Assembly (NCBI GenBank): GCA_947372105.1
Contig: CANBSH010000004.1
Location: 1-64,000, forward strand
Direction: 5' to 3'
Origin: Chitinophagaceae bacterium
Lineage (GTDB): Bacteria > Bacteroidota > Bacteroidia > Chitinophagales > Chitinophagaceae
DNA: 64,000 bases
The notes under the pieces were generated by a model. The model did no database searches. It saw nothing but the letters and a program-made list of their open reading frames with translations, and was not told the origin of the DNA. Numbering within the stretch: the first letter of the stretch is position 1; each line of letters starts with the position of its first letter. The position numbers were made by a program, and so were the translations under genes. Of the stretch, positions 1-64,000 are shown piece after piece.

Positions 1-2
1 GA

Positions 3-194
3 GAAGAAGAAAGAAAATGGAGTTTTAGAAGCAAAGGTAACTTTGATGTTAATATATTTGCAAGAACTCATTTTGAAGGAGGTGGGCATGCGAATGCTGC
101 GGGTGGTCGTTCTTCGAAATCGGTTGAAGAAACCTTACAAGATTTTAAAACCATTATAGAAAATTATAAAACCCAATTAACACAATTAAAATAA
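3..194 (+). CDS. DHH-family phosphoesterase (NrnA-like), C-terminal fragment, truncated by window start
   Basis: Frame 3 reads ...FARTHFEGGGHANAAGGRSSKSVEETLQDFKTIIENYKTQLTQLK*; GGGHxxAAGG is the DHHA1 motif. Confidence 0.85.
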   Translation, partial: EEERKWSFRSKGNFDVNIFARTHFEGGGHANAAGGRSSKSVEETLQDFKTIIENYKTQLTQLK

Positions 195-195
195 A

Positions 196-1095
196 ATGAT
201 AAAATCAACTTTAAAGTTAGTAGCTGCTATTGTATTGTTTGCAAGTTGTAACCAATATGAAAAAGCCCCTTCTGGAATGCTTTACAAAATCACTCACGGA
301 AGTGGTAATGCTAAAAAATTGGAACAAGGCCAATTTGTAAAAATCAATATTGAGTACAAATTAAAAACTAAAGACACTGTATTAAGTTCTACTTATGGTG
401 TTATCCCAGTTTATTTCCCTATAGACACTGCAAGATTGGGTAAATACACATTTACTGAAATTGTTATTAATTGTAAAAAAGGAGATAAGGTTGACTTCTC
501 TTTAAGTATTGACACTTTAGTTAAAATGGGTGCGGTACAATACAATGAAGTATTTAAAGCAAAAGATGTCATCTTAGGTAAAGCTGAAATCTTAGACGTA
601 TTTGCTGATGTTTCTAAAGTAGATGCTGACTATAAAAAAGAAACTTTAGCTGAAAAAAATAGAGAAATCAATAACATCAAAGCTTATTTAGATAAGAATA
701 AAATTAAAGCAATACAATCACCTGAAGGTGTATTTGTAGTTGTTAAAGAAGCAGGCGATGCTGCTAATAAAATTGATTCTACTAAAATAGCTAGTGTGTT
801 TTACAAAGGATATAGTTTTGATGGTAAGGTTTTTGATACGAACATTAAACCTAATGATCCAGCAGCAAAACCATTTGACGTGAAAGTATTGACTAATTCA
901 GTAATTCAAGGATGGGATATTGGTTTACAATATTTTGGTAAAGGCGGAAAAGGAACTATTTATGTTCCTGCTATGTTAGCTTATGGCCCTCAACCTAATG
1001 GACAAATCAAAGCATACGAAAGTTTAGCTTTTGATCTAGAAATTCAAGATGTAACTAAGAGAACTGCTGAAGCTCCAGCAGCTCCTAAAAAATAA
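196..1095 (+). CDS. FKBP-type peptidyl-prolyl cis-trans isomerase, lipoprotein
   Basis: Lipobox-like N-terminus (LFASC); C-terminal FKBP pattern (VIQGWDIGLQYFGKGGKGTIYVPAMLAYG). Confidence 0.85.
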   Translation: MIKSTLKLVAAIVLFASCNQYEKAPSGMLYKITHGSGNAKKLEQGQFVKINIEYKLKTKDTVLSSTYGVIPVYFPIDTARLGKYTFTEIVINCKKGDKVDFSLSIDTLVKMGAVQYNEVFKAKDVILGKAEILDVFADVSKVDADYKKETLAEKNREINNIKAYLDKNKIKAIQSPEGVFVVVKEAGDAANKIDSTKIASVFYKGYSFDGKVFDTNIKPNDPAAKPFDVKVLTNSVIQGWDIGLQYFGKGGKGTIYVPAMLAYGPQPNGQIKAYESLAFDLEIQDVTKRTAEAPAAPKK

Positions 1096-1116
1096 TTTCA
1101 ATTTTTTAGTTGACAT

Positions 1117-1160
1117 AAAAAAGCGTCCCTTATCTATTATGATTCGGGACGCTTTTTTTT
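1117..1160. terminator. Bidirectional intrinsic terminator between convergent FKBP gene and folP
   Basis: AAAAAAGCGTCCC-loop-GGGACGCTTTTTTTT. Confidence 0.9.
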
Positions 1161-1266
1161 AAGGTACGCTTAATAGAGTATATTATTTGAAAATAAGCAA
1201 ATCCTATTTGCTTGAAATATAAAATCTTTGAATGAAATATAACATCTCATTTTTATTCTAAACTTA

Positions 1267-2091
1267 TTATTTCAAATAGGGGATGAGTTGAATCAGTTCC
1301 ACTGCCTCTTTCACATCATGCACTCTTAAAATGGAAGCCCCTTTTAATAAACCAATTGTATTTAATACGGTGGTTCCATTAAGCGATTCTTCGGGTGTGA
1401 TGCCTAAGGTTTTATAGATGGCTGATTTACGTGACACGCCTAATAAGATGGGTAATTCCAGTACTTTTAATTGATCTAATTTTTGCACCATCTCAAAATT
1501 TTCTGTGAGGGTTTTTCCAAATCCAAATCCTGGATCAATGACCCAGTTATCAATTCCTTTTTTTTTGAATAGTTGCTTTTTTGCTTCAAAATAAGATATT
1601 AAGGCAGGTATTAATGCTGTTCTATTTTCAATTTCATGCATGGTTTCGGGCTTTCCCGTTAAATGCATTCCTATATATCCTGCGTTATATTGAATCACCA
1701 CCTTTAAAATGGAAGGATCAAAACTACCCGCACTAATATCATTAATAATATGAGCACCTGCATTAATAGCTGCTTCAGCAACTACACTTTGATAGGTGTC
1801 AATGGAGATGAGTTGATGGGGGTAATGATGATGGATCATTTCTATGACAGGAACCACTCTTGCTATTTCTGTCGCAATATCAACACGATCTGCTCCTGGT
1901 CGAGTACTTTGCCCACCCACATCAATCACTTGGACTCCTTCATGGATAAATTGACTCACTTTTTGAAGGATTCCATTTTCATGTTCTACCCGGCTATGGG
2001 CATAAAATGAATCGGGGGTAGCATTCAAAATGCCCATGACTTGAGGGGAGGAAAGATCCCATTTCAAATGATGTGCGGCATTTATGAACAT
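1267..2091 (-). CDS. folP: Dihydropteroate synthase
   Basis: MGILNATPDSF, DVGGQSTRPGA, DPGFGFGKT motifs. Confidence 0.95.
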   Translation of the reverse strand: MFINAAHHLKWDLSSPQVMGILNATPDSFYAHSRVEHENGILQKVSQFIHEGVQVIDVGGQSTRPGADRVDIATEIARVVPVIEMIHHHYPHQLISIDTYQSVVAEAAINAGAHIINDISAGSFDPSILKVVIQYNAGYIGMHLTGKPETMHEIENRTALIPALISYFEAKKQLFKKKGIDNWVIDPGFGFGKTLTENFEMVQKLDQLKVLELPILLGVSRKSAIYKTLGITPEESLNGTTVLNTIGLLKGASILRVHDVKEAVELIQLIPYLK

Positions 2092-2170
2092 AGTTTTATT
2101 ATAAAGTGGTTATTGATTATCTTGCAAGGGTTCAAAGATATTAACTAACCGACTAATTAGGTCATTTTTC

Positions 2171-2716
2171 ATGAGTCAAACTTCTACACAATTTGATCAA
2201 GCGATAGCTTCTTGTAGTGATATTTTTATCAAAAAAACCAAGGATTACGGTACCGCATGGCGTGTATTAAGGATTATTTCGGTAGTAGATCAAATCTTCA
2301 TTAAGGCACTTCGTATTAGAACTATACAGGATATTGGTACTCAAAAAGTGGGTGATGATATTGCTTCTGAATTCAAAGGCATTATTAATTACTCTGTAAT
2401 TGGTTTAATTCAATTAAAATTAGGAGATCCTAAAGTAGAAGAATTGCCTGTTGATCAAGTTCAAAGTATGTATGATGAATATGTACATTTCGCAAAATCT
2501 ACAATGTTAGATAAGAATCATGATTACGGTGAAGCATGGAGAGATATGAGTCAAGAAAGTTATGCTGATTTAATATTAATGAAGCTTATGCGCATAAGAC
2601 AAATATTAACCAATGATGGAAAAACAATCATTAGCGAAGGGATTGACGCTAACTTTGTTGATATTTTAAACTATTCGGTGTTTGCACTTATTCAAATTGA
2701 AGAAGGGAAACATTAG
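2171..2716 (+). CDS. DUF1599 domain protein with two tandem copies
   Basis: KKTKDYGTAWRVLR...IKALRIRTIQ and LDKNHDYGEAWRDM...LMKLMRIRQI internal repeat. Confidence 0.85.
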   Translation: MSQTSTQFDQAIASCSDIFIKKTKDYGTAWRVLRIISVVDQIFIKALRIRTIQDIGTQKVGDDIASEFKGIINYSVIGLIQLKLGDPKVEELPVDQVQSMYDEYVHFAKSTMLDKNHDYGEAWRDMSQESYADLILMKLMRIRQILTNDGKTIISEGIDANFVDILNYSVFALIQIEEGKH

Positions 2717-2759
2717 TAATCGAGAACATTCATTCACATTTACCATTTTAAAAATAACC

Positions 2760-3824
2760 ATGCAAAACTTCTTAAAAATTTTACGCTGGTCTGTAGGTAT
2801 TTTATTTATTTTTTCAGGTTTAATAAAAGCCAATGATCCATTAGGGTTAAGTTATAAAATGCAGGAATTTTTTGATGTATGGGGAATGGGCTTTTTCTCG
2901 GATTATACTTTAGCCTTGTCTTTATTTATGAATGTCCTAGAAATTGTTACAGGTATTGCTTTAATAATTAAATACCCTTATCAACAAACACTTTGGTTAT
3001 TATTGGCTCTAATTGTCTTCTTTACCTTCTTAACAGGGTATGCCTTATTTTCTGGAAAAATTAAAACCTGTGGTTGCTTTGGAGATTGTATTCCTCTTAC
3101 CCCTCAAACTTCATTTATAAAGGATATTCTGCTTTTATTATCCATTATCATTTTATTATTTAATAAGAAGAAAGTAAAAACAAATACGTATCCTGCATTA
3201 GGTATATTTATTTTATTAATTTCTACTTTTGCAGTAGGGTATGGTCAAAAACAGGTGTTAGATCATTTACCAATCATTGATTGTTTACCTTATAAACAAG
3301 GAAACGATATTGTTGAAAAAATGAAAATGCCACAAGGTGCCATTCCAGATAGTGTCGCTATTATGATGGAATTTGAAAAAGGAGGAAAGAAATATATTTT
3401 TGATGCTAGTAATTTCCCTGAAAATTTTGATTCTACCTATGTCTATAAAGACAGAAAAGAAGTAGTGATTACAAAAGGAAATGGATTAAAGCCTGCTATA
3501 GAAGATTTTACTTTAACTACTTTAAACGGAGTGGATACGACCCAACAGCTGTTTTCGAACCCGCTGCCTTATGTTTTAATTTTCGCCGGAAAAATAGATT
3601 CGTCTGTTCCTTGGGAAACCTTACTTGCTAAAGTTAAAAGTAAACATACCCTTGTATATGTTGTAACTGCTGATAAATCAGGCGCTTCTGAGATTTTAAA
3701 AAATCAAAACATCCTTATTGCAGACATTACATTAATTAAAACAGCAGCAAGAGTTTGGCCAACAGTGATGGTCATGAATGGATCCAACATCATGCAAAAA
3801 ATTAGTTATTTAGATTACAAGTAA
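2760..3824 (+). CDS. DoxX/MauE-like membrane protein with C-terminal thioredoxin-like region (BT_3928-like)
   Basis: Four-TM region with KTCGCFGDC, then a PxxxFTL/TLNG redoxin-like region; internal ATG 2760 preferred over ORF start 2682 to avoid overlap. Confidence 0.8.
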   Translation: MQNFLKILRWSVGILFIFSGLIKANDPLGLSYKMQEFFDVWGMGFFSDYTLALSLFMNVLEIVTGIALIIKYPYQQTLWLLLALIVFFTFLTGYALFSGKIKTCGCFGDCIPLTPQTSFIKDILLLLSIIILLFNKKKVKTNTYPALGIFILLISTFAVGYGQKQVLDHLPIIDCLPYKQGNDIVEKMKMPQGAIPDSVAIMMEFEKGGKKYIFDASNFPENFDSTYVYKDRKEVVITKGNGLKPAIEDFTLTTLNGVDTTQQLFSNPLPYVLIFAGKIDSSVPWETLLAKVKSKHTLVYVVTADKSGASEILKNQNILIADITLIKTAARVWPTVMVMNGSNIMQKISYLDYK

Positions 3825-3855
3825 ACTAAACTAACTTTGATATAAATACAGTTTT

Positions 3856-4254
3856 ATGTCAAAGATTAAAACGATCATTTTAAAGAAAGGGCCACACTTT
3901 AATGTGGTTTCTCCTGACACTAAAGTCATTGAAGCTTTAACTATAATGAAAGCTGAAAACCTAAGTTATGTGGTGATAAAGAACAACGAAGAGTTTTTAG
4001 GAATCATGTCGGAACGCGACTATACACATAAAATTAAATTGGAAGGCAGAAAGTCAGATGCTACCACTGTGAAAGATATTATGTCTAATAATTTACCTGT
4101 GGTGAGTTACGATGAGGATTTAAAACGTTGCATGGTATTAATGAATGTATACAAAACACGTTACTTGCCTGTATTTGATGAAATGGAATTCAAGGGAGTC
4201 CTTACTATGAATGACTTGATGAGAGAGGTGATGAATGACGCAGAAACAGTTTAA
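3856..4254 (+). CDS. CBS domain-containing protein
   Basis: Two CBS repeats (GIMSERDYTHKI; GVLTMNDLMREV). Confidence 0.9.
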   Translation: MSKIKTIILKKGPHFNVVSPDTKVIEALTIMKAENLSYVVIKNNEEFLGIMSERDYTHKIKLEGRKSDATTVKDIMSNNLPVVSYDEDLKRCMVLMNVYKTRYLPVFDEMEFKGVLTMNDLMREVMNDAETV

Positions 4255-4536
4255 TTATTTTATGATTACTTCGGTAATCACATTTTCACCCATCTTTTCA
4301 TTTACTCTTTGAATGATTTGTGTTTTTTGAAAACCTAATTCGTTTTTTAAAGGACCTATACTTGTTTCAATAAAAAGTTTCTGATTAAATATGTAAATTT
4401 TATCTGTATATTTTGCCACAGTAACCCCCATAATTTCTGACCAAACTTCTTCAATTTGTGCAGCTCTAATGCCATTCTTTAATTTACTATTTTGAACGAA
4501 GTCCTTTAATGCATCGCCCAATTTAAATAATCCCAT
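4255..4536 (-). CDS. DUF721 domain protein (DciA-like)
   Basis: Short basic protein; WSEIMGVTVAKYTDKIYIFNQKLFIETSIGPLKNELGFQKTQIIQRVNE pattern; directly downstream of recF. Confidence 0.8.
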   Translation of the reverse strand: MGLFKLGDALKDFVQNSKLKNGIRAAQIEEVWSEIMGVTVAKYTDKIYIFNQKLFIETSIGPLKNELGFQKTQIIQRVNEKMGENVITEVIIK

Positions 4537-4554
4537 AGCAGCAATTTACACTTT

Positions 4555-5637
4555 TTATAATTCAATTAATTGATATGAGGTTAAATGTTTCCCCAGTAAT
4601 GACGTTAATCTGTCTTTATGTGTATCTGTGATAAAAACTTGACCATCTGTGGATTGACTGACCCAATCTAATAATTGAATCATCCTTTTTTCATCTAACT
4701 TTTCAAAAATATCATCCATTAATAAAATAGGAGCGTAGCCTTTATATTTTTTAATGAGTATCCATTCGGCTAAACGAATCGCAAACAATAAGCTTTTTCT
4801 TTGCCCCTGGGAAGCTTCTTGTTTAAAAGACTGTTGCTGTATCGTAATCAACAAATCATCTTTATGAATACCAAATTGTGTTCTTTGTAAAATTTTATCT
4901 TTGGGTAAGGACAGATGTAATAAATTTTCAAAACTTTCCTGATGTAATGCAGATTGATATTGAATATCTATTTGATCCAATTGGCCTGCAATATGTTCGT
5001 ATAAATTTAAAATGAGGGGTAACCATTCTTTCAATAATTCCTTTCGATATTGATGAATGGGATTTCCATTTTGAATAAGTTGTTCATTCAGCGTTTCCAA
5101 TAACAAAGTGTCAAGCTGACCAGTTTCAGCAGCCATCTTTAATAAACTATTTCTTTGTAATAAAACTTTATTGTACTGAATAAGTGTCTTTAAATAGTCA
5201 GGGTAAATTTGAGACAATAAACTGTCCATTAATTTGCGTCTTTCTTCACTACTCCCTGTTATTATTTGAACATCGTCGGGAGCAATCATAACACAAGGTA
5301 TTTTACCAATATGCTGTGAATATTTTGGAATCAATTCTTCATCAAAATAAAATTCCTTTTTTAAAGTTTCTCTAAGAATACATTTAATATTGACTTCATT
5401 TAGGTTAATGATGAATTTCCCTTCTATTTTCATTCCCTGATAGGCATGATGTACATTTTGAGCATCCGGGCGATTAAAATAGCTTTTCGTGAAAGACAAA
5501 TAATACAAAGCATCTAAAATATTGGTTTTCCCCATTCCATTGGCACCTACAATTCCAACAATTCGATGAGTGAAATCAAATTGAGTTTGTACGTAATTTC
5601 TAAATTGAACCAATGAAAGTTGCTTAATCTCCAGCAT
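4555..5637 (-). CDS. recF: DNA replication/repair protein RecF
   Basis: IVGANGMGKTNILDALYYLSFTKS Walker A region; ASQGQRKSLLFAIRLAE signature; MDDIFEKLDEKR Walker B. Start set at MLEIKQL (ORF track start 5652). Confidence 0.93.
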   Translation of the reverse strand: MLEIKQLSLVQFRNYVQTQFDFTHRIVGIVGANGMGKTNILDALYYLSFTKSYFNRPDAQNVHHAYQGMKIEGKFIINLNEVNIKCILRETLKKEFYFDEELIPKYSQHIGKIPCVMIAPDDVQIITGSSEERRKLMDSLLSQIYPDYLKTLIQYNKVLLQRNSLLKMAAETGQLDTLLLETLNEQLIQNGNPIHQYRKELLKEWLPLILNLYEHIAGQLDQIDIQYQSALHQESFENLLHLSLPKDKILQRTQFGIHKDDLLITIQQQSFKQEASQGQRKSLLFAIRLAEWILIKKYKGYAPILLMDDIFEKLDEKRMIQLLDWVSQSTDGQVFITDTHKDRLTSLLGKHLTSYQLIEL

Positions 5638-5714
5638 GACTGCAAAATACAAAGGGAATCATTAAGCCCCTTTAAATTTGACAAAAAGCTGTAATTTTAT
5701 TAAAATTTTATGGA

Positions 5715-6242
5715 ATGACCTTAATTAGTGAACAACAACTACCCAGTATCGTAAAGCGATTAGCGCATCAAATTTTGGAAACCTATCCTGGTTTGAAAAA
5801 TGCTGTGATTGTAGGATTGCAGCCAAGAGGGGTTTACTTAAGTGATCGTATTGTAGCTGCTCTGCAAAAGGAAATTCCTGCCGAACAGGTTATTTATGGA
5901 AAACTGGATATTACATTTTATCGTGATGATATCCGTCGTGAACTACATTTAGCGACACAAACCGATTTACCCTTTAGTATTGAAGGGAAAACGGTCATTT
6001 TAATAGATGATGTGTTATTTACCGGCAGAACCATCAGAGCCGCTTTGGATGCTTTATTATCCTTTGGGAGACCTTCAAAAGTTAGTTTATGTGTCCTTGT
6101 AGATCGTAAACCTAGCCGTGAATTACCCATTCAACCGGATTTTACAGGTAAGGAAATGGTAGACGAATCCCCTTATAAAGTAAAAGTGAGATGGCAGGAA
6201 AATGATGGGGTAGATGATGTTATTTTACAAGTAGAAGCATAG
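5715..6242 (+). CDS. pyrR: Bifunctional pyr regulator / uracil phosphoribosyltransferase PyrR
   Basis: VILIDDVLFTGRTIRAALDALLSFGRP PRPP motif; PyrR-type organisation. Confidence 0.92.
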   Translation: MTLISEQQLPSIVKRLAHQILETYPGLKNAVIVGLQPRGVYLSDRIVAALQKEIPAEQVIYGKLDITFYRDDIRRELHLATQTDLPFSIEGKTVILIDDVLFTGRTIRAALDALLSFGRPSKVSLCVLVDRKPSRELPIQPDFTGKEMVDESPYKVKVRWQENDGVDDVILQVEA

Positions 6243-6286
6243 TATCTATTGGTCAGTTCAAATAATTATATTAATTTTGTTTTTTA

Positions 6287-7222
6287 ATGGCACTAACTAC
6301 CAAACATCTTCTTGGTATCAAGGACCTCACAACCGAGGATATCCAACTTATTTTATCTACCGCAACTCAGTTTAAAGAAGTCTTACAAAGGCCCGTTAAA
6401 AAGGTTCCTACCTTAAGAGACGTTACCATTGTAAACTTATTTTACGAAAATTCTACCCGAACTCGTATTTCATTTGAATTAGCAGAAAAAAGGCTTTCAG
6501 CGGACGTGGTTAATTTTACAGTATCTAATTCATCTGCCGCTAAAGGAGAAACCTTATTGGATACGGTTAATAATATTTTAAGTATGAAAGTGGATATGGT
6601 GGTCATGAGGCATAGTGCTTCAGGGGCTCCCCATTATCTTGCAAAACATATTGATGCTGCAATTATCAATGCAGGAGACGGTATTAATGAACATCCTACA
6701 CAAGCTTTATTAGATGCTTTTTCGATGAAAGAAAAGCTGGGAAAATTAGAAGGTTTAAAAGTGGCGATCATAGGCGATATCATGCACAGTCGAGTTGCTT
6801 TAAGTAATATTTATCTGCTTAAAAAAATGGGAGCTGAAGTGATGGTTTCTGGCCCACCAACCTTAATACCAACTTATTTGAAGGAAGCGATGGATATACA
6901 AGTTGAATACAACATTGACAAAGCACTAGCTTGGTGTGATGTTGCCAATGTGCTTAGAATTCAATTAGAACGTCAAAATCAGCCTTTATTCTCCTCCCTA
7001 AGAGAATATAATCTAGCTTATGGGATTACTAAAAATCGCTTACACAAGCTTTCTAAAGAAATAGTCATTATGCACCCTGGCCCTATTAATAGAGGGGTAG
7101 AATTAGATAGTGATGTAGCAGATAGCCCACATTCTATAATTTTAGACCAGGTTGAAAATGGAGTGGCGGTTAGAATGGCTTGTTTATACCTATTAACGGG
7201 AAGAACACAACCTACCACGTAG
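6287..7222 (+). CDS. pyrB: Aspartate carbamoyltransferase catalytic subunit
   Basis: FYENSTRTRISFE, HPTQALLDAF, MHPGPINRGVE motifs. Confidence 0.96.
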   Translation: MALTTKHLLGIKDLTTEDIQLILSTATQFKEVLQRPVKKVPTLRDVTIVNLFYENSTRTRISFELAEKRLSADVVNFTVSNSSAAKGETLLDTVNNILSMKVDMVVMRHSASGAPHYLAKHIDAAIINAGDGINEHPTQALLDAFSMKEKLGKLEGLKVAIIGDIMHSRVALSNIYLLKKMGAEVMVSGPPTLIPTYLKEAMDIQVEYNIDKALAWCDVANVLRIQLERQNQPLFSSLREYNLAYGITKNRLHKLSKEIVIMHPGPINRGVELDSDVADSPHSIILDQVENGVAVRMACLYLLTGRTQPTT

Positions 7223-7252
7223 TTTTCACTAATATTTTATTACTTTTATTGC

Positions 7253-7729
7253 ATGCAAAGAATTTGCCTCTTTCCAGGAACATTTGATCCAGTTACTTTG
7301 GGTCATATTGATATCATCGATAGGTCATTACCTATTTTTGATAAAGTAGTAGTAGGTATTGGTATTAATGCAGCTAAAAATCCAATGTTTTCGGCAGAGC
7401 AACGTAAAATTTGGTTTGAAGAAATTTATAAAAATGAACCCAAAGTAGAAGTTGCTATTTATGATGGTTTAACCGTTAAGTTTTGTCAATCTATCAATGC
7501 TCATTTTATTTTAAGAGGTATTCGTTACGTGAGTGATTTTGAATATGAGAAAACAATTGCAGATGCTAACAGAACCATGGATCGACATATTGAAACGCTA
7601 TTTTTAACTGGTGAACCCAAGTTTACATCAGTCGCTTCCACCATTGTAAGAGATATTTTAAGAAATGGGGGAGATGCATCACCCTTTTTACCCGAAGTGG
7701 TTATTAAATCTTTAGCGCACAACAAATAG
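7253..7729 (+). CDS. coaD: Phosphopantetheine adenylyltransferase
   Basis: FPGTFDPVTLGHIDII; LRGIRYVSDFEYE. Confidence 0.95.
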   Translation: MQRICLFPGTFDPVTLGHIDIIDRSLPIFDKVVVGIGINAAKNPMFSAEQRKIWFEEIYKNEPKVEVAIYDGLTVKFCQSINAHFILRGIRYVSDFEYEKTIADANRTMDRHIETLFLTGEPKFTSVASTIVRDILRNGGDASPFLPEVVIKSLAHNK

Positions 7730-7809
7730 TGCATACTATTAATTCCTTATCTAGTGAACACGATTTTATCTTAATCAAACGATACTTTCATAATAAAAAG
7801 TAGGTTGAA

Positions 7810-8226
7810 CTATTCACTTTTTAGATAAGCTGCTATAACTAGTTTTATATTTTCATAGGTATGTTGCATGGGTATTCCTAATGCATCTAAAGAGAACCAT
7901 TCCATTTTTTCAATATCTTCTTCGGTTTGAGGAATACCATTTTGTAAATCTTGTATACTCATTTTATACCAATGTGTTTCCTTAGTCACTTGAGTATTTA
8001 AATAGTTGTCAAAATAGTCATGATAAGTGATCGTGATTATTTCGTTGAGATGTATTTGAGTTAAACCTGTTTCTTCTTGTACTTCTCTTAATGCACATTG
8101 GGGTATGGTTTCCCCTGGATCTAATTTCCCTTTGGGTAAATCCCAAAACCCTCGTCTAAAAATCCATAAAATCTCTTGTTTAGGATTCATGACAATTCCA
8201 CCGGCTGCAATTATAGTTGTTGACAT
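7810..8226 (-). CDS. NUDIX hydrolase
   Basis: Nudix box GKLDPGETIPQCALREVQEETGL. Confidence 0.92.
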   Translation of the reverse strand: MSTTIIAAGGIVMNPKQEILWIFRRGFWDLPKGKLDPGETIPQCALREVQEETGLTQIHLNEIITITYHDYFDNYLNTQVTKETHWYKMSIQDLQNGIPQTEEDIEKMEWFSLDALGIPMQHTYENIKLVIAAYLKSE

Positions 8227-8317
8227 AAAATGTGTAAAGTATTTAGTAACTCTTGAGCCGTTTTAGGGAAATTGACTTTAATTTCGCTGCAATAATTCAT
8301 TACAATATTCAAATTAC

Positions 8318-8947
8318 ATGACGAATCAAAAAGCCGTTGCCGAAAAACTACTTCAAGTAGGTGCTGTAAAATTAAGCCCAAATAATCCATTTACATGGGC
8401 TAGCGGATGGAAAAGTCCTATTTATTGTGACAATCGCAAGGTTTTATCGTTTCCTTATGTTCGTGATTTTATCAAAAGTGAAATGTGTAATGTGATATTT
8501 GAAAAATTTGAAGGGGCAGATATGTTAGCTGGGGTAGCAACTGCTGGTATTCCTTGGGGCGCTATGGCAGCGGATCAATTAAAGCTTCCTTATATTTATG
8601 TTCGTCCAAAACCTAAAGAACATGGTTTAGGTAATCAAATTGAAGGAGCTTATCAGCCAAGTAATAAAATATTAGTTATTGAAGATTTAATTTCCACTGG
8701 GAAAAGCAGTTTGCAAGTGGTAGATGTTTTAAGAAATGCAGGATTAGATGTGGTAGGTATGGTTTCCATATTTAACTATGGTTTTAATATCGCCGAAGAA
8801 GCATTTAAAAACGCAGGCGTTCCCTATTTATCTTTGACAAATTACCAAAGCTTGATAGAATTAGCAGTGGAAAAAGGAGAGGTAGATGCCTCTACACAGG
8901 ATTTATTGATGCAATGGAGAAATAGTCCATCTACTTGGATGCAATAG
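8318..8947 (+). CDS. pyrE: Orotate phosphoribosyltransferase
   Basis: WASGWKSPIYCDNR; ILVIEDLISTGKSSLQVVDVLR. Confidence 0.95.
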   Translation: MTNQKAVAEKLLQVGAVKLSPNNPFTWASGWKSPIYCDNRKVLSFPYVRDFIKSEMCNVIFEKFEGADMLAGVATAGIPWGAMAADQLKLPYIYVRPKPKEHGLGNQIEGAYQPSNKILVIEDLISTGKSSLQVVDVLRNAGLDVVGMVSIFNYGFNIAEEAFKNAGVPYLSLTNYQSLIELAVEKGEVDASTQDLLMQWRNSPSTWMQ

Positions 8948-8989
8948 TATTGGCTTTTGTAATAGCTTTAAAATAGAAAAGTTTATTGA

Positions 8990-9451
8990 TTATCTAAGTG
9001 CTTCCGCTAAATTTAATTTTTGAGTTGTCTCAAACTCAATTGGAATTGTTTTAGTAAACATTCCTTTAGATAAGGTTGAAATCCCTTTGACATTAATTTT
9101 CATAGGTCTGTTGAAAATGATATCAACACTATTTTTTAAGATATCTGTTAATTCCACTTGCATAGTGGCTGGTAATTTAAAAGTGGCTTCTGCTGGTATT
9201 GAAAAAGTAGTATCTAATTTGTAATGTGTAAATAGATGATCATTTATAAAAATATCTGCTTCTAACTTTTGCAAGCTTAACGAAAAGTTATTTGGGTTCT
9301 CATATACAAAATCAGCCTTGAAAATATTTTTACCCCAACTTGCTTTTTCAATTTTGATAGATTGAACTCCTTTAAATACAAAAGGTTTAGGTTGACTACA
9401 TGACATTATCAATATCACTAAACTTAATAACAATAATTTATAAAGTCGCAT
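8990..9451 (-). CDS. LEA type 2-like lipoprotein
   Basis: Lipobox LIMSCS; IKIEKASWGKNIFKADFVYENPNNFSLSLQKLEADIFIND pattern. Confidence 0.7.
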   Translation of the reverse strand: MRLYKLLLLSLVILIMSCSQPKPFVFKGVQSIKIEKASWGKNIFKADFVYENPNNFSLSLQKLEADIFINDHLFTHYKLDTTFSIPAEATFKLPATMQVELTDILKNSVDIIFNRPMKINVKGISTLSKGMFTKTIPIEFETTQKLNLAEALR

Positions 9452-9522
9452 TTTCTAGTTTTGGTTAAAATTATTGGATATTTGCGTAAGGCACTCATTT
9501 ATTTTAATAAGATTTTCTTAAA

Positions 9523-10176
9523 ATGATTCAAAGCGATTTTCAATATTTTGGCACCATTAGTTTTATACAACATTTGTATACTATTCAAAAAGTGTATTTG
9601 AATCCCAATCTACCTTTTACTAAAATGAGTTTTAAAAATAGATGTATAATAGCTAGTTCTCAAGGACCCCTCACATTAAGTATTCCACTCATTGGCGGAC
9701 GTGATCAAAAAATACCTATCCAAGACATTCGTATAGCGTATGAGGCACCTTGGAGAGAACAGCATTTAAGAGCTATCACTGTTAACTATAAAAGAGCGCC
9801 ATTTTTTGAATATTACGAACAAAGTCTAGTTGATTTATATCAACAAAAACCTGATACATTAATTGAATTTTTGATGGCATGTCACATATGGGTGCATCAA
9901 CAAATAAAAGCTCCTTGGATAATTGTTTCTGAAATGGAGGAAAGTTTACCTATTTATGATGTATCATGTAATAATGATGAAACCGATCATTCAAACAAGG
10001 GAGTTTATGTTCACTATACATCACCTTACACCCCTAAAAATTACACAACCTATCAAGAACTAGCGCCTTATCAACAGGTATTCAGTGACAAAACTGGGTT
10101 TTTAAATAATCTATGTATTTTGGATAAACTGTTTTGTGAGGGAGGCCCTTATATTAGTAAACAATGGGCGCAGTAG
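9523..10176 (+). CDS. WbqC family protein
   Basis: SFKNRCIIASSQGPLTLSIPLIGGRDQKIPIQDIRI...WREQHLRAI. Confidence 0.88.
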   Translation: MIQSDFQYFGTISFIQHLYTIQKVYLNPNLPFTKMSFKNRCIIASSQGPLTLSIPLIGGRDQKIPIQDIRIAYEAPWREQHLRAITVNYKRAPFFEYYEQSLVDLYQQKPDTLIEFLMACHIWVHQQIKAPWIIVSEMEESLPIYDVSCNNDETDHSNKGVYVHYTSPYTPKNYTTYQELAPYQQVFSDKTGFLNNLCILDKLFCEGGPYISKQWAQ

Positions 10177-11644
10177 CTTCGGTAGGGTGTTGTTTCAAAA
10201 ATTCTTTAGTCCACTTTTCAAACTGCTTCATCTCAGCAAACTCTTTACTATTTAGTAAAGTATCAATTGCTTCTTGTTGATCTAAGGCTTTAGACAATTT
10301 ATTATTTAAAATATCTCTCTTAAGTTGATAATTGGAGATAATAGCACGCATTAATAGTTTTTCAGCTACTGTGTAATTAAGATCTTCTTCGGATTCGTCA
10401 AAACCTGCAAAATAACTATCGCCTTGTCTAGATTGAATCCATTTCATTGTTTGTTTTACTAAAATGGAATATGATTCATTTTCAATATCATGATGTTTTT
10501 GGGGGCTCATTGTAGAAGCCAAAATTTGGTTATTAGATGCCTTTGAAGATATATTTTTGATAGCCTTTTGTGAAGCATTTTTCATCGCCAACAAATGATT
10601 GCCAGACGTCTTTTTAGAAGAAACTACTAAAAAATTAGGATTTACTTTATTAGAAGTAGCTTTTGAAATAATAGTGGAAATGTGATTGTCATTAAAACTG
10701 TTTTTGAAACCATTTTTGATAGATAAATTCCAGCTAGAAATACCAAGCATGATTCCAAATAAAGATAATAGGGTGATAGTTATCAACTTGTTTTTCAAGG
10801 AGACATTAGCAGCGTTACTCATCTGTTTCATTCTAATCAATAATTCATTTTGAGTACCCAAAGCACCCATTGTGGTAGGAATACTTTCGGAATGTGACAC
10901 CAAGGCCAACTTATACAAAGCGTTCATATAATCCAATTTGTGAATATTGCGATTCACGACAAATTGATCACATGCTATTTCACGTTGTAGGTTGGTTTCC
11001 TTTTTAAATAAATAAATGATAGGATTAAAAAACAAAATAGTTTGAACAATAGTCAATATGATATGCAGGATGTAATCATGGCGTAAAATATGAGCTAATT
11101 CATGCATTAATATGGTTTCCACCTCCTGCAGTGTCAAGTGATTGCAAATTGAAAATGGCAATAAAATTACGGGTGTCCACCATCCAAAAGTAATAGGAGA
11201 GCTAACCTCCTTTGATAAACCAATCGCAATTGATTTTGAATGATCAATGAATTGATTGTAATAATTAGATTGACTATAATCCGCATTTTGTTTCATCCTT
11301 TGAACAGCATAAATTTGATACCCTGTTTTTATGATCATGAAAAACAATACCGAACAGTATAAAACACCTATAATAGGTAATAAATTAAATAAACCAGCAT
11401 CATGGATGATGATATATTTTTGAGACATCCATTCCGCTAAAGAAATAGAACCAAAAATATGGGGAAGCGCTAACATCACTAAAAATTGAAATAACCCCAA
11501 AATTTGCATCCAAGATCCAATTCTAAATAACATTTTAGCATGCTGTGGGTAGCAATATTTAATACACTCATATACCAACAACATCAAGGATAAAAATCCT
11601 ATATTATTGATCATATTAAAAGGTATGTGAGATAAAAACTGCAT
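10154..11644 (-). CDS. M56 family (BlaR1-like) membrane metallopeptidase
   Basis: HExxH in ILMHELAHILRHDYILH; multiple N-terminal TMs; FGWWTPVILLP. Confidence 0.88.
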   Translation of the reverse strand: MQFLSHIPFNMINNIGFLSLMLLVYECIKYCYPQHAKMLFRIGSWMQILGLFQFLVMLALPHIFGSISLAEWMSQKYIIIHDAGLFNLLPIIGVLYCSVLFFMIIKTGYQIYAVQRMKQNADYSQSNYYNQFIDHSKSIAIGLSKEVSSPITFGWWTPVILLPFSICNHLTLQEVETILMHELAHILRHDYILHIILTIVQTILFFNPIIYLFKKETNLQREIACDQFVVNRNIHKLDYMNALYKLALVSHSESIPTTMGALGTQNELLIRMKQMSNAANVSLKNKLITITLLSLFGIMLGISSWNLSIKNGFKNSFNDNHISTIISKATSNKVNPNFLVVSSKKTSGNHLLAMKNASQKAIKNISSKASNNQILASTMSPQKHHDIENESYSILVKQTMKWIQSRQGDSYFAGFDESEEDLNYTVAEKLLMRAIISNYQLKRDILNNKLSKALDQQEAIDTLLNSKEFAEMKQFEKWTKEFLKQHPTEATAPIVY

Positions 11645-11702
11645 CTAATTTAAAGTTTTATAAACTTGGGATTATGCATTTAATTTAAAAAATTGAATGC
11701 AT

Positions 11703-12080
11703 TTATTTGCGTTCCAATTTTTCAATCATTGATTTAATTTCATTTAAATCTTGTTCGGAAGGTTGGTGATTTCCTAAAGCCTGCAAAACTAATTGCGAGG
11801 TACTTCCACTAAATAAAGTTTGAATCATCTTACCTAAAAATTGTTCTTGGGCTTTTTCTTTTTGTAAGCTTGGAATATAAATATGTGTCTTCGCGGTTTC
11901 GTTACGAGTTACTAATCCTTTCTCATTCATGATTTGCATCAACTTAAGGGTCGTCGTATAACCTACATCCTTTGTTTTATTCACCACTTCATGTACTTCA
12001 CGAACAGTAGCGGTTCCTTTTTCCCAAAGGATGCTTAAAATTTCTAATTCACTTTCGGTTGGTTTTAATAGCTTGCTCAT
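11703..12080 (-). CDS. BlaI/MecI/CopY family transcriptional repressor
   Basis: LKPTESELEILSILWEKGTATVREVHEVV...GYTTTLKLMQIMNEKGLV; start set at MSKLLKPTE. Confidence 0.93.
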   Translation of the reverse strand: MSKLLKPTESELEILSILWEKGTATVREVHEVVNKTKDVGYTTTLKLMQIMNEKGLVTRNETAKTHIYIPSLQKEKAQEQFLGKMIQTLFSGSTSQLVLQALGNHQPSEQDLNEIKSMIEKLERK

Positions 12081-12130
12081 AAATAATACGATTATATTCG
12101 TAAGCAATCTACGAAAAAATAGGAACAAAC

Positions 12131-12163
12131 AAAAAATCCTCCCTGTTTTAGCAGGAAGGATTT
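12131..12163 (-). terminator. Intrinsic terminator downstream of hppA
   Basis: Minus strand AAATCCTTCCTG-CTAAAA-CAGGGAGGATTTTTTGTTTG. Confidence 0.8.
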
Positions 12164-12193
12164 AGTTAAAAGAATATTAAAAATTGCTAATGG

Positions 12194-14596
12194 TTATTTT
12201 AAATAACTAGCAAATTTTGCGTTTTGTTCGGGAGTTAATGCTTTTCCATTCACTGTGATTTTGCCATCTTTAATCATGATTCTCACATTATCGGTAGGAG
12301 CAATACCTTCTTCTTGTAATGCTTGTAATAATGTTTTAGTATTGGCAGAAAGTGTCACTGTTGTTGCAGTATCATTACCACCCAACATTTTGTGGGCTGT
12401 ATCAGTACTTACCACAGATAATTCTACTGTTTGTGTTTTTGTTGTTACAACTGCTTCTGAAGGACGCATTGTCGCTAAAGTAGGAGCAATAACCAAAGAA
12501 ACAATAGACATTAATTTAATCAAAATATTCATAGAAGGACCTGAGGTATCTTTAAATGGATCACCCACAGTATCTCCAGTCACTGAAGCTTTATGTGGTT
12601 CTGATTTTTTATAGAACATCTCACCATTAATTTCAACTCCTTTTTCAAATGACTTTTTAGCGTTATCCCAAGCACCACCTGCATTGTTTTGGAAAATACC
12701 CATTAAAACACCACTCACTGTCGCACCTGCTAAAAATCCTCCTAAAGCTTCTGGACCTAAAGTAAATCCAATTAAGATAGGAGAGATAATAGTGATCGCT
12801 CCAGGCAACATCATTTTTTTCAAAGATGCTTCGGTACTAATAGCTACACACTTATCATATTCTGGTTTACCAGTACCTTCCATAATTCCTGGAATAGTAC
12901 GAAATTGACGACGAACTTCTTCTACCATTGCCATAGCCGCTTCACCCACTGCACGTATAGCTAATGAAGAAAATATATAAGGGATCATTCCACCTACAAA
13001 TAACGCAGCTAAAACATCTGCTTTATAAATATCAATATGTTGATTATGTGGCATAGCAACACCTACGAAAGCTGCAAATAAAGCTAACGAAGTTAAAGCA
13101 GCAGAAGCAATTGCAAAACCTTTACCACTTGCTGCAGTTGTGTTACCCACAGCATCAAGGATATCTGTTTTTTCACGTACTTCAGCTGGTAATTCACTCA
13201 TCTCTGCAATACCTCCAGCGTTATCAGCAATTGGACCAAATGCATCAATAGCTAATTGCATAGCTGTTGTAGCCATCATACCTGCTGCTGCAATTGCAAC
13301 ACCATATAAACCTGCACATGCAAAAGATCCATAAATACCAGCAGCTAAAACTAAAATAGGATAGAAGGTTGATTCCATACCTATCGCTAAACCACCAATA
13401 ATATTTGTCGCATGTCCTGTGCTTGATTGTTTGATGATGCTTAGTACAGGACGCTTACCCATGGCGGTATAAAATTCAGTGATGATACTCATTAGAGTAC
13501 CCACTATTAAACCTACGGCTATAGCACCTATCACACCATTTCTAGTAAATTCTAAACCACGTAATGTCATGGTTTCAGGTAATATGTAAGACACTAAAAA
13601 ATAACAAGCTATTGCAGTTAAAATCATAGAACCATAGTTACCCATGTTCAATGCTTTTTGAACAGTGGCAGTGTTAAGACCCGCTGTTTCACTTATTCTT
13701 ACAAATAAAGTTCCGATGATAGATAATAAAATTCCAATACCTGCAATTAACATAGGTAATAGAATAGGAGATAGACCTCCAAAAGCATCTATTAATCTTG
13801 CACCATTTGGACCAGTTACTTCTTGACCTAATACCATGGTAGCCAATACTGTTGCAACATAAGATCCAAATAAATCGGCTCCCATTCCAGCTACATCACC
13901 CACATTATCTCCTACATTATCTGCAATCGTTGCCGGATTACGAGGATCATCTTCAGGTATACCCGCTTCTACTTTACCAACTAAATCGGCACCTACGTCA
14001 GCAGCTTTAGTATATATACCTCCACCTACACGCGCAAATAATGCAATAGATTCAGCACCTAAAGAGAATCCAGTTAAAATTTCTATAGTACGTAACATCC
14101 CTTCAGCATCTCCATCTGGAGAGAAGAAATGTTTGATAATTAAAAACAATCCGCCTAAACCTAAAACTGCTAAGCCAGAAACCCCTAATCCCATTACCGA
14201 TCCTCCTGTGAAGGACACTTTCAATGCTTTAGCTAAACTCGTTTTAGCAGCTTCAGCAGTACGTACATTGGCTTTAGTGGCTACTTTCATTCCAATATAT
14301 CCTGCAGTAGCACTAAAAACGGCTCCAATCACAAATGCAATTGAAATGCTCCAGTGACTTGTACTATTTTTGGAGGCCATAAATCCTAATAATAACGCTA
14401 CAATCACCACAAAATATCCTAGGATTTTCCATTCTGCTTTTAAGAATGCCATAGCTCCTTCTGCTATGTAATTACTGATCTCTTTCATACGATCTCCACC
14501 AGCAGGTTGCTTAGCTACCCAATTGAATTTCAATAGAGTATACAACAAACCTACAATACCCATCGCCGGTACGGCATAAAACAATAAACTGTTCAT
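12194..14596 (-). CDS. hppA: Membrane-bound ion-pumping pyrophosphatase (K+-dependent type) with C-terminal extension
   Basis: [59 protein letters not shown] (Ala of the K+-dependent class). Confidence 0.95.
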
Positions 14597-14677
14597 AAAG
14601 TATCTAATCTTTAGTTAATATTAAGGGGATGCAAAAATAGGGCGAAATTTCCAAAAAAAGGGAAGATTTAGGCATTT

Positions 14678-15892
14678 TTACTCCTCTAAAGAAGTAGTAT
14701 CTTCCTTCCCTGTGAAAATAGAGGCTAATTCCTTGCCTTTATAGATGGATTTATTGAATCTATTCCCTAAAATGATAATAGTGGCCGCTTGATTAATAAG
14801 ACGGGTAAAAACGGTATTATTTCCATGCCACCATCCGTTATGATAAATGAGGCGGTCTTCATTAGGTCTTACTAAAACCCTCCATCCTAACCCATAGTTA
14901 TGGTAATATTTATTGATAGGACTTTGAGGTTCATAAGCCATGTTTAAAGTGGATTGGTTTAAGAATTTCCCTTCATTTAATGCTTTATCCCATAACAACA
15001 TATCACGCGCTGTACTGTACACATTTTTATCTCCATAAATGCAATCATACTTTTCAATTTTATACGGCACCATACGAGCATTATAAGAAGGTGTGTATTT
15101 ATCAATCATGCGTGCGTCAAAAATAAAAGTGTTGTCCATTTTCAACGGCTTGAAAATAGTTTCCTTCATATAGGTTGGAAAATCCTTTCCGGAGATTTTT
15201 TCAATCACTAAAGCAAGTACCACATAATTAGTGTTGCAATATTTGAAAACTTTATCAGGACTCGCTGCAGGTAGTGGTTTGCGTGTAGCCATAAAATCTA
15301 ATACATCCTGATTATTATAATTTCCATTTTTAAATGGAGCTTCATTTTTTACGAGTTGTAAACGTTTTATCCATCTTCCTTTTTTATTTTTTACACGAAC
15401 TGATATATACTTTCGACTCTCCATAAAATAAGAATAATCAGGTAATCCACTACGATGTGATAATAATTGTTCTATAGTCACTTGGCTATAGGGGAACTTA
15501 GGAAGGTATTGGGTTACGGGTGCTTTTAAGTCTAATTTGTTTTGTTCCCATAATTTTAATGCAGCCATCCCTGTAAAGGTCTTGGAAATAGACGCTAAAT
15601 GAATGGGGGTTTCGGGTTGCATGGGGGTTTTGCTTGAATAATTAGAAAACCCTTTATAATCTTCAAAAATAATCTCACCATTTTTTGCCACAAGAATTTC
15701 ACCACTAAAGCCTTTTGTACCTAAAAGCTTTTCATATTTGGCCTTTATTTCTTCCATTAATTTTTCCTTATCGCCAGCTGAAAGAGAGGGTTTAGAAGGT
15801 CGAATGACTTCCATAGGAAAAGATCCCTGACTGGTTCCTCCTGAACAACTTAAAAAAAATATACCTAAAATGAGGGTTAGTCTCACGATCAT
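14678..15892 (-). CDS. Beta-lactamase/class C-like serine hydrolase, lipoprotein
   Basis: HLASISKTFTGMAALKLWE (SxxK); YCNTNYVVLALVIEKISG (YxN); lipobox FFLSCS. Confidence 0.88.
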   Translation of the reverse strand: MIVRLTLILGIFFLSCSGGTSQGSFPMEVIRPSKPSLSAGDKEKLMEEIKAKYEKLLGTKGFSGEILVAKNGEIIFEDYKGFSNYSSKTPMQPETPIHLASISKTFTGMAALKLWEQNKLDLKAPVTQYLPKFPYSQVTIEQLLSHRSGLPDYSYFMESRKYISVRVKNKKGRWIKRLQLVKNEAPFKNGNYNNQDVLDFMATRKPLPAASPDKVFKYCNTNYVVLALVIEKISGKDFPTYMKETIFKPLKMDNTFIFDARMIDKYTPSYNARMVPYKIEKYDCIYGDKNVYSTARDMLLWDKALNEGKFLNQSTLNMAYEPQSPINKYYHNYGLGWRVLVRPNEDRLIYHNGWWHGNNTVFTRLINQAATIIILGNRFNKSIYKGKELASIFTGKEDTTSLEE

Positions 15893-16000
15893 CTGTTAGC
15901 TTTTATGGGGTATCAAAGAATTATTACTGCAATATAACGCCAAAATGACTTAATTTATTGTTAATGAACGCCTAAACAGTTATTTTTTTATCTTTGTTCT

Positions 16001-17239
16001 ATGAGTACTATCGATCCCACCAGCTATCCAAAGTCTAAAATTAAAGTGTTGTTTTTAGAAAACATCAGCGATAAAGCGGTTCAGTATTTTAAGGATCAAG
16101 GATATACGGATGTTAAAAAAATCTCCGGAGCTTTAAGTGAAGAAGAACTCATTAAAGTCATTAAAGATGTTCACATTTTAGGCATCCGTTCAAAAACATT
16201 TATTTCAAAAAAAGTATTAGACCACGCCAAAAAATTACAAGCTATTGGTTGTTTTTGTATTGGTATTAATCAAGTGGATTTAAAAGCTTGTAAACAAAAC
16301 GGAGTTGCCGTATTCAATGCGCCATATAGTAATACCAGAAGTGTTGCAGAATTAGTTATTGGATCATCTATCATGTTGATTCGAAAAATAATAGATAAAA
16401 ATAAAGCTGCTCACGAAGGTTTTTGGAATAAAGAAGCCAAGGGAAGTTTTGAATTAAGAGGGAAAACCTTAGGATTAATTGGATATGGAAATATTGGTAC
16501 CCAAACCAGTATTATGGCAGAAGCCATGGGAATGAAAGTAAAGTTTTATGATGTAGAAACGAAGTTACCATTAGGGAATGCGCAACCCGTAAAATCAATT
16601 AAAGAATTAGTAAGTACTTCTGATATTATTTCTATTCACGTTCCAGAAACCCATCAAACTAAAAATTTAATTAGTAAGGAAGTGATCAAACAATGTAAAA
16701 CAGGATCTATTTTAATTAATTATGCACGTGGCGAAGTGGTTGATTTAGAAGCATTGAGTGTAGCCATAAAAAATAAACAAATTAGTGGAGCAGCAATAGA
16801 TGTATACCCTTGGGAGCCTGAAAAAAATGGAGATCGTTTTGAAACGCCTCTTCAAGGTTTATCTAATGTGATATTAACTCCACATATTGGTGGATCTACC
16901 GAAGAAGCGCAAGAAAATATTGGAGAAGATGTAAGTATTAAATTATATCAATACCTAGAACGTGGCGTATCCAATGGTTCTCACACCATACCTGCTATTA
17001 GCTTACCTCCTGTAGATGGCGCACATCGTATTTTACATATTCACAAAAACGTACCAGGTGTACTGAGTGCGATTAATACTGTGATGTCTAAGAACAAAAT
17101 TAATATTGTGGGGCAGTACCTTAAAACCAATGAAGAAATTGGTTATGTGGTATTAGATGTAGATTCTAAATTATCTAAAAAGGCCAATGATTTATTAAGA
17201 GAAGTGAAACAAACCATTCGCGTAAGAATGTTGTATTAA
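16001..17239 (+). CDS. serA: D-3-phosphoglycerate dehydrogenase
   Basis: GKTLGLIGYGNIGTQ; NYARGEVVDLEAL; TPHIGGSTEEAQENIG; C-terminal ACT-like region. Confidence 0.94.
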   Translation: MSTIDPTSYPKSKIKVLFLENISDKAVQYFKDQGYTDVKKISGALSEEELIKVIKDVHILGIRSKTFISKKVLDHAKKLQAIGCFCIGINQVDLKACKQNGVAVFNAPYSNTRSVAELVIGSSIMLIRKIIDKNKAAHEGFWNKEAKGSFELRGKTLGLIGYGNIGTQTSIMAEAMGMKVKFYDVETKLPLGNAQPVKSIKELVSTSDIISIHVPETHQTKNLISKEVIKQCKTGSILINYARGEVVDLEALSVAIKNKQISGAAIDVYPWEPEKNGDRFETPLQGLSNVILTPHIGGSTEEAQENIGEDVSIKLYQYLERGVSNGSHTIPAISLPPVDGAHRILHIHKNVPGVLSAINTVMSKNKINIVGQYLKTNEEIGYVVLDVDSKLSKKANDLLREVKQTIRVRMLY

Positions 17240-17304
17240 TTAGGCTGGAGGATTTTTATCAATTCACTTATGAAACAATGAACTTCATAACAACAGCTTT
17301 ATCA

Positions 17305-18027
17305 TTACAAAGAAGTTAATTGACTTAACATTTCTTTTATTTCTTCCAAATCCACACCCGTGTATTGCATTTTTTCTTGCATGGATTCTTTTTGAAATTG
17401 CATATTAGTAGGAAACATTTTACGAGCAGAACTGTGCACTTCCATAACGCCTGTGCTTTCTACAATATTTTTTATATTATTTGCGCGTACACCACTTCCA
17501 GGCATGATGACAATTCGATCATTCGCTAAGTTCACTAATTGTTTTACTAAGGGTAGGGCATTTTGAACATTAGGAACCTGACCACTTGTTAATATTCTTT
17601 TACAACCTGTTTGAATAATATCTTCTAATCCTTTAATGGGATCTAAGCATCTATCAAAAGCACGATGAAAAGTGACTTGCATATTTTCTGCTAAAGCAAC
17701 TAATTCGGAAGTTCTTTCCATATCAATATTGCCATCTGCATGTAATAATCCAATTACAACTCCCGGGAATCCTAATTCCTTTGCCATAACTACATCATTT
17801 TTCATGATTTCATATTCGGAATGACTATACAAAAAATCACCGCCTCTTGGACGAATAATGGGATAGATAGGTACCTCTTTTATTTTAGCACTCAACACTA
17901 AAGCGCCATATGACGGAGTGGTTCCACCTTCGTGTGGATTTTCGCAAAGTTCTATTCGATTGGCTCCAGCTTCAATAGCTTGAATAGCGGCTTCCACCGA
18001 AAATGCAGCAATTTCTAATGAAATCAT
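17305..18027 (-). CDS. cutC: CutC family protein
   Basis: GANRIELCENPHEGGTTPSYG; IRPRGGDFLYS; VTFHRAFD. Confidence 0.94.
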   Translation of the reverse strand: MISLEIAAFSVEAAIQAIEAGANRIELCENPHEGGTTPSYGALVLSAKIKEVPIYPIIRPRGGDFLYSHSEYEIMKNDVVMAKELGFPGVVIGLLHADGNIDMERTSELVALAENMQVTFHRAFDRCLDPIKGLEDIIQTGCKRILTSGQVPNVQNALPLVKQLVNLANDRIVIMPGSGVRANNIKNIVESTGVMEVHSSARKMFPTNMQFQKESMQEKMQYTGVDLEEIKEMLSQLTSL

Positions 18028-18065
18028 AGAGGAAATTTAATCTTGAATTTTTTATTATTCAATTT

Positions 18066-19103
18066 TTAATCTAAAAATGTGGCTTCATGTAATGTATTCC
18101 CTTGTGGTGTATGCACTGCATAATTAAATCCTTTATGTAATGAATAACCTCCATATTCACCTTTTTTATTAATAGCAATAAAACATACTTGAATATCTTT
18201 TGCTTTTTCTTTTTTAATGCGCCTAATTCGTTCTATTACTATTTTACAAGCTTCAGTAGGCGTTTTACCTTGACGCATTTGTTCCACTACAGCACTAGAT
18301 CCTGCCACTCTAATAACATCTTCTCCTTGACCAGTAGCAACTACTGCACCCACTTCATTGTCCACATATAATCCGGCACCAATGACGGGTGAATCTCCCA
18401 CACGACCACGCATTTTAAAACCTGCACCACTTGTAGTACAACTACCACTTAAGTTACCCATACTATCCATAGCAATCATTCCAATGGTATCATGATTCCA
18501 TTCTCCATTACTCAAGCGATGGGGAGCCATTTTAGAAGCATCTAATTGAGTAGTTGCATTTTTACGTTCAATGTTTATGACCGGTTTATACTCCGAATTT
18601 TTCAACCAATTTTGGTAAGAATTTTTAGCATCTTTTGATAGTTCTCCATTTTCTAATTTAAACCCTTGTTCTATTGCAAATTGTTGTGCCCCTTGTCCCA
18701 CCAACATTACGTGTGGTGTTTTTTCCATCACTTTACGTGCCACAGAAATAGGGTGTTTAATTCTTTCTAAAAATGCTACGCTTCCACAATTGAATTCATG
18801 ATCCATAATAGAGGCATCTAAAGTCACAAATCCATCTCGGTCAGGATTGCCATTTAATCCTACACAACAATTCATTTCATCCTCAGTCACCATCACACCT
18901 TTTTCTACCGCATCTAAAGCTTTACCTCCTGATCCTAAAACTTCCCAAGCAGCTTTGTTAGCTGCAAGACCGGCATCCCAAGTGGCAACTACAATAGGTG
19001 TTATAGTTGTAGACAATCCATTCAAAGAAGTAGGTATAAAACCTTGAAGCGTAAAACCTGCAGCTCCTAAACTGCTTAAATTGATAAATTTTCGGCGATC
19101 CAT
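18066..19103 (-). CDS. N4-(beta-N-acetylglucosaminyl)-L-asparaginase / isoaspartyl peptidase family (Ntn hydrolase)
   Basis: TAT-like RRKF N-terminus; HDTIGMIAMDSMGNLSGSCTTSGAGFKMRGRVGDSPVIGAGLYVDN. Confidence 0.9.
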   Translation of the reverse strand: MDRRKFINLSSLGAAGFTLQGFIPTSLNGLSTTITPIVVATWDAGLAANKAAWEVLGSGGKALDAVEKGVMVTEDEMNCCVGLNGNPDRDGFVTLDASIMDHEFNCGSVAFLERIKHPISVARKVMEKTPHVMLVGQGAQQFAIEQGFKLENGELSKDAKNSYQNWLKNSEYKPVINIERKNATTQLDASKMAPHRLSNGEWNHDTIGMIAMDSMGNLSGSCTTSGAGFKMRGRVGDSPVIGAGLYVDNEVGAVVATGQGEDVIRVAGSSAVVEQMRQGKTPTEACKIVIERIRRIKKEKAKDIQVCFIAINKKGEYGGYSLHKGFNYAVHTPQGNTLHEATFLD

Positions 19104-19222
19104 AATCCTAATTATTTTAAAGATTCAGCTATCTTAATTGATTTCATAGTAATGTGGCAGAATATCATTGTCAAGTTACGAACAATGATTCTATTTTGTA
19201 GTACTTTTATTTATAAATTTTT

Positions 19223-20230
19223 ATGCAAGAAATTTTTGATCAATATCAATGGGAAGTTACTCAATGCACGCCTTTGCATCAGGGTTTAATTAATAAGACC
19301 TATGTGGTAGCAACGGCACATGGAGATTATATTTTACAAACTATTAACCATGCTGTTTTTAAGGACCCTAGTGCAATAGATCAAAATATTAATACAATTG
19401 GAGCTTACTTGAAATTAAATAGCCCTGATTATTTATATACTCATTTGGTGCCAAATAAAAATGGCAACACTTTAATAGAGTGGGAGGGCAGCTACTTTCG
19501 AGCATTCCATAAAATAAATGGCTATGCATTAAGTGTTTTAGAAAATGCCAATCAAGTAGAAGAAGCTGCTAAACAATTTGGAGGATTCACACATCAACTC
19601 AGAAATTTCAAGGCGGATGAGTTAAAAAACACCTTGATTGATTTTCATAATTTAAGTTTAAGATTTAAGCAATTTAATACAGCATTATTACAAGGTAATC
19701 CTCATCGTATTGAATCCTCTAAAGAAGCAATTTCTTTTTTATTAAATAAACAATCCATCACTGATAAATACGAATATTTCATTGAGCATCCTGATGTTCA
19801 AAAAAGAGTTACGCATCATGATACTAAAATTAGCAATGTGCTTTTTAATGACCATGGAAAAGCAATATGCGTTATTGATTTAGATACGACTATGGCCGGC
19901 TATTTTATAAGCGATGTGGGAGATATGTGCCGCACATGTTTATGTACTGTTTCGGAAGAAGAACAAGATTTTAATACAATTGAAGTGAAAGCAGACCGAT
20001 GGGAGGGTCTTCAAAAAGGATATTTACATCATATGCAATACGAACTATCTGCTTTTGAAAAAGATCATTTTTTTTATAGTGGCCAATTCATGATTTATAT
20101 GCAAGCACTTCGTTTTTTAACGGATCATCTACAAAATGATATTTATTATGGAGCACGTTATGAAAACCATAATTACAATAGAGCACTCAATCAAATAAGA
20201 TTATTAGAAGTCTACGAAAAATTGGCTTAG
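19223..20230 (+). CDS. Aminoglycoside phosphotransferase-fold kinase (N-acetylhexosamine kinase-like)
   Basis: THHDTKISNVLFNDHGKAICVIDLDTTMAGYFISDVGDMCRT catalytic loop. Confidence 0.8.
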   Translation: MQEIFDQYQWEVTQCTPLHQGLINKTYVVATAHGDYILQTINHAVFKDPSAIDQNINTIGAYLKLNSPDYLYTHLVPNKNGNTLIEWEGSYFRAFHKINGYALSVLENANQVEEAAKQFGGFTHQLRNFKADELKNTLIDFHNLSLRFKQFNTALLQGNPHRIESSKEAISFLLNKQSITDKYEYFIEHPDVQKRVTHHDTKISNVLFNDHGKAICVIDLDTTMAGYFISDVGDMCRTCLCTVSEEEQDFNTIEVKADRWEGLQKGYLHHMQYELSAFEKDHFFYSGQFMIYMQALRFLTDHLQNDIYYGARYENHNYNRALNQIRLLEVYEKLA

Positions 20231-20294
20231 TCAGAAATAGGTTATTCTATTCTTCAATTAGATCTTGTATTTGATACTATCTTTTATAGTATTG

Positions 20295-21722
<1,428 letters not shown>

Positions 21723-22022
21723 TCAAATTACAAAGATTTATCATTAAATCAAATACATATTTATCATTCATTCAAATAGATTTTGAACATACATTTCAAT
21801 TTAAAACCACTATTTAGTATCCATTCATCTACATATGTCCACACATAGTCATGGTTATCCTATATCATTCATTATCAACTATATATCAACAATAAATATG
21901 GATGATACTCCTATACAATTGTATTTGAATGTGATATTATTGCTTATAATTAACATTATGTTAAATAGATATAAATAATAATAATACCCTCCTTTATAAT
22001 ATATATTTTTGCTAAGGATTGG

Positions 22023-22054
22023 GATTCATGGTATCTCTGATTCATAGTATCTCT
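22023..22054. repeat. 16-bp tandem duplication (two units, one mismatch)
   Basis: GATTCATGGTATCTCT immediately followed by GATTCATAGTATCTCT. Confidence 0.9.
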
Positions 22055-22186
22055 TTTAACTTTCATCTTCTAATACTTTGCTTTTGAAATATGAGGCTTT
22101 GGATTTAATTATTTGATATTAGCTTTACAAATGAAATAGATAGTCTAAACGCATTACTTTTTCAAAATCTATTAAAATCAATTTTT

Positions 22187-22906
22187 ATGTCATTTATACA
22201 AAATCGCACATTTAGCTTCCTTTTAGGTTCTTTCCTATTTTTAGCTCCTTTAGTCAGTTTTAGCCAGGATTGCAAAGTTTTGGATCCTAATTTAACTGGC
22301 AACTATACTGGTGACTGTAAAAATGGAAAAGCAGAAGGTAAAGGCAAGGCTGTGGGTATTCATACTTATGAAGGTGAATTTAAAGCAGGTCTTCCCGATG
22401 GCCAAGGTTTTTATACCGACAACTTAGGTAATAGTTTTAAAGGCTATTTTAAGAAAGGTAAAAAAGAAGGTCAAGGTTTAGCTACAATTAAAACTGAAAA
22501 AGGGATTGATAGCGTTTTAACTGGATTTTGGAAAAGAGATAAATATGTAGGTTTATTTGAAGCTCCCTATAAAATCATAAGTAAATCCTACATGGTTAAT
22601 ACGGTCAGTGTAAATGCAGAAGCTTCTAATAATTTCCCCACTATTGAATTGACTTTAGAAAGTGTTACAGGTGGATCTGTAGACTTACATGGTGATATCC
22701 CAAAACCTACTTTAACTGAAGTCATTTTTAATAAAGGGAGTTATAATGTAATGAATGAAATTACCACTCAACAAAAACGTAATGTTTATATTTTTAATAA
22801 CCTCATCTACCCTGCTACTGTTACTTTTAAAATAGGGCCTGAAGAAGTTTTGATTGAGTTTTACGAACAAAAGAATTTTAAAGTAAGTATAGTTTTAAGA
22901 ACATAA
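22187..22906 (+). CDS. MORN-repeat secreted protein
   Basis: Signal peptide; TYEGEFKAGLPDGQGFYTDNLGNSFKGYFKKGKKEGQG. Confidence 0.8.
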   Translation: MSFIQNRTFSFLLGSFLFLAPLVSFSQDCKVLDPNLTGNYTGDCKNGKAEGKGKAVGIHTYEGEFKAGLPDGQGFYTDNLGNSFKGYFKKGKKEGQGLATIKTEKGIDSVLTGFWKRDKYVGLFEAPYKIISKSYMVNTVSVNAEASNNFPTIELTLESVTGGSVDLHGDIPKPTLTEVIFNKGSYNVMNEITTQQKRNVYIFNNLIYPATVTFKIGPEEVLIEFYEQKNFKVSIVLRT

Positions 22907-22978
22907 TTAGTAAGCTATTCGTATTTCAAAATATCTAACCCTATAATAAATATTACAAATATTATAAAGTTGCATTAA

Positions 22979-23012
22979 AAAAACCTTCTCATATTATTGA
23001 GAAGGTTTTTTT
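22979..23012. terminator. Bidirectional intrinsic terminator
   Basis: AAAAACCTTCTC-ATATTATT-GAGAAGGTTTTTTT between convergent genes. Confidence 0.9.
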
Positions 23013-23040
23013 ATAGAAATCTTTTTATTTCAAATAATTA

Positions 23041-24414
23041 CTATTGATACTTGTCATGTAACTTATCGTAGTAATTATATTTAACATCAAATTCATCAGA
23101 TGCTTTTTGATCTTTCCCTTTTAATTTATCTCTTTTAAAAGCATATAAAGTAGCTAGAAAATCAACCGATCTAGCAGCAACACTTTTTTCAGTTCTTTCT
23201 AATTTTGGTTTATCCTTAATGTTACTAAAAGCTTTTTCAATCCACTCTATCGCCGCATCCACTTTTTCTTTAATAGGAGCATCTAATAAGGCGTTTAATT
23301 TTTTAACAGAATCCACTTGAGCTTTAAATTGAGCATCTACTTGAAGTTTCTTTTTAGGATCCTTTGGAGCAACGGGTCTATTAGAATTTAATAATTGTAA
23401 GGCTCTGATGTTTTCGCCATATTTATCATCTAAAACAGTATATTGATTATAATAGCTAATACCTACGTTGAAAGCTGCTGCGTAATTATTGTTATTGAAG
23501 TTAAAAGCTTTCTTATAGGCATCTTGTGCTTTTAAAATATAAATTTCAGCTGTTTCATTAGATAATCCTTCTAATGTTTTGCCAGCCATAAACATATCAC
23601 CAAACATTTGAGCAGCATTCTCATTTAATGAAGCATCTACAACCATTTTGTCATACATTTTCATTTTTTCATCCATGCTTAAATTCTTCTCAATATAGTC
23701 TAGCTTATATTCAAACCAATTTTCTGAAGGATAAGCAGCAGCTGATAAAGCATAATATTTTTCAAAATTAGTTTGATCCTTTTTATTAATAAATTGCATT
23801 AATAAAAAACGATAGATATCTAATGCATCTGGAGTTTTGATATTTGCATCCACCATTCTTCTGTAATAAAGATTAGATGCATCCAAATTGCCTGCATTTT
23901 GATTCGCATAGCCTGCATACATTAAAGAAGTAGTATCGAATTTTTGTTTGGAAGATGACCAACCTTGTGTAAATACGATATCACTATACTTTACAGCTTC
24001 ATCAAAGCTAGTCGCCGCTTCTTTCCATTTTTTTGCATTAAAGGCATCTACCCCATCTTTGAAAGCTTTAAAATAAATATCAAAGAAAGGATCCGGTCCA
24101 TTGTCTTTTGCAGTAGCATAATTGGATTCTAATTTCATGTACTCATCCAAAGCCTTGCGCATATCAGCAAATGCATTAGGATATTTTGAGGCTACTGAAG
24201 CATCTTTTGCTAAAGCTCCGTTAATACGAGCTTTTAAATAATAGCCTTCCGCTGTAGTGCCTAATGTAGCTTTTTTGGCTACGGCTTTATCATATTCATC
24301 TTTAGCAGCTTCAAACTTTCCTAACAATATGTTAGTGGTTACTTTTTTTAGATCTTGCGCAAATGACATTTGAACCAATGTCAAAAAGCTTAACAAACCG
24401 ATTATTTTTTTCAT
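23041..24414 (-). CDS. TPR-like exported protein of unknown function
   Basis: Signal peptide (FLTLVQMSFAQ); repeated helical A/Y-rich TPR-like segments. Confidence 0.65.
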   Translation of the reverse strand: MKKIIGLLSFLTLVQMSFAQDLKKVTTNILLGKFEAAKDEYDKAVAKKATLGTTAEGYYLKARINGALAKDASVASKYPNAFADMRKALDEYMKLESNYATAKDNGPDPFFDIYFKAFKDGVDAFNAKKWKEAATSFDEAVKYSDIVFTQGWSSSKQKFDTTSLMYAGYANQNAGNLDASNLYYRRMVDANIKTPDALDIYRFLLMQFINKKDQTNFEKYYALSAAAYPSENWFEYKLDYIEKNLSMDEKMKMYDKMVVDASLNENAAQMFGDMFMAGKTLEGLSNETAEIYILKAQDAYKKAFNFNNNNYAAAFNVGISYYNQYTVLDDKYGENIRALQLLNSNRPVAPKDPKKKLQVDAQFKAQVDSVKKLNALLDAPIKEKVDAAIEWIEKAFSNIKDKPKLERTEKSVAARSVDFLATLYAFKRDKLKGKDQKASDEFDVKYNYYDKLHDKYQ

Positions 24415-24450
24415 ATGTTTAATTAGTTACGGTGGTAAATTTATTAAATT

Positions 24451-27078
24451 TTATGCTTCAGGTGTATTTTCTTCAGTAATATTTGAAGTATCAGTACTAT
24501 CTGAACTATTTGTAGTATTATCTTCTGATACAGTACCATTTTCAATATCGACATCGGTTGCTGTAGCTTCTCCCTCTGTTAATTCTAAATCTGGTTCATC
24601 TTGATCGGCAATTTTAGAAGTAGCTGCGATTTCATCACCCTCATCTAGTCGGATTAACTTGACACCTTGAGTGGCACGTCCAGCTTCACGGATTTCAGAA
24701 ATATTGGTACGTATAGTCACACCAGATTTACAAGTAATGATTAAATCATCTTTCTCTAGTACATCCATAATACCTACTAAACTTCCAGTTTTTTCAGTGA
24801 CGTTAATAGTTTTCACCCCTTTGCCACCTCTGTTGGTTATACGGTATTCATCTATAGCAGTACGTTTACCAAAACCTTGCTGACTCACCACTAAAATAGT
24901 ACGGTCTTTATCTTCACGGTTCACGCAAACTAATCCTACTACTTCGTCGGTATCATTATCAACCTCAATACCAGCAACTCCTATAGCACCTCGACCTGTT
25001 GGTCGCACTTTTTCTTCAGGGAAACGAATAGCACGACCCGACTTTACTGCCATCATAACTTCATTATTGCCATCTGTTAATCGAGCAAATAATAATTCAT
25101 CTCCTTCATTAATAGTAATAGCATTCACCCCACTTACTCTTGGACGACTAAATTCTTCCAAGCATGTTTTTTTGATGATACCTCGTTTGGTACATAAAAC
25201 GATATAGTGACTATTCACATAATCTTTATCATCTAATTTTCGTACATCAATAATTGCTTTTACCTTATCATCAGTTGGAATTTGAATTAAGTTTTGAACA
25301 GCACGTCCTTTACTTGTTTTTTCTCCTTCAGGGATTTCATATACTCTTAACCAGAAACATCTTCCTTTTTCGGTGAAGAATAACATAGTATCATGGGTAG
25401 ATGCAATAAATAAATGTTCAACGAAATCTTCTTCTCGTGTTTTAGAACCTATCGCACCTCTTCCACCTCTTTTTTGTTGACGATATTCTGAAACAGATGT
25501 TCTTTTGATATATCCTAAGTGAGATATGGTAATAACAACATCTTCTTCTTCGATTAAATCTTCCAACTTCATTTCATCTGCCAAATATTGAATCTCTGAT
25601 TTACGTTCATCCCCAAATTTTTCTTTAACTTCTAATAATTCAGTTTTGATTAATTCATAACGTAAATGTTCGCTTCCTAATAATTCTTTTAAAGAAGCAA
25701 TCAATTTCATTAATCCATCAAATTCTTCTTTAATTTTTTCACGCTCCATACCAGTCAAACGTTGCAATCTTAATTCTAAGATAGCCTTAGCTTGCACTTC
25801 AGATATACCCCAGCCTGCCGTCATTAATGCTTCTTTTGCAGCATCAGGATTGGCTGAATTTCGAATTAAACGAATCACTTCATCTAAATGATCTAAAGCA
25901 ATTAAATAGCCTTCTAATATATGAGCACGATCTTCGGCTTTCTTTAATTCAAATTTGGCTCGACGAATCACCACTTCCATTCTAAAGTCAACAAATTCAA
26001 TGATTAAATCTCTGACATTTAAAATTTTAGGACGGCCTTTACTTAGAGCCACATTATTAACACCATAACTAGTTTGTAATTCTGTGTACTTAAATAATTG
26101 ATTGATGATGACTTGAGCTACCGCATCCTTTCTTAATTCAATGACAATACGAGTTCCTTCACGTTTGTTACTTTCATTATTTACGTGCGTGATGCCATCA
26201 ATCGTTTTATCAACTACTAATTGACCAATACGATCTGTTAAATTATCACGATTTACTTGGTAAGGAATTTCATTGATTACAATTAATTCACGACCATTGG
26301 CTTTGGTTTCTACATTACATCTGCCTCTTAAAACGACTCTACCTCTTCCTGTCATTAAACCTTGCTTTACGCCTTCCATTCCGTAAATAATTCCTCCGGT
26401 GGGAAAATCGGGCGCTTTCACAAATTGAATTAATTCTTCGATAGTAATATCATGATTATCTATATAAGCAATACAACCATCCACTACTTCATTCAAATTA
26501 TGAGGCAACATATTGGTAGCCATACCCACCGCAATTCCTGAAGATCCGTTTACTAATAATTGAGGGATACGAGTAGGTAATACAGAAGGTTCTTGTAAAC
26601 TATCATCAAAATTAAGTTGATAATCCACGGTATCTTTTTCAAGATCATCCAACATTGCTTCAGAAATTTTTTGCAAACGAGCTTCGGTATAACGCATTGC
26701 TGCTGGCGGATCTCCATCTTGGTTACCAAAGTTACCTTGACCATCCACTAACTTATAACGCATCGTCCACTCTTGTGCCATACGCACTAAAGTGTCATAA
26801 ATAGCAGTATCTCCATGGGGATGGAATTTACCCATCACTTCTCCCACAATACGAGCTGATTTTTTATACGCTTTGTTGCTGTTATTACCCAGCTCATGCA
26901 TCGCAAATAAAACTCTACGATGTACTGGTTTAAAACCATCTCTTACATCAGGTAAAGCACGACCTACTATCACTGACATTGAATAATCAATGTAGGAGGT
27001 TTTCATTTGCTCTTCAATGTTCACTTTTATAACGCGATCGTTATCCTGGGTGGCTTCTAATCCTAAATTTTCTTCCAT
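24451..27078 (-). CDS. gyrA: DNA gyrase subunit A
   Basis: [38 protein letters not shown]; [10 protein letters not shown] GyrA box. Start set at MEENLGLEA. Confidence 0.97.
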
Positions 27079-27196
27079 AAATTTTAACTTTCTTTGACCG
27101 TAATTTTTTAGCATAAATAGGCTAAAAACAAGGCCTTACGAAGATACCTTTTTGAGGTCTTTTTTGGTTTAAATTTGGGGTAAATTTTTAGTGGAT

Positions 27197-27216
27197 TTAT
27201 CCACAGTTGTGGGTAA
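27197..27216. promoter_or_regulatory. Inverted pair of DnaA-box-like sequences
   Basis: TTATCCACA-GT-TGTGGGTAA; first matches TTATNCACA exactly, second (TTACCCACA on minus) has one mismatch. Confidence 0.55.
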
Positions 27217-27265
27217 GAATTGCTAACTTTAATGCTACCATTATCAAGTACTTATAAAGCTTATT

Positions 27266-28612
27266 ATGCCCACCACCATTTTAATATTAGGCGCAGGCAA
27301 ATCAGCCACTATTTTGATTGAATATTTACAACAAAAAGCAGTTGAAAATAATTGGTATATCCTATTAGCTGATGGGGATGAAAATGTAGCTATCAAAAAG
27401 TGGAATAATGCTCAAAATGGCCATGCTATTGGGATTGATATTTTGGATACTACTAAAAGACATGATTTAATTAGCTCCTCAACAGTAGTAATTTCTATGT
27501 TACCTGCCTTTTTACATACGCTTGTGGCAGAAGATTGTTTGTTATTAGGTAAGTCTTTATTTACGGCCTCCTATGTGGAAGAAGGCATGAAGAAAATACA
27601 AAATCAAATACAGGAAAAGGGGCTTTTATTTTTATGTGAAATGGGGTTAGATCCAGGCATTGATCATATGAGTGCTATGGAATTGATCCATAGAATACAA
27701 AATCAAGGGGGCAAAATCACTTCATTCGCTTCCCATTGTGGTGGTTTAATTGCTCCAGAAAGCGATAATAACCCATGGCATTACAAAATAAGCTGGAACC
27801 CCAGGAATATCATTTTAGCGGGAAAATCGGGCGCTATTTACCTAAAAAATGGTAAAGAAGTGTCTATACCCTATACTCAGTTATTTCAAGGATACCCTAT
27901 TTTAAACATAGATGAAATTGCCCCCCTCACATATTACCCTAATCGAAACTCTCTGGATTATATTCAAACCTATTCATTAGAGGGGATTCAAAATTTTGTG
28001 AGAACCACTTTAAGACCTGTTGATTTTTGCGCAGGATGGAATGCAATCGTGCAATTAAAATTAACCGATGAGGCTTCTTTTCAATTACAAGAAGGCACCA
28101 CGATTCAACAATGGTTTCAAAATCATTTAAGGGCTCATTCTTTAGAAGATAAATATGATCATTTGATTCAAGATCCTACCCTATTTTCTTTGTTGCAATT
28201 TATTGATTTCAAAAATGATACAATAATTCCCTTCACTCTAACTAATTCAGCTCATTCAACTAATAATGCAAGCATCTTACAATGGATTTTGGAGGAGAAA
28301 TGGAAATTAGAACCTTCTGACAAAGACATGATTATAATGCAGCATCAAGTTGAATATTCATTACAAAATGAAACACATTCAATAGAAAGCAGTTTTGTTT
28401 TAAAAGGTATAGACGCGATACATACCGCCATGGCTAGTACTGTTGGACTTCCTTTGGCCATTAGTGTTTGTGCCTATTTAAAAGGTGAAATAACTTGTAC
28501 AGGTTTGCATATTCCTACCTTACCCGAAATATATGAACCCGTATTAAAAGTGTTAAAAGAAGAAGGGATTGTATTTACCGAAACACATCATATACAATTA
28601 AATTTAATTTAA
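27266..28612 (+). CDS. Saccharopine dehydrogenase family protein (LYS9-like)
   Basis: TILILGAGKSATILIEYL; CEMGLDPGIDHMSAMELI; SHCGGLIAPESDNNPWHYKISWNPRNIILAG. Confidence 0.88.
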   Translation: MPTTILILGAGKSATILIEYLQQKAVENNWYILLADGDENVAIKKWNNAQNGHAIGIDILDTTKRHDLISSSTVVISMLPAFLHTLVAEDCLLLGKSLFTASYVEEGMKKIQNQIQEKGLLFLCEMGLDPGIDHMSAMELIHRIQNQGGKITSFASHCGGLIAPESDNNPWHYKISWNPRNIILAGKSGAIYLKNGKEVSIPYTQLFQGYPILNIDEIAPLTYYPNRNSLDYIQTYSLEGIQNFVRTTLRPVDFCAGWNAIVQLKLTDEASFQLQEGTTIQQWFQNHLRAHSLEDKYDHLIQDPTLFSLLQFIDFKNDTIIPFTLTNSAHSTNNASILQWILEEKWKLEPSDKDMIIMQHQVEYSLQNETHSIESSFVLKGIDAIHTAMASTVGLPLAISVCAYLKGEITCTGLHIPTLPEIYEPVLKVLKEEGIVFTETHHIQLNLI

Positions 28613-28621
28613 TTGTATATG
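28589..28621. repeat. 33-bp perfect palindrome (16-bp arms, 1-nt centre) spanning the stop codon
   Basis: CATATACAATTAAATT-T-AATTTAATTGTATATG. Confidence 0.95.
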
Positions 28622-28659
28622 ATTTAATAATTAGATACCTAATTATTGATTTAAAAAAC

Positions 28660-30639
28660 CTACTCTTTATTTGGCTTTAATACCCATTCATAATCCAATT
28701 GACGTTTGTCCAAATTGGCTGCCACCACTTTAATCGTGATTTTATCTCCCATATTAAATTTACGCCCAGATCTCATACCTACTAAAGCGTAATCAGTTTC
28801 TACTAATCTAAAATCATCATATTTAGACAAGGTGGTCATGCTAACTAATCCTTCGCATTTATGATCAATAGTTTCTACCCAGAATCCAAAACTAGAAACG
28901 CCGCTAATAATACCTTCAAAATCTTGTCCCACATATTCACGCATAAATTCCACTTGCTTGTATTTATTGGAAGCTCGTTCCGATTCCATGGCAGCACGCT
29001 CTCTTTCGCTACAATGCACACATTTTTCTTCTAAACCTGCATCATTCATGGGATGACCTTCAATCACTGATTGCACAATACGATGTACTAATACATCCGG
29101 ATATCTTCTAATAGGTGATGTGAAATGACAATAGTGTTCAAAACCTAAGCCATAGTGACCAATATTATTACTCGTATAAACCGCTTTAGCCATAGTTCGA
29201 ATGCCTAATTGCTCTAAAACATGTTGCTCAGGTTTCCCTTTAGAAGCGATCATTAATTCATTAAAGCTATGGGCAATATGTTCGGGAGACTCAATAGAAA
29301 ATGGATACCCATGTTTTTTGGCGAAAGAAACAAATGGCGCTAATTTTTCTTCATTGGGTTGATCATGTACACGATAAGGGAATGGCAAAGGATCTTTTTT
29401 GATTTTAATCTTACCCATTTTCTCTGCAATCAACTGATTTGCTTTTAACATCAATTCTTCAATTAATTGATGAGATTCTTTACTTTCTTTTACTGTAATG
29501 CCAATGGGTTTACCTTTTTCATCTAAAGTGAATCTCACTTCTTGAGATGAAAAATTAATAGCCCCGTTAGCAAATCTTTGTGCTCTTAATTGTTGTGTAT
29601 AATCTAGCAACCATAAAATTTCGTTAGCATGATCCCCTATTTTTGTATCAATAATAGTTTGCACTTCTTCATAAGTAAATCTTCTATCCGAATAGATGAT
29701 TGTTTTTCCAAACCAAGTGTTTACGATTTTTCTTTGTGCATCTATTTCAAAAGTGGCTGAAAAAGTTAATTTTTCTTCCCTAGGTCTTAAGGAACATAAT
29801 TCATTGGAAATTCGTTCAGGTAACATCGGGTACACTCTGTCTGGCAAGTACACCGAAGTGGCTCTCTCATACGCTTCTTTATCTACTGCTGTATTGGGTT
29901 GTACAAAATGACTTACATCTGCAATATGTACCCCAATTTCTATATTTCCATTCGCTAGTGTTTGAAAGGAAATAGCATCATCAAAATCTTTTGCATCTAC
30001 TGGATCAATAGTGAAAGTTAATACCTTACGATAATCTTTTCTTTTCGCAATTTCTGCTTCACTAATTTGATCTGATAAGGATCTTGCAAAAGCCAATGTT
30101 TCTTCACTAAATTCTATCGCAAATCCTGCTTCTGCGACAATCGACTTCATGGCTAAATCGTTTTCTTGCTCTGGCGTAAATATGTTCAATACTTCTCCCT
30201 CAGGTTTGCGGCTTGATTTATCCCAGCTGGTTAATTTAACCATCACTCGATCCTTATCCTTCGCTCCATGAAGTTTATTAATGGGGATATAAATATCCGG
30301 CATCGGATGTAATGTATTAGGAATGAAAAAAGCATGTTTATTAGTCACTTGCATTACCCCCGCAAATGAAACCTGCTTTCGTTTAATGACTTCTAATACT
30401 TTTCCTTCTTTCTTTCCAGAACCTTGTCTGATTTTTGTAATTTTTACACTTACTTCATCCCCTTTTAAAGCCGTATTAAAATCGGTGGGGAAAACCAATA
30501 TATCATTTTCTAATTCTGGTACCATTACAAAACCCATTCCGGATTTAGCAATGTCCAACACACCCCTATAGGAATGTGTGATATGTGTATTCTTAGTTGT
30601 GGTCTTAACTTTTTTTGTATTTTTTTTCTTAGTTCCCAT
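28660..30639 (-). CDS. rnr: Ribonuclease R
   Basis: TIDPVDAKDFDDAISF; ADVSHFVQPNTAVDKEAYERATSVYLPDRVYPMLPE; C-terminal S1. Start set at MGTKKKNTK. Confidence 0.95.
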   Translation of the reverse strand: MGTKKKNTKKVKTTTKNTHITHSYRGVLDIAKSGMGFVMVPELENDILVFPTDFNTALKGDEVSVKITKIRQGSGKKEGKVLEVIKRKQVSFAGVMQVTNKHAFFIPNTLHPMPDIYIPINKLHGAKDKDRVMVKLTSWDKSSRKPEGEVLNIFTPEQENDLAMKSIVAEAGFAIEFSEETLAFARSLSDQISEAEIAKRKDYRKVLTFTIDPVDAKDFDDAISFQTLANGNIEIGVHIADVSHFVQPNTAVDKEAYERATSVYLPDRVYPMLPERISNELCSLRPREEKLTFSATFEIDAQRKIVNTWFGKTIIYSDRRFTYEEVQTIIDTKIGDHANEILWLLDYTQQLRAQRFANGAINFSSQEVRFTLDEKGKPIGITVKESKESHQLIEELMLKANQLIAEKMGKIKIKKDPLPFPYRVHDQPNEEKLAPFVSFAKKHGYPFSIESPEHIAHSFNELMIASKGKPEQHVLEQLGIRTMAKAVYTSNNIGHYGLGFEHYCHFTSPIRRYPDVLVHRIVQSVIEGHPMNDAGLEEKCVHCSERERAAMESERASNKYKQVEFMREYVGQDFEGIISGVSSFGFWVETIDHKCEGLVSMTTLSKYDDFRLVETDYALVGMRSGRKFNMGDKITIKVVAANLDKRQLDYEWVLKPNKE

Positions 30640-31717
30640 TGTTGTTTTTATAAAATTGTGCAACATTATCTAACACTAGTTGATTGAATGTATCCTGTGC
30701 TCCAAATAAAAAACTAGGTTTGATAGGTAAAACATATAATGGAATGGCATTCAGTTCCTCCGTATACTTCACCAGCCTTACGGCGTCTTTTTCTGTAGTT
30801 AAAATAAGTTTGCTTTTTGAATTAATTTCTTCGAATTTTTGTTTTATTTCTTGTAAATCTTCAATCGAGAATATATGATGATCGCTATAACTCAATTGAT
30901 AGTAGGTATGTGTATTTTCGTGTAAATAATTTTTTAGCGGTAATGGATTGGCAATGCCACAAACCAATAACACTTCATCTCTTAAAGTAAGTACCCATTG
31001 TTCATTTGGGTCATAGATATGATAAGGCGTTTCATAGGCAATAGAAGTAAAAAATACCTCTTGATGTGCTTCAGGGTATAGCCTTTCAATAATTTCATCT
31101 CTTTCTGTGATCGTTAAATTAGTAGGACATTTAGTAACTACAATAATATTTGCTCGTTTGGCGGATCTTCTTTCATCCCTTAAATCACCAGTAGGAATAA
31201 AGAAGTCGTCACAGTATAAATTATCGTATTCGGTTAATAAAATATTATAATCAGCTACTATTTCGCGATGTTGAAAAGCATCATCCAATATGACTAATTG
31301 TAATGAAGGGACATCCTGAATTAACTGAGGGATGGCTTCGATACGACGTTCACAAACTGCCACAGAAACATTCGGAAACTTTAAATGAAATTGCATGGGT
31401 TCATCTCCAATTTCCAAGGCTGTGGTGTTAGCCGTTGCTAGCGCATACCCTTCTGTCTTTCTTTTATATCCTCGACTTAAGGTGGCGACCTTATAGTTAT
31501 CAGATAATATGCTTAATAAATATTCGACCATAGGAGATTTCCCAGTTCCTCCCAAAGACAAATTCCCCACACATATCATAGGCACATTAAACTTCACTGA
31601 TTTTAAATAGTGTTTTTGAAATAACCAATTACGCAATGCTACCACCCAGCCATATAATACAGCAAAAGGCAATAACAAAACACGAAAAGATTTTAAAAAA
31701 AGATTATTAAAATTCAT
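30629..31717 (-). CDS. lpxK: Tetraacyldisaccharide 4'-kinase
   Basis: VGNLSLGGTGKSPMVEYL; ATLSRGYKRKT; LDDAFQHREI. Confidence 0.94.
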   Translation of the reverse strand: MNFNNLFLKSFRVLLLPFAVLYGWVVALRNWLFQKHYLKSVKFNVPMICVGNLSLGGTGKSPMVEYLLSILSDNYKVATLSRGYKRKTEGYALATANTTALEIGDEPMQFHLKFPNVSVAVCERRIEAIPQLIQDVPSLQLVILDDAFQHREIVADYNILLTEYDNLYCDDFFIPTGDLRDERRSAKRANIIVVTKCPTNLTITERDEIIERLYPEAHQEVFFTSIAYETPYHIYDPNEQWVLTLRDEVLLVCGIANPLPLKNYLHENTHTYYQLSYSDHHIFSIEDLQEIKQKFEEINSKSKLILTTEKDAVRLVKYTEELNAIPLYVLPIKPSFLFGAQDTFNQLVLDNVAQFYKNNNGN

Positions 31718-32270
31718 AAATTTTCCAAGGCGTAATACAATGGGTCAAAGGTACATCAAATTGATGGGTATCTATAATGGCCTCTATCGGTTCAAAATAG
31801 GATATCCCTATTCGTAAAGTAGAAGAAGCTAAATTTTCAAAGTATTTGTCATAATACCCTTTGCCAAAACCTATTCTTTGGCCTGTTACATCAAACCCTA
31901 ATAGGGGGACTAAAAATGTATCAATTTGTGAGGGGTTTATTGGCATGGATTTAATAGGTTCTACTATCCCCCATGTATTAGTGGTAGTGTTTTCTGTCGC
32001 AGGAAAAAAGTGCATGGTATGATGGGTGCTATCTACAATAGGATAGCCCAATTTTAAATCTGGAATAAGAAAGTTTAAATAATCGGTTAATAATAAAGAA
32101 TTGGGTTCGTTTTGATGCTCCATGGGAAAGAAACTACCCAACACATGGGTTTGGGTCCAATCCATTTTTTGTAATTGAATTAAAAGTAAATCATCCCACT
32201 TAAGTAATTCTTGTGGACTTAATGATTTTCTTTTATTTAAAAAAAACGTTCTTGCTTCGGACTTTAACAT
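31707..32270 (-). CDS. 5-formyltetrahydrofolate cyclo-ligase
   Basis: VPLLGFDVTGQRIGFGKGYYDKYF. Confidence 0.93.
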   Translation of the reverse strand: MLKSEARTFFLNKRKSLSPQELLKWDDLLLIQLQKMDWTQTHVLGSFFPMEHQNEPNSLLLTDYLNFLIPDLKLGYPIVDSTHHTMHFFPATENTTTNTWGIVEPIKSMPINPSQIDTFLVPLLGFDVTGQRIGFGKGYYDKYFENLASSTLRIGISYFEPIEAIIDTHQFDVPLTHCITPWKIYEF

Positions 32271-32290
32271 ACTTTAAATTACGGAAAAAA

Positions 32291-32830
32291 CTAGAGGCAT
32301 TCAAAAAAACTAAAAATCGTGGTTCCGTAATTACGTTGAAAACTATACCCCTCAAATTGAGTATAGTCGTTTCGGGGTGTATGTTCTAAAATAAAGTACC
32401 CTTTAGGAGAAATTAGTTTTCGCTGAACAATGATTTTGGGAAGTTCATCAATAGTATTTAAGGCATAAGGTGGTCCAGCAAAAATGATATCATACGTTCC
32501 ATTACAAGTTGACAAAAATTGAAAAACATCCATCCTTAAAAGTTGGGCGTTTTCAATCTTCAATAATTCAATGTTTTTTTTGATAAAATCCAACATCGTA
32601 GGATCCTTCTCTACTATTGTTAATTGACTAGCTCCTCGAGAGGCAAGTTCATAGCTTATACAACCAGTGCCTCCAAATAAATCTAAAGTAGATATGTCAT
32701 CTAAGGAGACTCTATTTTGCAAAATATTAAATAAACCTTCTTTAGCAATATCAGTAGTAGGCCTTGTGTGTGGCATATTCTGTGGTGGAGAAATTCTTCT
32801 TCCACCATATTTTCCAGCAATAATTCTCAT
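32291..32830 (-). CDS. rsmD: 16S rRNA (guanine(966)-N(2))-methyltransferase RsmD
   Basis: MRIIAGKYGGRRI; RPTTDIAKEGLFNIL; LDLFGGTGCISYELASRGA; FAGPPY (canonical DPPY). Confidence 0.92.
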   Translation of the reverse strand: MRIIAGKYGGRRISPPQNMPHTRPTTDIAKEGLFNILQNRVSLDDISTLDLFGGTGCISYELASRGASQLTIVEKDPTMLDFIKKNIELLKIENAQLLRMDVFQFLSTCNGTYDIIFAGPPYALNTIDELPKIIVQRKLISPKGYFILEHTPRNDYTQFEGYSFQRNYGTTIFSFFECL

Positions 32831-33678
32831 TAAAATATAAAATAAGTGGCGTAACGATGATGAGGAAATTCTTTGTTTAATGACTCACCAATACCTGAGG
32901 TGGGTGTTGAAATTACTTTTGTATTAGAAAAATAAGTACCTAATTGACTCCAAGTTTCATTCATTTCTTGATTGGGCGAATATTCTAATCCAACTATTTG
33001 CAAATGCATTTGACTTGGAATTACTCCTAATTGTTGACATGCATTTAGTATGCTGTAACAATTTTGATCGGGACTGCTGGAAGTGATATATTTAATGTTT
33101 TTCAAATTGCCATTATCTTGAATTGATAAAAGATAATTGGTTTCAAATAAATGAATTTGAACACTTGAATTGTCTTCTGCTGTTTGACCCATTTTTGTCG
33201 AAATCACCCATTCTGCATAATGTTTCCATTTACCAATGGGGAATGTTCTAGTTAAGAGTGTAATTAAACTATCTGGAACAGCAAATACAATCATGGATCC
33301 ATTGGCTAATTCATTGACTTGAATTTCTGCATCCATTAATTGACCATGCAACAAACTAAGTTCATTTTGATATAATAATGTATCAGAGGAATCATACTTT
33401 TTAGTAATAATAAAATGAGAATGGTTTAAAACAAAATGTACCTGTCTATAAATAGCATGTATTAATTTTGAATTATTCTGTAAATAGGCCATCAAAGGGC
33501 CCCATCCTTCTACATTCTCTTCATTTTCAAAAAATTCAAAAGCGACAAAAGTATTTTTCTCTATATTTTTTACTGAAAAAGCAATAGAATGATCATCCAC
33601 TATTAAAAATAGATCCTCCACTTTTTGGTTAGGGGTACTCGCCAAAGGGCTATAAATTCCGATTTTTTTCTTAGCCAT
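32830..33678 (-). CDS. DUF3822 family protein
   Basis: Bacteroidota-typical protein directly upstream of rsmD; LFLIVDDHSIAFSVKNIEKN N-terminus. Confidence 0.7.
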   Translation of the reverse strand: MAKKKIGIYSPLASTPNQKVEDLFLIVDDHSIAFSVKNIEKNTFVAFEFFENEENVEGWGPLMAYLQNNSKLIHAIYRQVHFVLNHSHFIITKKYDSSDTLLYQNELSLLHGQLMDAEIQVNELANGSMIVFAVPDSLITLLTRTFPIGKWKHYAEWVISTKMGQTAEDNSSVQIHLFETNYLLSIQDNGNLKNIKYITSSSPDQNCYSILNACQQLGVIPSQMHLQIVGLEYSPNQEMNETWSQLGTYFSNTKVISTPTSGIGESLNKEFPHHRYATYFIF

Positions 33679-33749
33679 AATTTAAATCTTATGCAATGAT
33701 ATAAAAAAAGAGGCAGTTCATTGCAGAAACTAATTGTAGATTTGCACCC

Positions 33750-35108
33750 ATGAGTGCGGAAAATACCACCCCTTCCTTACAGGTAAACATAGACAGCAAG
33801 CAAATCTTAACCATTTCCTTGCCTATTGCGCTTGCCATTTTGGTACCGCAACTCAACTTTATCACCAATAACATATTTCTAGGTGCTTTAAGTAGCCAGG
33901 CCTTAGCCATTGGAGGAATAACGGGTGTGTACTACTTGATTTTTGGAGTCATGGGACAAGGATTAAATAATGGACTTCAGGCTCTTATTTCTCGTAGAGC
34001 GGGTGAAAATAGAATTGATGAAATTGGAATTATTTTTTCACAAGGCGTTTATTTATCTGTCATATTATCCATAATTGGCATTTCATTTACTTATTTAATT
34101 GCACCCAGTATTTTTCATTATTTATTACATGATACTGAAAGGGCTAATTTAGTCATCCACTTTTTGAAAATTCGTATTTGGGGACTTCCCTTTTTATTTA
34201 TTTACCAAATGCGTAACGCCCTATTAGTAGGAACCAATCAAAGCAAATTTTTAATTATTGGAACTGCTACGGAAGCTTTTGTCAACATATTTTTTGATTA
34301 TAGTTTCATCTTTGGTCATTTTGGATTTGCTGCCATGGGTTTAAATGGTGCTGCCTACGCCTCTATCATTGCGGAAGCAATGGGATTATGGGTTATATAT
34401 TTAGTGATTCATTATCAAAAAATTGGGGCTCGTTTTTCTTTATTTAATAGTTGGTCTTTACAAACCGATTATATCAAATTAATCCTAAAGCAATCTTCTC
34501 CCTTAATGGTACAATACATGATTAGTATTGTGAGTTGGGAGTTCTTTTATATTTTAATTGAACATAAAGGTGAAATGGCTTTAGCTGTTTCTAATTCGAT
34601 GCGTAATATTTTTGGATTTTTTGGAAGTTTCACATGGGCTTTTGCAGCCACTGCAAATACCATGGTAAGTAATGTCATAGGTCAAGGGAAACAAGATGAA
34701 GTGGTGAAATTGATTCGAAAAATAATGATTTGGAGCCTTGGCTTTGCTGCAATGGTTTGTTTATTACTCAATGTTTTTGCAACTTCTTTTTTATCTATAT
34801 ATGGACAAGGCCCTGAATTTATTAGTGAAGCAATTCCTGTATTAAGAATTGTAACGATAGCTTTATTAATTATGTCTGCTTCCACCATTTGGTTAAGCGC
34901 TGTGACTGGCACTGGTCAATCTAATATTACATTAAGCATTGAATTTGTAGCTATCATCATCTACATTATATACGTATATACTACTTTGGAATATTATAAT
35001 TTACCCATAAGCATTGGTTGGATGAGCGAAATAATATATTGGATCAGCTTATTACTGCCCTCCTATTTATATATCCGTTCTAATAAATGGAAAAACAAGA
35101 AAATTTAA
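33750..35108 (+). CDS. MATE family efflux transporter
   Basis: ~12 TM segments; ISLPIALAILVPQLNFITNNIFLGALSSQALA; GQGLNNGLQALISRRAGE. Confidence 0.9.
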   Translation: MSAENTTPSLQVNIDSKQILTISLPIALAILVPQLNFITNNIFLGALSSQALAIGGITGVYYLIFGVMGQGLNNGLQALISRRAGENRIDEIGIIFSQGVYLSVILSIIGISFTYLIAPSIFHYLLHDTERANLVIHFLKIRIWGLPFLFIYQMRNALLVGTNQSKFLIIGTATEAFVNIFFDYSFIFGHFGFAAMGLNGAAYASIIAEAMGLWVIYLVIHYQKIGARFSLFNSWSLQTDYIKLILKQSSPLMVQYMISIVSWEFFYILIEHKGEMALAVSNSMRNIFGFFGSFTWAFAATANTMVSNVIGQGKQDEVVKLIRKIMIWSLGFAAMVCLLLNVFATSFLSIYGQGPEFISEAIPVLRIVTIALLIMSASTIWLSAVTGTGQSNITLSIEFVAIIIYIIYVYTTLEYYNLPISIGWMSEIIYWISLLLPSYLYIRSNKWKNKKI

Positions 35109-35479
35109 ATAACTCTTTTCTTGGTCAAGGCAACCGATATATTTCCTTCAAAATTTTTGATCGGCATTTTTTCCTTCGTGATTTTAATATACACTTCTTG
35201 TACTAAGGAATATTCATTTAAAATTTGATCTGCTAAGTCACCAACTATAGTTTCAATTAATGAAGTGGGTATTGCCATTCTTTTTTGCACCAATTCAAAC
35301 ACCGTAACATAATCTATAGTATCTTCTAAATTCGTGATACTATTTTGAGCCGGTGTAAAGTCCACGTATAAATCCACTATAAAATTATTGCCAATTTTTT
35401 TTTCTTCCGCATACATGCCATGATACCCCAAAAAACTAACTTGGTTTAATGAAATACGCATGTGGTTATGGATTGACAT
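35105..35479 (-). CDS. folB: Dihydroneopterin aldolase
   Basis: SFLGYHGMYAEEKKIGNNFIVDLYVDF; LEDTIDYVTVFELV. Confidence 0.93.
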   Translation of the reverse strand: MSIHNHMRISLNQVSFLGYHGMYAEEKKIGNNFIVDLYVDFTPAQNSITNLEDTIDYVTVFELVQKRMAIPTSLIETIVGDLADQILNEYSLVQEVYIKITKEKMPIKNFEGNISVALTKKRVI

Positions 35480-36414
35480 TAGTGTCCTTTAGCTGTTAAA
35501 TAACGTTCCGCATCCAAAGCGGCCATACAACCACTTCCAGCAGCAGTCACAGCTTGGCGGTAGTTTTTATCCTGTACATCGCCTGCTGCAAATACACCTG
35601 GGACATTGGTTTTAGTGGTTCCTGGTTCAGTCAAAATATATCCTGTTTCATCCATTTTCAAATAATCTTTGAAAATATCACTATTGGGTTTGTGACCAAT
35701 AGCTACAAAGAAAGCACTCACGGGAATTTCTTGAGTGGTATTTGTTTTAGAATTTTTAATGCGAACAGCTTGTACATTTTTTTCTCCTAAAATTTCATCT
35801 GTTTCAGAATTGAAATACACTTTAATATTAGGTGTATTTAACACTCTATCCTGCATTACCTTACTTGCTCTCATCTGATCCTTTCTTACAATCATGTGAA
35901 CAGTAGTACACATTTTAGAAAGATAATGCGCTTCCTCTGCTGCTGTATCTCCGGCACCCACAATCGCAACTTCTTTCCCTTTAAAAAAGAATCCATCACA
36001 AACAGCACAAGCACTTACTCCAAAACCATTTAATCTCTCTTCACTTGGAATACCTAACCATTTAGCACTCGCCCCTGTAGAAATAATTACCGAATCGGCT
36101 TCAATTAATTTCTCTTCATCAATCCAAACTTTAAAAGGAGTCACACTAAAATCTACTTTAGTTGCAATACCGTAGCGAATATCAGCACCCATACGAGCTG
36201 CTTGTTTTTCAAAATTCACCATCATTTCTGGTCCTTGGATACCGTCCGGGAATCCAGGATAATTTTCAACTTCAGTAGTAATAGTTAATTGCCCCCCAGG
36301 TTGAATACCTTGATATAACAATGGTTTCATATTAGCACGAGCCGCATAAATTGCAGCGGTATATCCTGCAGGGCCTGAACCTATAATTAATATGCTTACT
36401 TTTTCTGCTTCCAT
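35479..36414 (-). CDS. trxB: Thioredoxin-disulfide reductase
   Basis: IIGSGPAGYTAAIYAARA; SACAVCDGFFFKGKEVAIVGAGDTAAEEA. Confidence 0.96.
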   Translation of the reverse strand: MEAEKVSILIIGSGPAGYTAAIYAARANMKPLLYQGIQPGGQLTITTEVENYPGFPDGIQGPEMMVNFEKQAARMGADIRYGIATKVDFSVTPFKVWIDEEKLIEADSVIISTGASAKWLGIPSEERLNGFGVSACAVCDGFFFKGKEVAIVGAGDTAAEEAHYLSKMCTTVHMIVRKDQMRASKVMQDRVLNTPNIKVYFNSETDEILGEKNVQAVRIKNSKTNTTQEIPVSAFFVAIGHKPNSDIFKDYLKMDETGYILTEPGTTKTNVPGVFAAGDVQDKNYRQAVTAAGSGCMAALDAERYLTAKGH

Positions 36415-36425
36415 AATTTTTCTTT

Positions 36426-36464
36426 AAAAAAAAGCCCCGTCTAATCCTTGGATTGATGGGGCTT
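36426..36464 (-). terminator. Intrinsic terminator downstream of rpoD
   Basis: Minus strand AAGCCCCATCAATCC...GGATTAGACGGGGCTTTTTTTT. Confidence 0.85.
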
Positions 36465-36482
36465 GAATCAATTTATTTAATA

Positions 36483-37340
36483 CTAGCCCAAATATGCCTT
36501 TAATGCATTGCTATATCTTGCTTTTTGTAAACGTTTTATAGCACGCTCTTTAATTTGTCTAATTCTTTCTTTTGTTAAATCATATTTAATACCAATTTGC
36601 TCAATGGTCACCCCATTTTCACCATCTAAACCAAAATAAGCATTCACTATCTCTGCCTCTCTAGGACTCAATGACTTAAGAACTCTACGAATTTCTTCTC
36701 GTAAAGAATCCTTCATCACATCCATATCAGTTTCATCTCCGCCTTTTAATAAATCACCCATAGCCACATCTTCCGCTTCATGAACTGGAGCATCTAATGA
36801 AGTATGACGTGTATTACTTTGGAAAATATTATTGATTTCAGTTTCAGACATTTCTAAAATTCCTGCTAACTCTTCGGTAGAAGGTTCACGCTCATGTTCT
36901 TGTTCAAAAGCCATATAAGCTTTGTTTGCCTTATTGTAGGTTCCAATTTTATTTTGTGGCAAACGAACTAAACGACCTTGTTCTGCTAAAGCTTGTAAAA
37001 TAGATTGACGAATCCACCATACCGCATAAGAAATGAATTTAAACCCTTTTGTTTCATCAAAACGTTGTGCAGCCTTGATTAAACCTAAGTTACCTTCATT
37101 AATTAAATCACTTAAGGATAAACCTTGGTGTTGATATTGTTTAGCAACGGATACCACGAAACGTAAGTTGGCTTGCACCAATTTATCTAATGCACGTTGA
37201 TCGCCCATTTTAATACGTTGCGCTAAAGTAGTTTCCTCTTCCGGATTGATCATCGAGATTTTAGAAATCTCTTGTAAATACTTCTCAACCGCTTGTGAAT
37301 CTCTGTTAGTAATCTGTGTAGCAATTTTGAGCTGCCTCAT
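36483..37340 (-). CDS. rpoD: Primary sigma-70 factor (Bacteroidota-type, short)
   Basis: DLINEGNLGLIKAAQRFDETKGFKFISYAVWWIRQSILQALAEQGRLVRLP; TKERIRQIKERAIKRLQ. Confidence 0.95.
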   Translation of the reverse strand: MRQLKIATQITNRDSQAVEKYLQEISKISMINPEEETTLAQRIKMGDQRALDKLVQANLRFVVSVAKQYQHQGLSLSDLINEGNLGLIKAAQRFDETKGFKFISYAVWWIRQSILQALAEQGRLVRLPQNKIGTYNKANKAYMAFEQEHEREPSTEELAGILEMSETEINNIFQSNTRHTSLDAPVHEAEDVAMGDLLKGGDETDMDVMKDSLREEIRRVLKSLSPREAEIVNAYFGLDGENGVTIEQIGIKYDLTKERIRQIKERAIKRLQKARYSNALKAYLG

Positions 37341-37500
37341 GCAAAGAATTTATTTAATTGTATAACGTTATAAATACCTAAAAAAGTATGTCTAACAAAA
37401 AGTCAATATATGAAAATATAAACTAATGTCGGTCGGCAAAGGTACAATTTTGGGATTAATTTAGCAAATATTGATTATAAAGCTTTTAGGAGCATTTTAG

Positions 37501-37532
37501 GGGATAAAAAAAGTGCCATTTATCCCTTTTTT
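37501..37532 (+). terminator. Orphan intrinsic terminator upstream of threonine aldolase (possible attenuator)
   Basis: GGGATAAA-10 nt loop-TTTATCCC-TTTTTT; no plus-strand gene immediately upstream. Confidence 0.65.
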
Positions 37533-37569
37533 AGGGGGTAATATCCTCCTTGAGATTTATCTTCGTTGC

Positions 37570-38583
37570 ATGATTGATTTTAGATCAGATACCGTTACCC
37601 GTCCTACCCCAGCAATGTTGGCTTTTATGCAACAAGCCCCTGTGGGTGATGATGTTTTTGGAGATGACCCCACTGTGAATGCACTGGAAGCTAAAACTGC
37701 CCAGATGTTTGGGATGGAAGCTGGTTTATTTTGCCCTAGTGGTACTATGACCAATCAATTGGCTATCAAAACCCATACTCAGGCAGGAGATGAGGTTATT
37801 TGTGAGGAATTATCTCATATTTATCAATACGAAGGCGGCGGCATTGCTTTTAATTCAGGCTGTTCAGTGAAATTATTAAATGGAAATCGCGGCAGAATAA
37901 CAGCAGACCAAGTTCAAGCTGGAATTAATCCCGAAGATGTACATAAGCCTATTACATCGCTAGTAAGCCTAGAAAATACTTGTAACAGAGGTGGTGGCGC
38001 TTGTTACGAATGGGCGGAAATGCAAGCGATACAAAAAGTGACACAAGCTAATAACTTACCCTTGCATTTGGATGGTGCTAGAATTTTCAATGCTATTGTA
38101 TTTAAAAAAGAAGACCCTCGTGAATACGGAACCATTTTTGATTCTATTTCTATTTGTTTGAGCAAAGGATTAGGTGCTCCAATAGGAAGTGTTTTATTAG
38201 GCAATCTAGCCTTTATAAAAAAAGCGAGACGTTGGAGAAAAGTATTTGGTGGTGGTATGCGTCAAGCAGGCTATATAGCAGCTGCAGGAATATATGCTTT
38301 AGATCATCACATAGAAAGATTAGCAGAAGATCATCGTAAAGCGCTTCTTATAAAAGAGGCTTTATTAAAAAAAGACTTTGTTTCGGAAGTGTTACCAGTT
38401 GAAACTAATATTGTGATTGCACATATTCAAGGAAAATATACTGCAGCCGGTTTAGTACAAGCGTTAAAAGAAAAAAATATTTTAAGTATTGCGATGTCCC
38501 CCACGCAAGTTAGATTTGTTTTGCATTTAGACATCAGCGATGACCAATTAAGCCAAACATTGGAAGTCCTACAAAGCTTATAA
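37570..38583 (+). CDS. Low-specificity L-threonine aldolase family protein
   Basis: [58 protein letters not shown]. Start set at MIDFRSD. Confidence 0.93.
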
Positions 38584-38605
38584 AAGCAAAGGAGAAATTA
38601 TAATT

Positions 38606-40261
38606 ATGTTAGAAAGAATGAATCCTACCACCACTCAAGCGTGGTTTGTATTAAAGAAACATTTTGAAGAAGAGATGAGTCGCAAGCATATGAAAGATTT
38701 GTTTGCGAATGACCCTAAACGTTTTGAGCAATATTCGATTCATACTCCAGAACTCTTATTTGATTATTCAAAAAATATCATCACAGATAAGACCATGCAA
38801 TTATTATTGCAATTAGCAGAAGAATGTGGATTATCTAAAGCTATAGATGCTCAGTTTGTAGGAAATGCAATTAATGAAACCGAAAACAGATCTGTATTAC
38901 ATACAGCTCTTCGTAATTTTAGTGGCTCCCCTGTTTATGTAAATGAAAAAGATGTGATGCCGGAAATTCAAGGCGTCTTAAGACAAATGAAAACTTTTTG
39001 TCACTCTATACACAGTGGCGAACATGTTGGTTATACTGGTAAAAATATTAACACTATTGTTAATATTGGAATTGGAGGAAGCGACTTAGGTCCCGTGATG
39101 GTGACAGAAGCTTTAAAACCTTATTGGGTAGACGGTATGCAAGTATATTTTGTAAGTAATGTAGATGGCACACATATTGCAGAAACCTTAAAAAAAGTAA
39201 ATGCTGAAGAAACATTATTCTTAATCGCTTCTAAAACTTTTACCACACAAGAAACTATGACCAATGCGCATACCGCACGTTCTTGGTTTATAGAAAAAGC
39301 ATTAGATGAAAAGCATGTAGCAACTCATTTTGTAGCATTAAGCACCAATGAAAAAGAAGTTAATGCATTTGGAATTAGCAGTAAAAATATGTTTGAGTTT
39401 TGGGATTGGGTAGGTGGAAGATATTCTTTATGGAGTGCTATTGGTTTATCCATTGCATTAACAATTGGCTATGACAATTTTGAATCCTTATTAAAAGGAG
39501 CACATGACGCAGACAATCATTTTAAAAATACTGCTGCCGACAAAAATATTCCTATCATCATGGCTTTATTAGGCATTTGGTACACTAACTTTTTTGGAGC
39601 ACAAAGTGAAGCTATACTACCCTATGATCAATACATGCATCGATTTGCAGCATATTTTCAACAAGGAAATATGGAAAGCAATGGCAAATACATTGACCGA
39701 AAAGGAACTGCAGTCAACTATGCCACTGGCCCTGTGATTTGGGGAGAACCTGGCACCAATGGACAACATGCATTTTATCAACTTATTCACCAAGGTACTT
39801 TGGTGATTCCTTGTGATTTTATCGCACCTGCCAAGAGTCATAATCCTATTGGCGATCATCATGATAAATTATTAAGTAATTATTTTGCACAAACCGAAGC
39901 ATTACTAAACGGAAAAACAAATACTGAAGTAGTAGAAGAATTAAAAGCGGCTAAAAAAACAACTAAAGAAATTGAAAAATTAGCTCCTTTCAAAGTGTTC
40001 GCAGGCAATAAGCCTACAAATTCTTTTTTATTGAAACAATTAACACCCTCCACACTAGGATATTTAATTGCTACCTACGAACATAAAATATTTACACAAG
40101 GTGTTATTTGGAATATTTTTAGCTATGATCAATGGGGTGTTGAATTAGGAAAACAATTAGCTAATAAAATTTTACCCGAATTAGCAGATAACCAAGATGT
40201 AAATACGCATGATAGTTCTACTAATGGATTGATGAATCAATATAAAAAATGGAGGAACTAG
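38606..40261 (+). CDS. pgi: Glucose-6-phosphate isomerase
   Basis: [49 protein letters not shown]. Confidence 0.97.
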
Positions 40262-40764
40262 TTTTGGAAAATACAATACAAATAAGAAATATTCAAATTA
40301 AAGATAACGCTGCCATCGCGAAAGTGATTAGAGGTGCTTTAACAGAATTTGGTGCGAACAAACCTGGCACCGTTTATTATGACGACAGCACAGATCATTT
40401 ATTTGAATTATTTCAAGTGCCTAGAGCAGTCTATTTTATTGCAGAAAAAGAGGGTGAGGTTTTGGGAGGTGGCGGCATCTACCCTACGCAAGCTTTACCC
40501 GACGGGACTTGTGAATTAGTCAAATTATATTTGCATAAGGATGCACGTGGTACTGGCTTAGGCAAACAGCTTTTATTAAAGTCCATGGATTGGGCTAAGA
40601 ATAATGGCTATACACAAGTATACTTGGAGTCCATGCCTGAATTATCTAAAGCAGTTTCCATTTATGAAAATGTAGGATTCAAAAGAATCAATCAACCACT
40701 AGGAAATAGTGGTCATTGTGGATGTGATATCTGGATGGTAAAAGATTTAGCAGAAATAGTTTAA
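40249..40764 (+). CDS. GNAT family N-acetyltransferase
   Basis: [41 protein letters not shown] acetyl-CoA motif; start overlaps pgi end. Confidence 0.9.
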
Positions 40765-40799
40765 ATAGAAATATTTACTACACTAATACATTTCCCTGA

Positions 40800-41330
40800 T
40801 TACCATTTTTCTACTTCTTCTCCGCTTAAATTATCTCCGGCACTTGCAGGCGTATCTTTAGCTTCTAAAGGTTTCTTTTCTTGAATAGTGGAAGGATCCA
40901 TATCTGGCTCCACTTCTTCCACAACAGGAGTCGTATCTATTGGCGCAGTTTCATTAGAAGCTATTACTGAAGATGTTTCCAAGGAAGTTTCTGATGAAGT
41001 ATCTGAAGTAGAGGTACCCCCTTCATATGAATTCTCATTTTCGTCATGATTGAATGCATCAAAATCAAAGTCGGGCATTAAATCGGTTTTTACAAAATCA
41101 ATAGCTTCATTTAAAGCCTTAATGAATTTATTAAAATCTTCTTTATATACAAATACTTTATGACGATCATACCCATTGTTATCAAATCGTTTTCTACTTT
41201 CTGTAATAGTTAAAAAATAATCTTGGCCACGTGTGGCTCTCACATCAAAAAAATAGGTTCTTCTTTTCCCAGCACGAATACGGGTACTGTATACACTTTC
41301 TATTTTTTGTTCATTGTTTTCGTAATTCAC
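40800..41330 (-). CDS. PUR family (DUF3276) DNA/RNA-binding protein with acidic Ser/Thr-rich tail
   Basis: VYSTRIRAGKRRTYFFDVRATRGQDYFLTITESRKRF...YKEDFNKFIKALNEAIDFVK. Confidence 0.88.
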   Translation of the reverse strand: MNYENNEQKIESVYSTRIRAGKRRTYFFDVRATRGQDYFLTITESRKRFDNNGYDRHKVFVYKEDFNKFIKALNEAIDFVKTDLMPDFDFDAFNHDENENSYEGGTSTSDTSSETSLETSSVIASNETAPIDTTPVVEEVEPDMDPSTIQEKKPLEAKDTPASAGDNLSGEEVEKW

Positions 41331-41437
41331 GGCATCTACATTTTAATTATTAACAATTATTCTTAAAAATATATAAAATGTAATTAAAAATAAAAAATAT
41401 TACCCCCTTATATTGAATAAAATGGGGAAAACACCCC

Positions 41438-43258
41438 TTAGGAATGTGCGTCTTGGGTTTGCTGAATTTGATATAATTCGGCATACAAGCCATTTTTAGC
41501 TAACAAACTTTCGTGTGTACCCATTTCTGCAATACGGCCTTCCTCTAAATAAATGATAAGGTCAAAATTGAAACTATAAAAGATTCTGTGGGTAATAAAC
41601 AAAGCCGTTTTGTCCCCCATTTCTAGGGTCAAATTGGATAAAATAGTTTGTTCTGTTGTAGCATCTACCGCACTCAAACAATCATCAAAAATATACATAG
41701 AAGGCTTCTTAATAAGTGATCTTGCTATAGCCACTCTTTGCTTTTGTCCTCCACTTAAAGTGGTACCTCTTTCCCCCACTAAGGTATTAAATTGTTGATT
41801 TAATTGTTGTATTTCATTAAAGACATGTGCTGTTTTAGTTGCATCAACCATAGCATCGTATCCTACTAAATCATATAATCCAAATTGAACATTATTTTCG
41901 ATGGTATCACTAAATAAGAATACATCTTGTTGCACATAACCAATTGACTTTCTAACATGCTGTGTCTGGATATCTTTAATATCATTGCCGTCAAAAAAAA
42001 TAGATCCGCTATTTGTATCATACATTCTATTTAATAATTGGGCTATGGTACTTTTTCCTGATCCTGTTTTACCTAAGATCAACACTTTTTGTCCCGATTT
42101 TATAGTTACATCAAAATCAACCAAAGCTTTAATGCCTGAATGTGGATATTCAAAACAAACATTTTTAAATTCAATTCCTCCTTTTAAAACTGGAGAAATA
42201 GCATCTTTTTTACTTTGTATATTAGGTACAATAGATAAAAATTCATTTAATCTTTTTTGAGATGCAGCTGCTCTTTGAATCATGCTAGCAGTCCAACCAA
42301 TGGCACTCACAGGAAAAGTTAGCATATTAATATAAATCACGAACTCCACAACAGTGCCCACTTTGCTTGGATCATGATAGGCTTGTAATCCCCCTAAATA
42401 GATTGTCAATAAGGTACTTAACCCAATCATCAAAGCCATTGTGGGTGCATAAAACGCTTCTACCTTAGCTAAACTCACTGCATTTTTACGATACAACTCA
42501 CTATTGGTTTTAAAAAAACCAAGCATCGCTTTTTCTTGTACAAATGATTTTATGACTCTAATGCCCGAATAAGATTCCTGAGCATTCGTAGTGAGATTAG
42601 ATAATTGACCTTGTATTTCTTCACTCTTTTTATTAATAACACTATTAACAATATAAATACTAATGGCAAGAATTGGAAGTGGGGATAAAACATATAAACT
42701 CAAAACTATATCCTTACTAAACATATTATACAAACAAAAGCCAATGAGTGAAATCAAATTGATCAAATACATTAAAGAAGGGCCTGTATACATTCTTACT
42801 CTACTCACATCTTCGGTGATACGACTCATTAAATCACCCGTACTATGCGTTTTATAAAATTCGGTATCTAATTTTTGGTAATGTGCATACACTTGATTTT
42901 TTTGATCAAATTCAATATGTCGACTCATAACAATAATGGTCTGACGCATAAAGAACATAAACACCCCTCTTATAATGGCTAATAATAATATAGTTATGCT
43001 GCAAAAAGTCACAATCCAACTAAAGCTAAATTTGAAATGACTGCTTAATTGATCAATTCCCTGTAGGATGTATTCACTATGTATGGTATTTGCTGGGGCA
43101 GCTCCAGGTAATTTTGCTTGAACCATCCCTACTACATATCCCGTGATTTGAGGGGCTAAAACAGCCAAATAGTTGGTAGCTATTACCAACAAGATTCCAA
43201 GAAAAAATCGAACCCTATATTTCCAAAAAAAGACATTTAATGCTGCTAGTTCTTTCAC
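41438..43258 (-). CDS. ABC transporter ATP-binding/permease protein (MsbA/MdlB-like)
   Basis: ILGKTGSGKSTIAQLLNRMY; TLSGGQKQRVAIARSLIKKPSMYIFDDCLSAVD; six-TM N-terminus. Confidence 0.94.
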   Translation of the reverse strand: MKELAALNVFFWKYRVRFFLGILLVIATNYLAVLAPQITGYVVGMVQAKLPGAAPANTIHSEYILQGIDQLSSHFKFSFSWIVTFCSITILLLAIIRGVFMFFMRQTIIVMSRHIEFDQKNQVYAHYQKLDTEFYKTHSTGDLMSRITEDVSRVRMYTGPSLMYLINLISLIGFCLYNMFSKDIVLSLYVLSPLPILAISIYIVNSVINKKSEEIQGQLSNLTTNAQESYSGIRVIKSFVQEKAMLGFFKTNSELYRKNAVSLAKVEAFYAPTMALMIGLSTLLTIYLGGLQAYHDPSKVGTVVEFVIYINMLTFPVSAIGWTASMIQRAAASQKRLNEFLSIVPNIQSKKDAISPVLKGGIEFKNVCFEYPHSGIKALVDFDVTIKSGQKVLILGKTGSGKSTIAQLLNRMYDTNSGSIFFDGNDIKDIQTQHVRKSIGYVQQDVFLFSDTIENNVQFGLYDLVGYDAMVDATKTAHVFNEIQQLNQQFNTLVGERGTTLSGGQKQRVAIARSLIKKPSMYIFDDCLSAVDATTEQTILSNLTLEMGDKTALFITHRIFYSFNFDLIIYLEEGRIAEMGTHESLLAKNGLYAELYQIQQTQDAHS

Positions 43259-43370
43259 TTATCCCATTTTTGTAAAGATACATGGTAGTCAATAAATTAG
43301 GAGATTTGTTTAACCACATAAAAAGCAAGTATTTTTTGCATATTTGGGTTTCCCTTACTACATTTGCCGC

Positions 43371-43458
43371 GGAGAGTTGGCAGAGCGGTCGAATGCGGCA
43401 GTCTTGAAAACTGTTGACTGTAACAGGTCCTGGGGTTCGAATCCCTAACTCTCCGCCA
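43371..43458 (+). tRNA. tRNA-Ser (anticodon UGA at 43405-43407), CCA encoded
   Basis: GGAGAGT...ACTCTCC-G-CCA acceptor; CTTGAAA anticodon loop; long variable arm; GGTTCGAATCC T-arm. Confidence 0.95.
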
Positions 43459-43584
43459 ATAAGTTGAAAACCTGGCATTTATGCCGGGTTTTTTTATGGA
43501 TTTATAGGAACCAAGCTTGCTTGAGAGACTAGAAATTCATAAAAAAACCCTAAACCGCATAGCGGTTGGTTTTCAACTCATTGG
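43456..43584. repeat. Large imperfect inverted repeat abutting the 3' end of tRNA-Ser
   Basis: Left arm 43456-43507 versus reverse complement of 43529-43584: CCAAT[A/G]AGTTGAAAACC and GGGTTTTTTTATG[G/A]ATTT[A/C]TAG shared, each arm with its own hairpin in between. Confidence 0.9.
43470..43495 (+). terminator. Intrinsic terminator of tRNA-Ser
   Basis: CCTGGCAT-TT-ATGCCGGG-TTTTTTT. Confidence 0.85.
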
Positions 43585-43648
43585 TCCCCCACTCAAGGGG
43601 AAGCAGGAACGAAGTGATGGCAATCTCTTTATTTAGAATTTTACTTTG

Positions 43649-44521
43649 CTAATCCTCCAGCACCCCAAATTTTCCATTTTCGTAATCCTCAAATGCTTGA
43701 ACAATTTCCGCTCTTGTATTCATTACAAAAGGGCCATGAGGAGCAATGGGTTCATTGATAGGTTCCCCACTTAAAATAAGCACAACCGATTTTTCGGTGG
43801 CTTGTATTGTAAAATCAGTGCCTTCGTTTTTAAATAATAAGAAATGATCTAAAGGCACATCTTCTGTTTGATTTACTAAAATATTCCCTTCAATCACTAT
43901 TAAAGCAGTATTAAAATGAGCAGGGAAACTCAAATTGGCACTACCCCCTTTTTCTAACTTTACATTAAATAAATTCACAGGAGTAAATGTACTAGCAGCC
44001 CCTTTTTGATCATATTGAGTACCCGCAATTAATTCAATAAATCCATTATCCACTTGAACTTTGGGAATATCTAAATTTGAAATAGCTTGATATTTAGGGG
44101 TAGACATTTTATCCTTTGCAGGTAAATTCACCCATAACTGTACCATTTGAAAATCACCTCCTGTTGCACAAAAGCTTTCGGCATGGTATTCTTTATGTAA
44201 CACCCCAGATGCTGCAGTCATCCATTGTACATCCCCTTCGTGAATTTCACCCCCTCCGCCTGCACTATCATGATGAGCTACACTTCCTTTATAAGCAATA
44301 GTCACTGTTTCAAAACCACGATGCGGATGCACTCCCACTCCTTTAGGTTTTCCTGTAGGAGGAAAATGATATTTAGAAGCATAGTCCAACATAATGAATG
44401 GATCCATTCTTTGCATGGTAAGGCCATAGCCACTTGGAATAAAGTTATGTACTCTAAATCCATCCCCTACAAAATGAGGTTGCCTTGGGGCCAACACCAT
44501 TTCAATTTGTTTGACTGACAT
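43649..44521 (-). CDS. Pirin family protein
   Basis: MDPFIMLDYASKYHFPPTGKPKGVGVHPHRGFETVTIAYKGSVAHHDSAGGGGEIHEGDVQWMTAASGVLHKE. Confidence 0.94.
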   Translation of the reverse strand: MSVKQIEMVLAPRQPHFVGDGFRVHNFIPSGYGLTMQRMDPFIMLDYASKYHFPPTGKPKGVGVHPHRGFETVTIAYKGSVAHHDSAGGGGEIHEGDVQWMTAASGVLHKEYHAESFCATGGDFQMVQLWVNLPAKDKMSTPKYQAISNLDIPKVQVDNGFIELIAGTQYDQKGAASTFTPVNLFNVKLEKGGSANLSFPAHFNTALIVIEGNILVNQTEDVPLDHFLLFKNEGTDFTIQATEKSVVLILSGEPINEPIAPHGPFVMNTRAEIVQAFEDYENGKFGVLED

Positions 44522-44544
44522 AAAAAGAAATAAGAATAAAAAAA

Positions 44545-45126
44545 CTAGTTACTGTACTTGCTCAAATAGCTATTCCAAAATCCAATAAAAATGGACGCTT
44601 TGTTGCGCAAAGTCAAATTACCAGATTCAAGTATTAAACCTGAATTAAAATTGGCATTACGTTTTGCTTGACCATCCAATTCTAAATCAACAAATTTTAT
44701 AGTTGAATCAGAAGGATTATATTGAATGTGATTAATAAAAGTACGGTAAGTAAAAGTTAAAGTATCTGTGATTTGAACATGCACACTATCTAAATCGTTC
44801 ATATTACCTGGACTCTTTGGATAAATGATATTTAAAGAATCTAAATAGGCTAAACCATTTTTATCATTTGGATTTTTGATAGATCTGATGATAATAGAAT
44901 CTGCAAATTTTAACACTCCCGGATTGATAGAATCTTTAGCATTGAATACAAATTCAGGCATCATATAAGTAATGCTACGAGACCATTTTCCAATAAATTT
45001 ATCTCTTACTTCAGCAGTAATCATACGCTTATTGTAAGCATAATCTAATTCATACACCACCGACTTATTACAAGCAGTGGATAAAACTAAAACCATTATA
45101 CATATATAACCTACTATAACTCTCAT
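44545..45126 (-). CDS. Putative lipoprotein of unknown function
   Basis: Lipobox LVLSTACNKS; no family recognised. Confidence 0.55.
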   Translation of the reverse strand: MRVIVGYICIMVLVLSTACNKSVVYELDYAYNKRMITAEVRDKFIGKWSRSITYMMPEFVFNAKDSINPGVLKFADSIIIRSIKNPNDKNGLAYLDSLNIIYPKSPGNMNDLDSVHVQITDTLTFTYRTFINHIQYNPSDSTIKFVDLELDGQAKRNANFNSGLILESGNLTLRNKASIFIGFWNSYLSKYSN

Positions 45127-45233
45127 AGAATCAATTTAAATTAGGAACATAAAGATAGATAATTTATTAAAGTGTACCACCTTTTAAAATGAAAATATTA
45201 AATAAATTTAGAATATATAAGGGAGATTTTCTA

Positions 45234-47342
45234 TCAACTTTTCTTCTCTTCTAACTTTTGGACGGCAATTAAATCGGTCAATGCCACATTCATAGGTAAT
45301 TGTCCTATTTGCACTATGGCTCTTTTACCCTTAAAACCGATGACCTCACCCACTTGATAATTCTTTTTCAATTTTACCATCATACCCACTTCAATGGGTT
45401 GTGAAAGTTCTTTATACTGTTTGTCCACTTTTTTGGCCAATTTATTAATCACAATCGCATCATTCTTTTTAAATAACAAATGATACAAATTTTTCATAAC
45501 CTCCTCCTTCTTATCCGCTTTTTTCCAATCCAATGCAATTTGACGCAATTTGCGTTCCATGTCTTTCAAATAAGCAAACTTATCTTCGGCTATTTTATTT
45601 TGCTCTCTTAGTAAATTGATTTGTTGAATATGTTTTTCCTTATGGAGCGTTTTTTGAAGATCCATATTTAAAACTTCATTTTCCTTTATTTTCTTATGCA
45701 ATTCTTTTCTTTCTATTTGAACTAATTGCAAATCCTGCTCAGTTCTATTCAATAATTTATCTAATTCAAAATGATGACTATCCACCAACTTTCGCGCGCG
45801 ATTGATTAAATTTTTTGGAAGACCAATACGTTCAGCAATAGCAAAAGTATATGAACTACCTGGTTTGCCTATTACTAATTGATACAAAGGTTCCAATTTC
45901 ACTTCATCAAATTGCATGGCACCGTTTACAATCCCTTTATTATGATTCGCCATTACTTTTAAATTCAAATAATGGGTGGTCACAATTCCCTGTGCATGTC
46001 GGTGAGATAATTCTTCTAAAATAACTTCTGCAAAAGCGCCTCCTAAATGAGGATCACTTCCACTTCCTAATTCATCAATAAAAAATAAGGTTTTACCATT
46101 CGCATTTTCTATGAAATGCTTCATGTGCTTTAAATGACTGGAATAAGTACTTAATTCGAAAGCTAAATTTTGTGTATCTCCTAATTGAATAAATAACTGC
46201 TTATAAATTCCCATTTTTGAATCGGGATGCACTGGTACCAATAAACCACTTTGCAACATGACTTGATTGAGCCCTAAAGTTTTCATGGAGACCGTTTTCC
46301 CCCCTGCATTGGGTCCACTTATAATTAAAATTCTAGATTCATCATCTAATTCAATATCAATAGGTATGGTTTTTTTACCTGAAGTTTTATTATAGATATA
46401 AAGTAAGGGGTGATACGCTTGTATTAAATGAGAAGTTGCCGTATTCGCCACCTCGGGTAATTGACCATTCATTTCAATTGCCAATAAGGACTTGGCTTTG
46501 ACATAATCAAATAAGCCTACTATTTTCAAATAATCCTTTAATAAAGAGGAATAAGGAGATAATTGAGCGGTTAATTGTCTTAGCACCCTTTGCACTTCCT
46601 TTTCTTCTTCTTGTTCTAAACTATACAGCTCATTATTTAATTCAATAGTTTCCTCCGGTTCAATAAAAGCAGTTTTACGACTATCACTTTCCCCATGTAA
46701 AAAACCTTTCACTTGTCTCTTATATTCCGAAAATACTGCCACCACTCTTCGGCCATTACTGAAGCTCTCGTCAATATCTGCAGTATATCCAGATTTTGCT
46801 AAACGACTCACTACCTTCTCAAATATGCGTCTTAGTTGTTGTCGTTTTTTATACAACTGCATTCTGATATATGCTAAATCCTCTGAAGCGTTATCTTTTA
46901 CCAAGCCTCTATCATCAATGATCACATCCATGGATTCTATGATATTCTTTTCAAAGTAAGTATCATGAAGTATTAAACATAAATTAGGGTACGCACTTCT
47001 TCTTTCTTCATCAAACCATTTAAAAACCTGCTCCATGTGCACCATCAACCTTCGAATTAACAACCACTGCTCGCCCGTCAATTGTGCTCCTGGAATTCCT
47101 AATAAATGAACATCTTTACGAATATCCAATACAAAATCGGAAGGAAAGTATTGATTCGCCGATTTTATGTATTTATACTCCTGCGTTTGCAATAAAGCTG
47201 TTTGAATGTACTTTAAATGCGTATGGATACGCATGTCCTCTAGCCATTCCTTCCCCATATTAGTTTGGCAATAATTCAATAAAATAGTAATAATTTTATC
47301 AAACTCTAATTGAACCAGGGCATTTTCAGGATATAATTTCAT
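45234..47342 (-). CDS. MutS2-like MutS family ATPase with no recognisable Smr domain
   Basis: ISGPNAGGKTVSMKTLGLNQVMLQSGLLVP; FFIDELGSGSDPHLGGAFAEVILEEL; THYLNLK. Confidence 0.9.
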   Translation of the reverse strand: MKLYPENALVQLEFDKIITILLNYCQTNMGKEWLEDMRIHTHLKYIQTALLQTQEYKYIKSANQYFPSDFVLDIRKDVHLLGIPGAQLTGEQWLLIRRLMVHMEQVFKWFDEERRSAYPNLCLILHDTYFEKNIIESMDVIIDDRGLVKDNASEDLAYIRMQLYKKRQQLRRIFEKVVSRLAKSGYTADIDESFSNGRRVVAVFSEYKRQVKGFLHGESDSRKTAFIEPEETIELNNELYSLEQEEEKEVQRVLRQLTAQLSPYSSLLKDYLKIVGLFDYVKAKSLLAIEMNGQLPEVANTATSHLIQAYHPLLYIYNKTSGKKTIPIDIELDDESRILIISGPNAGGKTVSMKTLGLNQVMLQSGLLVPVHPDSKMGIYKQLFIQLGDTQNLAFELSTYSSHLKHMKHFIENANGKTLFFIDELGSGSDPHLGGAFAEVILEELSHRHAQGIVTTHYLNLKVMANHNKGIVNGAMQFDEVKLEPLYQLVIGKPGSSYTFAIAERIGLPKNLINRARKLVDSHHFELDKLLNRTEQDLQLVQIERKELHKKIKENEVLNMDLQKTLHKEKHIQQINLLREQNKIAEDKFAYLKDMERKLRQIALDWKKADKKEEVMKNLYHLLFKKNDAIVINKLAKKVDKQYKELSQPIEVGMMVKLKKNYQVGEVIGFKGKRAIVQIGQLPMNVALTDLIAVQKLEEKKS

Positions 47343-47436
47343 TGGGATAGATAGGGAGCAAAATTAATCAAATTAAGTGGAATCTGCATTGAACCAATTA
47401 GCTTAATTATTGTTATATATGGAGTAAACAATTAAC

Positions 47437-48078
47437 ATGAAAAAGACATATCACATCTTTCTGGTTTTCACATTATTCATTTGTTTAAGTGCTTGCGCTC
47501 AAAATAAAACGAACTCAAAAAATAATAAAATAAATATGACCCATACCGAAACTATTACTTTAGGATCAGGTTGCTTTTGGTGCACCGAAGCTATTTTTCA
47601 ACGTTTACAAGGGGTTGTCAAAGTCACTAGTGGCTATAGTGGCGGTTTTGTAGACAATCCTACTTATGAGCAAGTTTGTGACAAAAACACAGGCCATGCC
47701 GAAGTTTGTCAAATTGTATATGATACGACCCAAATTAAATTAGATGATATATTAGCTGTATTTTGGAAAACACATGACCCCACCACATTAAACCAACAAG
47801 GAAATGATGTGGGGCCTCAATATCGTAGCGTCGTATTCTTCCACAATGAGCATCAAAAAGAATTGGCTCAACAATATGTTAAGGAGTTAAATGATTCAAA
47901 AGCCTGGGCGAACCCTGTTGTTACCACCGTAGAACCTTTTCAAAAGTTTTATGCTGCCGAAAACTACCACCAAAATTATTACAACGACAATAAAAACCAA
48001 GGTTATTGCCGTTACGTCATTGGTCCTAAATTGGAAAAATTTGAAAAAGTTTTCAAGGATAAATTAAAAAAGGACTAG
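47437..48078 (+). CDS. msrA: Peptide-methionine (S)-S-oxide reductase, exported/lipoprotein
   Basis: LGSGCFWCTEAIFQRLQGVVKVTSGYSGG; GHAEVCQIVYD; N-terminal LSACAQ lipobox. Confidence 0.95.
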   Translation: MKKTYHIFLVFTLFICLSACAQNKTNSKNNKINMTHTETITLGSGCFWCTEAIFQRLQGVVKVTSGYSGGFVDNPTYEQVCDKNTGHAEVCQIVYDTTQIKLDDILAVFWKTHDPTTLNQQGNDVGPQYRSVVFFHNEHQKELAQQYVKELNDSKAWANPVVTTVEPFQKFYAAENYHQNYYNDNKNQGYCRYVIGPKLEKFEKVFKDKLKKD

Positions 48079-48115
48079 GATTCATTTTATATTTAGCTAT
48101 CCAAAAAAGCTAATA

Positions 48116-49792
48116 ATGAAAAAGGTAGGCGCTTCTTTATTTTTATTATTCTTGACGCTATGCAGTATTAATGCAATCTGTCAACCTGTTTTCAATCATG
48201 ATGATACCCTGCGTGGAAGTTTAAATACTCAACGTGATTGGTTTGATATTCAACGATATGACATACATGTCACCCCTAATTATGCTCAAAAATCTATAAC
48301 AGGAATGGTGCAATGGACAGCCAAAGTAAAAAAGCCTGCACAAAATATTCAAATTGATTTACAACAACCCTTACAAATTGATAGTGTCATTTATAAAGGT
48401 ATTAATAACTCAAAACCTCAATCTCTTTCATTTACCAGAAATAACAATGTTGCCATTGTCAATTTCACAGCCCAGCTCAATTTACAATCTAATTTTAATT
48501 TGTTCATTTACTATCATGGGGTCCCAAGAGAAGCCATTCGTCCCCCTTGGGATGGTGGATGGATATGGAAAAAAGATGCCAATGGTAAACCCTGGATGTC
48601 TGTTGCATGTCAAGGTTTAGGTGCTTCTGTTTGGTATCCTTGTAAAGATCATCAATCTGACGAACCCGATTTAGGCGCAAGCTTGACTATGAATATCCCC
48701 GATACTTTAAATGCCATTTCAAATGGTAGAATGATTAAAAAAATAAATCAAGGTAATATTACCAGCTATACCTGGGAAGTAAAAAACCCGATTAACAATT
48801 ACAATATCATTCCCTACATTGGAGATTATGTAGGATGGAATGAAAAATACCCAGGTTTAAAAGGTGATTTAGATGTACATTATTGGATATTAAGAGAGGA
48901 CTCGTTAAAAGCACGTAAACAATTCACACAAGTTCCTAAAATGCTGAAAGCTTTTGAATATTGGATGGGGCCTTATCCTTTTTTTGAAGATGGCTATCAA
49001 TTAGTACAAAGCCCCCATTTAGGTATGGAACATCAATCTGCAGTGGCATATGGGAATAAATTTATGAATGGCTATTTAGGACGTGATTTATCGGGCACAG
49101 GATGGGGAGACAAATGGGATTTTATCATAGTGCATGAAAGTGGTCACGAATGGTTTGCCAATAATATTACCACTCAGGACATTGCTGATATGTGGGTACA
49201 TGAAGGATTTACAAATTATACCGAAACATTAATGACTGAATATTATTTTGGGGTAGAAGCCGGAAACGATTACAATTTTGGAATTCGTAAAAATATTCGC
49301 AACGACAGACCCGTTATCGGACACTATGGGGTGAATGAAGAAGGCAGTGGTGATATGTATTACAAAGGATCTAATATGATTCATACCATTAGACATTCTA
49401 TGAATAACGATAGCTTGTTTCGTCAAATAATAATTGGTTTGAATAAAACTTTTTATCACAAAACAGTGACCACGCAAGACATTGAAAATTACATTTCAAC
49501 TCAAGCTGGATTTAACTATAAAAAAATATACGACCAATATTTGCGCACTGCACAAATACCTGAATTAATTTTTGAATTTGACGCTAAAGAAAAAATATTG
49601 ACTTATCAATGGAAAAATTGCGAGGTTGGGTTTAACTTACCATTATCATTTACTTATAGAGATAAAAAATACAATCTATCTCCTATTGATTATATCCCTC
49701 AAAAGAAATTAATCACACAAGATAATTTTGATATAAAAGAGTTTACAAAATTAATTAACCGCTTATATTACGTAAAAGTGGTCACTGAATAA
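48116..49792 (+). CDS. M1 family metallopeptidase
   Basis: VHESGHEWFANNIT (HExxH) plus HEGFTNYTE; LGMEHQSAVAYG. Confidence 0.93.
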   Translation: MKKVGASLFLLFLTLCSINAICQPVFNHDDTLRGSLNTQRDWFDIQRYDIHVTPNYAQKSITGMVQWTAKVKKPAQNIQIDLQQPLQIDSVIYKGINNSKPQSLSFTRNNNVAIVNFTAQLNLQSNFNLFIYYHGVPREAIRPPWDGGWIWKKDANGKPWMSVACQGLGASVWYPCKDHQSDEPDLGASLTMNIPDTLNAISNGRMIKKINQGNITSYTWEVKNPINNYNIIPYIGDYVGWNEKYPGLKGDLDVHYWILREDSLKARKQFTQVPKMLKAFEYWMGPYPFFEDGYQLVQSPHLGMEHQSAVAYGNKFMNGYLGRDLSGTGWGDKWDFIIVHESGHEWFANNITTQDIADMWVHEGFTNYTETLMTEYYFGVEAGNDYNFGIRKNIRNDRPVIGHYGVNEEGSGDMYYKGSNMIHTIRHSMNNDSLFRQIIIGLNKTFYHKTVTTQDIENYISTQAGFNYKKIYDQYLRTAQIPELIFEFDAKEKILTYQWKNCEVGFNLPLSFTYRDKKYNLSPIDYIPQKKLITQDNFDIKEFTKLINRLYYVKVVTE

Positions 49793-49872
49793 AACGACAA
49801 AAAAAATATAAATTTATAGATACCTAAGTGGATCAATCATTAGAGATGTTGATCTTTATAAAATAATAACCT

Positions 49873-50595
49873 CTATAAACTAGGATTCACTCTTCCTAAA
49901 CTATATAAACGTCTCTGCCAATAAGGATCGGTTAAATCTCCAATAGTAACCCCTTGGCTAGTGGAAGCATGTGCAAATTTATTATTCGCAATATAAATAC
50001 CTACATGGGAGATGCGTCGACGTCCTTCTGTTTTAAAAAATATCAAATCACCTTCCTTTAAATCATTCCATTCAATTTTAAAACTCTGTTCATATTGTTC
50101 TGCTGCAGTTCGTTTTAAATTGACTTTAAATATATCTTTCATCACATCCAAAGTAAAATAGGAACAATCCACGCCATTTTTTGAATTACCACCCAAAACA
50201 TAAGGAGTGCCCCACCATTCATCTATCTTTTGTAATAAAGGGATATTTTTAATTTCTTCCACCGCAATATCCATTTTAATGGAATATTTTAATTGCAACC
50301 AATTGGCTTTTTCTACCTCAGACAAATTGCTCGGCATCATTTCATAATTCTTACTCACTGGAGCTGGCTTTTCAGTTTCCACTGCATCTGATGCATTATT
50401 GATCATGATTTTACCAGGTGTCACGGAAATGTCTTCTAAAAATTCCATTTTACGAGGTGCTTTAGGACTGGTTACATTTACCTTACCACTATTAGAAGTC
50501 TTAGGTAATGAAATGGATTTTAAGGCACTACAACTGCTTAATAAAGCAATCATACTGCAGGCTCCTAAAAAATGTTTACCTAATTCTATTTTCAT
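49873..50595 (-). CDS. C40 (NlpC/P60) family peptidase, lipoprotein
   Basis: WWGTPYVLGGNSKNGVDCSYFTLDVM; GDLIFFKTEGRRRISHVGIYI. Confidence 0.92.
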   Translation of the reverse strand: MKIELGKHFLGACSMIALLSSCSALKSISLPKTSNSGKVNVTSPKAPRKMEFLEDISVTPGKIMINNASDAVETEKPAPVSKNYEMMPSNLSEVEKANWLQLKYSIKMDIAVEEIKNIPLLQKIDEWWGTPYVLGGNSKNGVDCSYFTLDVMKDIFKVNLKRTAAEQYEQSFKIEWNDLKEGDLIFFKTEGRRRISHVGIYIANNKFAHASTSQGVTIGDLTDPYWQRRLYSLGRVNPSL

Positions 50596-50727
50596 AGATA
50601 GGCAAGATACTGTAAGTCCTTGTAAATTGACCTATTTTAAGCTATTTTAACTGTTTTTTTGTGGAAAATTAAGCCTTCTAAAACCCCCGTTTTTTACGAT
50701 ATTTGTACACTTAGTCCCTATTCCTAC

Positions 50728-53700
50728 ATGCCAAAGTTTTCACATTTACACGTTCATACGCAATATTCATTATTAGATGGTGCCGCTTCCATTGAAGGCT
50801 TATATGATAAAGCCATTAAAGATGATATGCCCGCATTGGCCATTACCGATCATGGTAATATGTTTGGCGCTTTTAAATTTGTAAGTCAGGCATGGAAAAA
50901 AACCAAAGTAGTTGGAAAAGATGCGAAAGGAAATGATATTCTAGCTCCTATTGTAAAACCCATTGTAGGTTGTGAATTTTATGTCGTAAAAGACAGACAT
51001 ATTAAAACTTTTACAAAGGAAGCGAAAGACGATAGATACCATCAGGTGTTACTTGCTAAAAATGCAATTGGATATCAAAATTTAATCAAACTAACTTCCT
51101 TAGGATATATTGAAGGAATGTATAGCAAGTATCCCCGTATTGATAAAGAACTAATTGAAAAATACCACGAAGGACTTATTGCGACCACATGTTGTATTGG
51201 TGCTTATGTTCCTCAAACCATTTTAAAAAAAGACGAAGCCGAAGCAGAAAAAGAATTTAAATGGTGGTTGAATATGTTTGGTGAAGATTATTACATCGAA
51301 ATTCAAAGACATCAAATCCCAGAGCAAGAAATTATCAATCAAAGATTACTTCAATTTGCCAAAAAATACAAAGTGCCTGTCATTGCAACCAACGATAGTC
51401 ATTATGTAAATGAAGATGACGCCAATGCCCATGATATTTTGCTATGTATCAATACCGGAGAAAAACAATCCACTCCAGGGTTTGATGATTTCGTTAATGA
51501 TGAAATTCAAGTAAAAAACAGACGATTCAAATTTCCTAATAACGAATTTTATTTTAAAACAACCGATCAAATGAGTCAACTGTTTCAGGACATTCCTGAA
51601 TCTATTGATAACACAAATGCGATTGTAGATAAAGTAGATATCTTAAATTTAAAAAAAGATATTTTATTGCCCGCCTTCCCTATTCCTAAAGCATTCCAAA
51701 TACATAAGGATGCCAATATGAATCAATGGGAATTTTTAAAACATATCACTTTAGAAGGTGCCCATAAAAGATATCCTGAAATCACCACCGAAATACAAGA
51801 GCGTATTGATTTTGAATTATTCACCATCAGAACCATGGGTTTTGCAGGTTATTTCTTGATTGTAAGTGACTTTATTAAAGCAGGTCGTGAAATGGGCGTT
51901 TTTGTGGGGCCAGGTCGTGGTTCGGCAGCAGGGAGTGTGGTTGCCTATTGTATTGGGATTACGAATATTGATCCTATCAAATATCAATTACTATTTGAAC
52001 GTTTCTTAAATCCGGATCGTAAGAGTATGCCGGATATTGATACGGACTTTGATGATGAAGGCCGTCAAAAAGTAATCGATTATGTAGTTGATAAATATGG
52101 CAAGGAACAGGTAGCACAAATTGTTACCTATGGTACGATGGCTGCTAAAATGAGTATCAAAGATGTAGCTCGTGTAATGGACTTACCTTTATCTGAAAGT
52201 AACTTACTAGCTAAATTAGTTCCAGATAAACCTGGTACCGAATTAAGAAGAGTCTTACACGCTCCTATTACGGCGAAAGAAGGTGAAAAATCATTAGCCG
52301 AAAAAGAGGGTTACCAACCTGAAGATATTGACAACGTTAAAAAAATTAGAGAGATTTATAAAGGAAACGATTTACGTGCTGCAGTATTACATGAAGCCGA
52401 AAGATTAGAAGGATCGGTTCGAAATACAGGAATTCATGCGGCAGGTATTATCATTGCACCAAGTGACTTAACCGAAATCATGCCGGTAGCAACTGCAAAA
52501 GATTCTAATTTATGGGTGACTCAAATTGAAGGAAGTGTGATTGAAGAAGCAGGTGTTATTAAAATGGACTTTTTGGGCTTAAAAACCTTATCTATTTTAA
52601 AAACTGCCTTAGAATTAATTAAACAAAATCATGGAGTCACCATCGATCTGGATTTAATATCCTTGGAGGATGAAAAAACATTTTATTTATATCAACGCGG
52701 TGAAACCAATGCCACTTTCCAATTTGAAAGTGTGGGAATGCAAAAACATTTACGCGATTTAAAACCAGATAAATTTGCCGATCTCATTGCCATGAACGCC
52801 TTGTATCGTCCAGGCCCTATGGCATATATCCCAAATTTTATTGATCGTAAACACGGCAAGGAAACCATACAGTATGATTTACCTGTGATGGAAGAAATTT
52901 TAGCAGATACTTATGGCATTACAGTATATCAGGAACAGGTCATGTTATTAAGTCAAAAGATTGCAAGCTTTACTAAAGGAGATGCGGATGTACTTCGTAA
53001 AGCCATGGGTAAAAAGCAAAAATCGGTGCTGGATAAAATGAAAGCGCAGTTTATTGCTGGTGCAGTAAAAAATGGGCATCCCGAAAATATATTAGAAAAA
53101 GTATGGACAGACTGGGAAGCTTTTGCACAATACGCATTTAATAAATCGCACTCTACTTGTTATGCTTATCTAGCCTATCAAACGGCTTATTTAAAAGCAC
53201 ATTATCCTGGAGAATACATGTCTGCAGTATTAAATCATGCGGGCAGTATTGAAAAGATTACCTTCTTTATGGAGGAATGCAAGCGAATGGGCATTAAAGT
53301 ATTGGGGCCCGACATTAATGAATCATTGAATGGTTTTTCGGTGAATAAAAAAGGAGAAATTCGTTTTGGATTAGGTGGATTAAAGGGTGTGGGTGAAGCT
53401 GCCATTGAAATGATTATTACCGAAAGAAATAAAGCGGGCCATTTTAATGATATGGTAGACTTTATAAAAAGAGTACTATCAAGAGCAGTGAATAAAAAAT
53501 CATTAGAAAGTTTAGCCTACTCTGGTACTTTTGATTGCTTCCCTGAATATCATCGTGCACAATATTTTTATGTCCCTGAGGGCGATCGTACGAATGGCTT
53601 AGAAAAACTAATTAACTACGCACAGGCCTTACAAAATATCAATGTGGGCACCAGCAATACTTTATTTGGTGATTTACCTTCGGCCATGCAAGTTCCTGTT

Positions 53701-54402
53701 CCTAAAATAAATGTTTGCGAGGAATGGACTTTGACCGAAAAATTAGATCACGAAAAAGATATCACAGGGATGTTTATGAGTGGGCATCCTTTGGATCATT
53801 TTAGTTTTGAAATGAAACATTATTTGTTTAGCCCTATCAATGATTTTAATGAAGTCAAAGATCATTTGAGTGCTCAACCACAACAATTAGGTCGCAATTT
53901 TAAGTTGGCAGGATTGGTTACAGAAGTGCAACATAGAATGACTAAAACGGGAAAAAACTTTGGTTCCTTTATCATTGAAGATTTTACAGGGAAAACCGAC
54001 TTTATTTTATGGAGTGAGGATTATATTAAATTTCAGAACTATTTGGAAGTAGGTCAGAAAATATTTCTCACTGGTGCTTTTAGAAATAGATACAATCAAC
54101 CCAATGCTTTTGAATTCAAAATTCAAAGCATGTCCTTATTGGAAGTGGTGAAACAAAATCAAACAAGATCCATTGAACTCAGCATGCACCCCTCCCATCT
54201 CAACCCTGAAATGATTGCTTTCATTGAAAAAAATGTAAAACAAAACCCAGGGAAAGCCTCATTAAAATTCAATTTTATTGAACCCAGAGAGCAAATGGTA
54301 GCGAGTTTATTGACTTATGAACGTGGATTCCAGATTAATGATGATATGATACTTTTTTTAGATAACCACCCAGATGTTCAAGTTCAGGTCAATCTTTTGT
54401 AA
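50728..54402 (+). CDS. dnaE: DNA polymerase III subunit alpha
   Basis: FSHLHVHTQYSLLDGAASIEGL PHP; VGPGRGSAAGSVVAYCIGITNIDPI; PDIDTDFDDEGR. Start set at MPKFSHL. Confidence 0.97.
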   Translation: MPKFSHLHVHTQYSLLDGAASIEGLYDKAIKDDMPALAITDHGNMFGAFKFVSQAWKKTKVVGKDAKGNDILAPIVKPIVGCEFYVVKDRHIKTFTKEAKDDRYHQVLLAKNAIGYQNLIKLTSLGYIEGMYSKYPRIDKELIEKYHEGLIATTCCIGAYVPQTILKKDEAEAEKEFKWWLNMFGEDYYIEIQRHQIPEQEIINQRLLQFAKKYKVPVIATNDSHYVNEDDANAHDILLCINTGEKQSTPGFDDFVNDEIQVKNRRFKFPNNEFYFKTTDQMSQLFQDIPESIDNTNAIVDKVDILNLKKDILLPAFPIPKAFQIHKDANMNQWEFLKHITLEGAHKRYPEITTEIQERIDFELFTIRTMGFAGYFLIVSDFIKAGREMGVFVGPGRGSAAGSVVAYCIGITNIDPIKYQLLFERFLNPDRKSMPDIDTDFDDEGRQKVIDYVVDKYGKEQVAQIVTYGTMAAKMSIKDVARVMDLPLSESNLLAKLVPDKPGTELRRVLHAPITAKEGEKSLAEKEGYQPEDIDNVKKIREIYKGNDLRAAVLHEAERLEGSVRNTGIHAAGIIIAPSDLTEIMPVATAKDSNLWVTQIEGSVIEEAGVIKMDFLGLKTLSILKTALELIKQNHGVTIDLDLISLEDEKTFYLYQRGETNATFQFESVGMQKHLRDLKPDKFADLIAMNALYRPGPMAYIPNFIDRKHGKETIQYDLPVMEEILADTYGITVYQEQVMLLSQKIASFTKGDADVLRKAMGKKQKSVLDKMKAQFIAGAVKNGHPENILEKVWTDWEAFAQYAFNKSHSTCYAYLAYQTAYLKAHYPGEYMSAVLNHAGSIEKITFFMEECKRMGIKVLGPDINESLNGFSVNKKGEIRFGLGGLKGVGEAAIEMIITERNKAGHFNDMVDFIKRVLSRAVNKKSLESLAYSGTFDCFPEYHRAQYFYVPEGDRTNGLEKLINYAQALQNINVGTSNTLFGDLPSAMQVPVPKINVCEEWTLTEKLDHEKDITGMFMSGHPLDHFSFEMKHYLFSPINDFNEVKDHLSAQPQQLGRNFKLAGLVTEVQHRMTKTGKNFGSFIIEDFTGKTDFILWSEDYIKFQNYLEVGQKIFLTGAFRNRYNQPNAFEFKIQSMSLLEVVKQNQTRSIELSMHPSHLNPEMIAFIEKNVKQNPGKASLKFNFIEPREQMVASLLTYERGFQINDDMILFLDNHPDVQVQVNLL

Positions 54403-54488
54403 GACATGACTGCATGGCTGAAAATTTGTCCCCAACAGCTAGCACATTTAGTGGAAAAGTCAAAAGGGCAGTTATTAAATATTGGAAC

Positions 54489-54496
54489 TATTTTTG
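54489..54496 (+). promoter_or_regulatory. Bacteroidota -7 element candidate for trxA
   Basis: TATTTTTG (TAnnTTTG) about 43 nt upstream of ATG 54540; no clear -33 element. Confidence 0.4.
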
Positions 54497-54539
54497 GAGT
54501 AATAAGAACAAGAACTATAAAATTTAAAAATATACAATT

Positions 54540-54857
54540 ATGGCATTAGAATTTACAGATGCGAATTTTCAGAAAGAAGTAATGGAAAGTCCAAAATTAA
54601 CAGTGATTGATTTTTGGGCAGAATGGTGTGGACCTTGTCGTGCTATTGGACCCGTTATTGAAGAATTAGCAAAAGACTATGAAGGAAAAGTAAACATTGG
54701 AAAAGTAAATGTGGATGTGAATCCTAATTTAAGTATGAACTTTGGTATTACTTCTATCCCTGCTATTTTATTTGTAAAAGGCGGGCAAGTAGTAGACAAA
54801 CAAATTGGCGCAGTTCCTAAAGCAGTATTGGATAAAAAAATTCAATCTCATTTATAG
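54540..54857 (+). CDS. trxA: Thioredoxin
   Basis: VIDFWAEWCGPCRAIGPVIEELA. Confidence 0.96.
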   Translation: MALEFTDANFQKEVMESPKLTVIDFWAEWCGPCRAIGPVIEELAKDYEGKVNIGKVNVDVNPNLSMNFGITSIPAILFVKGGQVVDKQIGAVPKAVLDKKIQSHL

Positions 54858-54941
54858 ATCTTATTCCTACTAAAAAAAGGAGCTTCTACTTAAAGTTTAG
54901 CTTGAAAATAATCATCTAAATAAGTATCAGAGATATTCAAG

Positions 54942-54974
54942 ACCTTCTCTCCATCAGTGGAGAGGAGGTTTTTT
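54942..54974 (+). terminator. Intrinsic terminator downstream of trxA
   Basis: ACCTTCTCTCCA-TCAG-TGGAGAGGAGGT-TTTTT, 12-bp stem with one G-U. Confidence 0.88.
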
Positions 54975-55032
54975 GCTTTATACAGTCTTAATTCAACCAT
55001 TTTTATTTATCTTTCTGCAATAAATTAAACCT

Positions 55033-56295
55033 ATGGAAAGATTTCAAGGAATTATTGGCATAATTGTCATTTTAATGATTGCTTATTTATTCTCCAATAA
55101 TAAATCCAAAATCAATCATCGATTGGTGATGAGTGGATTGTTATTACAATTAACCATTGGTTTTTTAATATTAAAAATCCCCGCAATTACTAGTTTTTTC
55201 CAATTATTAGGAAAAGGCATGGGTAAAATTGAACAGTTCGCTCGTCAAGGAGCAGCGTTTGTATATGGCGGTATTGCCACAACCACACCCGCAGGCGTGA
55301 CCGATTTCACCAATGGCGGTTTTGTATTTGCTTTTAATGTGACTGCTACTATTATATTAGTTTGCGTAATTGTTGCCTTATTTTATCATTTTGGTATCAT
55401 GCAAAGAATTATTTCGGTGATTGCTAAAGCCATGAATTTTATTATGCGCGTGAGTGGTGCTGAAGCTTTAAGTAATGTCGCGAGTGCTTTTGTAGGACAA
55501 GTGGAAGCGCAAGTAATGATTCGCCCCTATTTAGCCACGATGACTAAAAGTGAAATTTTAGCAAGTATGAGTGGAAGTTTAGCATGTATTGCGGGTGGTA
55601 TATTAATTGTATACGCAAACATGGGTGCACAAGCGGGAATGGATCTTGCTCCTAAATTAATTACAGCAAGTTTAATGGCAGCCCCTGGCGCCCTAGTCAT
55701 TGCTAAAATTATATTTCCTGAAACAGAAGTGTCTCAAACCATGGGTCAAGTGAAATTAGAAGTAAAAAGTCAATACAGTAATACAATAGATGCCATCACA
55801 CATGGTGCTGGAGATGGATTTAAAATTGCCATGAATGTGATTGCCATGTTAATTGGTTTCATCGCTTTAATTTCATTGATTGATTGGAGCTTATTGAAAA
55901 TTGGACATATTTTTAATGCCGATTTAAATTTGAGCTTGAATTTTATATTTGGAAAATTATTTTATCCTATGGCATGGGCTATGGGCATTCCTGGTGCTGA
56001 TATTCAAAATGCAGCAACGCTATTAGGACAAAAATTAACCATCAACGAATTTGTTGCTTTTAAAAGTTTAACAAGTAAAGTAGTTCCTATTGTGACCGAA
56101 AAGGGATTGCTAATAGTAAGTATTGCTATTTGTGGATTCGCGAATTTTAGCAGTGTGGGAATGTTGATTGGTGGTATTGGAGAACTAGCACCTTCCCGTC
56201 GTAAGGATTTAGCCGAATTAGGTCTCAAGGCGCTTTTATGTGGCACTTTAGCCTCTTATTTATCTGCAAGTATTGCAGGTATATTAGTGGGATAA
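55033..56295 (+). CDS. Concentrative nucleoside transporter (CNT/NupC family)
   Basis: GVTDFTNGGFVFAFNVTATIILVCVIVALFYHFGIMQRII; SGAEALSNVASAFVGQVEAQVMIRPYL. Confidence 0.92.
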   Translation: MERFQGIIGIIVILMIAYLFSNNKSKINHRLVMSGLLLQLTIGFLILKIPAITSFFQLLGKGMGKIEQFARQGAAFVYGGIATTTPAGVTDFTNGGFVFAFNVTATIILVCVIVALFYHFGIMQRIISVIAKAMNFIMRVSGAEALSNVASAFVGQVEAQVMIRPYLATMTKSEILASMSGSLACIAGGILIVYANMGAQAGMDLAPKLITASLMAAPGALVIAKIIFPETEVSQTMGQVKLEVKSQYSNTIDAITHGAGDGFKIAMNVIAMLIGFIALISLIDWSLLKIGHIFNADLNLSLNFIFGKLFYPMAWAMGIPGADIQNAATLLGQKLTINEFVAFKSLTSKVVPIVTEKGLLIVSIAICGFANFSSVGMLIGGIGELAPSRRKDLAELGLKALLCGTLASYLSASIAGILVG

Positions 56296-56384
56296 AAGAA
56301 CACCTATTATGATTTTTATTAGCTGATTTCATGTTCCATTTTCTGCATTTAATGCCTAACTTTGTGGGCATAAAGTAGACGTAT

Positions 56385-57542
56385 ATGAATAAGGGGAATA
56401 TTAAAGTGGTTATAGCAGCTGAAAGCAATCCAACACTACAACAAATAGGTGAAAAAATAATTAATAATCAACGCATCTCTTTTGATGAAGGTGTTTATTT
56501 ATTTGAAAATGCAAGTCTCCCTTTTGTAGGAGCATTAGCAAATTGGAAAAGAGAATCTTTACATGGTGACGCCACTTATTTCAACAAAAATTTTCATATT
56601 GAACCTACCAATGTATGTGTGTTCTCTTGTAAGTTTTGTTCCTATTCCAAATTATATGCACACAAGGAAGAAGGATGGGAATTGACTATTGATCAAATGT
56701 TGGATATTGTAAAATCATACGATGGCAAACCAGTCACTGAAGTTCATATTGTAGGAGGTGTTCATCCTAAATTAACGCTTGAATTTTTCTTAGAACTCAT
56801 GCGTGCTATTAAAGCACATCGTCCCGAATTGCACATTAAAGCCTTTACACCAGTGGAATTAGATTACATGTTCCGTAAAGCAAAAGTTTCGGTAGAAGAA
56901 GGAATGAGATTAGCACATGAAGCAGGTTTAGATTCTCTTCCAGGTGGAGGTGCCGAAATATTTCATCCAGAAATTAGAACCGTGATTTGTAATGATAAAG
57001 CAACTGCTGACGAATGGTTACATATACACAAAACAGCACATCAATTAGGCATGCATAGTAATGCCACCCTTTTATACGGACATATCGAAAAAGTATGGCA
57101 TCGAATTGATCATATGGAAAGATTACGTCAATTACAAGATGAAACCAAAGGTTTCAACACTTTCATTCCATTGAAATTTAGAAACAAGGACAATGACATG
57201 CATGATGTTCCTGAATCTACCCTATTGAATGATTTAAAAATGTATTCCATCTCTCGATTGTACTTGGATAATTTTCCTCATGTTAAAGCTTATTGGCCCA
57301 TGTTAGGTCGAGAAACCGCACAATTGACTTTAAGTTATGGTGTAAATGATATTGACGGAACGATTGATGATACCACTAAAATTTATTCTATGGCAGGTAG
57401 CGAAGAACAAACACCTGCAATGAGTACTCAGGAATTAGTGAGATTAATTCAACAAGCTAAACGTAAACCTATCGAAAGAGGAACTTTGTATAATGTGATA
57501 CAGGATTATTCTAATTACGAATTTGCAGAAAACGAAGCTTAA
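56385..57542 (+). CDS. mqnE: Radical SAM aminofutalosine synthase MqnE-like
   Basis: HIEPTNVCVFSCKFCSY (CxxxCxxC); EVHIVGGVHPKLTLEFFLELMRAIK; LPGGGAEIFHPEIR. Confidence 0.85.
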   Translation: MNKGNIKVVIAAESNPTLQQIGEKIINNQRISFDEGVYLFENASLPFVGALANWKRESLHGDATYFNKNFHIEPTNVCVFSCKFCSYSKLYAHKEEGWELTIDQMLDIVKSYDGKPVTEVHIVGGVHPKLTLEFFLELMRAIKAHRPELHIKAFTPVELDYMFRKAKVSVEEGMRLAHEAGLDSLPGGGAEIFHPEIRTVICNDKATADEWLHIHKTAHQLGMHSNATLLYGHIEKVWHRIDHMERLRQLQDETKGFNTFIPLKFRNKDNDMHDVPESTLLNDLKMYSISRLYLDNFPHVKAYWPMLGRETAQLTLSYGVNDIDGTIDDTTKIYSMAGSEEQTPAMSTQELVRLIQQAKRKPIERGTLYNVIQDYSNYEFAENEA

Positions 57543-57548
57543 TTCCCA

Positions 57549-59015
57549 TTAACATTCTGCTAATGCGATTGATATTTGTGTTGCCAATCCTCCATCTGCA
57601 GTTTCTTTATATTTCGCATTCATATCTAATGCCGTATTCCACATGGTTTGAATGACTTTATCTAAACTTACTAATGCAAAATCGGGTTTGCTTTGTAAAG
57701 CTAGTTGAGCAGCTGTAATCGCTTTAATAGCACCCATAGTATTTCTTTCAATACAAGGTATTTGAACCAACCCACCTACCGGATCGCATGTAAGTCCTAA
57801 ATGATGTTCCATTGCAATTTCGGCTGCCATTAAAGTTTGTCTTTGACTTCCTCCTAATAATTCCGCTAAGCCTGCAGCAGCCATCGCAGAGGATACTCCA
57901 ATTTCTGCTTGACATCCACCCATTGCTGCAGAAATAGTAGCTCCATTTTTAAATAACATTCCCACTGCACTTGCAGTGTATAAAAATTGTCGAATATGAC
58001 TAGGGTCTTTTTTATCGCAAAATAAATTAGCATATAACAATACTGCAGGAATCACTCCAGCAGCGCCATTGGTAGGAGCCGTTACCACTCTACCAAAGGA
58101 AGCATTTTCTTCATTCACAGCCAATGCAAAACAACTCACCCAATCTAATATATATTTAAAATCATGTCCGCCCTTTTCTATCAATGCCAACCATTCGTTT
58201 AAATTAGAAGTGGTTTGATTATTCAATAAAGTATTATTGAGTTCATACGCTCTGCGCTGTACTTTTAATCCACCAGGTAATTCACCAGGCGTATGGCAAC
58301 CTTTATACATACAATCAAGCATCACTTTCCAAATAGCATCCACTTGTTGATTGATATGATCAGCATTATGGAACATTAATTCATTTTCTAAAACAATTTC
58401 ATGAATATGCAATCCGGATTTCATACAACCATGTAATAATTCTTCAGTAGTTCTGTATTCAAAAGGCAAATCCACTTGTGGATGATCTTTAGAATTAATA
58501 CTGTCTTGAGTTTTCACTGTAGTATCCGAAAGTTCTTTTTCAATAAATCCTCCCCCTATAGAATAGTAGGTATTTTTAATACTAGTTTGATCCGAAAAAT
58601 GAACTATAATTTGCAAGGCATTGGGATGATAAGGCAATGATTCATTTTTTAAGAAAATAAAATCACGATCATACACAAACGGAATGCCATGTTTTGATGA
58701 CAACATTAATTCCCCTTTTGACTTTATCGCATCCACTTTTTGAAGGAGTAATGAAGTGTCTGTAGTGACAGGGTCTTCCCCACACAAACCCATTAATAGG
58801 GCAATATCGGATCCATGACCTCTTCCGGTTTTGGCCAAAGACCCATATAATTTAATTTGTAAAGAATCAACTGCCTCCAATTTTTGTTGTTCTAGGAGTT
58901 CATGTATACATTGCAAAGCTGCTTTCCAAGGGCCTAATGTATGAGAACTAGAAGGGCCCACTCCTATTTTAAACATATCAAAAACGGAAATAAACTTTTC
59001 TTGATTCATATCCAA
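57549..59015 (-). CDS. sdaA: L-serine ammonia-lyase, single chain
   Basis: [58 protein letters not shown]. Confidence 0.96.
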
Positions 59016-59038
59016 ATGTATGTTAGTTTTTATTACAT

Positions 59039-60280
59039 TTGATTATGAGAAGGTATTTTTTATTCCTAGCCCTTTATCTAAGCGCCCTAATGACCTATGG
59101 TCAAAAGGATACTGTATTACTACGCCAGTTAATGGCCAGTCAACCTGCACAGTTTGGTTCATTTATAAAAGACCCCTCCGCTAATCGAATTCAAATTTTA
59201 TATACCCAAATTGATCGCGACAAAAATAATATACCTCACTTTAAAGAATATTCATATCGCTTAAACGCAGACGAATATTTTTATCCTGCGAGTACTGTTA
59301 AATTTCCTTTATCGGTTTTAGCATTGGAAAAATTAAATAATTTAAATATCAAGGGACTGAATAAAACTACGAGGGCCATTTATGATAGTGCTAATTCAAG
59401 ACAACAACAAATTTATAATAACCCTTACTCGCAAGATGGTCGACAAAATATAGAACAAGCTATTAAAGAAATTTTATTAATCAGTAGCAATGACGCAGCA
59501 AACAGATTATACGAATTTCTAGGTCAAAAATATATTCATGATCAATTAGCTAGTAAAGGCTATCCAAATGTTTACATAAGAAATCGCTTGGACTTAGGAC
59601 GTACTGCCGATGAAAATAGACATACTCCTAAAGTGAGTTTTTATGATGAAACTGACCAATTAGTTTTTCAACAATCAGCTCAATATAATACAGACCCCCT
59701 TCCTAACTATAATGTCTTTTTAGATAAAGGGTATTTAAATAATAAAGATTCACTGATAAATGCTCCATTTGATTTTTCAGTAAAAAATAGAATTTCATTA
59801 AGCGACTTGCATCATATCATGCAATCTGTGATTTTTTATGACCAAACTTCGCCTCAACAACAGTTTAATCTAACCTTAGCGGATAGACAATTTTTATTAA
59901 AGTGGATGCGAACACTTCCTTATGAAGCACAGTATCCTACCTATGATACCACTGAATACTGGGCTACTTATAGCAAATTTGTATTAATGGGTGCCGAAAA
60001 AGTACCCATGCCTCCACATATTAAAATTTTTAATAAGGAAGGAGACGCTTACGGTTTTTTATTAGATAATGCCTATGTGGTGGATACTTTAAATAAAGTA
60101 GAGTTCATGTTAAGTGCAGTGATCTATTGTAATAGTGATGGGATTCAAAATGACAGCAAGTATGATTATGATTCAGTGGGCTACCCTTTTTATAAGCATA
60201 TTGGAGAATTAGTGTATCAATATGAATTAAAACGTAAAAAGCGTTATTTACCCAATTTTGACAGTTTGTTGAATTATTAA
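59039..60280 (+). CDS. Class A beta-lactamase-related serine hydrolase
   Basis: [19 protein letters not shown] (SxxK); [17 protein letters not shown]; signal peptide. Confidence 0.75.
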
Positions 60281-60328
60281 CATGTACTGCATAATTTCCT
60301 AGCCTTTATTGCACAAAACTTACACGTG

Positions 60329-60363
60329 TTTGCGAATTATTTGCGAAATTTGATGCATCAAAT
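60329..60363 (+). promoter_or_regulatory. Operator-like array: direct repeats plus 16-bp palindrome
   Basis: TTTGCGAA at 60329 and 60340 (11-bp period), then perfect palindrome ATTTGATGCATCAAAT 60348-60363, 8 nt before ATG 60372. Confidence 0.5.
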
Positions 60364-60371
60364 AATTAATT

Positions 60372-61562
60372 ATGATTTTATCTTCTTTATTAAACCGATT
60401 TAGTGAGCCAGAAACTTTAAAAATGGCAAAATTAGGTCGTGAACTACGTGCTCAAGGAATTGATGTGATTGACCTAAGTTTAGGCGAACCAGACTTTGAT
60501 ACACCTCAACATATTAAAGATGCTGCTATAAAAGCCATCAATGATAACTGGAGTCACTACACTCCTGTTGCTGGTTTCTTGGATTTACGTGAAGCGGTTT
60601 GCAGTAAATTAAAACGTGATAATAATTTAGATTACAAACCTGAACAAATAGTGACTTCTACAGGAGCTAAACAAAGTTTAGCCAATGCTATTTTAGCATT
60701 AGTAGATGATGGTGATGAAGTGATCATCCCCACTCCATATTGGGTGACTTATTCCGAGTTGGTAAAAATAGCAAGAGGTAAAGTGGTAGAAATTAGAAGT
60801 ACGGTAGAAGATGGTTTTAAAGTATCTCCTGCACAAGTGGAAGCTGCTATTACTCCAAATACCAAAGTATTTATGTTCTCCTCTCCTTGTAATCCATCAG
60901 GAGCAGTGTATAGTAAGGATGAATTAGAAGCCCTTGCCAATTTATTTAAAAAGTACCCCGGCATTACAATATTATCAGATGAAATTTACGAATACATCAA
61001 TTTCGTAGGCAAACATGAAAGCATTGCACAATTTGAAGAAATCAAAAATCAGGTGGTGGTCATTAATGGATTGAGTAAAGGTTTTGCCATGACAGGTTGG
61101 AGATTAGGATACACTGCTTCAAGTGTTGAAATTGCAAAAGCTATGGAGAAATTACAAGGTCAATTTACTTCTGGGACATGTTCTATTACACAAAAAGCTG
61201 CTGTAACTGCATTAGTAGGTGATTTAAAGCCTTCTCAAGAAATGTCAGAAGAATTTACAAGACGCCGTGAAAAAACATTGGCTTTAGTGAATGATATTCC
61301 AGGATTTAAATGCTTTGCTCCACAAGGCGCATTTTATGTATTCCCTGATGTAAGCCATTATTATGGAAAAACAGATGGTACAACTACCATTACAAACGCC
61401 CCCGACTTTAGCATGTATTTATTAAACACAGCGAATGTTTCATCGGTCATGGGTGATGCATTTGGTGAACCTAATTGCGTGCGCTTTTCCTTTGCGAATA
61501 GTATGCCCAACATTGAAAAAGCATGGTCTCGAGTTAAAGAAGCACTTGCAAAATTAAAATAG
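60372..61562 (+). CDS. Pyridoxal phosphate-dependent aspartate aminotransferase family
   Basis: DVIDLSLGEPDFDTPQHIKDAA; FSSPCNPSGAVYS; NGLSKGFAMTGWRLGY. Confidence 0.95.
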   Translation: MILSSLLNRFSEPETLKMAKLGRELRAQGIDVIDLSLGEPDFDTPQHIKDAAIKAINDNWSHYTPVAGFLDLREAVCSKLKRDNNLDYKPEQIVTSTGAKQSLANAILALVDDGDEVIIPTPYWVTYSELVKIARGKVVEIRSTVEDGFKVSPAQVEAAITPNTKVFMFSSPCNPSGAVYSKDELEALANLFKKYPGITILSDEIYEYINFVGKHESIAQFEEIKNQVVVINGLSKGFAMTGWRLGYTASSVEIAKAMEKLQGQFTSGTCSITQKAAVTALVGDLKPSQEMSEEFTRRREKTLALVNDIPGFKCFAPQGAFYVFPDVSHYYGKTDGTTTITNAPDFSMYLLNTANVSSVMGDAFGEPNCVRFSFANSMPNIEKAWSRVKEALAKLK

Positions 61563-61591
61563 TATTAAATGATTTAAAATCATTTAATTTT

Positions 61592-61623
61592 AGAAGCGTT
61601 ATTTTTATAACGCTTCTTTTTTT
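61592..61623 (+). terminator. Intrinsic terminator downstream of aminotransferase
   Basis: AGAAGCGTTA-TTTT-TAACGCTTCT-TTTTTT. Confidence 0.92.
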
Positions 61624-61632
61624 ATAAACATT

Positions 61633-62592
61633 ATGACGACAGAGAAATTTCAGATGTTCGAGAATCGATTGCTTAAAAACTATAAGCATCGATTAAAACA
61701 AGCCAAGCGACAAAATATCAGTTGCTGGAGATTGTATGATCATGATTTACCTGAATTTCCAATTTGTATTGAATTATATGAGGATTATATTTATATCGCC
61801 GAATACAATCGAAGACATGCTTTAACCGATGAGGAACATGAGGTTTGGTTGGAAGAAACCAAAAAGATCATTGAAAATATGACGCAGGTCCCCATTGAAA
61901 AAATGTTTTTAAGAGTGCGCAAGAGAATGTCTCATAGAGAAGGTCAATATGAAAAAGCCGAAGAAGTCATTGCTTCTAAAATCATAAATGTACAAGAAAA
62001 CGGGCACCAGTTTTTAGTCAACCTCACCGACTATTTAGACACTGGCTTATTTTTAGATCATCGTATTACAAGACAAATGGTGGCTGAACTAGCACCTCAA
62101 AAAAATGTGTTGAATTTATTTTCTTACACCAGTTCATTTTCGGTGTACTGTGCTGCTGCAGGTGCACGCAGCGTGACTTCTGTGGATTTATCAAAAACCT
62201 ATTTACAATGGAGTCAAGATAATTTTACACTAAATAAATTAATAAATCCCACTATCTATCATTTTATACATGCTGATGTAAAACAGTATTTAAAAACCTT
62301 ACCCAGTAATGAATTTGATTTAGTCATTATGGATCCTCCTACTTTTAGTAATAGTAAGAGAATGAAGGATATATTAGATATTCAAATGGATCACGTTGAA
62401 TTAATCAATGATGTTTTAAAAGCCATGAAACCGGGCGCCACTTTATACTTTAGCACGAATTTTTCAAGATTCGTTTTAGATACCGAACAGATACACAGCA
62501 CACAAATAAAAGACATCACTAAAGCGACTACCCCATTTGATTTTGATGGACGTCTAAAAAGATGGTGCTATAAAATAGAGAAAGCTTTATAA
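61633..62592 (+). CDS. Class I SAM methyltransferase, stand-alone RlmK-like (23S rRNA m7G2069 family)
   Basis: RLLKNYKHRLKQAKRQNISCWRLYDHDLPEFP; FLVNLTDYLDTGLFLDHRITRQM; DPPTFSNSKRMKDILDIQMDH, close to C-terminal half of E. coli RlmKL as recalled. Confidence 0.82.
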   Translation: MTTEKFQMFENRLLKNYKHRLKQAKRQNISCWRLYDHDLPEFPICIELYEDYIYIAEYNRRHALTDEEHEVWLEETKKIIENMTQVPIEKMFLRVRKRMSHREGQYEKAEEVIASKIINVQENGHQFLVNLTDYLDTGLFLDHRITRQMVAELAPQKNVLNLFSYTSSFSVYCAAAGARSVTSVDLSKTYLQWSQDNFTLNKLINPTIYHFIHADVKQYLKTLPSNEFDLVIMDPPTFSNSKRMKDILDIQMDHVELINDVLKAMKPGATLYFSTNFSRFVLDTEQIHSTQIKDITKATTPFDFDGRLKRWCYKIEKAL

Positions 62593-62666
62593 AATATATA
62601 AATCAAGAATATTTTAATTTATTAAAGTCCCCCAAAAATATTTTTAAAATGATACGTCTTGAAATG

Positions 62667-63251
62667 TTAAAGACCTTTTATAAGGGCTTCATGAATTTTT
62701 AATACCTGAGGAATTAATAATTCTTGATCATTATTAATAATCACCCAATCACATAATTTCATCTTGATCGAATCTGACACTTGATTTCTCATGCGCATTT
62801 CAACATCCGCTTTAGTGCATTGATCTCGCTGCATGACTCTGTGAATACGTAAAGATAATGGTGCGGTTACTCCAATCACTTGATCCAACCCTTCCGCTGC
62901 ATTGGATTCAAATATGAGCGCTGCTTCCTTGATGACATAAGGTGCATTTTGTTGAGCTGCCCAATCCCATGCCGCCTGAATAGAAGCAGGATGCACTATG
63001 GCATTTAAAAGATTCAATTGATAAGGATCTTTAAAAACAATATTAGATAAATATGCTTTATTTAATTGGCCATCTTGATATACTTCTGCACCAAACTGTT
63101 GTATTAATTGTTCTTTTAACAGGGGGCTGTTTTGCATTAATTCTTTAGCTGTGTCATCCGCATTAAAAACAGGAATACCTAGAGTTGCAAATATTTTTGC
63201 CACCGTAGTTTTACCTGACCCAATCCCACCTGTTAAGCCAATCATGCGCAT
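62667..63251 (-). CDS. coaE: Dephospho-CoA kinase
   Basis: MIGLTGGIGSGKTTVAKIFATLGIPVFNADDTAKEL. Confidence 0.96.
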   Translation of the reverse strand: MRMIGLTGGIGSGKTTVAKIFATLGIPVFNADDTAKELMQNSPLLKEQLIQQFGAEVYQDGQLNKAYLSNIVFKDPYQLNLLNAIVHPASIQAAWDWAAQQNAPYVIKEAALIFESNAAEGLDQVIGVTAPLSLRIHRVMQRDQCTKADVEMRMRNQVSDSIKMKLCDWVIINNDQELLIPQVLKIHEALIKGL

Positions 63252-63309
63252 AAAAAATCCGAAATTAGTTACCCCAATTTCGGATTCAATTTTAACTTAA
63301 ACAAATGTT

Positions 63310-63618
63310 TTATTTGCTTAAAGCTTGAGACCACTCTAAACTAATAGAAGATCTTTCAATTTTCAAGTAACTACCTGGGTTAACTTCTAATTGAACAGTA
63401 TTATCTTCGTTCACTTTATTAATAGTACCATGAATACCAGCAATGGTAACCACTTTGTCTCCTTTTTGCATTGTGTCAATGAACTTCTTTTGCTCTTTTG
63501 CTTTTTTAGCTTGTGGGCGAATCATAAAAAACCAGAAAACTAAAATAATACCGCCTAACATTACTAACTGAAAAGTACCACCACCTTGAGGAGGTGCTTG
63601 TAATAAAATTTGCATCAT
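63310..63618 (-). CDS. yajC: Preprotein translocase subunit YajC
   Basis: FWFFMIRPQAKKAKEQKKFIDTMQKGDKVVTIAGIHGTI. Confidence 0.95.
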   Translation of the reverse strand: MMQILLQAPPQGGGTFQLVMLGGIILVFWFFMIRPQAKKAKEQKKFIDTMQKGDKVVTIAGIHGTINKVNEDNTVQLEVNPGSYLKIERSSISLEWSQALSK

Positions 63619-63708
63619 GTTGTTTTATTTAAAAATTTAAATTTTTTTTGTTGTTACAAATATAATCGGAAACCACATTCCAACTTATTTTATACGTCGA
63701 ATTAACGA

Positions 63709-64000
63709 TTATTTATTTTTATGGCTAATTTTTTGAATTTTGCCAGTATTCACTAAATCCTTGTGAATATGATCCAAAATTCCATTTACAAAATGTCCGC
63801 TTTGTTCGGTACTATAATCCTTTCCTAAATCGATGTATTCATTAATTGTCACTTTGGTCGGAATCGTATCAAAATACATCAATTCACAAACCCCCAAACG
63901 CAATAGGATCATATCTATCACAGCAATACGTTCTGGATCCCAATTTTTTAAAGTGGGTTTAATGATATCTTCTGTTATTGTTTTTTTATCAATAGCTGTG
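63709..64000 (-). CDS. nusB: Transcription antitermination factor NusB, partial (runs off window end)
   Basis: Minus-strand frame continues beyond ORF start: KPTLKNWDPERIAVIDMILLRLGVCELMYFDTIPTKVTINEYIDLGKDYSTEQSGHFVNGILDHI. Confidence 0.92.
   Translation of the reverse strand, partial: TAIDKKTITEDIIKPTLKNWDPERIAVIDMILLRLGVCELMYFDTIPTKVTINEYIDLGKDYSTEQSGHFVNGILDHIHKDLVNTGKIQKISHKNK

Follow-up and report, generated by a model that had tools for sequence, protein, structure and literature searches.

A conserved folded element behind tRNA genes of Sediminibacterium and other Chitinophagaceae

The inverted repeat that begins at the end of a tRNA-Ser gene in the analyzed window (the whole 64,000-nt stretch) is one copy of a conserved family of folded elements that, in Sediminibacterium as in other Chitinophagaceae, are fixed 3' of tRNA genes. 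The architecture of these elements is well supported. The source genome is that of a lake bacterium of the genus Sediminibacterium (Chitinophagaceae). The elements are ~130-170 bases long and share one order of parts after the tRNA: a terminator hairpin (hairpin A), an inner stem, a triloop hairpin (hairpin B), an outer stem that closes a four-way junction, and a tail hairpin with a GNA loop. At the gathering threshold, Rfam returned only tRNA matches in the window and none for the element itself in 20 further copies, and no description of the element was found in the literature on tRNA-end repeats, tycheposons, and bidirectional terminators, which was partly covered. Within that coverage, the element is undescribed so far.

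Structure of the copy behind tRNA-Ser

tRNA-Ser (anticodon TGA) occupies positions 43371-43458 on the + strand (ARAGORN; Rfam RF00005, 54.6 bits), and ARAGORN places its encoded CCA at 43456-43458, where a first-pass annotation had the left arm of the repeat begin. The repeat itself is real: 36 of 39 arm positions match, 16 of 17 in the outer arms (43456-43472 and 43568-43584) and 20 of 22 in the inner arms (43486-43507 and 43529-43550). In the predicted fold of the + strand, the outer arms pair as stem P1, whose 5' arm overlaps the encoded CCA (inverted repeat I2), and the inner arms pair (repeat I1) within a stem-loop domain at 43485-43551 that carries an apical CAAG-CTTG region within 43508-43528. 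The inner stem of the element spans 62-67 nt, with a CTTG-type loop at its tip, and is nearly constant in length.

Hairpin A (43467-43495, +; repeat I4) is the intrinsic terminator of the tRNA, T1, and reads AAAACC-TGGCATTTATGCC-GGGTTTTTTT. Hairpin B (43553-43567, +) has a triloop, AACCGC-ATA-GCGGTT, as judged from the fold and from a loop survey of 88 copies, and its base mirrors the tRNA terminator. On the opposite strand, hairpin B, the P1 arms, and a T-run fold together as a terminator-like hairpin, T2 (43540-43584, -). Each half of the repeat had been described as terminator-like on its own strand, and the folds agree, at -18.4 kcal/mol (z -4.6) for hairpin A and -12.7 kcal/mol (z -2.0) for the minus strand of 43529-43584. 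The two hairpins that do not match each other, earlier called swapped, are the side arms of the four-way junction in the predicted fold; they need not match because each pairs with itself.

Folding of the + strand of the element gave -57.5 kcal/mol, compared with -23.7 ± 3.1 for shuffled sequences (z -10.8), which is far beyond chance, and the window copy was among only eight merged stretches at ≤ -44 kcal/mol in 15,389 windows of its own genome. The element reaches past 43584, out to a degenerate tail hairpin at ~43598-43626 (+; GGGAAGCAGGAACGAAGTGATGGCAATCT), for which the consensus of other copies is GGAtNNNNGANNGNANNGANNNNaATCC. Next to it, as context only, is a convergent gene that is pirin-like by eye (43649-44521, -; from the ORF list, with orthologues in relatives) and has no obvious terminator of its own in the sequence. 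An insertion between the element and this neighbor in relatives was considered as a possible island and rejected, as it consists of two ordinary genes.

Covariation, strand bias, and distribution

A gap-free alignment of 13 inner domains (A2), with the window copy left out, had double-sided changes in 23 of 24 pairs, and its covariation score of 0.764 was reached by no shuffle, compared with 0.09-0.19 when the structure was slid. The covariance model built from it, R1, found the window copy, on which it was not trained, with 35.6 bits on the + strand (E 0.00095) versus 21.7 bits on the - strand. For both arms of P1, an own-versus-swapped pairing test on 27 flanks gave -13.8 kcal/mol for arms with their own partner versus -9.6 ± 0.5 kcal/mol with the partner from other species (0 of 20,000 permutations). 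In relatives, the flanks of the orthologous tRNA-Ser genes show the same architecture built from arms of quite different sequence; the arms are not unrelated terminators there, the outcome that the first-pass annotation had named as counting against it. Letters change freely while the shape is kept, indicating that something in the cell needs the shape.

Helix pairs comprised 87 G-U and 5 A-C pairs in the fitted alignment and 13 and 1, respectively, in the unfitted A2; the A2 counts are safer because the fitted alignment leans to the model. Mismatches were 57 G.A versus 2 C.T. With G-U so far above A-C, the conserved object is the tRNA-sense single strand, since a double-stranded palindrome would be unbiased. 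The inner domain was also more stable on the + strand than on the - strand in all copies, with RNA and with DNA parameters. Hairpin A loops are mostly GNRA tetraloops, hairpin B has a triloop in 81 of 88 copies (52 GNA and 12 ANA; C-G closing pair in 78), and 69 of 88 copies have a CTNG apical loop. Among 27 ordinary terminators of this genome, only two have triloops. DNA mini-hairpins with GNA or GNNA loops are extraordinarily stable (PMC4686876). The loop types favor DNA, yet the G-U pairs and CTTG/CUUG loops suit RNA too.

Every R1 match in 464 kb of the source genome lies at a tRNA 3' end, and no copies away from tRNAs were found there. Comparison with the flanks of other tRNA genes, as the first-pass annotation had proposed, revealed the same anatomy at about ten tRNA units of this genome, with the element directly 3' of the tRNA (Ser-TGA, Ser-GGA, Ser-GCT/Pro-TGG, Pro-GGG, Lys, Leu-CAA, Cys, Gln, Arg-TCT, and a C17 tRNA). 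Behind several tRNAs, the 3' part of the element recurs in tandem partial copies (L086 [C14, tRNA-Lys], L103, L111, L113, and L354), with a 179-bp period at tRNA-Lys and 68-bp units in L354.

R1 had matches in 34 of 37 congeneric genomes, and 24 genomes from elsewhere in the order gave two weak ones. In a wider draw from the order, its matches were confined to Chitinophagaceae, in Sediminibacterium and five further genera (six in all). Outside the genus, nine of ten matches sit 17-29 nt behind a tRNA, and copies from other genera keep the outer stem, the CTTG-type loop, the GNA-type hairpin B, a GGGTAAG motif, and the tail. Intact tRNAs lie 19-32 nt ahead of 73 of the 91 distinct matches. The remaining 18 comprise five after tRNA-Met or tRNA-Arg 3' parts, seven after other fragments, one tandem unit, three cut by contig ends, and two at probably intron-split tRNA-Leu(UAA) genes. 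Element identity was 70% for the same tRNA across species versus 64% within the same genome. Most copies are thus closest to the copy of the same tRNA in other species, indicating inheritance in place under constraint. Searches of phage, viral, and plasmid sequences returned nothing relevant; plasmid matches covered the tRNA part alone.

Two loci, L400 and L410, were considered as tRNA-Leu 3' halves and rejected: the flank most likely reads as an intact, intron-split tRNA-Leu(UAA) gene, and they are therefore not island borders. In two Sediminibacterium genomes, tRNA-Leu(UAA) is apparently split in the anticodon loop (L441, ~915-1350, -; L442, ~13322-13593, -) by an insert that reads like a group I intron, with no Rfam report at the gathering threshold. 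Separately, the motif GCCGGAGCGAAGCGACGGC occurs 40-111 nt behind tRNA-Ser in L137 (a Proteobacterium MAG), L190, and L251; in L137, a second tRNA 3' end (CTCTCCGCCA) comes after it. These records possibly represent a parallel tRNA-tail structure in other phyla.

tRNA 3' halves, islands, and comparable systems

Most copies are simply inherited with their tRNA, and about five lie behind tRNA 3' fragments (Met and Arg). In the Sediminibacterium genome G008 of the search set, a 212-bp direct repeat (99.5% identical) starts in the anticodon loop of tRNA-Met, takes in the entire element, and borders a 4.2-kb copper-oxidase block. A third copy (79% identical) follows a nosZ-type cluster 13.5 kb farther on. 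Neither the 4.2-kb nor the 13.5-kb block contained an integrase, and the only two PF00589 matches in G008 look like the host XerC and XerD. More tRNA-Met 3' halves with the element are present in G013 and G021, and a leader before the tRNA-Met half is common to G008 and G013, as expected of mobile islands. No such 3'-half repeat was seen at the window's own locus. By eye, the cargo of the integrase-free tRNA-Met islands at L354 and L369 (G008:C21) includes a multicopper oxidase block and a nosZ-type nitrous oxide reductase cluster. At L352 (G014:C53, 1058-2698), a Fic-family gene lies between two element copies, each preceded by a common fragment of ~75-90 bp that also precedes copies in G000 (L372) and G033 (L374).

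Tyrosine recombinases ending in SPLD adjoin tRNA-Met and the element in two larger genomes (L425:1583-2326 and L427:16018-17172). The IntI-like recombinase beside two tRNA-Met copies was considered and rejected. Nearby recombinases score below the integron cut-off (157-171 bits, with a TIGR02249 cut-off of 265), and the tRNA-Met-adjacent integrase does not track the elements, being missing from most element-rich genomes and present in element-free ones.

Integron attC sites (PMC2727003) conserve structure over sequence, fold from one strand, and form the ends of integrase-less mobile gene blocks. The element is alike in these respects. Unlike attC, it lies 3' of intact tRNA genes, includes the tRNA terminator, and folds into a four-way junction. 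No integron integrase could be linked to it; recombinases nearby score below the TIGR02249 cut-off. R' and R'' boxes with a GTT/AAC crossover, as in attC, were not obvious in the element by eye. For integrative elements with tRNA-located att sites, the tRNA 3' half is duplicated from the anticodon loop at island borders (PMC9897764). A 3' half repeated at the far island end is likewise seen at the G008 tRNA-Met and in other Met and Arg copies, but the repeated block also takes in the complete folded element, reaching 212 bp in G008, most copies are island-free, and the two G008 blocks offer no cognate integrase. By this comparison, the element resembles attC in mode and tRNA att sites in place, differing from both in having no integrase assignable to it.

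Other known arrangements share single features. The element has short hairpins with GNA-type loops and tandem partial copies, as REP/BIME sequences do, but there is no Y1 transposase in the source genome, and the element is restricted to tRNA 3' ends with mostly vertical inheritance and is not dispersed intergenically. It has two terminator-like hairpins for opposite strands, as in bidirectional intrinsic terminators, but its T-runs face inward around a separate conserved domain, and only some of its copies lie between convergent genes. The E. coli tyrT gene is followed by 178-bp repeats, each containing the tRNA end. Compared by description alone, the tandem units here are of similar length and also lie directly behind a tRNA, but the tyrT units each include the tRNA end.

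Candidate functions

Our preferred reading, to which we assign a probability of roughly 0.4, is that inward-facing terminators enclose a folded single-strand site that, as an att-like module, would move together with the 3' end of the tRNA. T1 on the tRNA strand and T2 on the other would keep RNA polymerase out of the center from both sides. The center would be a single-strand site in folded form, with DNA more likely than RNA, and would belong to the attachment region by which islands enter or leave tRNA 3' ends; as part of that region, it would be carried and re-laid with the tRNA 3' half. The main weakness is that no recombinase was tied to the element among the nearby recombinases and the G008 PF00589 matches. 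A bolder version, which we consider improbable, is an integron-like system at tRNA genes, in which integrase-less cassettes, each ending in a tRNA 3' half and a folded single-strand site, would be exchanged at tRNA 3' ends by a trans-acting recombinase that reads shape rather than sequence.

The alternatives account for parts of these data. Terminator-like hairpins with T-runs can be read from the sequence of both strands, and a T-run is present in 62 of 71 copies and an A-run in 64 of 71. Because T1 and T2 both point inward, transcription entering from either side would be expected to end short of the conserved center. Facing terminators might serve only as a two-way transcription stop that insulates the tRNA gene from antisense transcription and the neighbors from read-through, the arms being alike because both must terminate well; the folding of both halves of the window copy and the lack of an obvious terminator in the convergent neighbor fit this explanation. 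The downstream gene is, however, co-directional in 40 of 67 copies, 27 of 67 overall lie between convergent genes, as the window copy does, and in one relative (G005) a separate terminator, beyond the element, serves the convergent gene. The element is for these reasons not simply a shared terminator, and the earlier idea of a head-to-head terminator pair fits the anatomy and is incomplete. A two-way stop also leaves the covarying apical domain, strand bias, triloops, and tail hairpins unexplained, and we regard it as distinctly unlikely to be the whole function. With a shared terminator insufficient, a folded single-strand site, probably DNA, is favored. We take more seriously, while still thinking it unlikely, a structured RNA that would be transcribed with the tRNA on terminator read-through, fold as a four-way junction, and act as a trailer or small RNA. 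Selection acts on the tRNA sense strand, which has many G-U pairs and the more stable inner domain, inheritance is mostly together with the tRNA, and G(CUUG)C is a stable RNA loop. Such an RNA would nevertheless open with the tRNA's own terminator, which means that little RNA should reach the center, and the triloops of hairpin B are of the GNA type known for DNA stability, not GNRA or UNCG.

Homologous parts at different tRNAs, tandem partial copies, copies behind non-tRNA fragments, and the REP-like tail hairpin would also suit a selfish short repeat (REP/BIME-like or MITE-like) inserting at tRNA ends. This is quite improbable given that the source genome has no Y1 transposase (no PF01797 match) and no copies away from tRNAs in 464 kb, and that copies are most like those of the same tRNA in other species, not those of the same genome; a REP/RAYT origin was rejected for want of the transposase and of dispersed copies. 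The earlier suggestion, a small repeat or a scar of integration at the end of the tRNA, survives insofar as the element recurs behind many tRNAs and some tRNA 3' halves at island borders, but the repeat is not a scar peculiar to this locus. In principle, quasi-palindromes correct themselves, and a functionless inverted duplication of the tRNA flank, its arms kept alike by template switching, would explain why the arms match while the side hairpins differ. It would not explain why unrelated tRNAs and genera have the same architecture, spacing, and loop types, or why G-U and G.A are strand-biased. Covariation, strand bias, and cross-genus recurrence have largely refuted it, and we give it hardly any credence; a plain duplication, as first proposed, is unsupported because a defined architecture with covarying arms recurs across tRNAs, species, and genera.

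Across a bacterial family, the 3' ends of tRNA genes thus carry a strongly covarying structured element with the tRNA terminator built in. If this is a DNA site, how genomic islands choose tRNA ends would become testable as recognition of a folded strand; if it is an RNA, it would represent a new tRNA-linked RNA family. Under either reading, the element can be searched for by covariance model.
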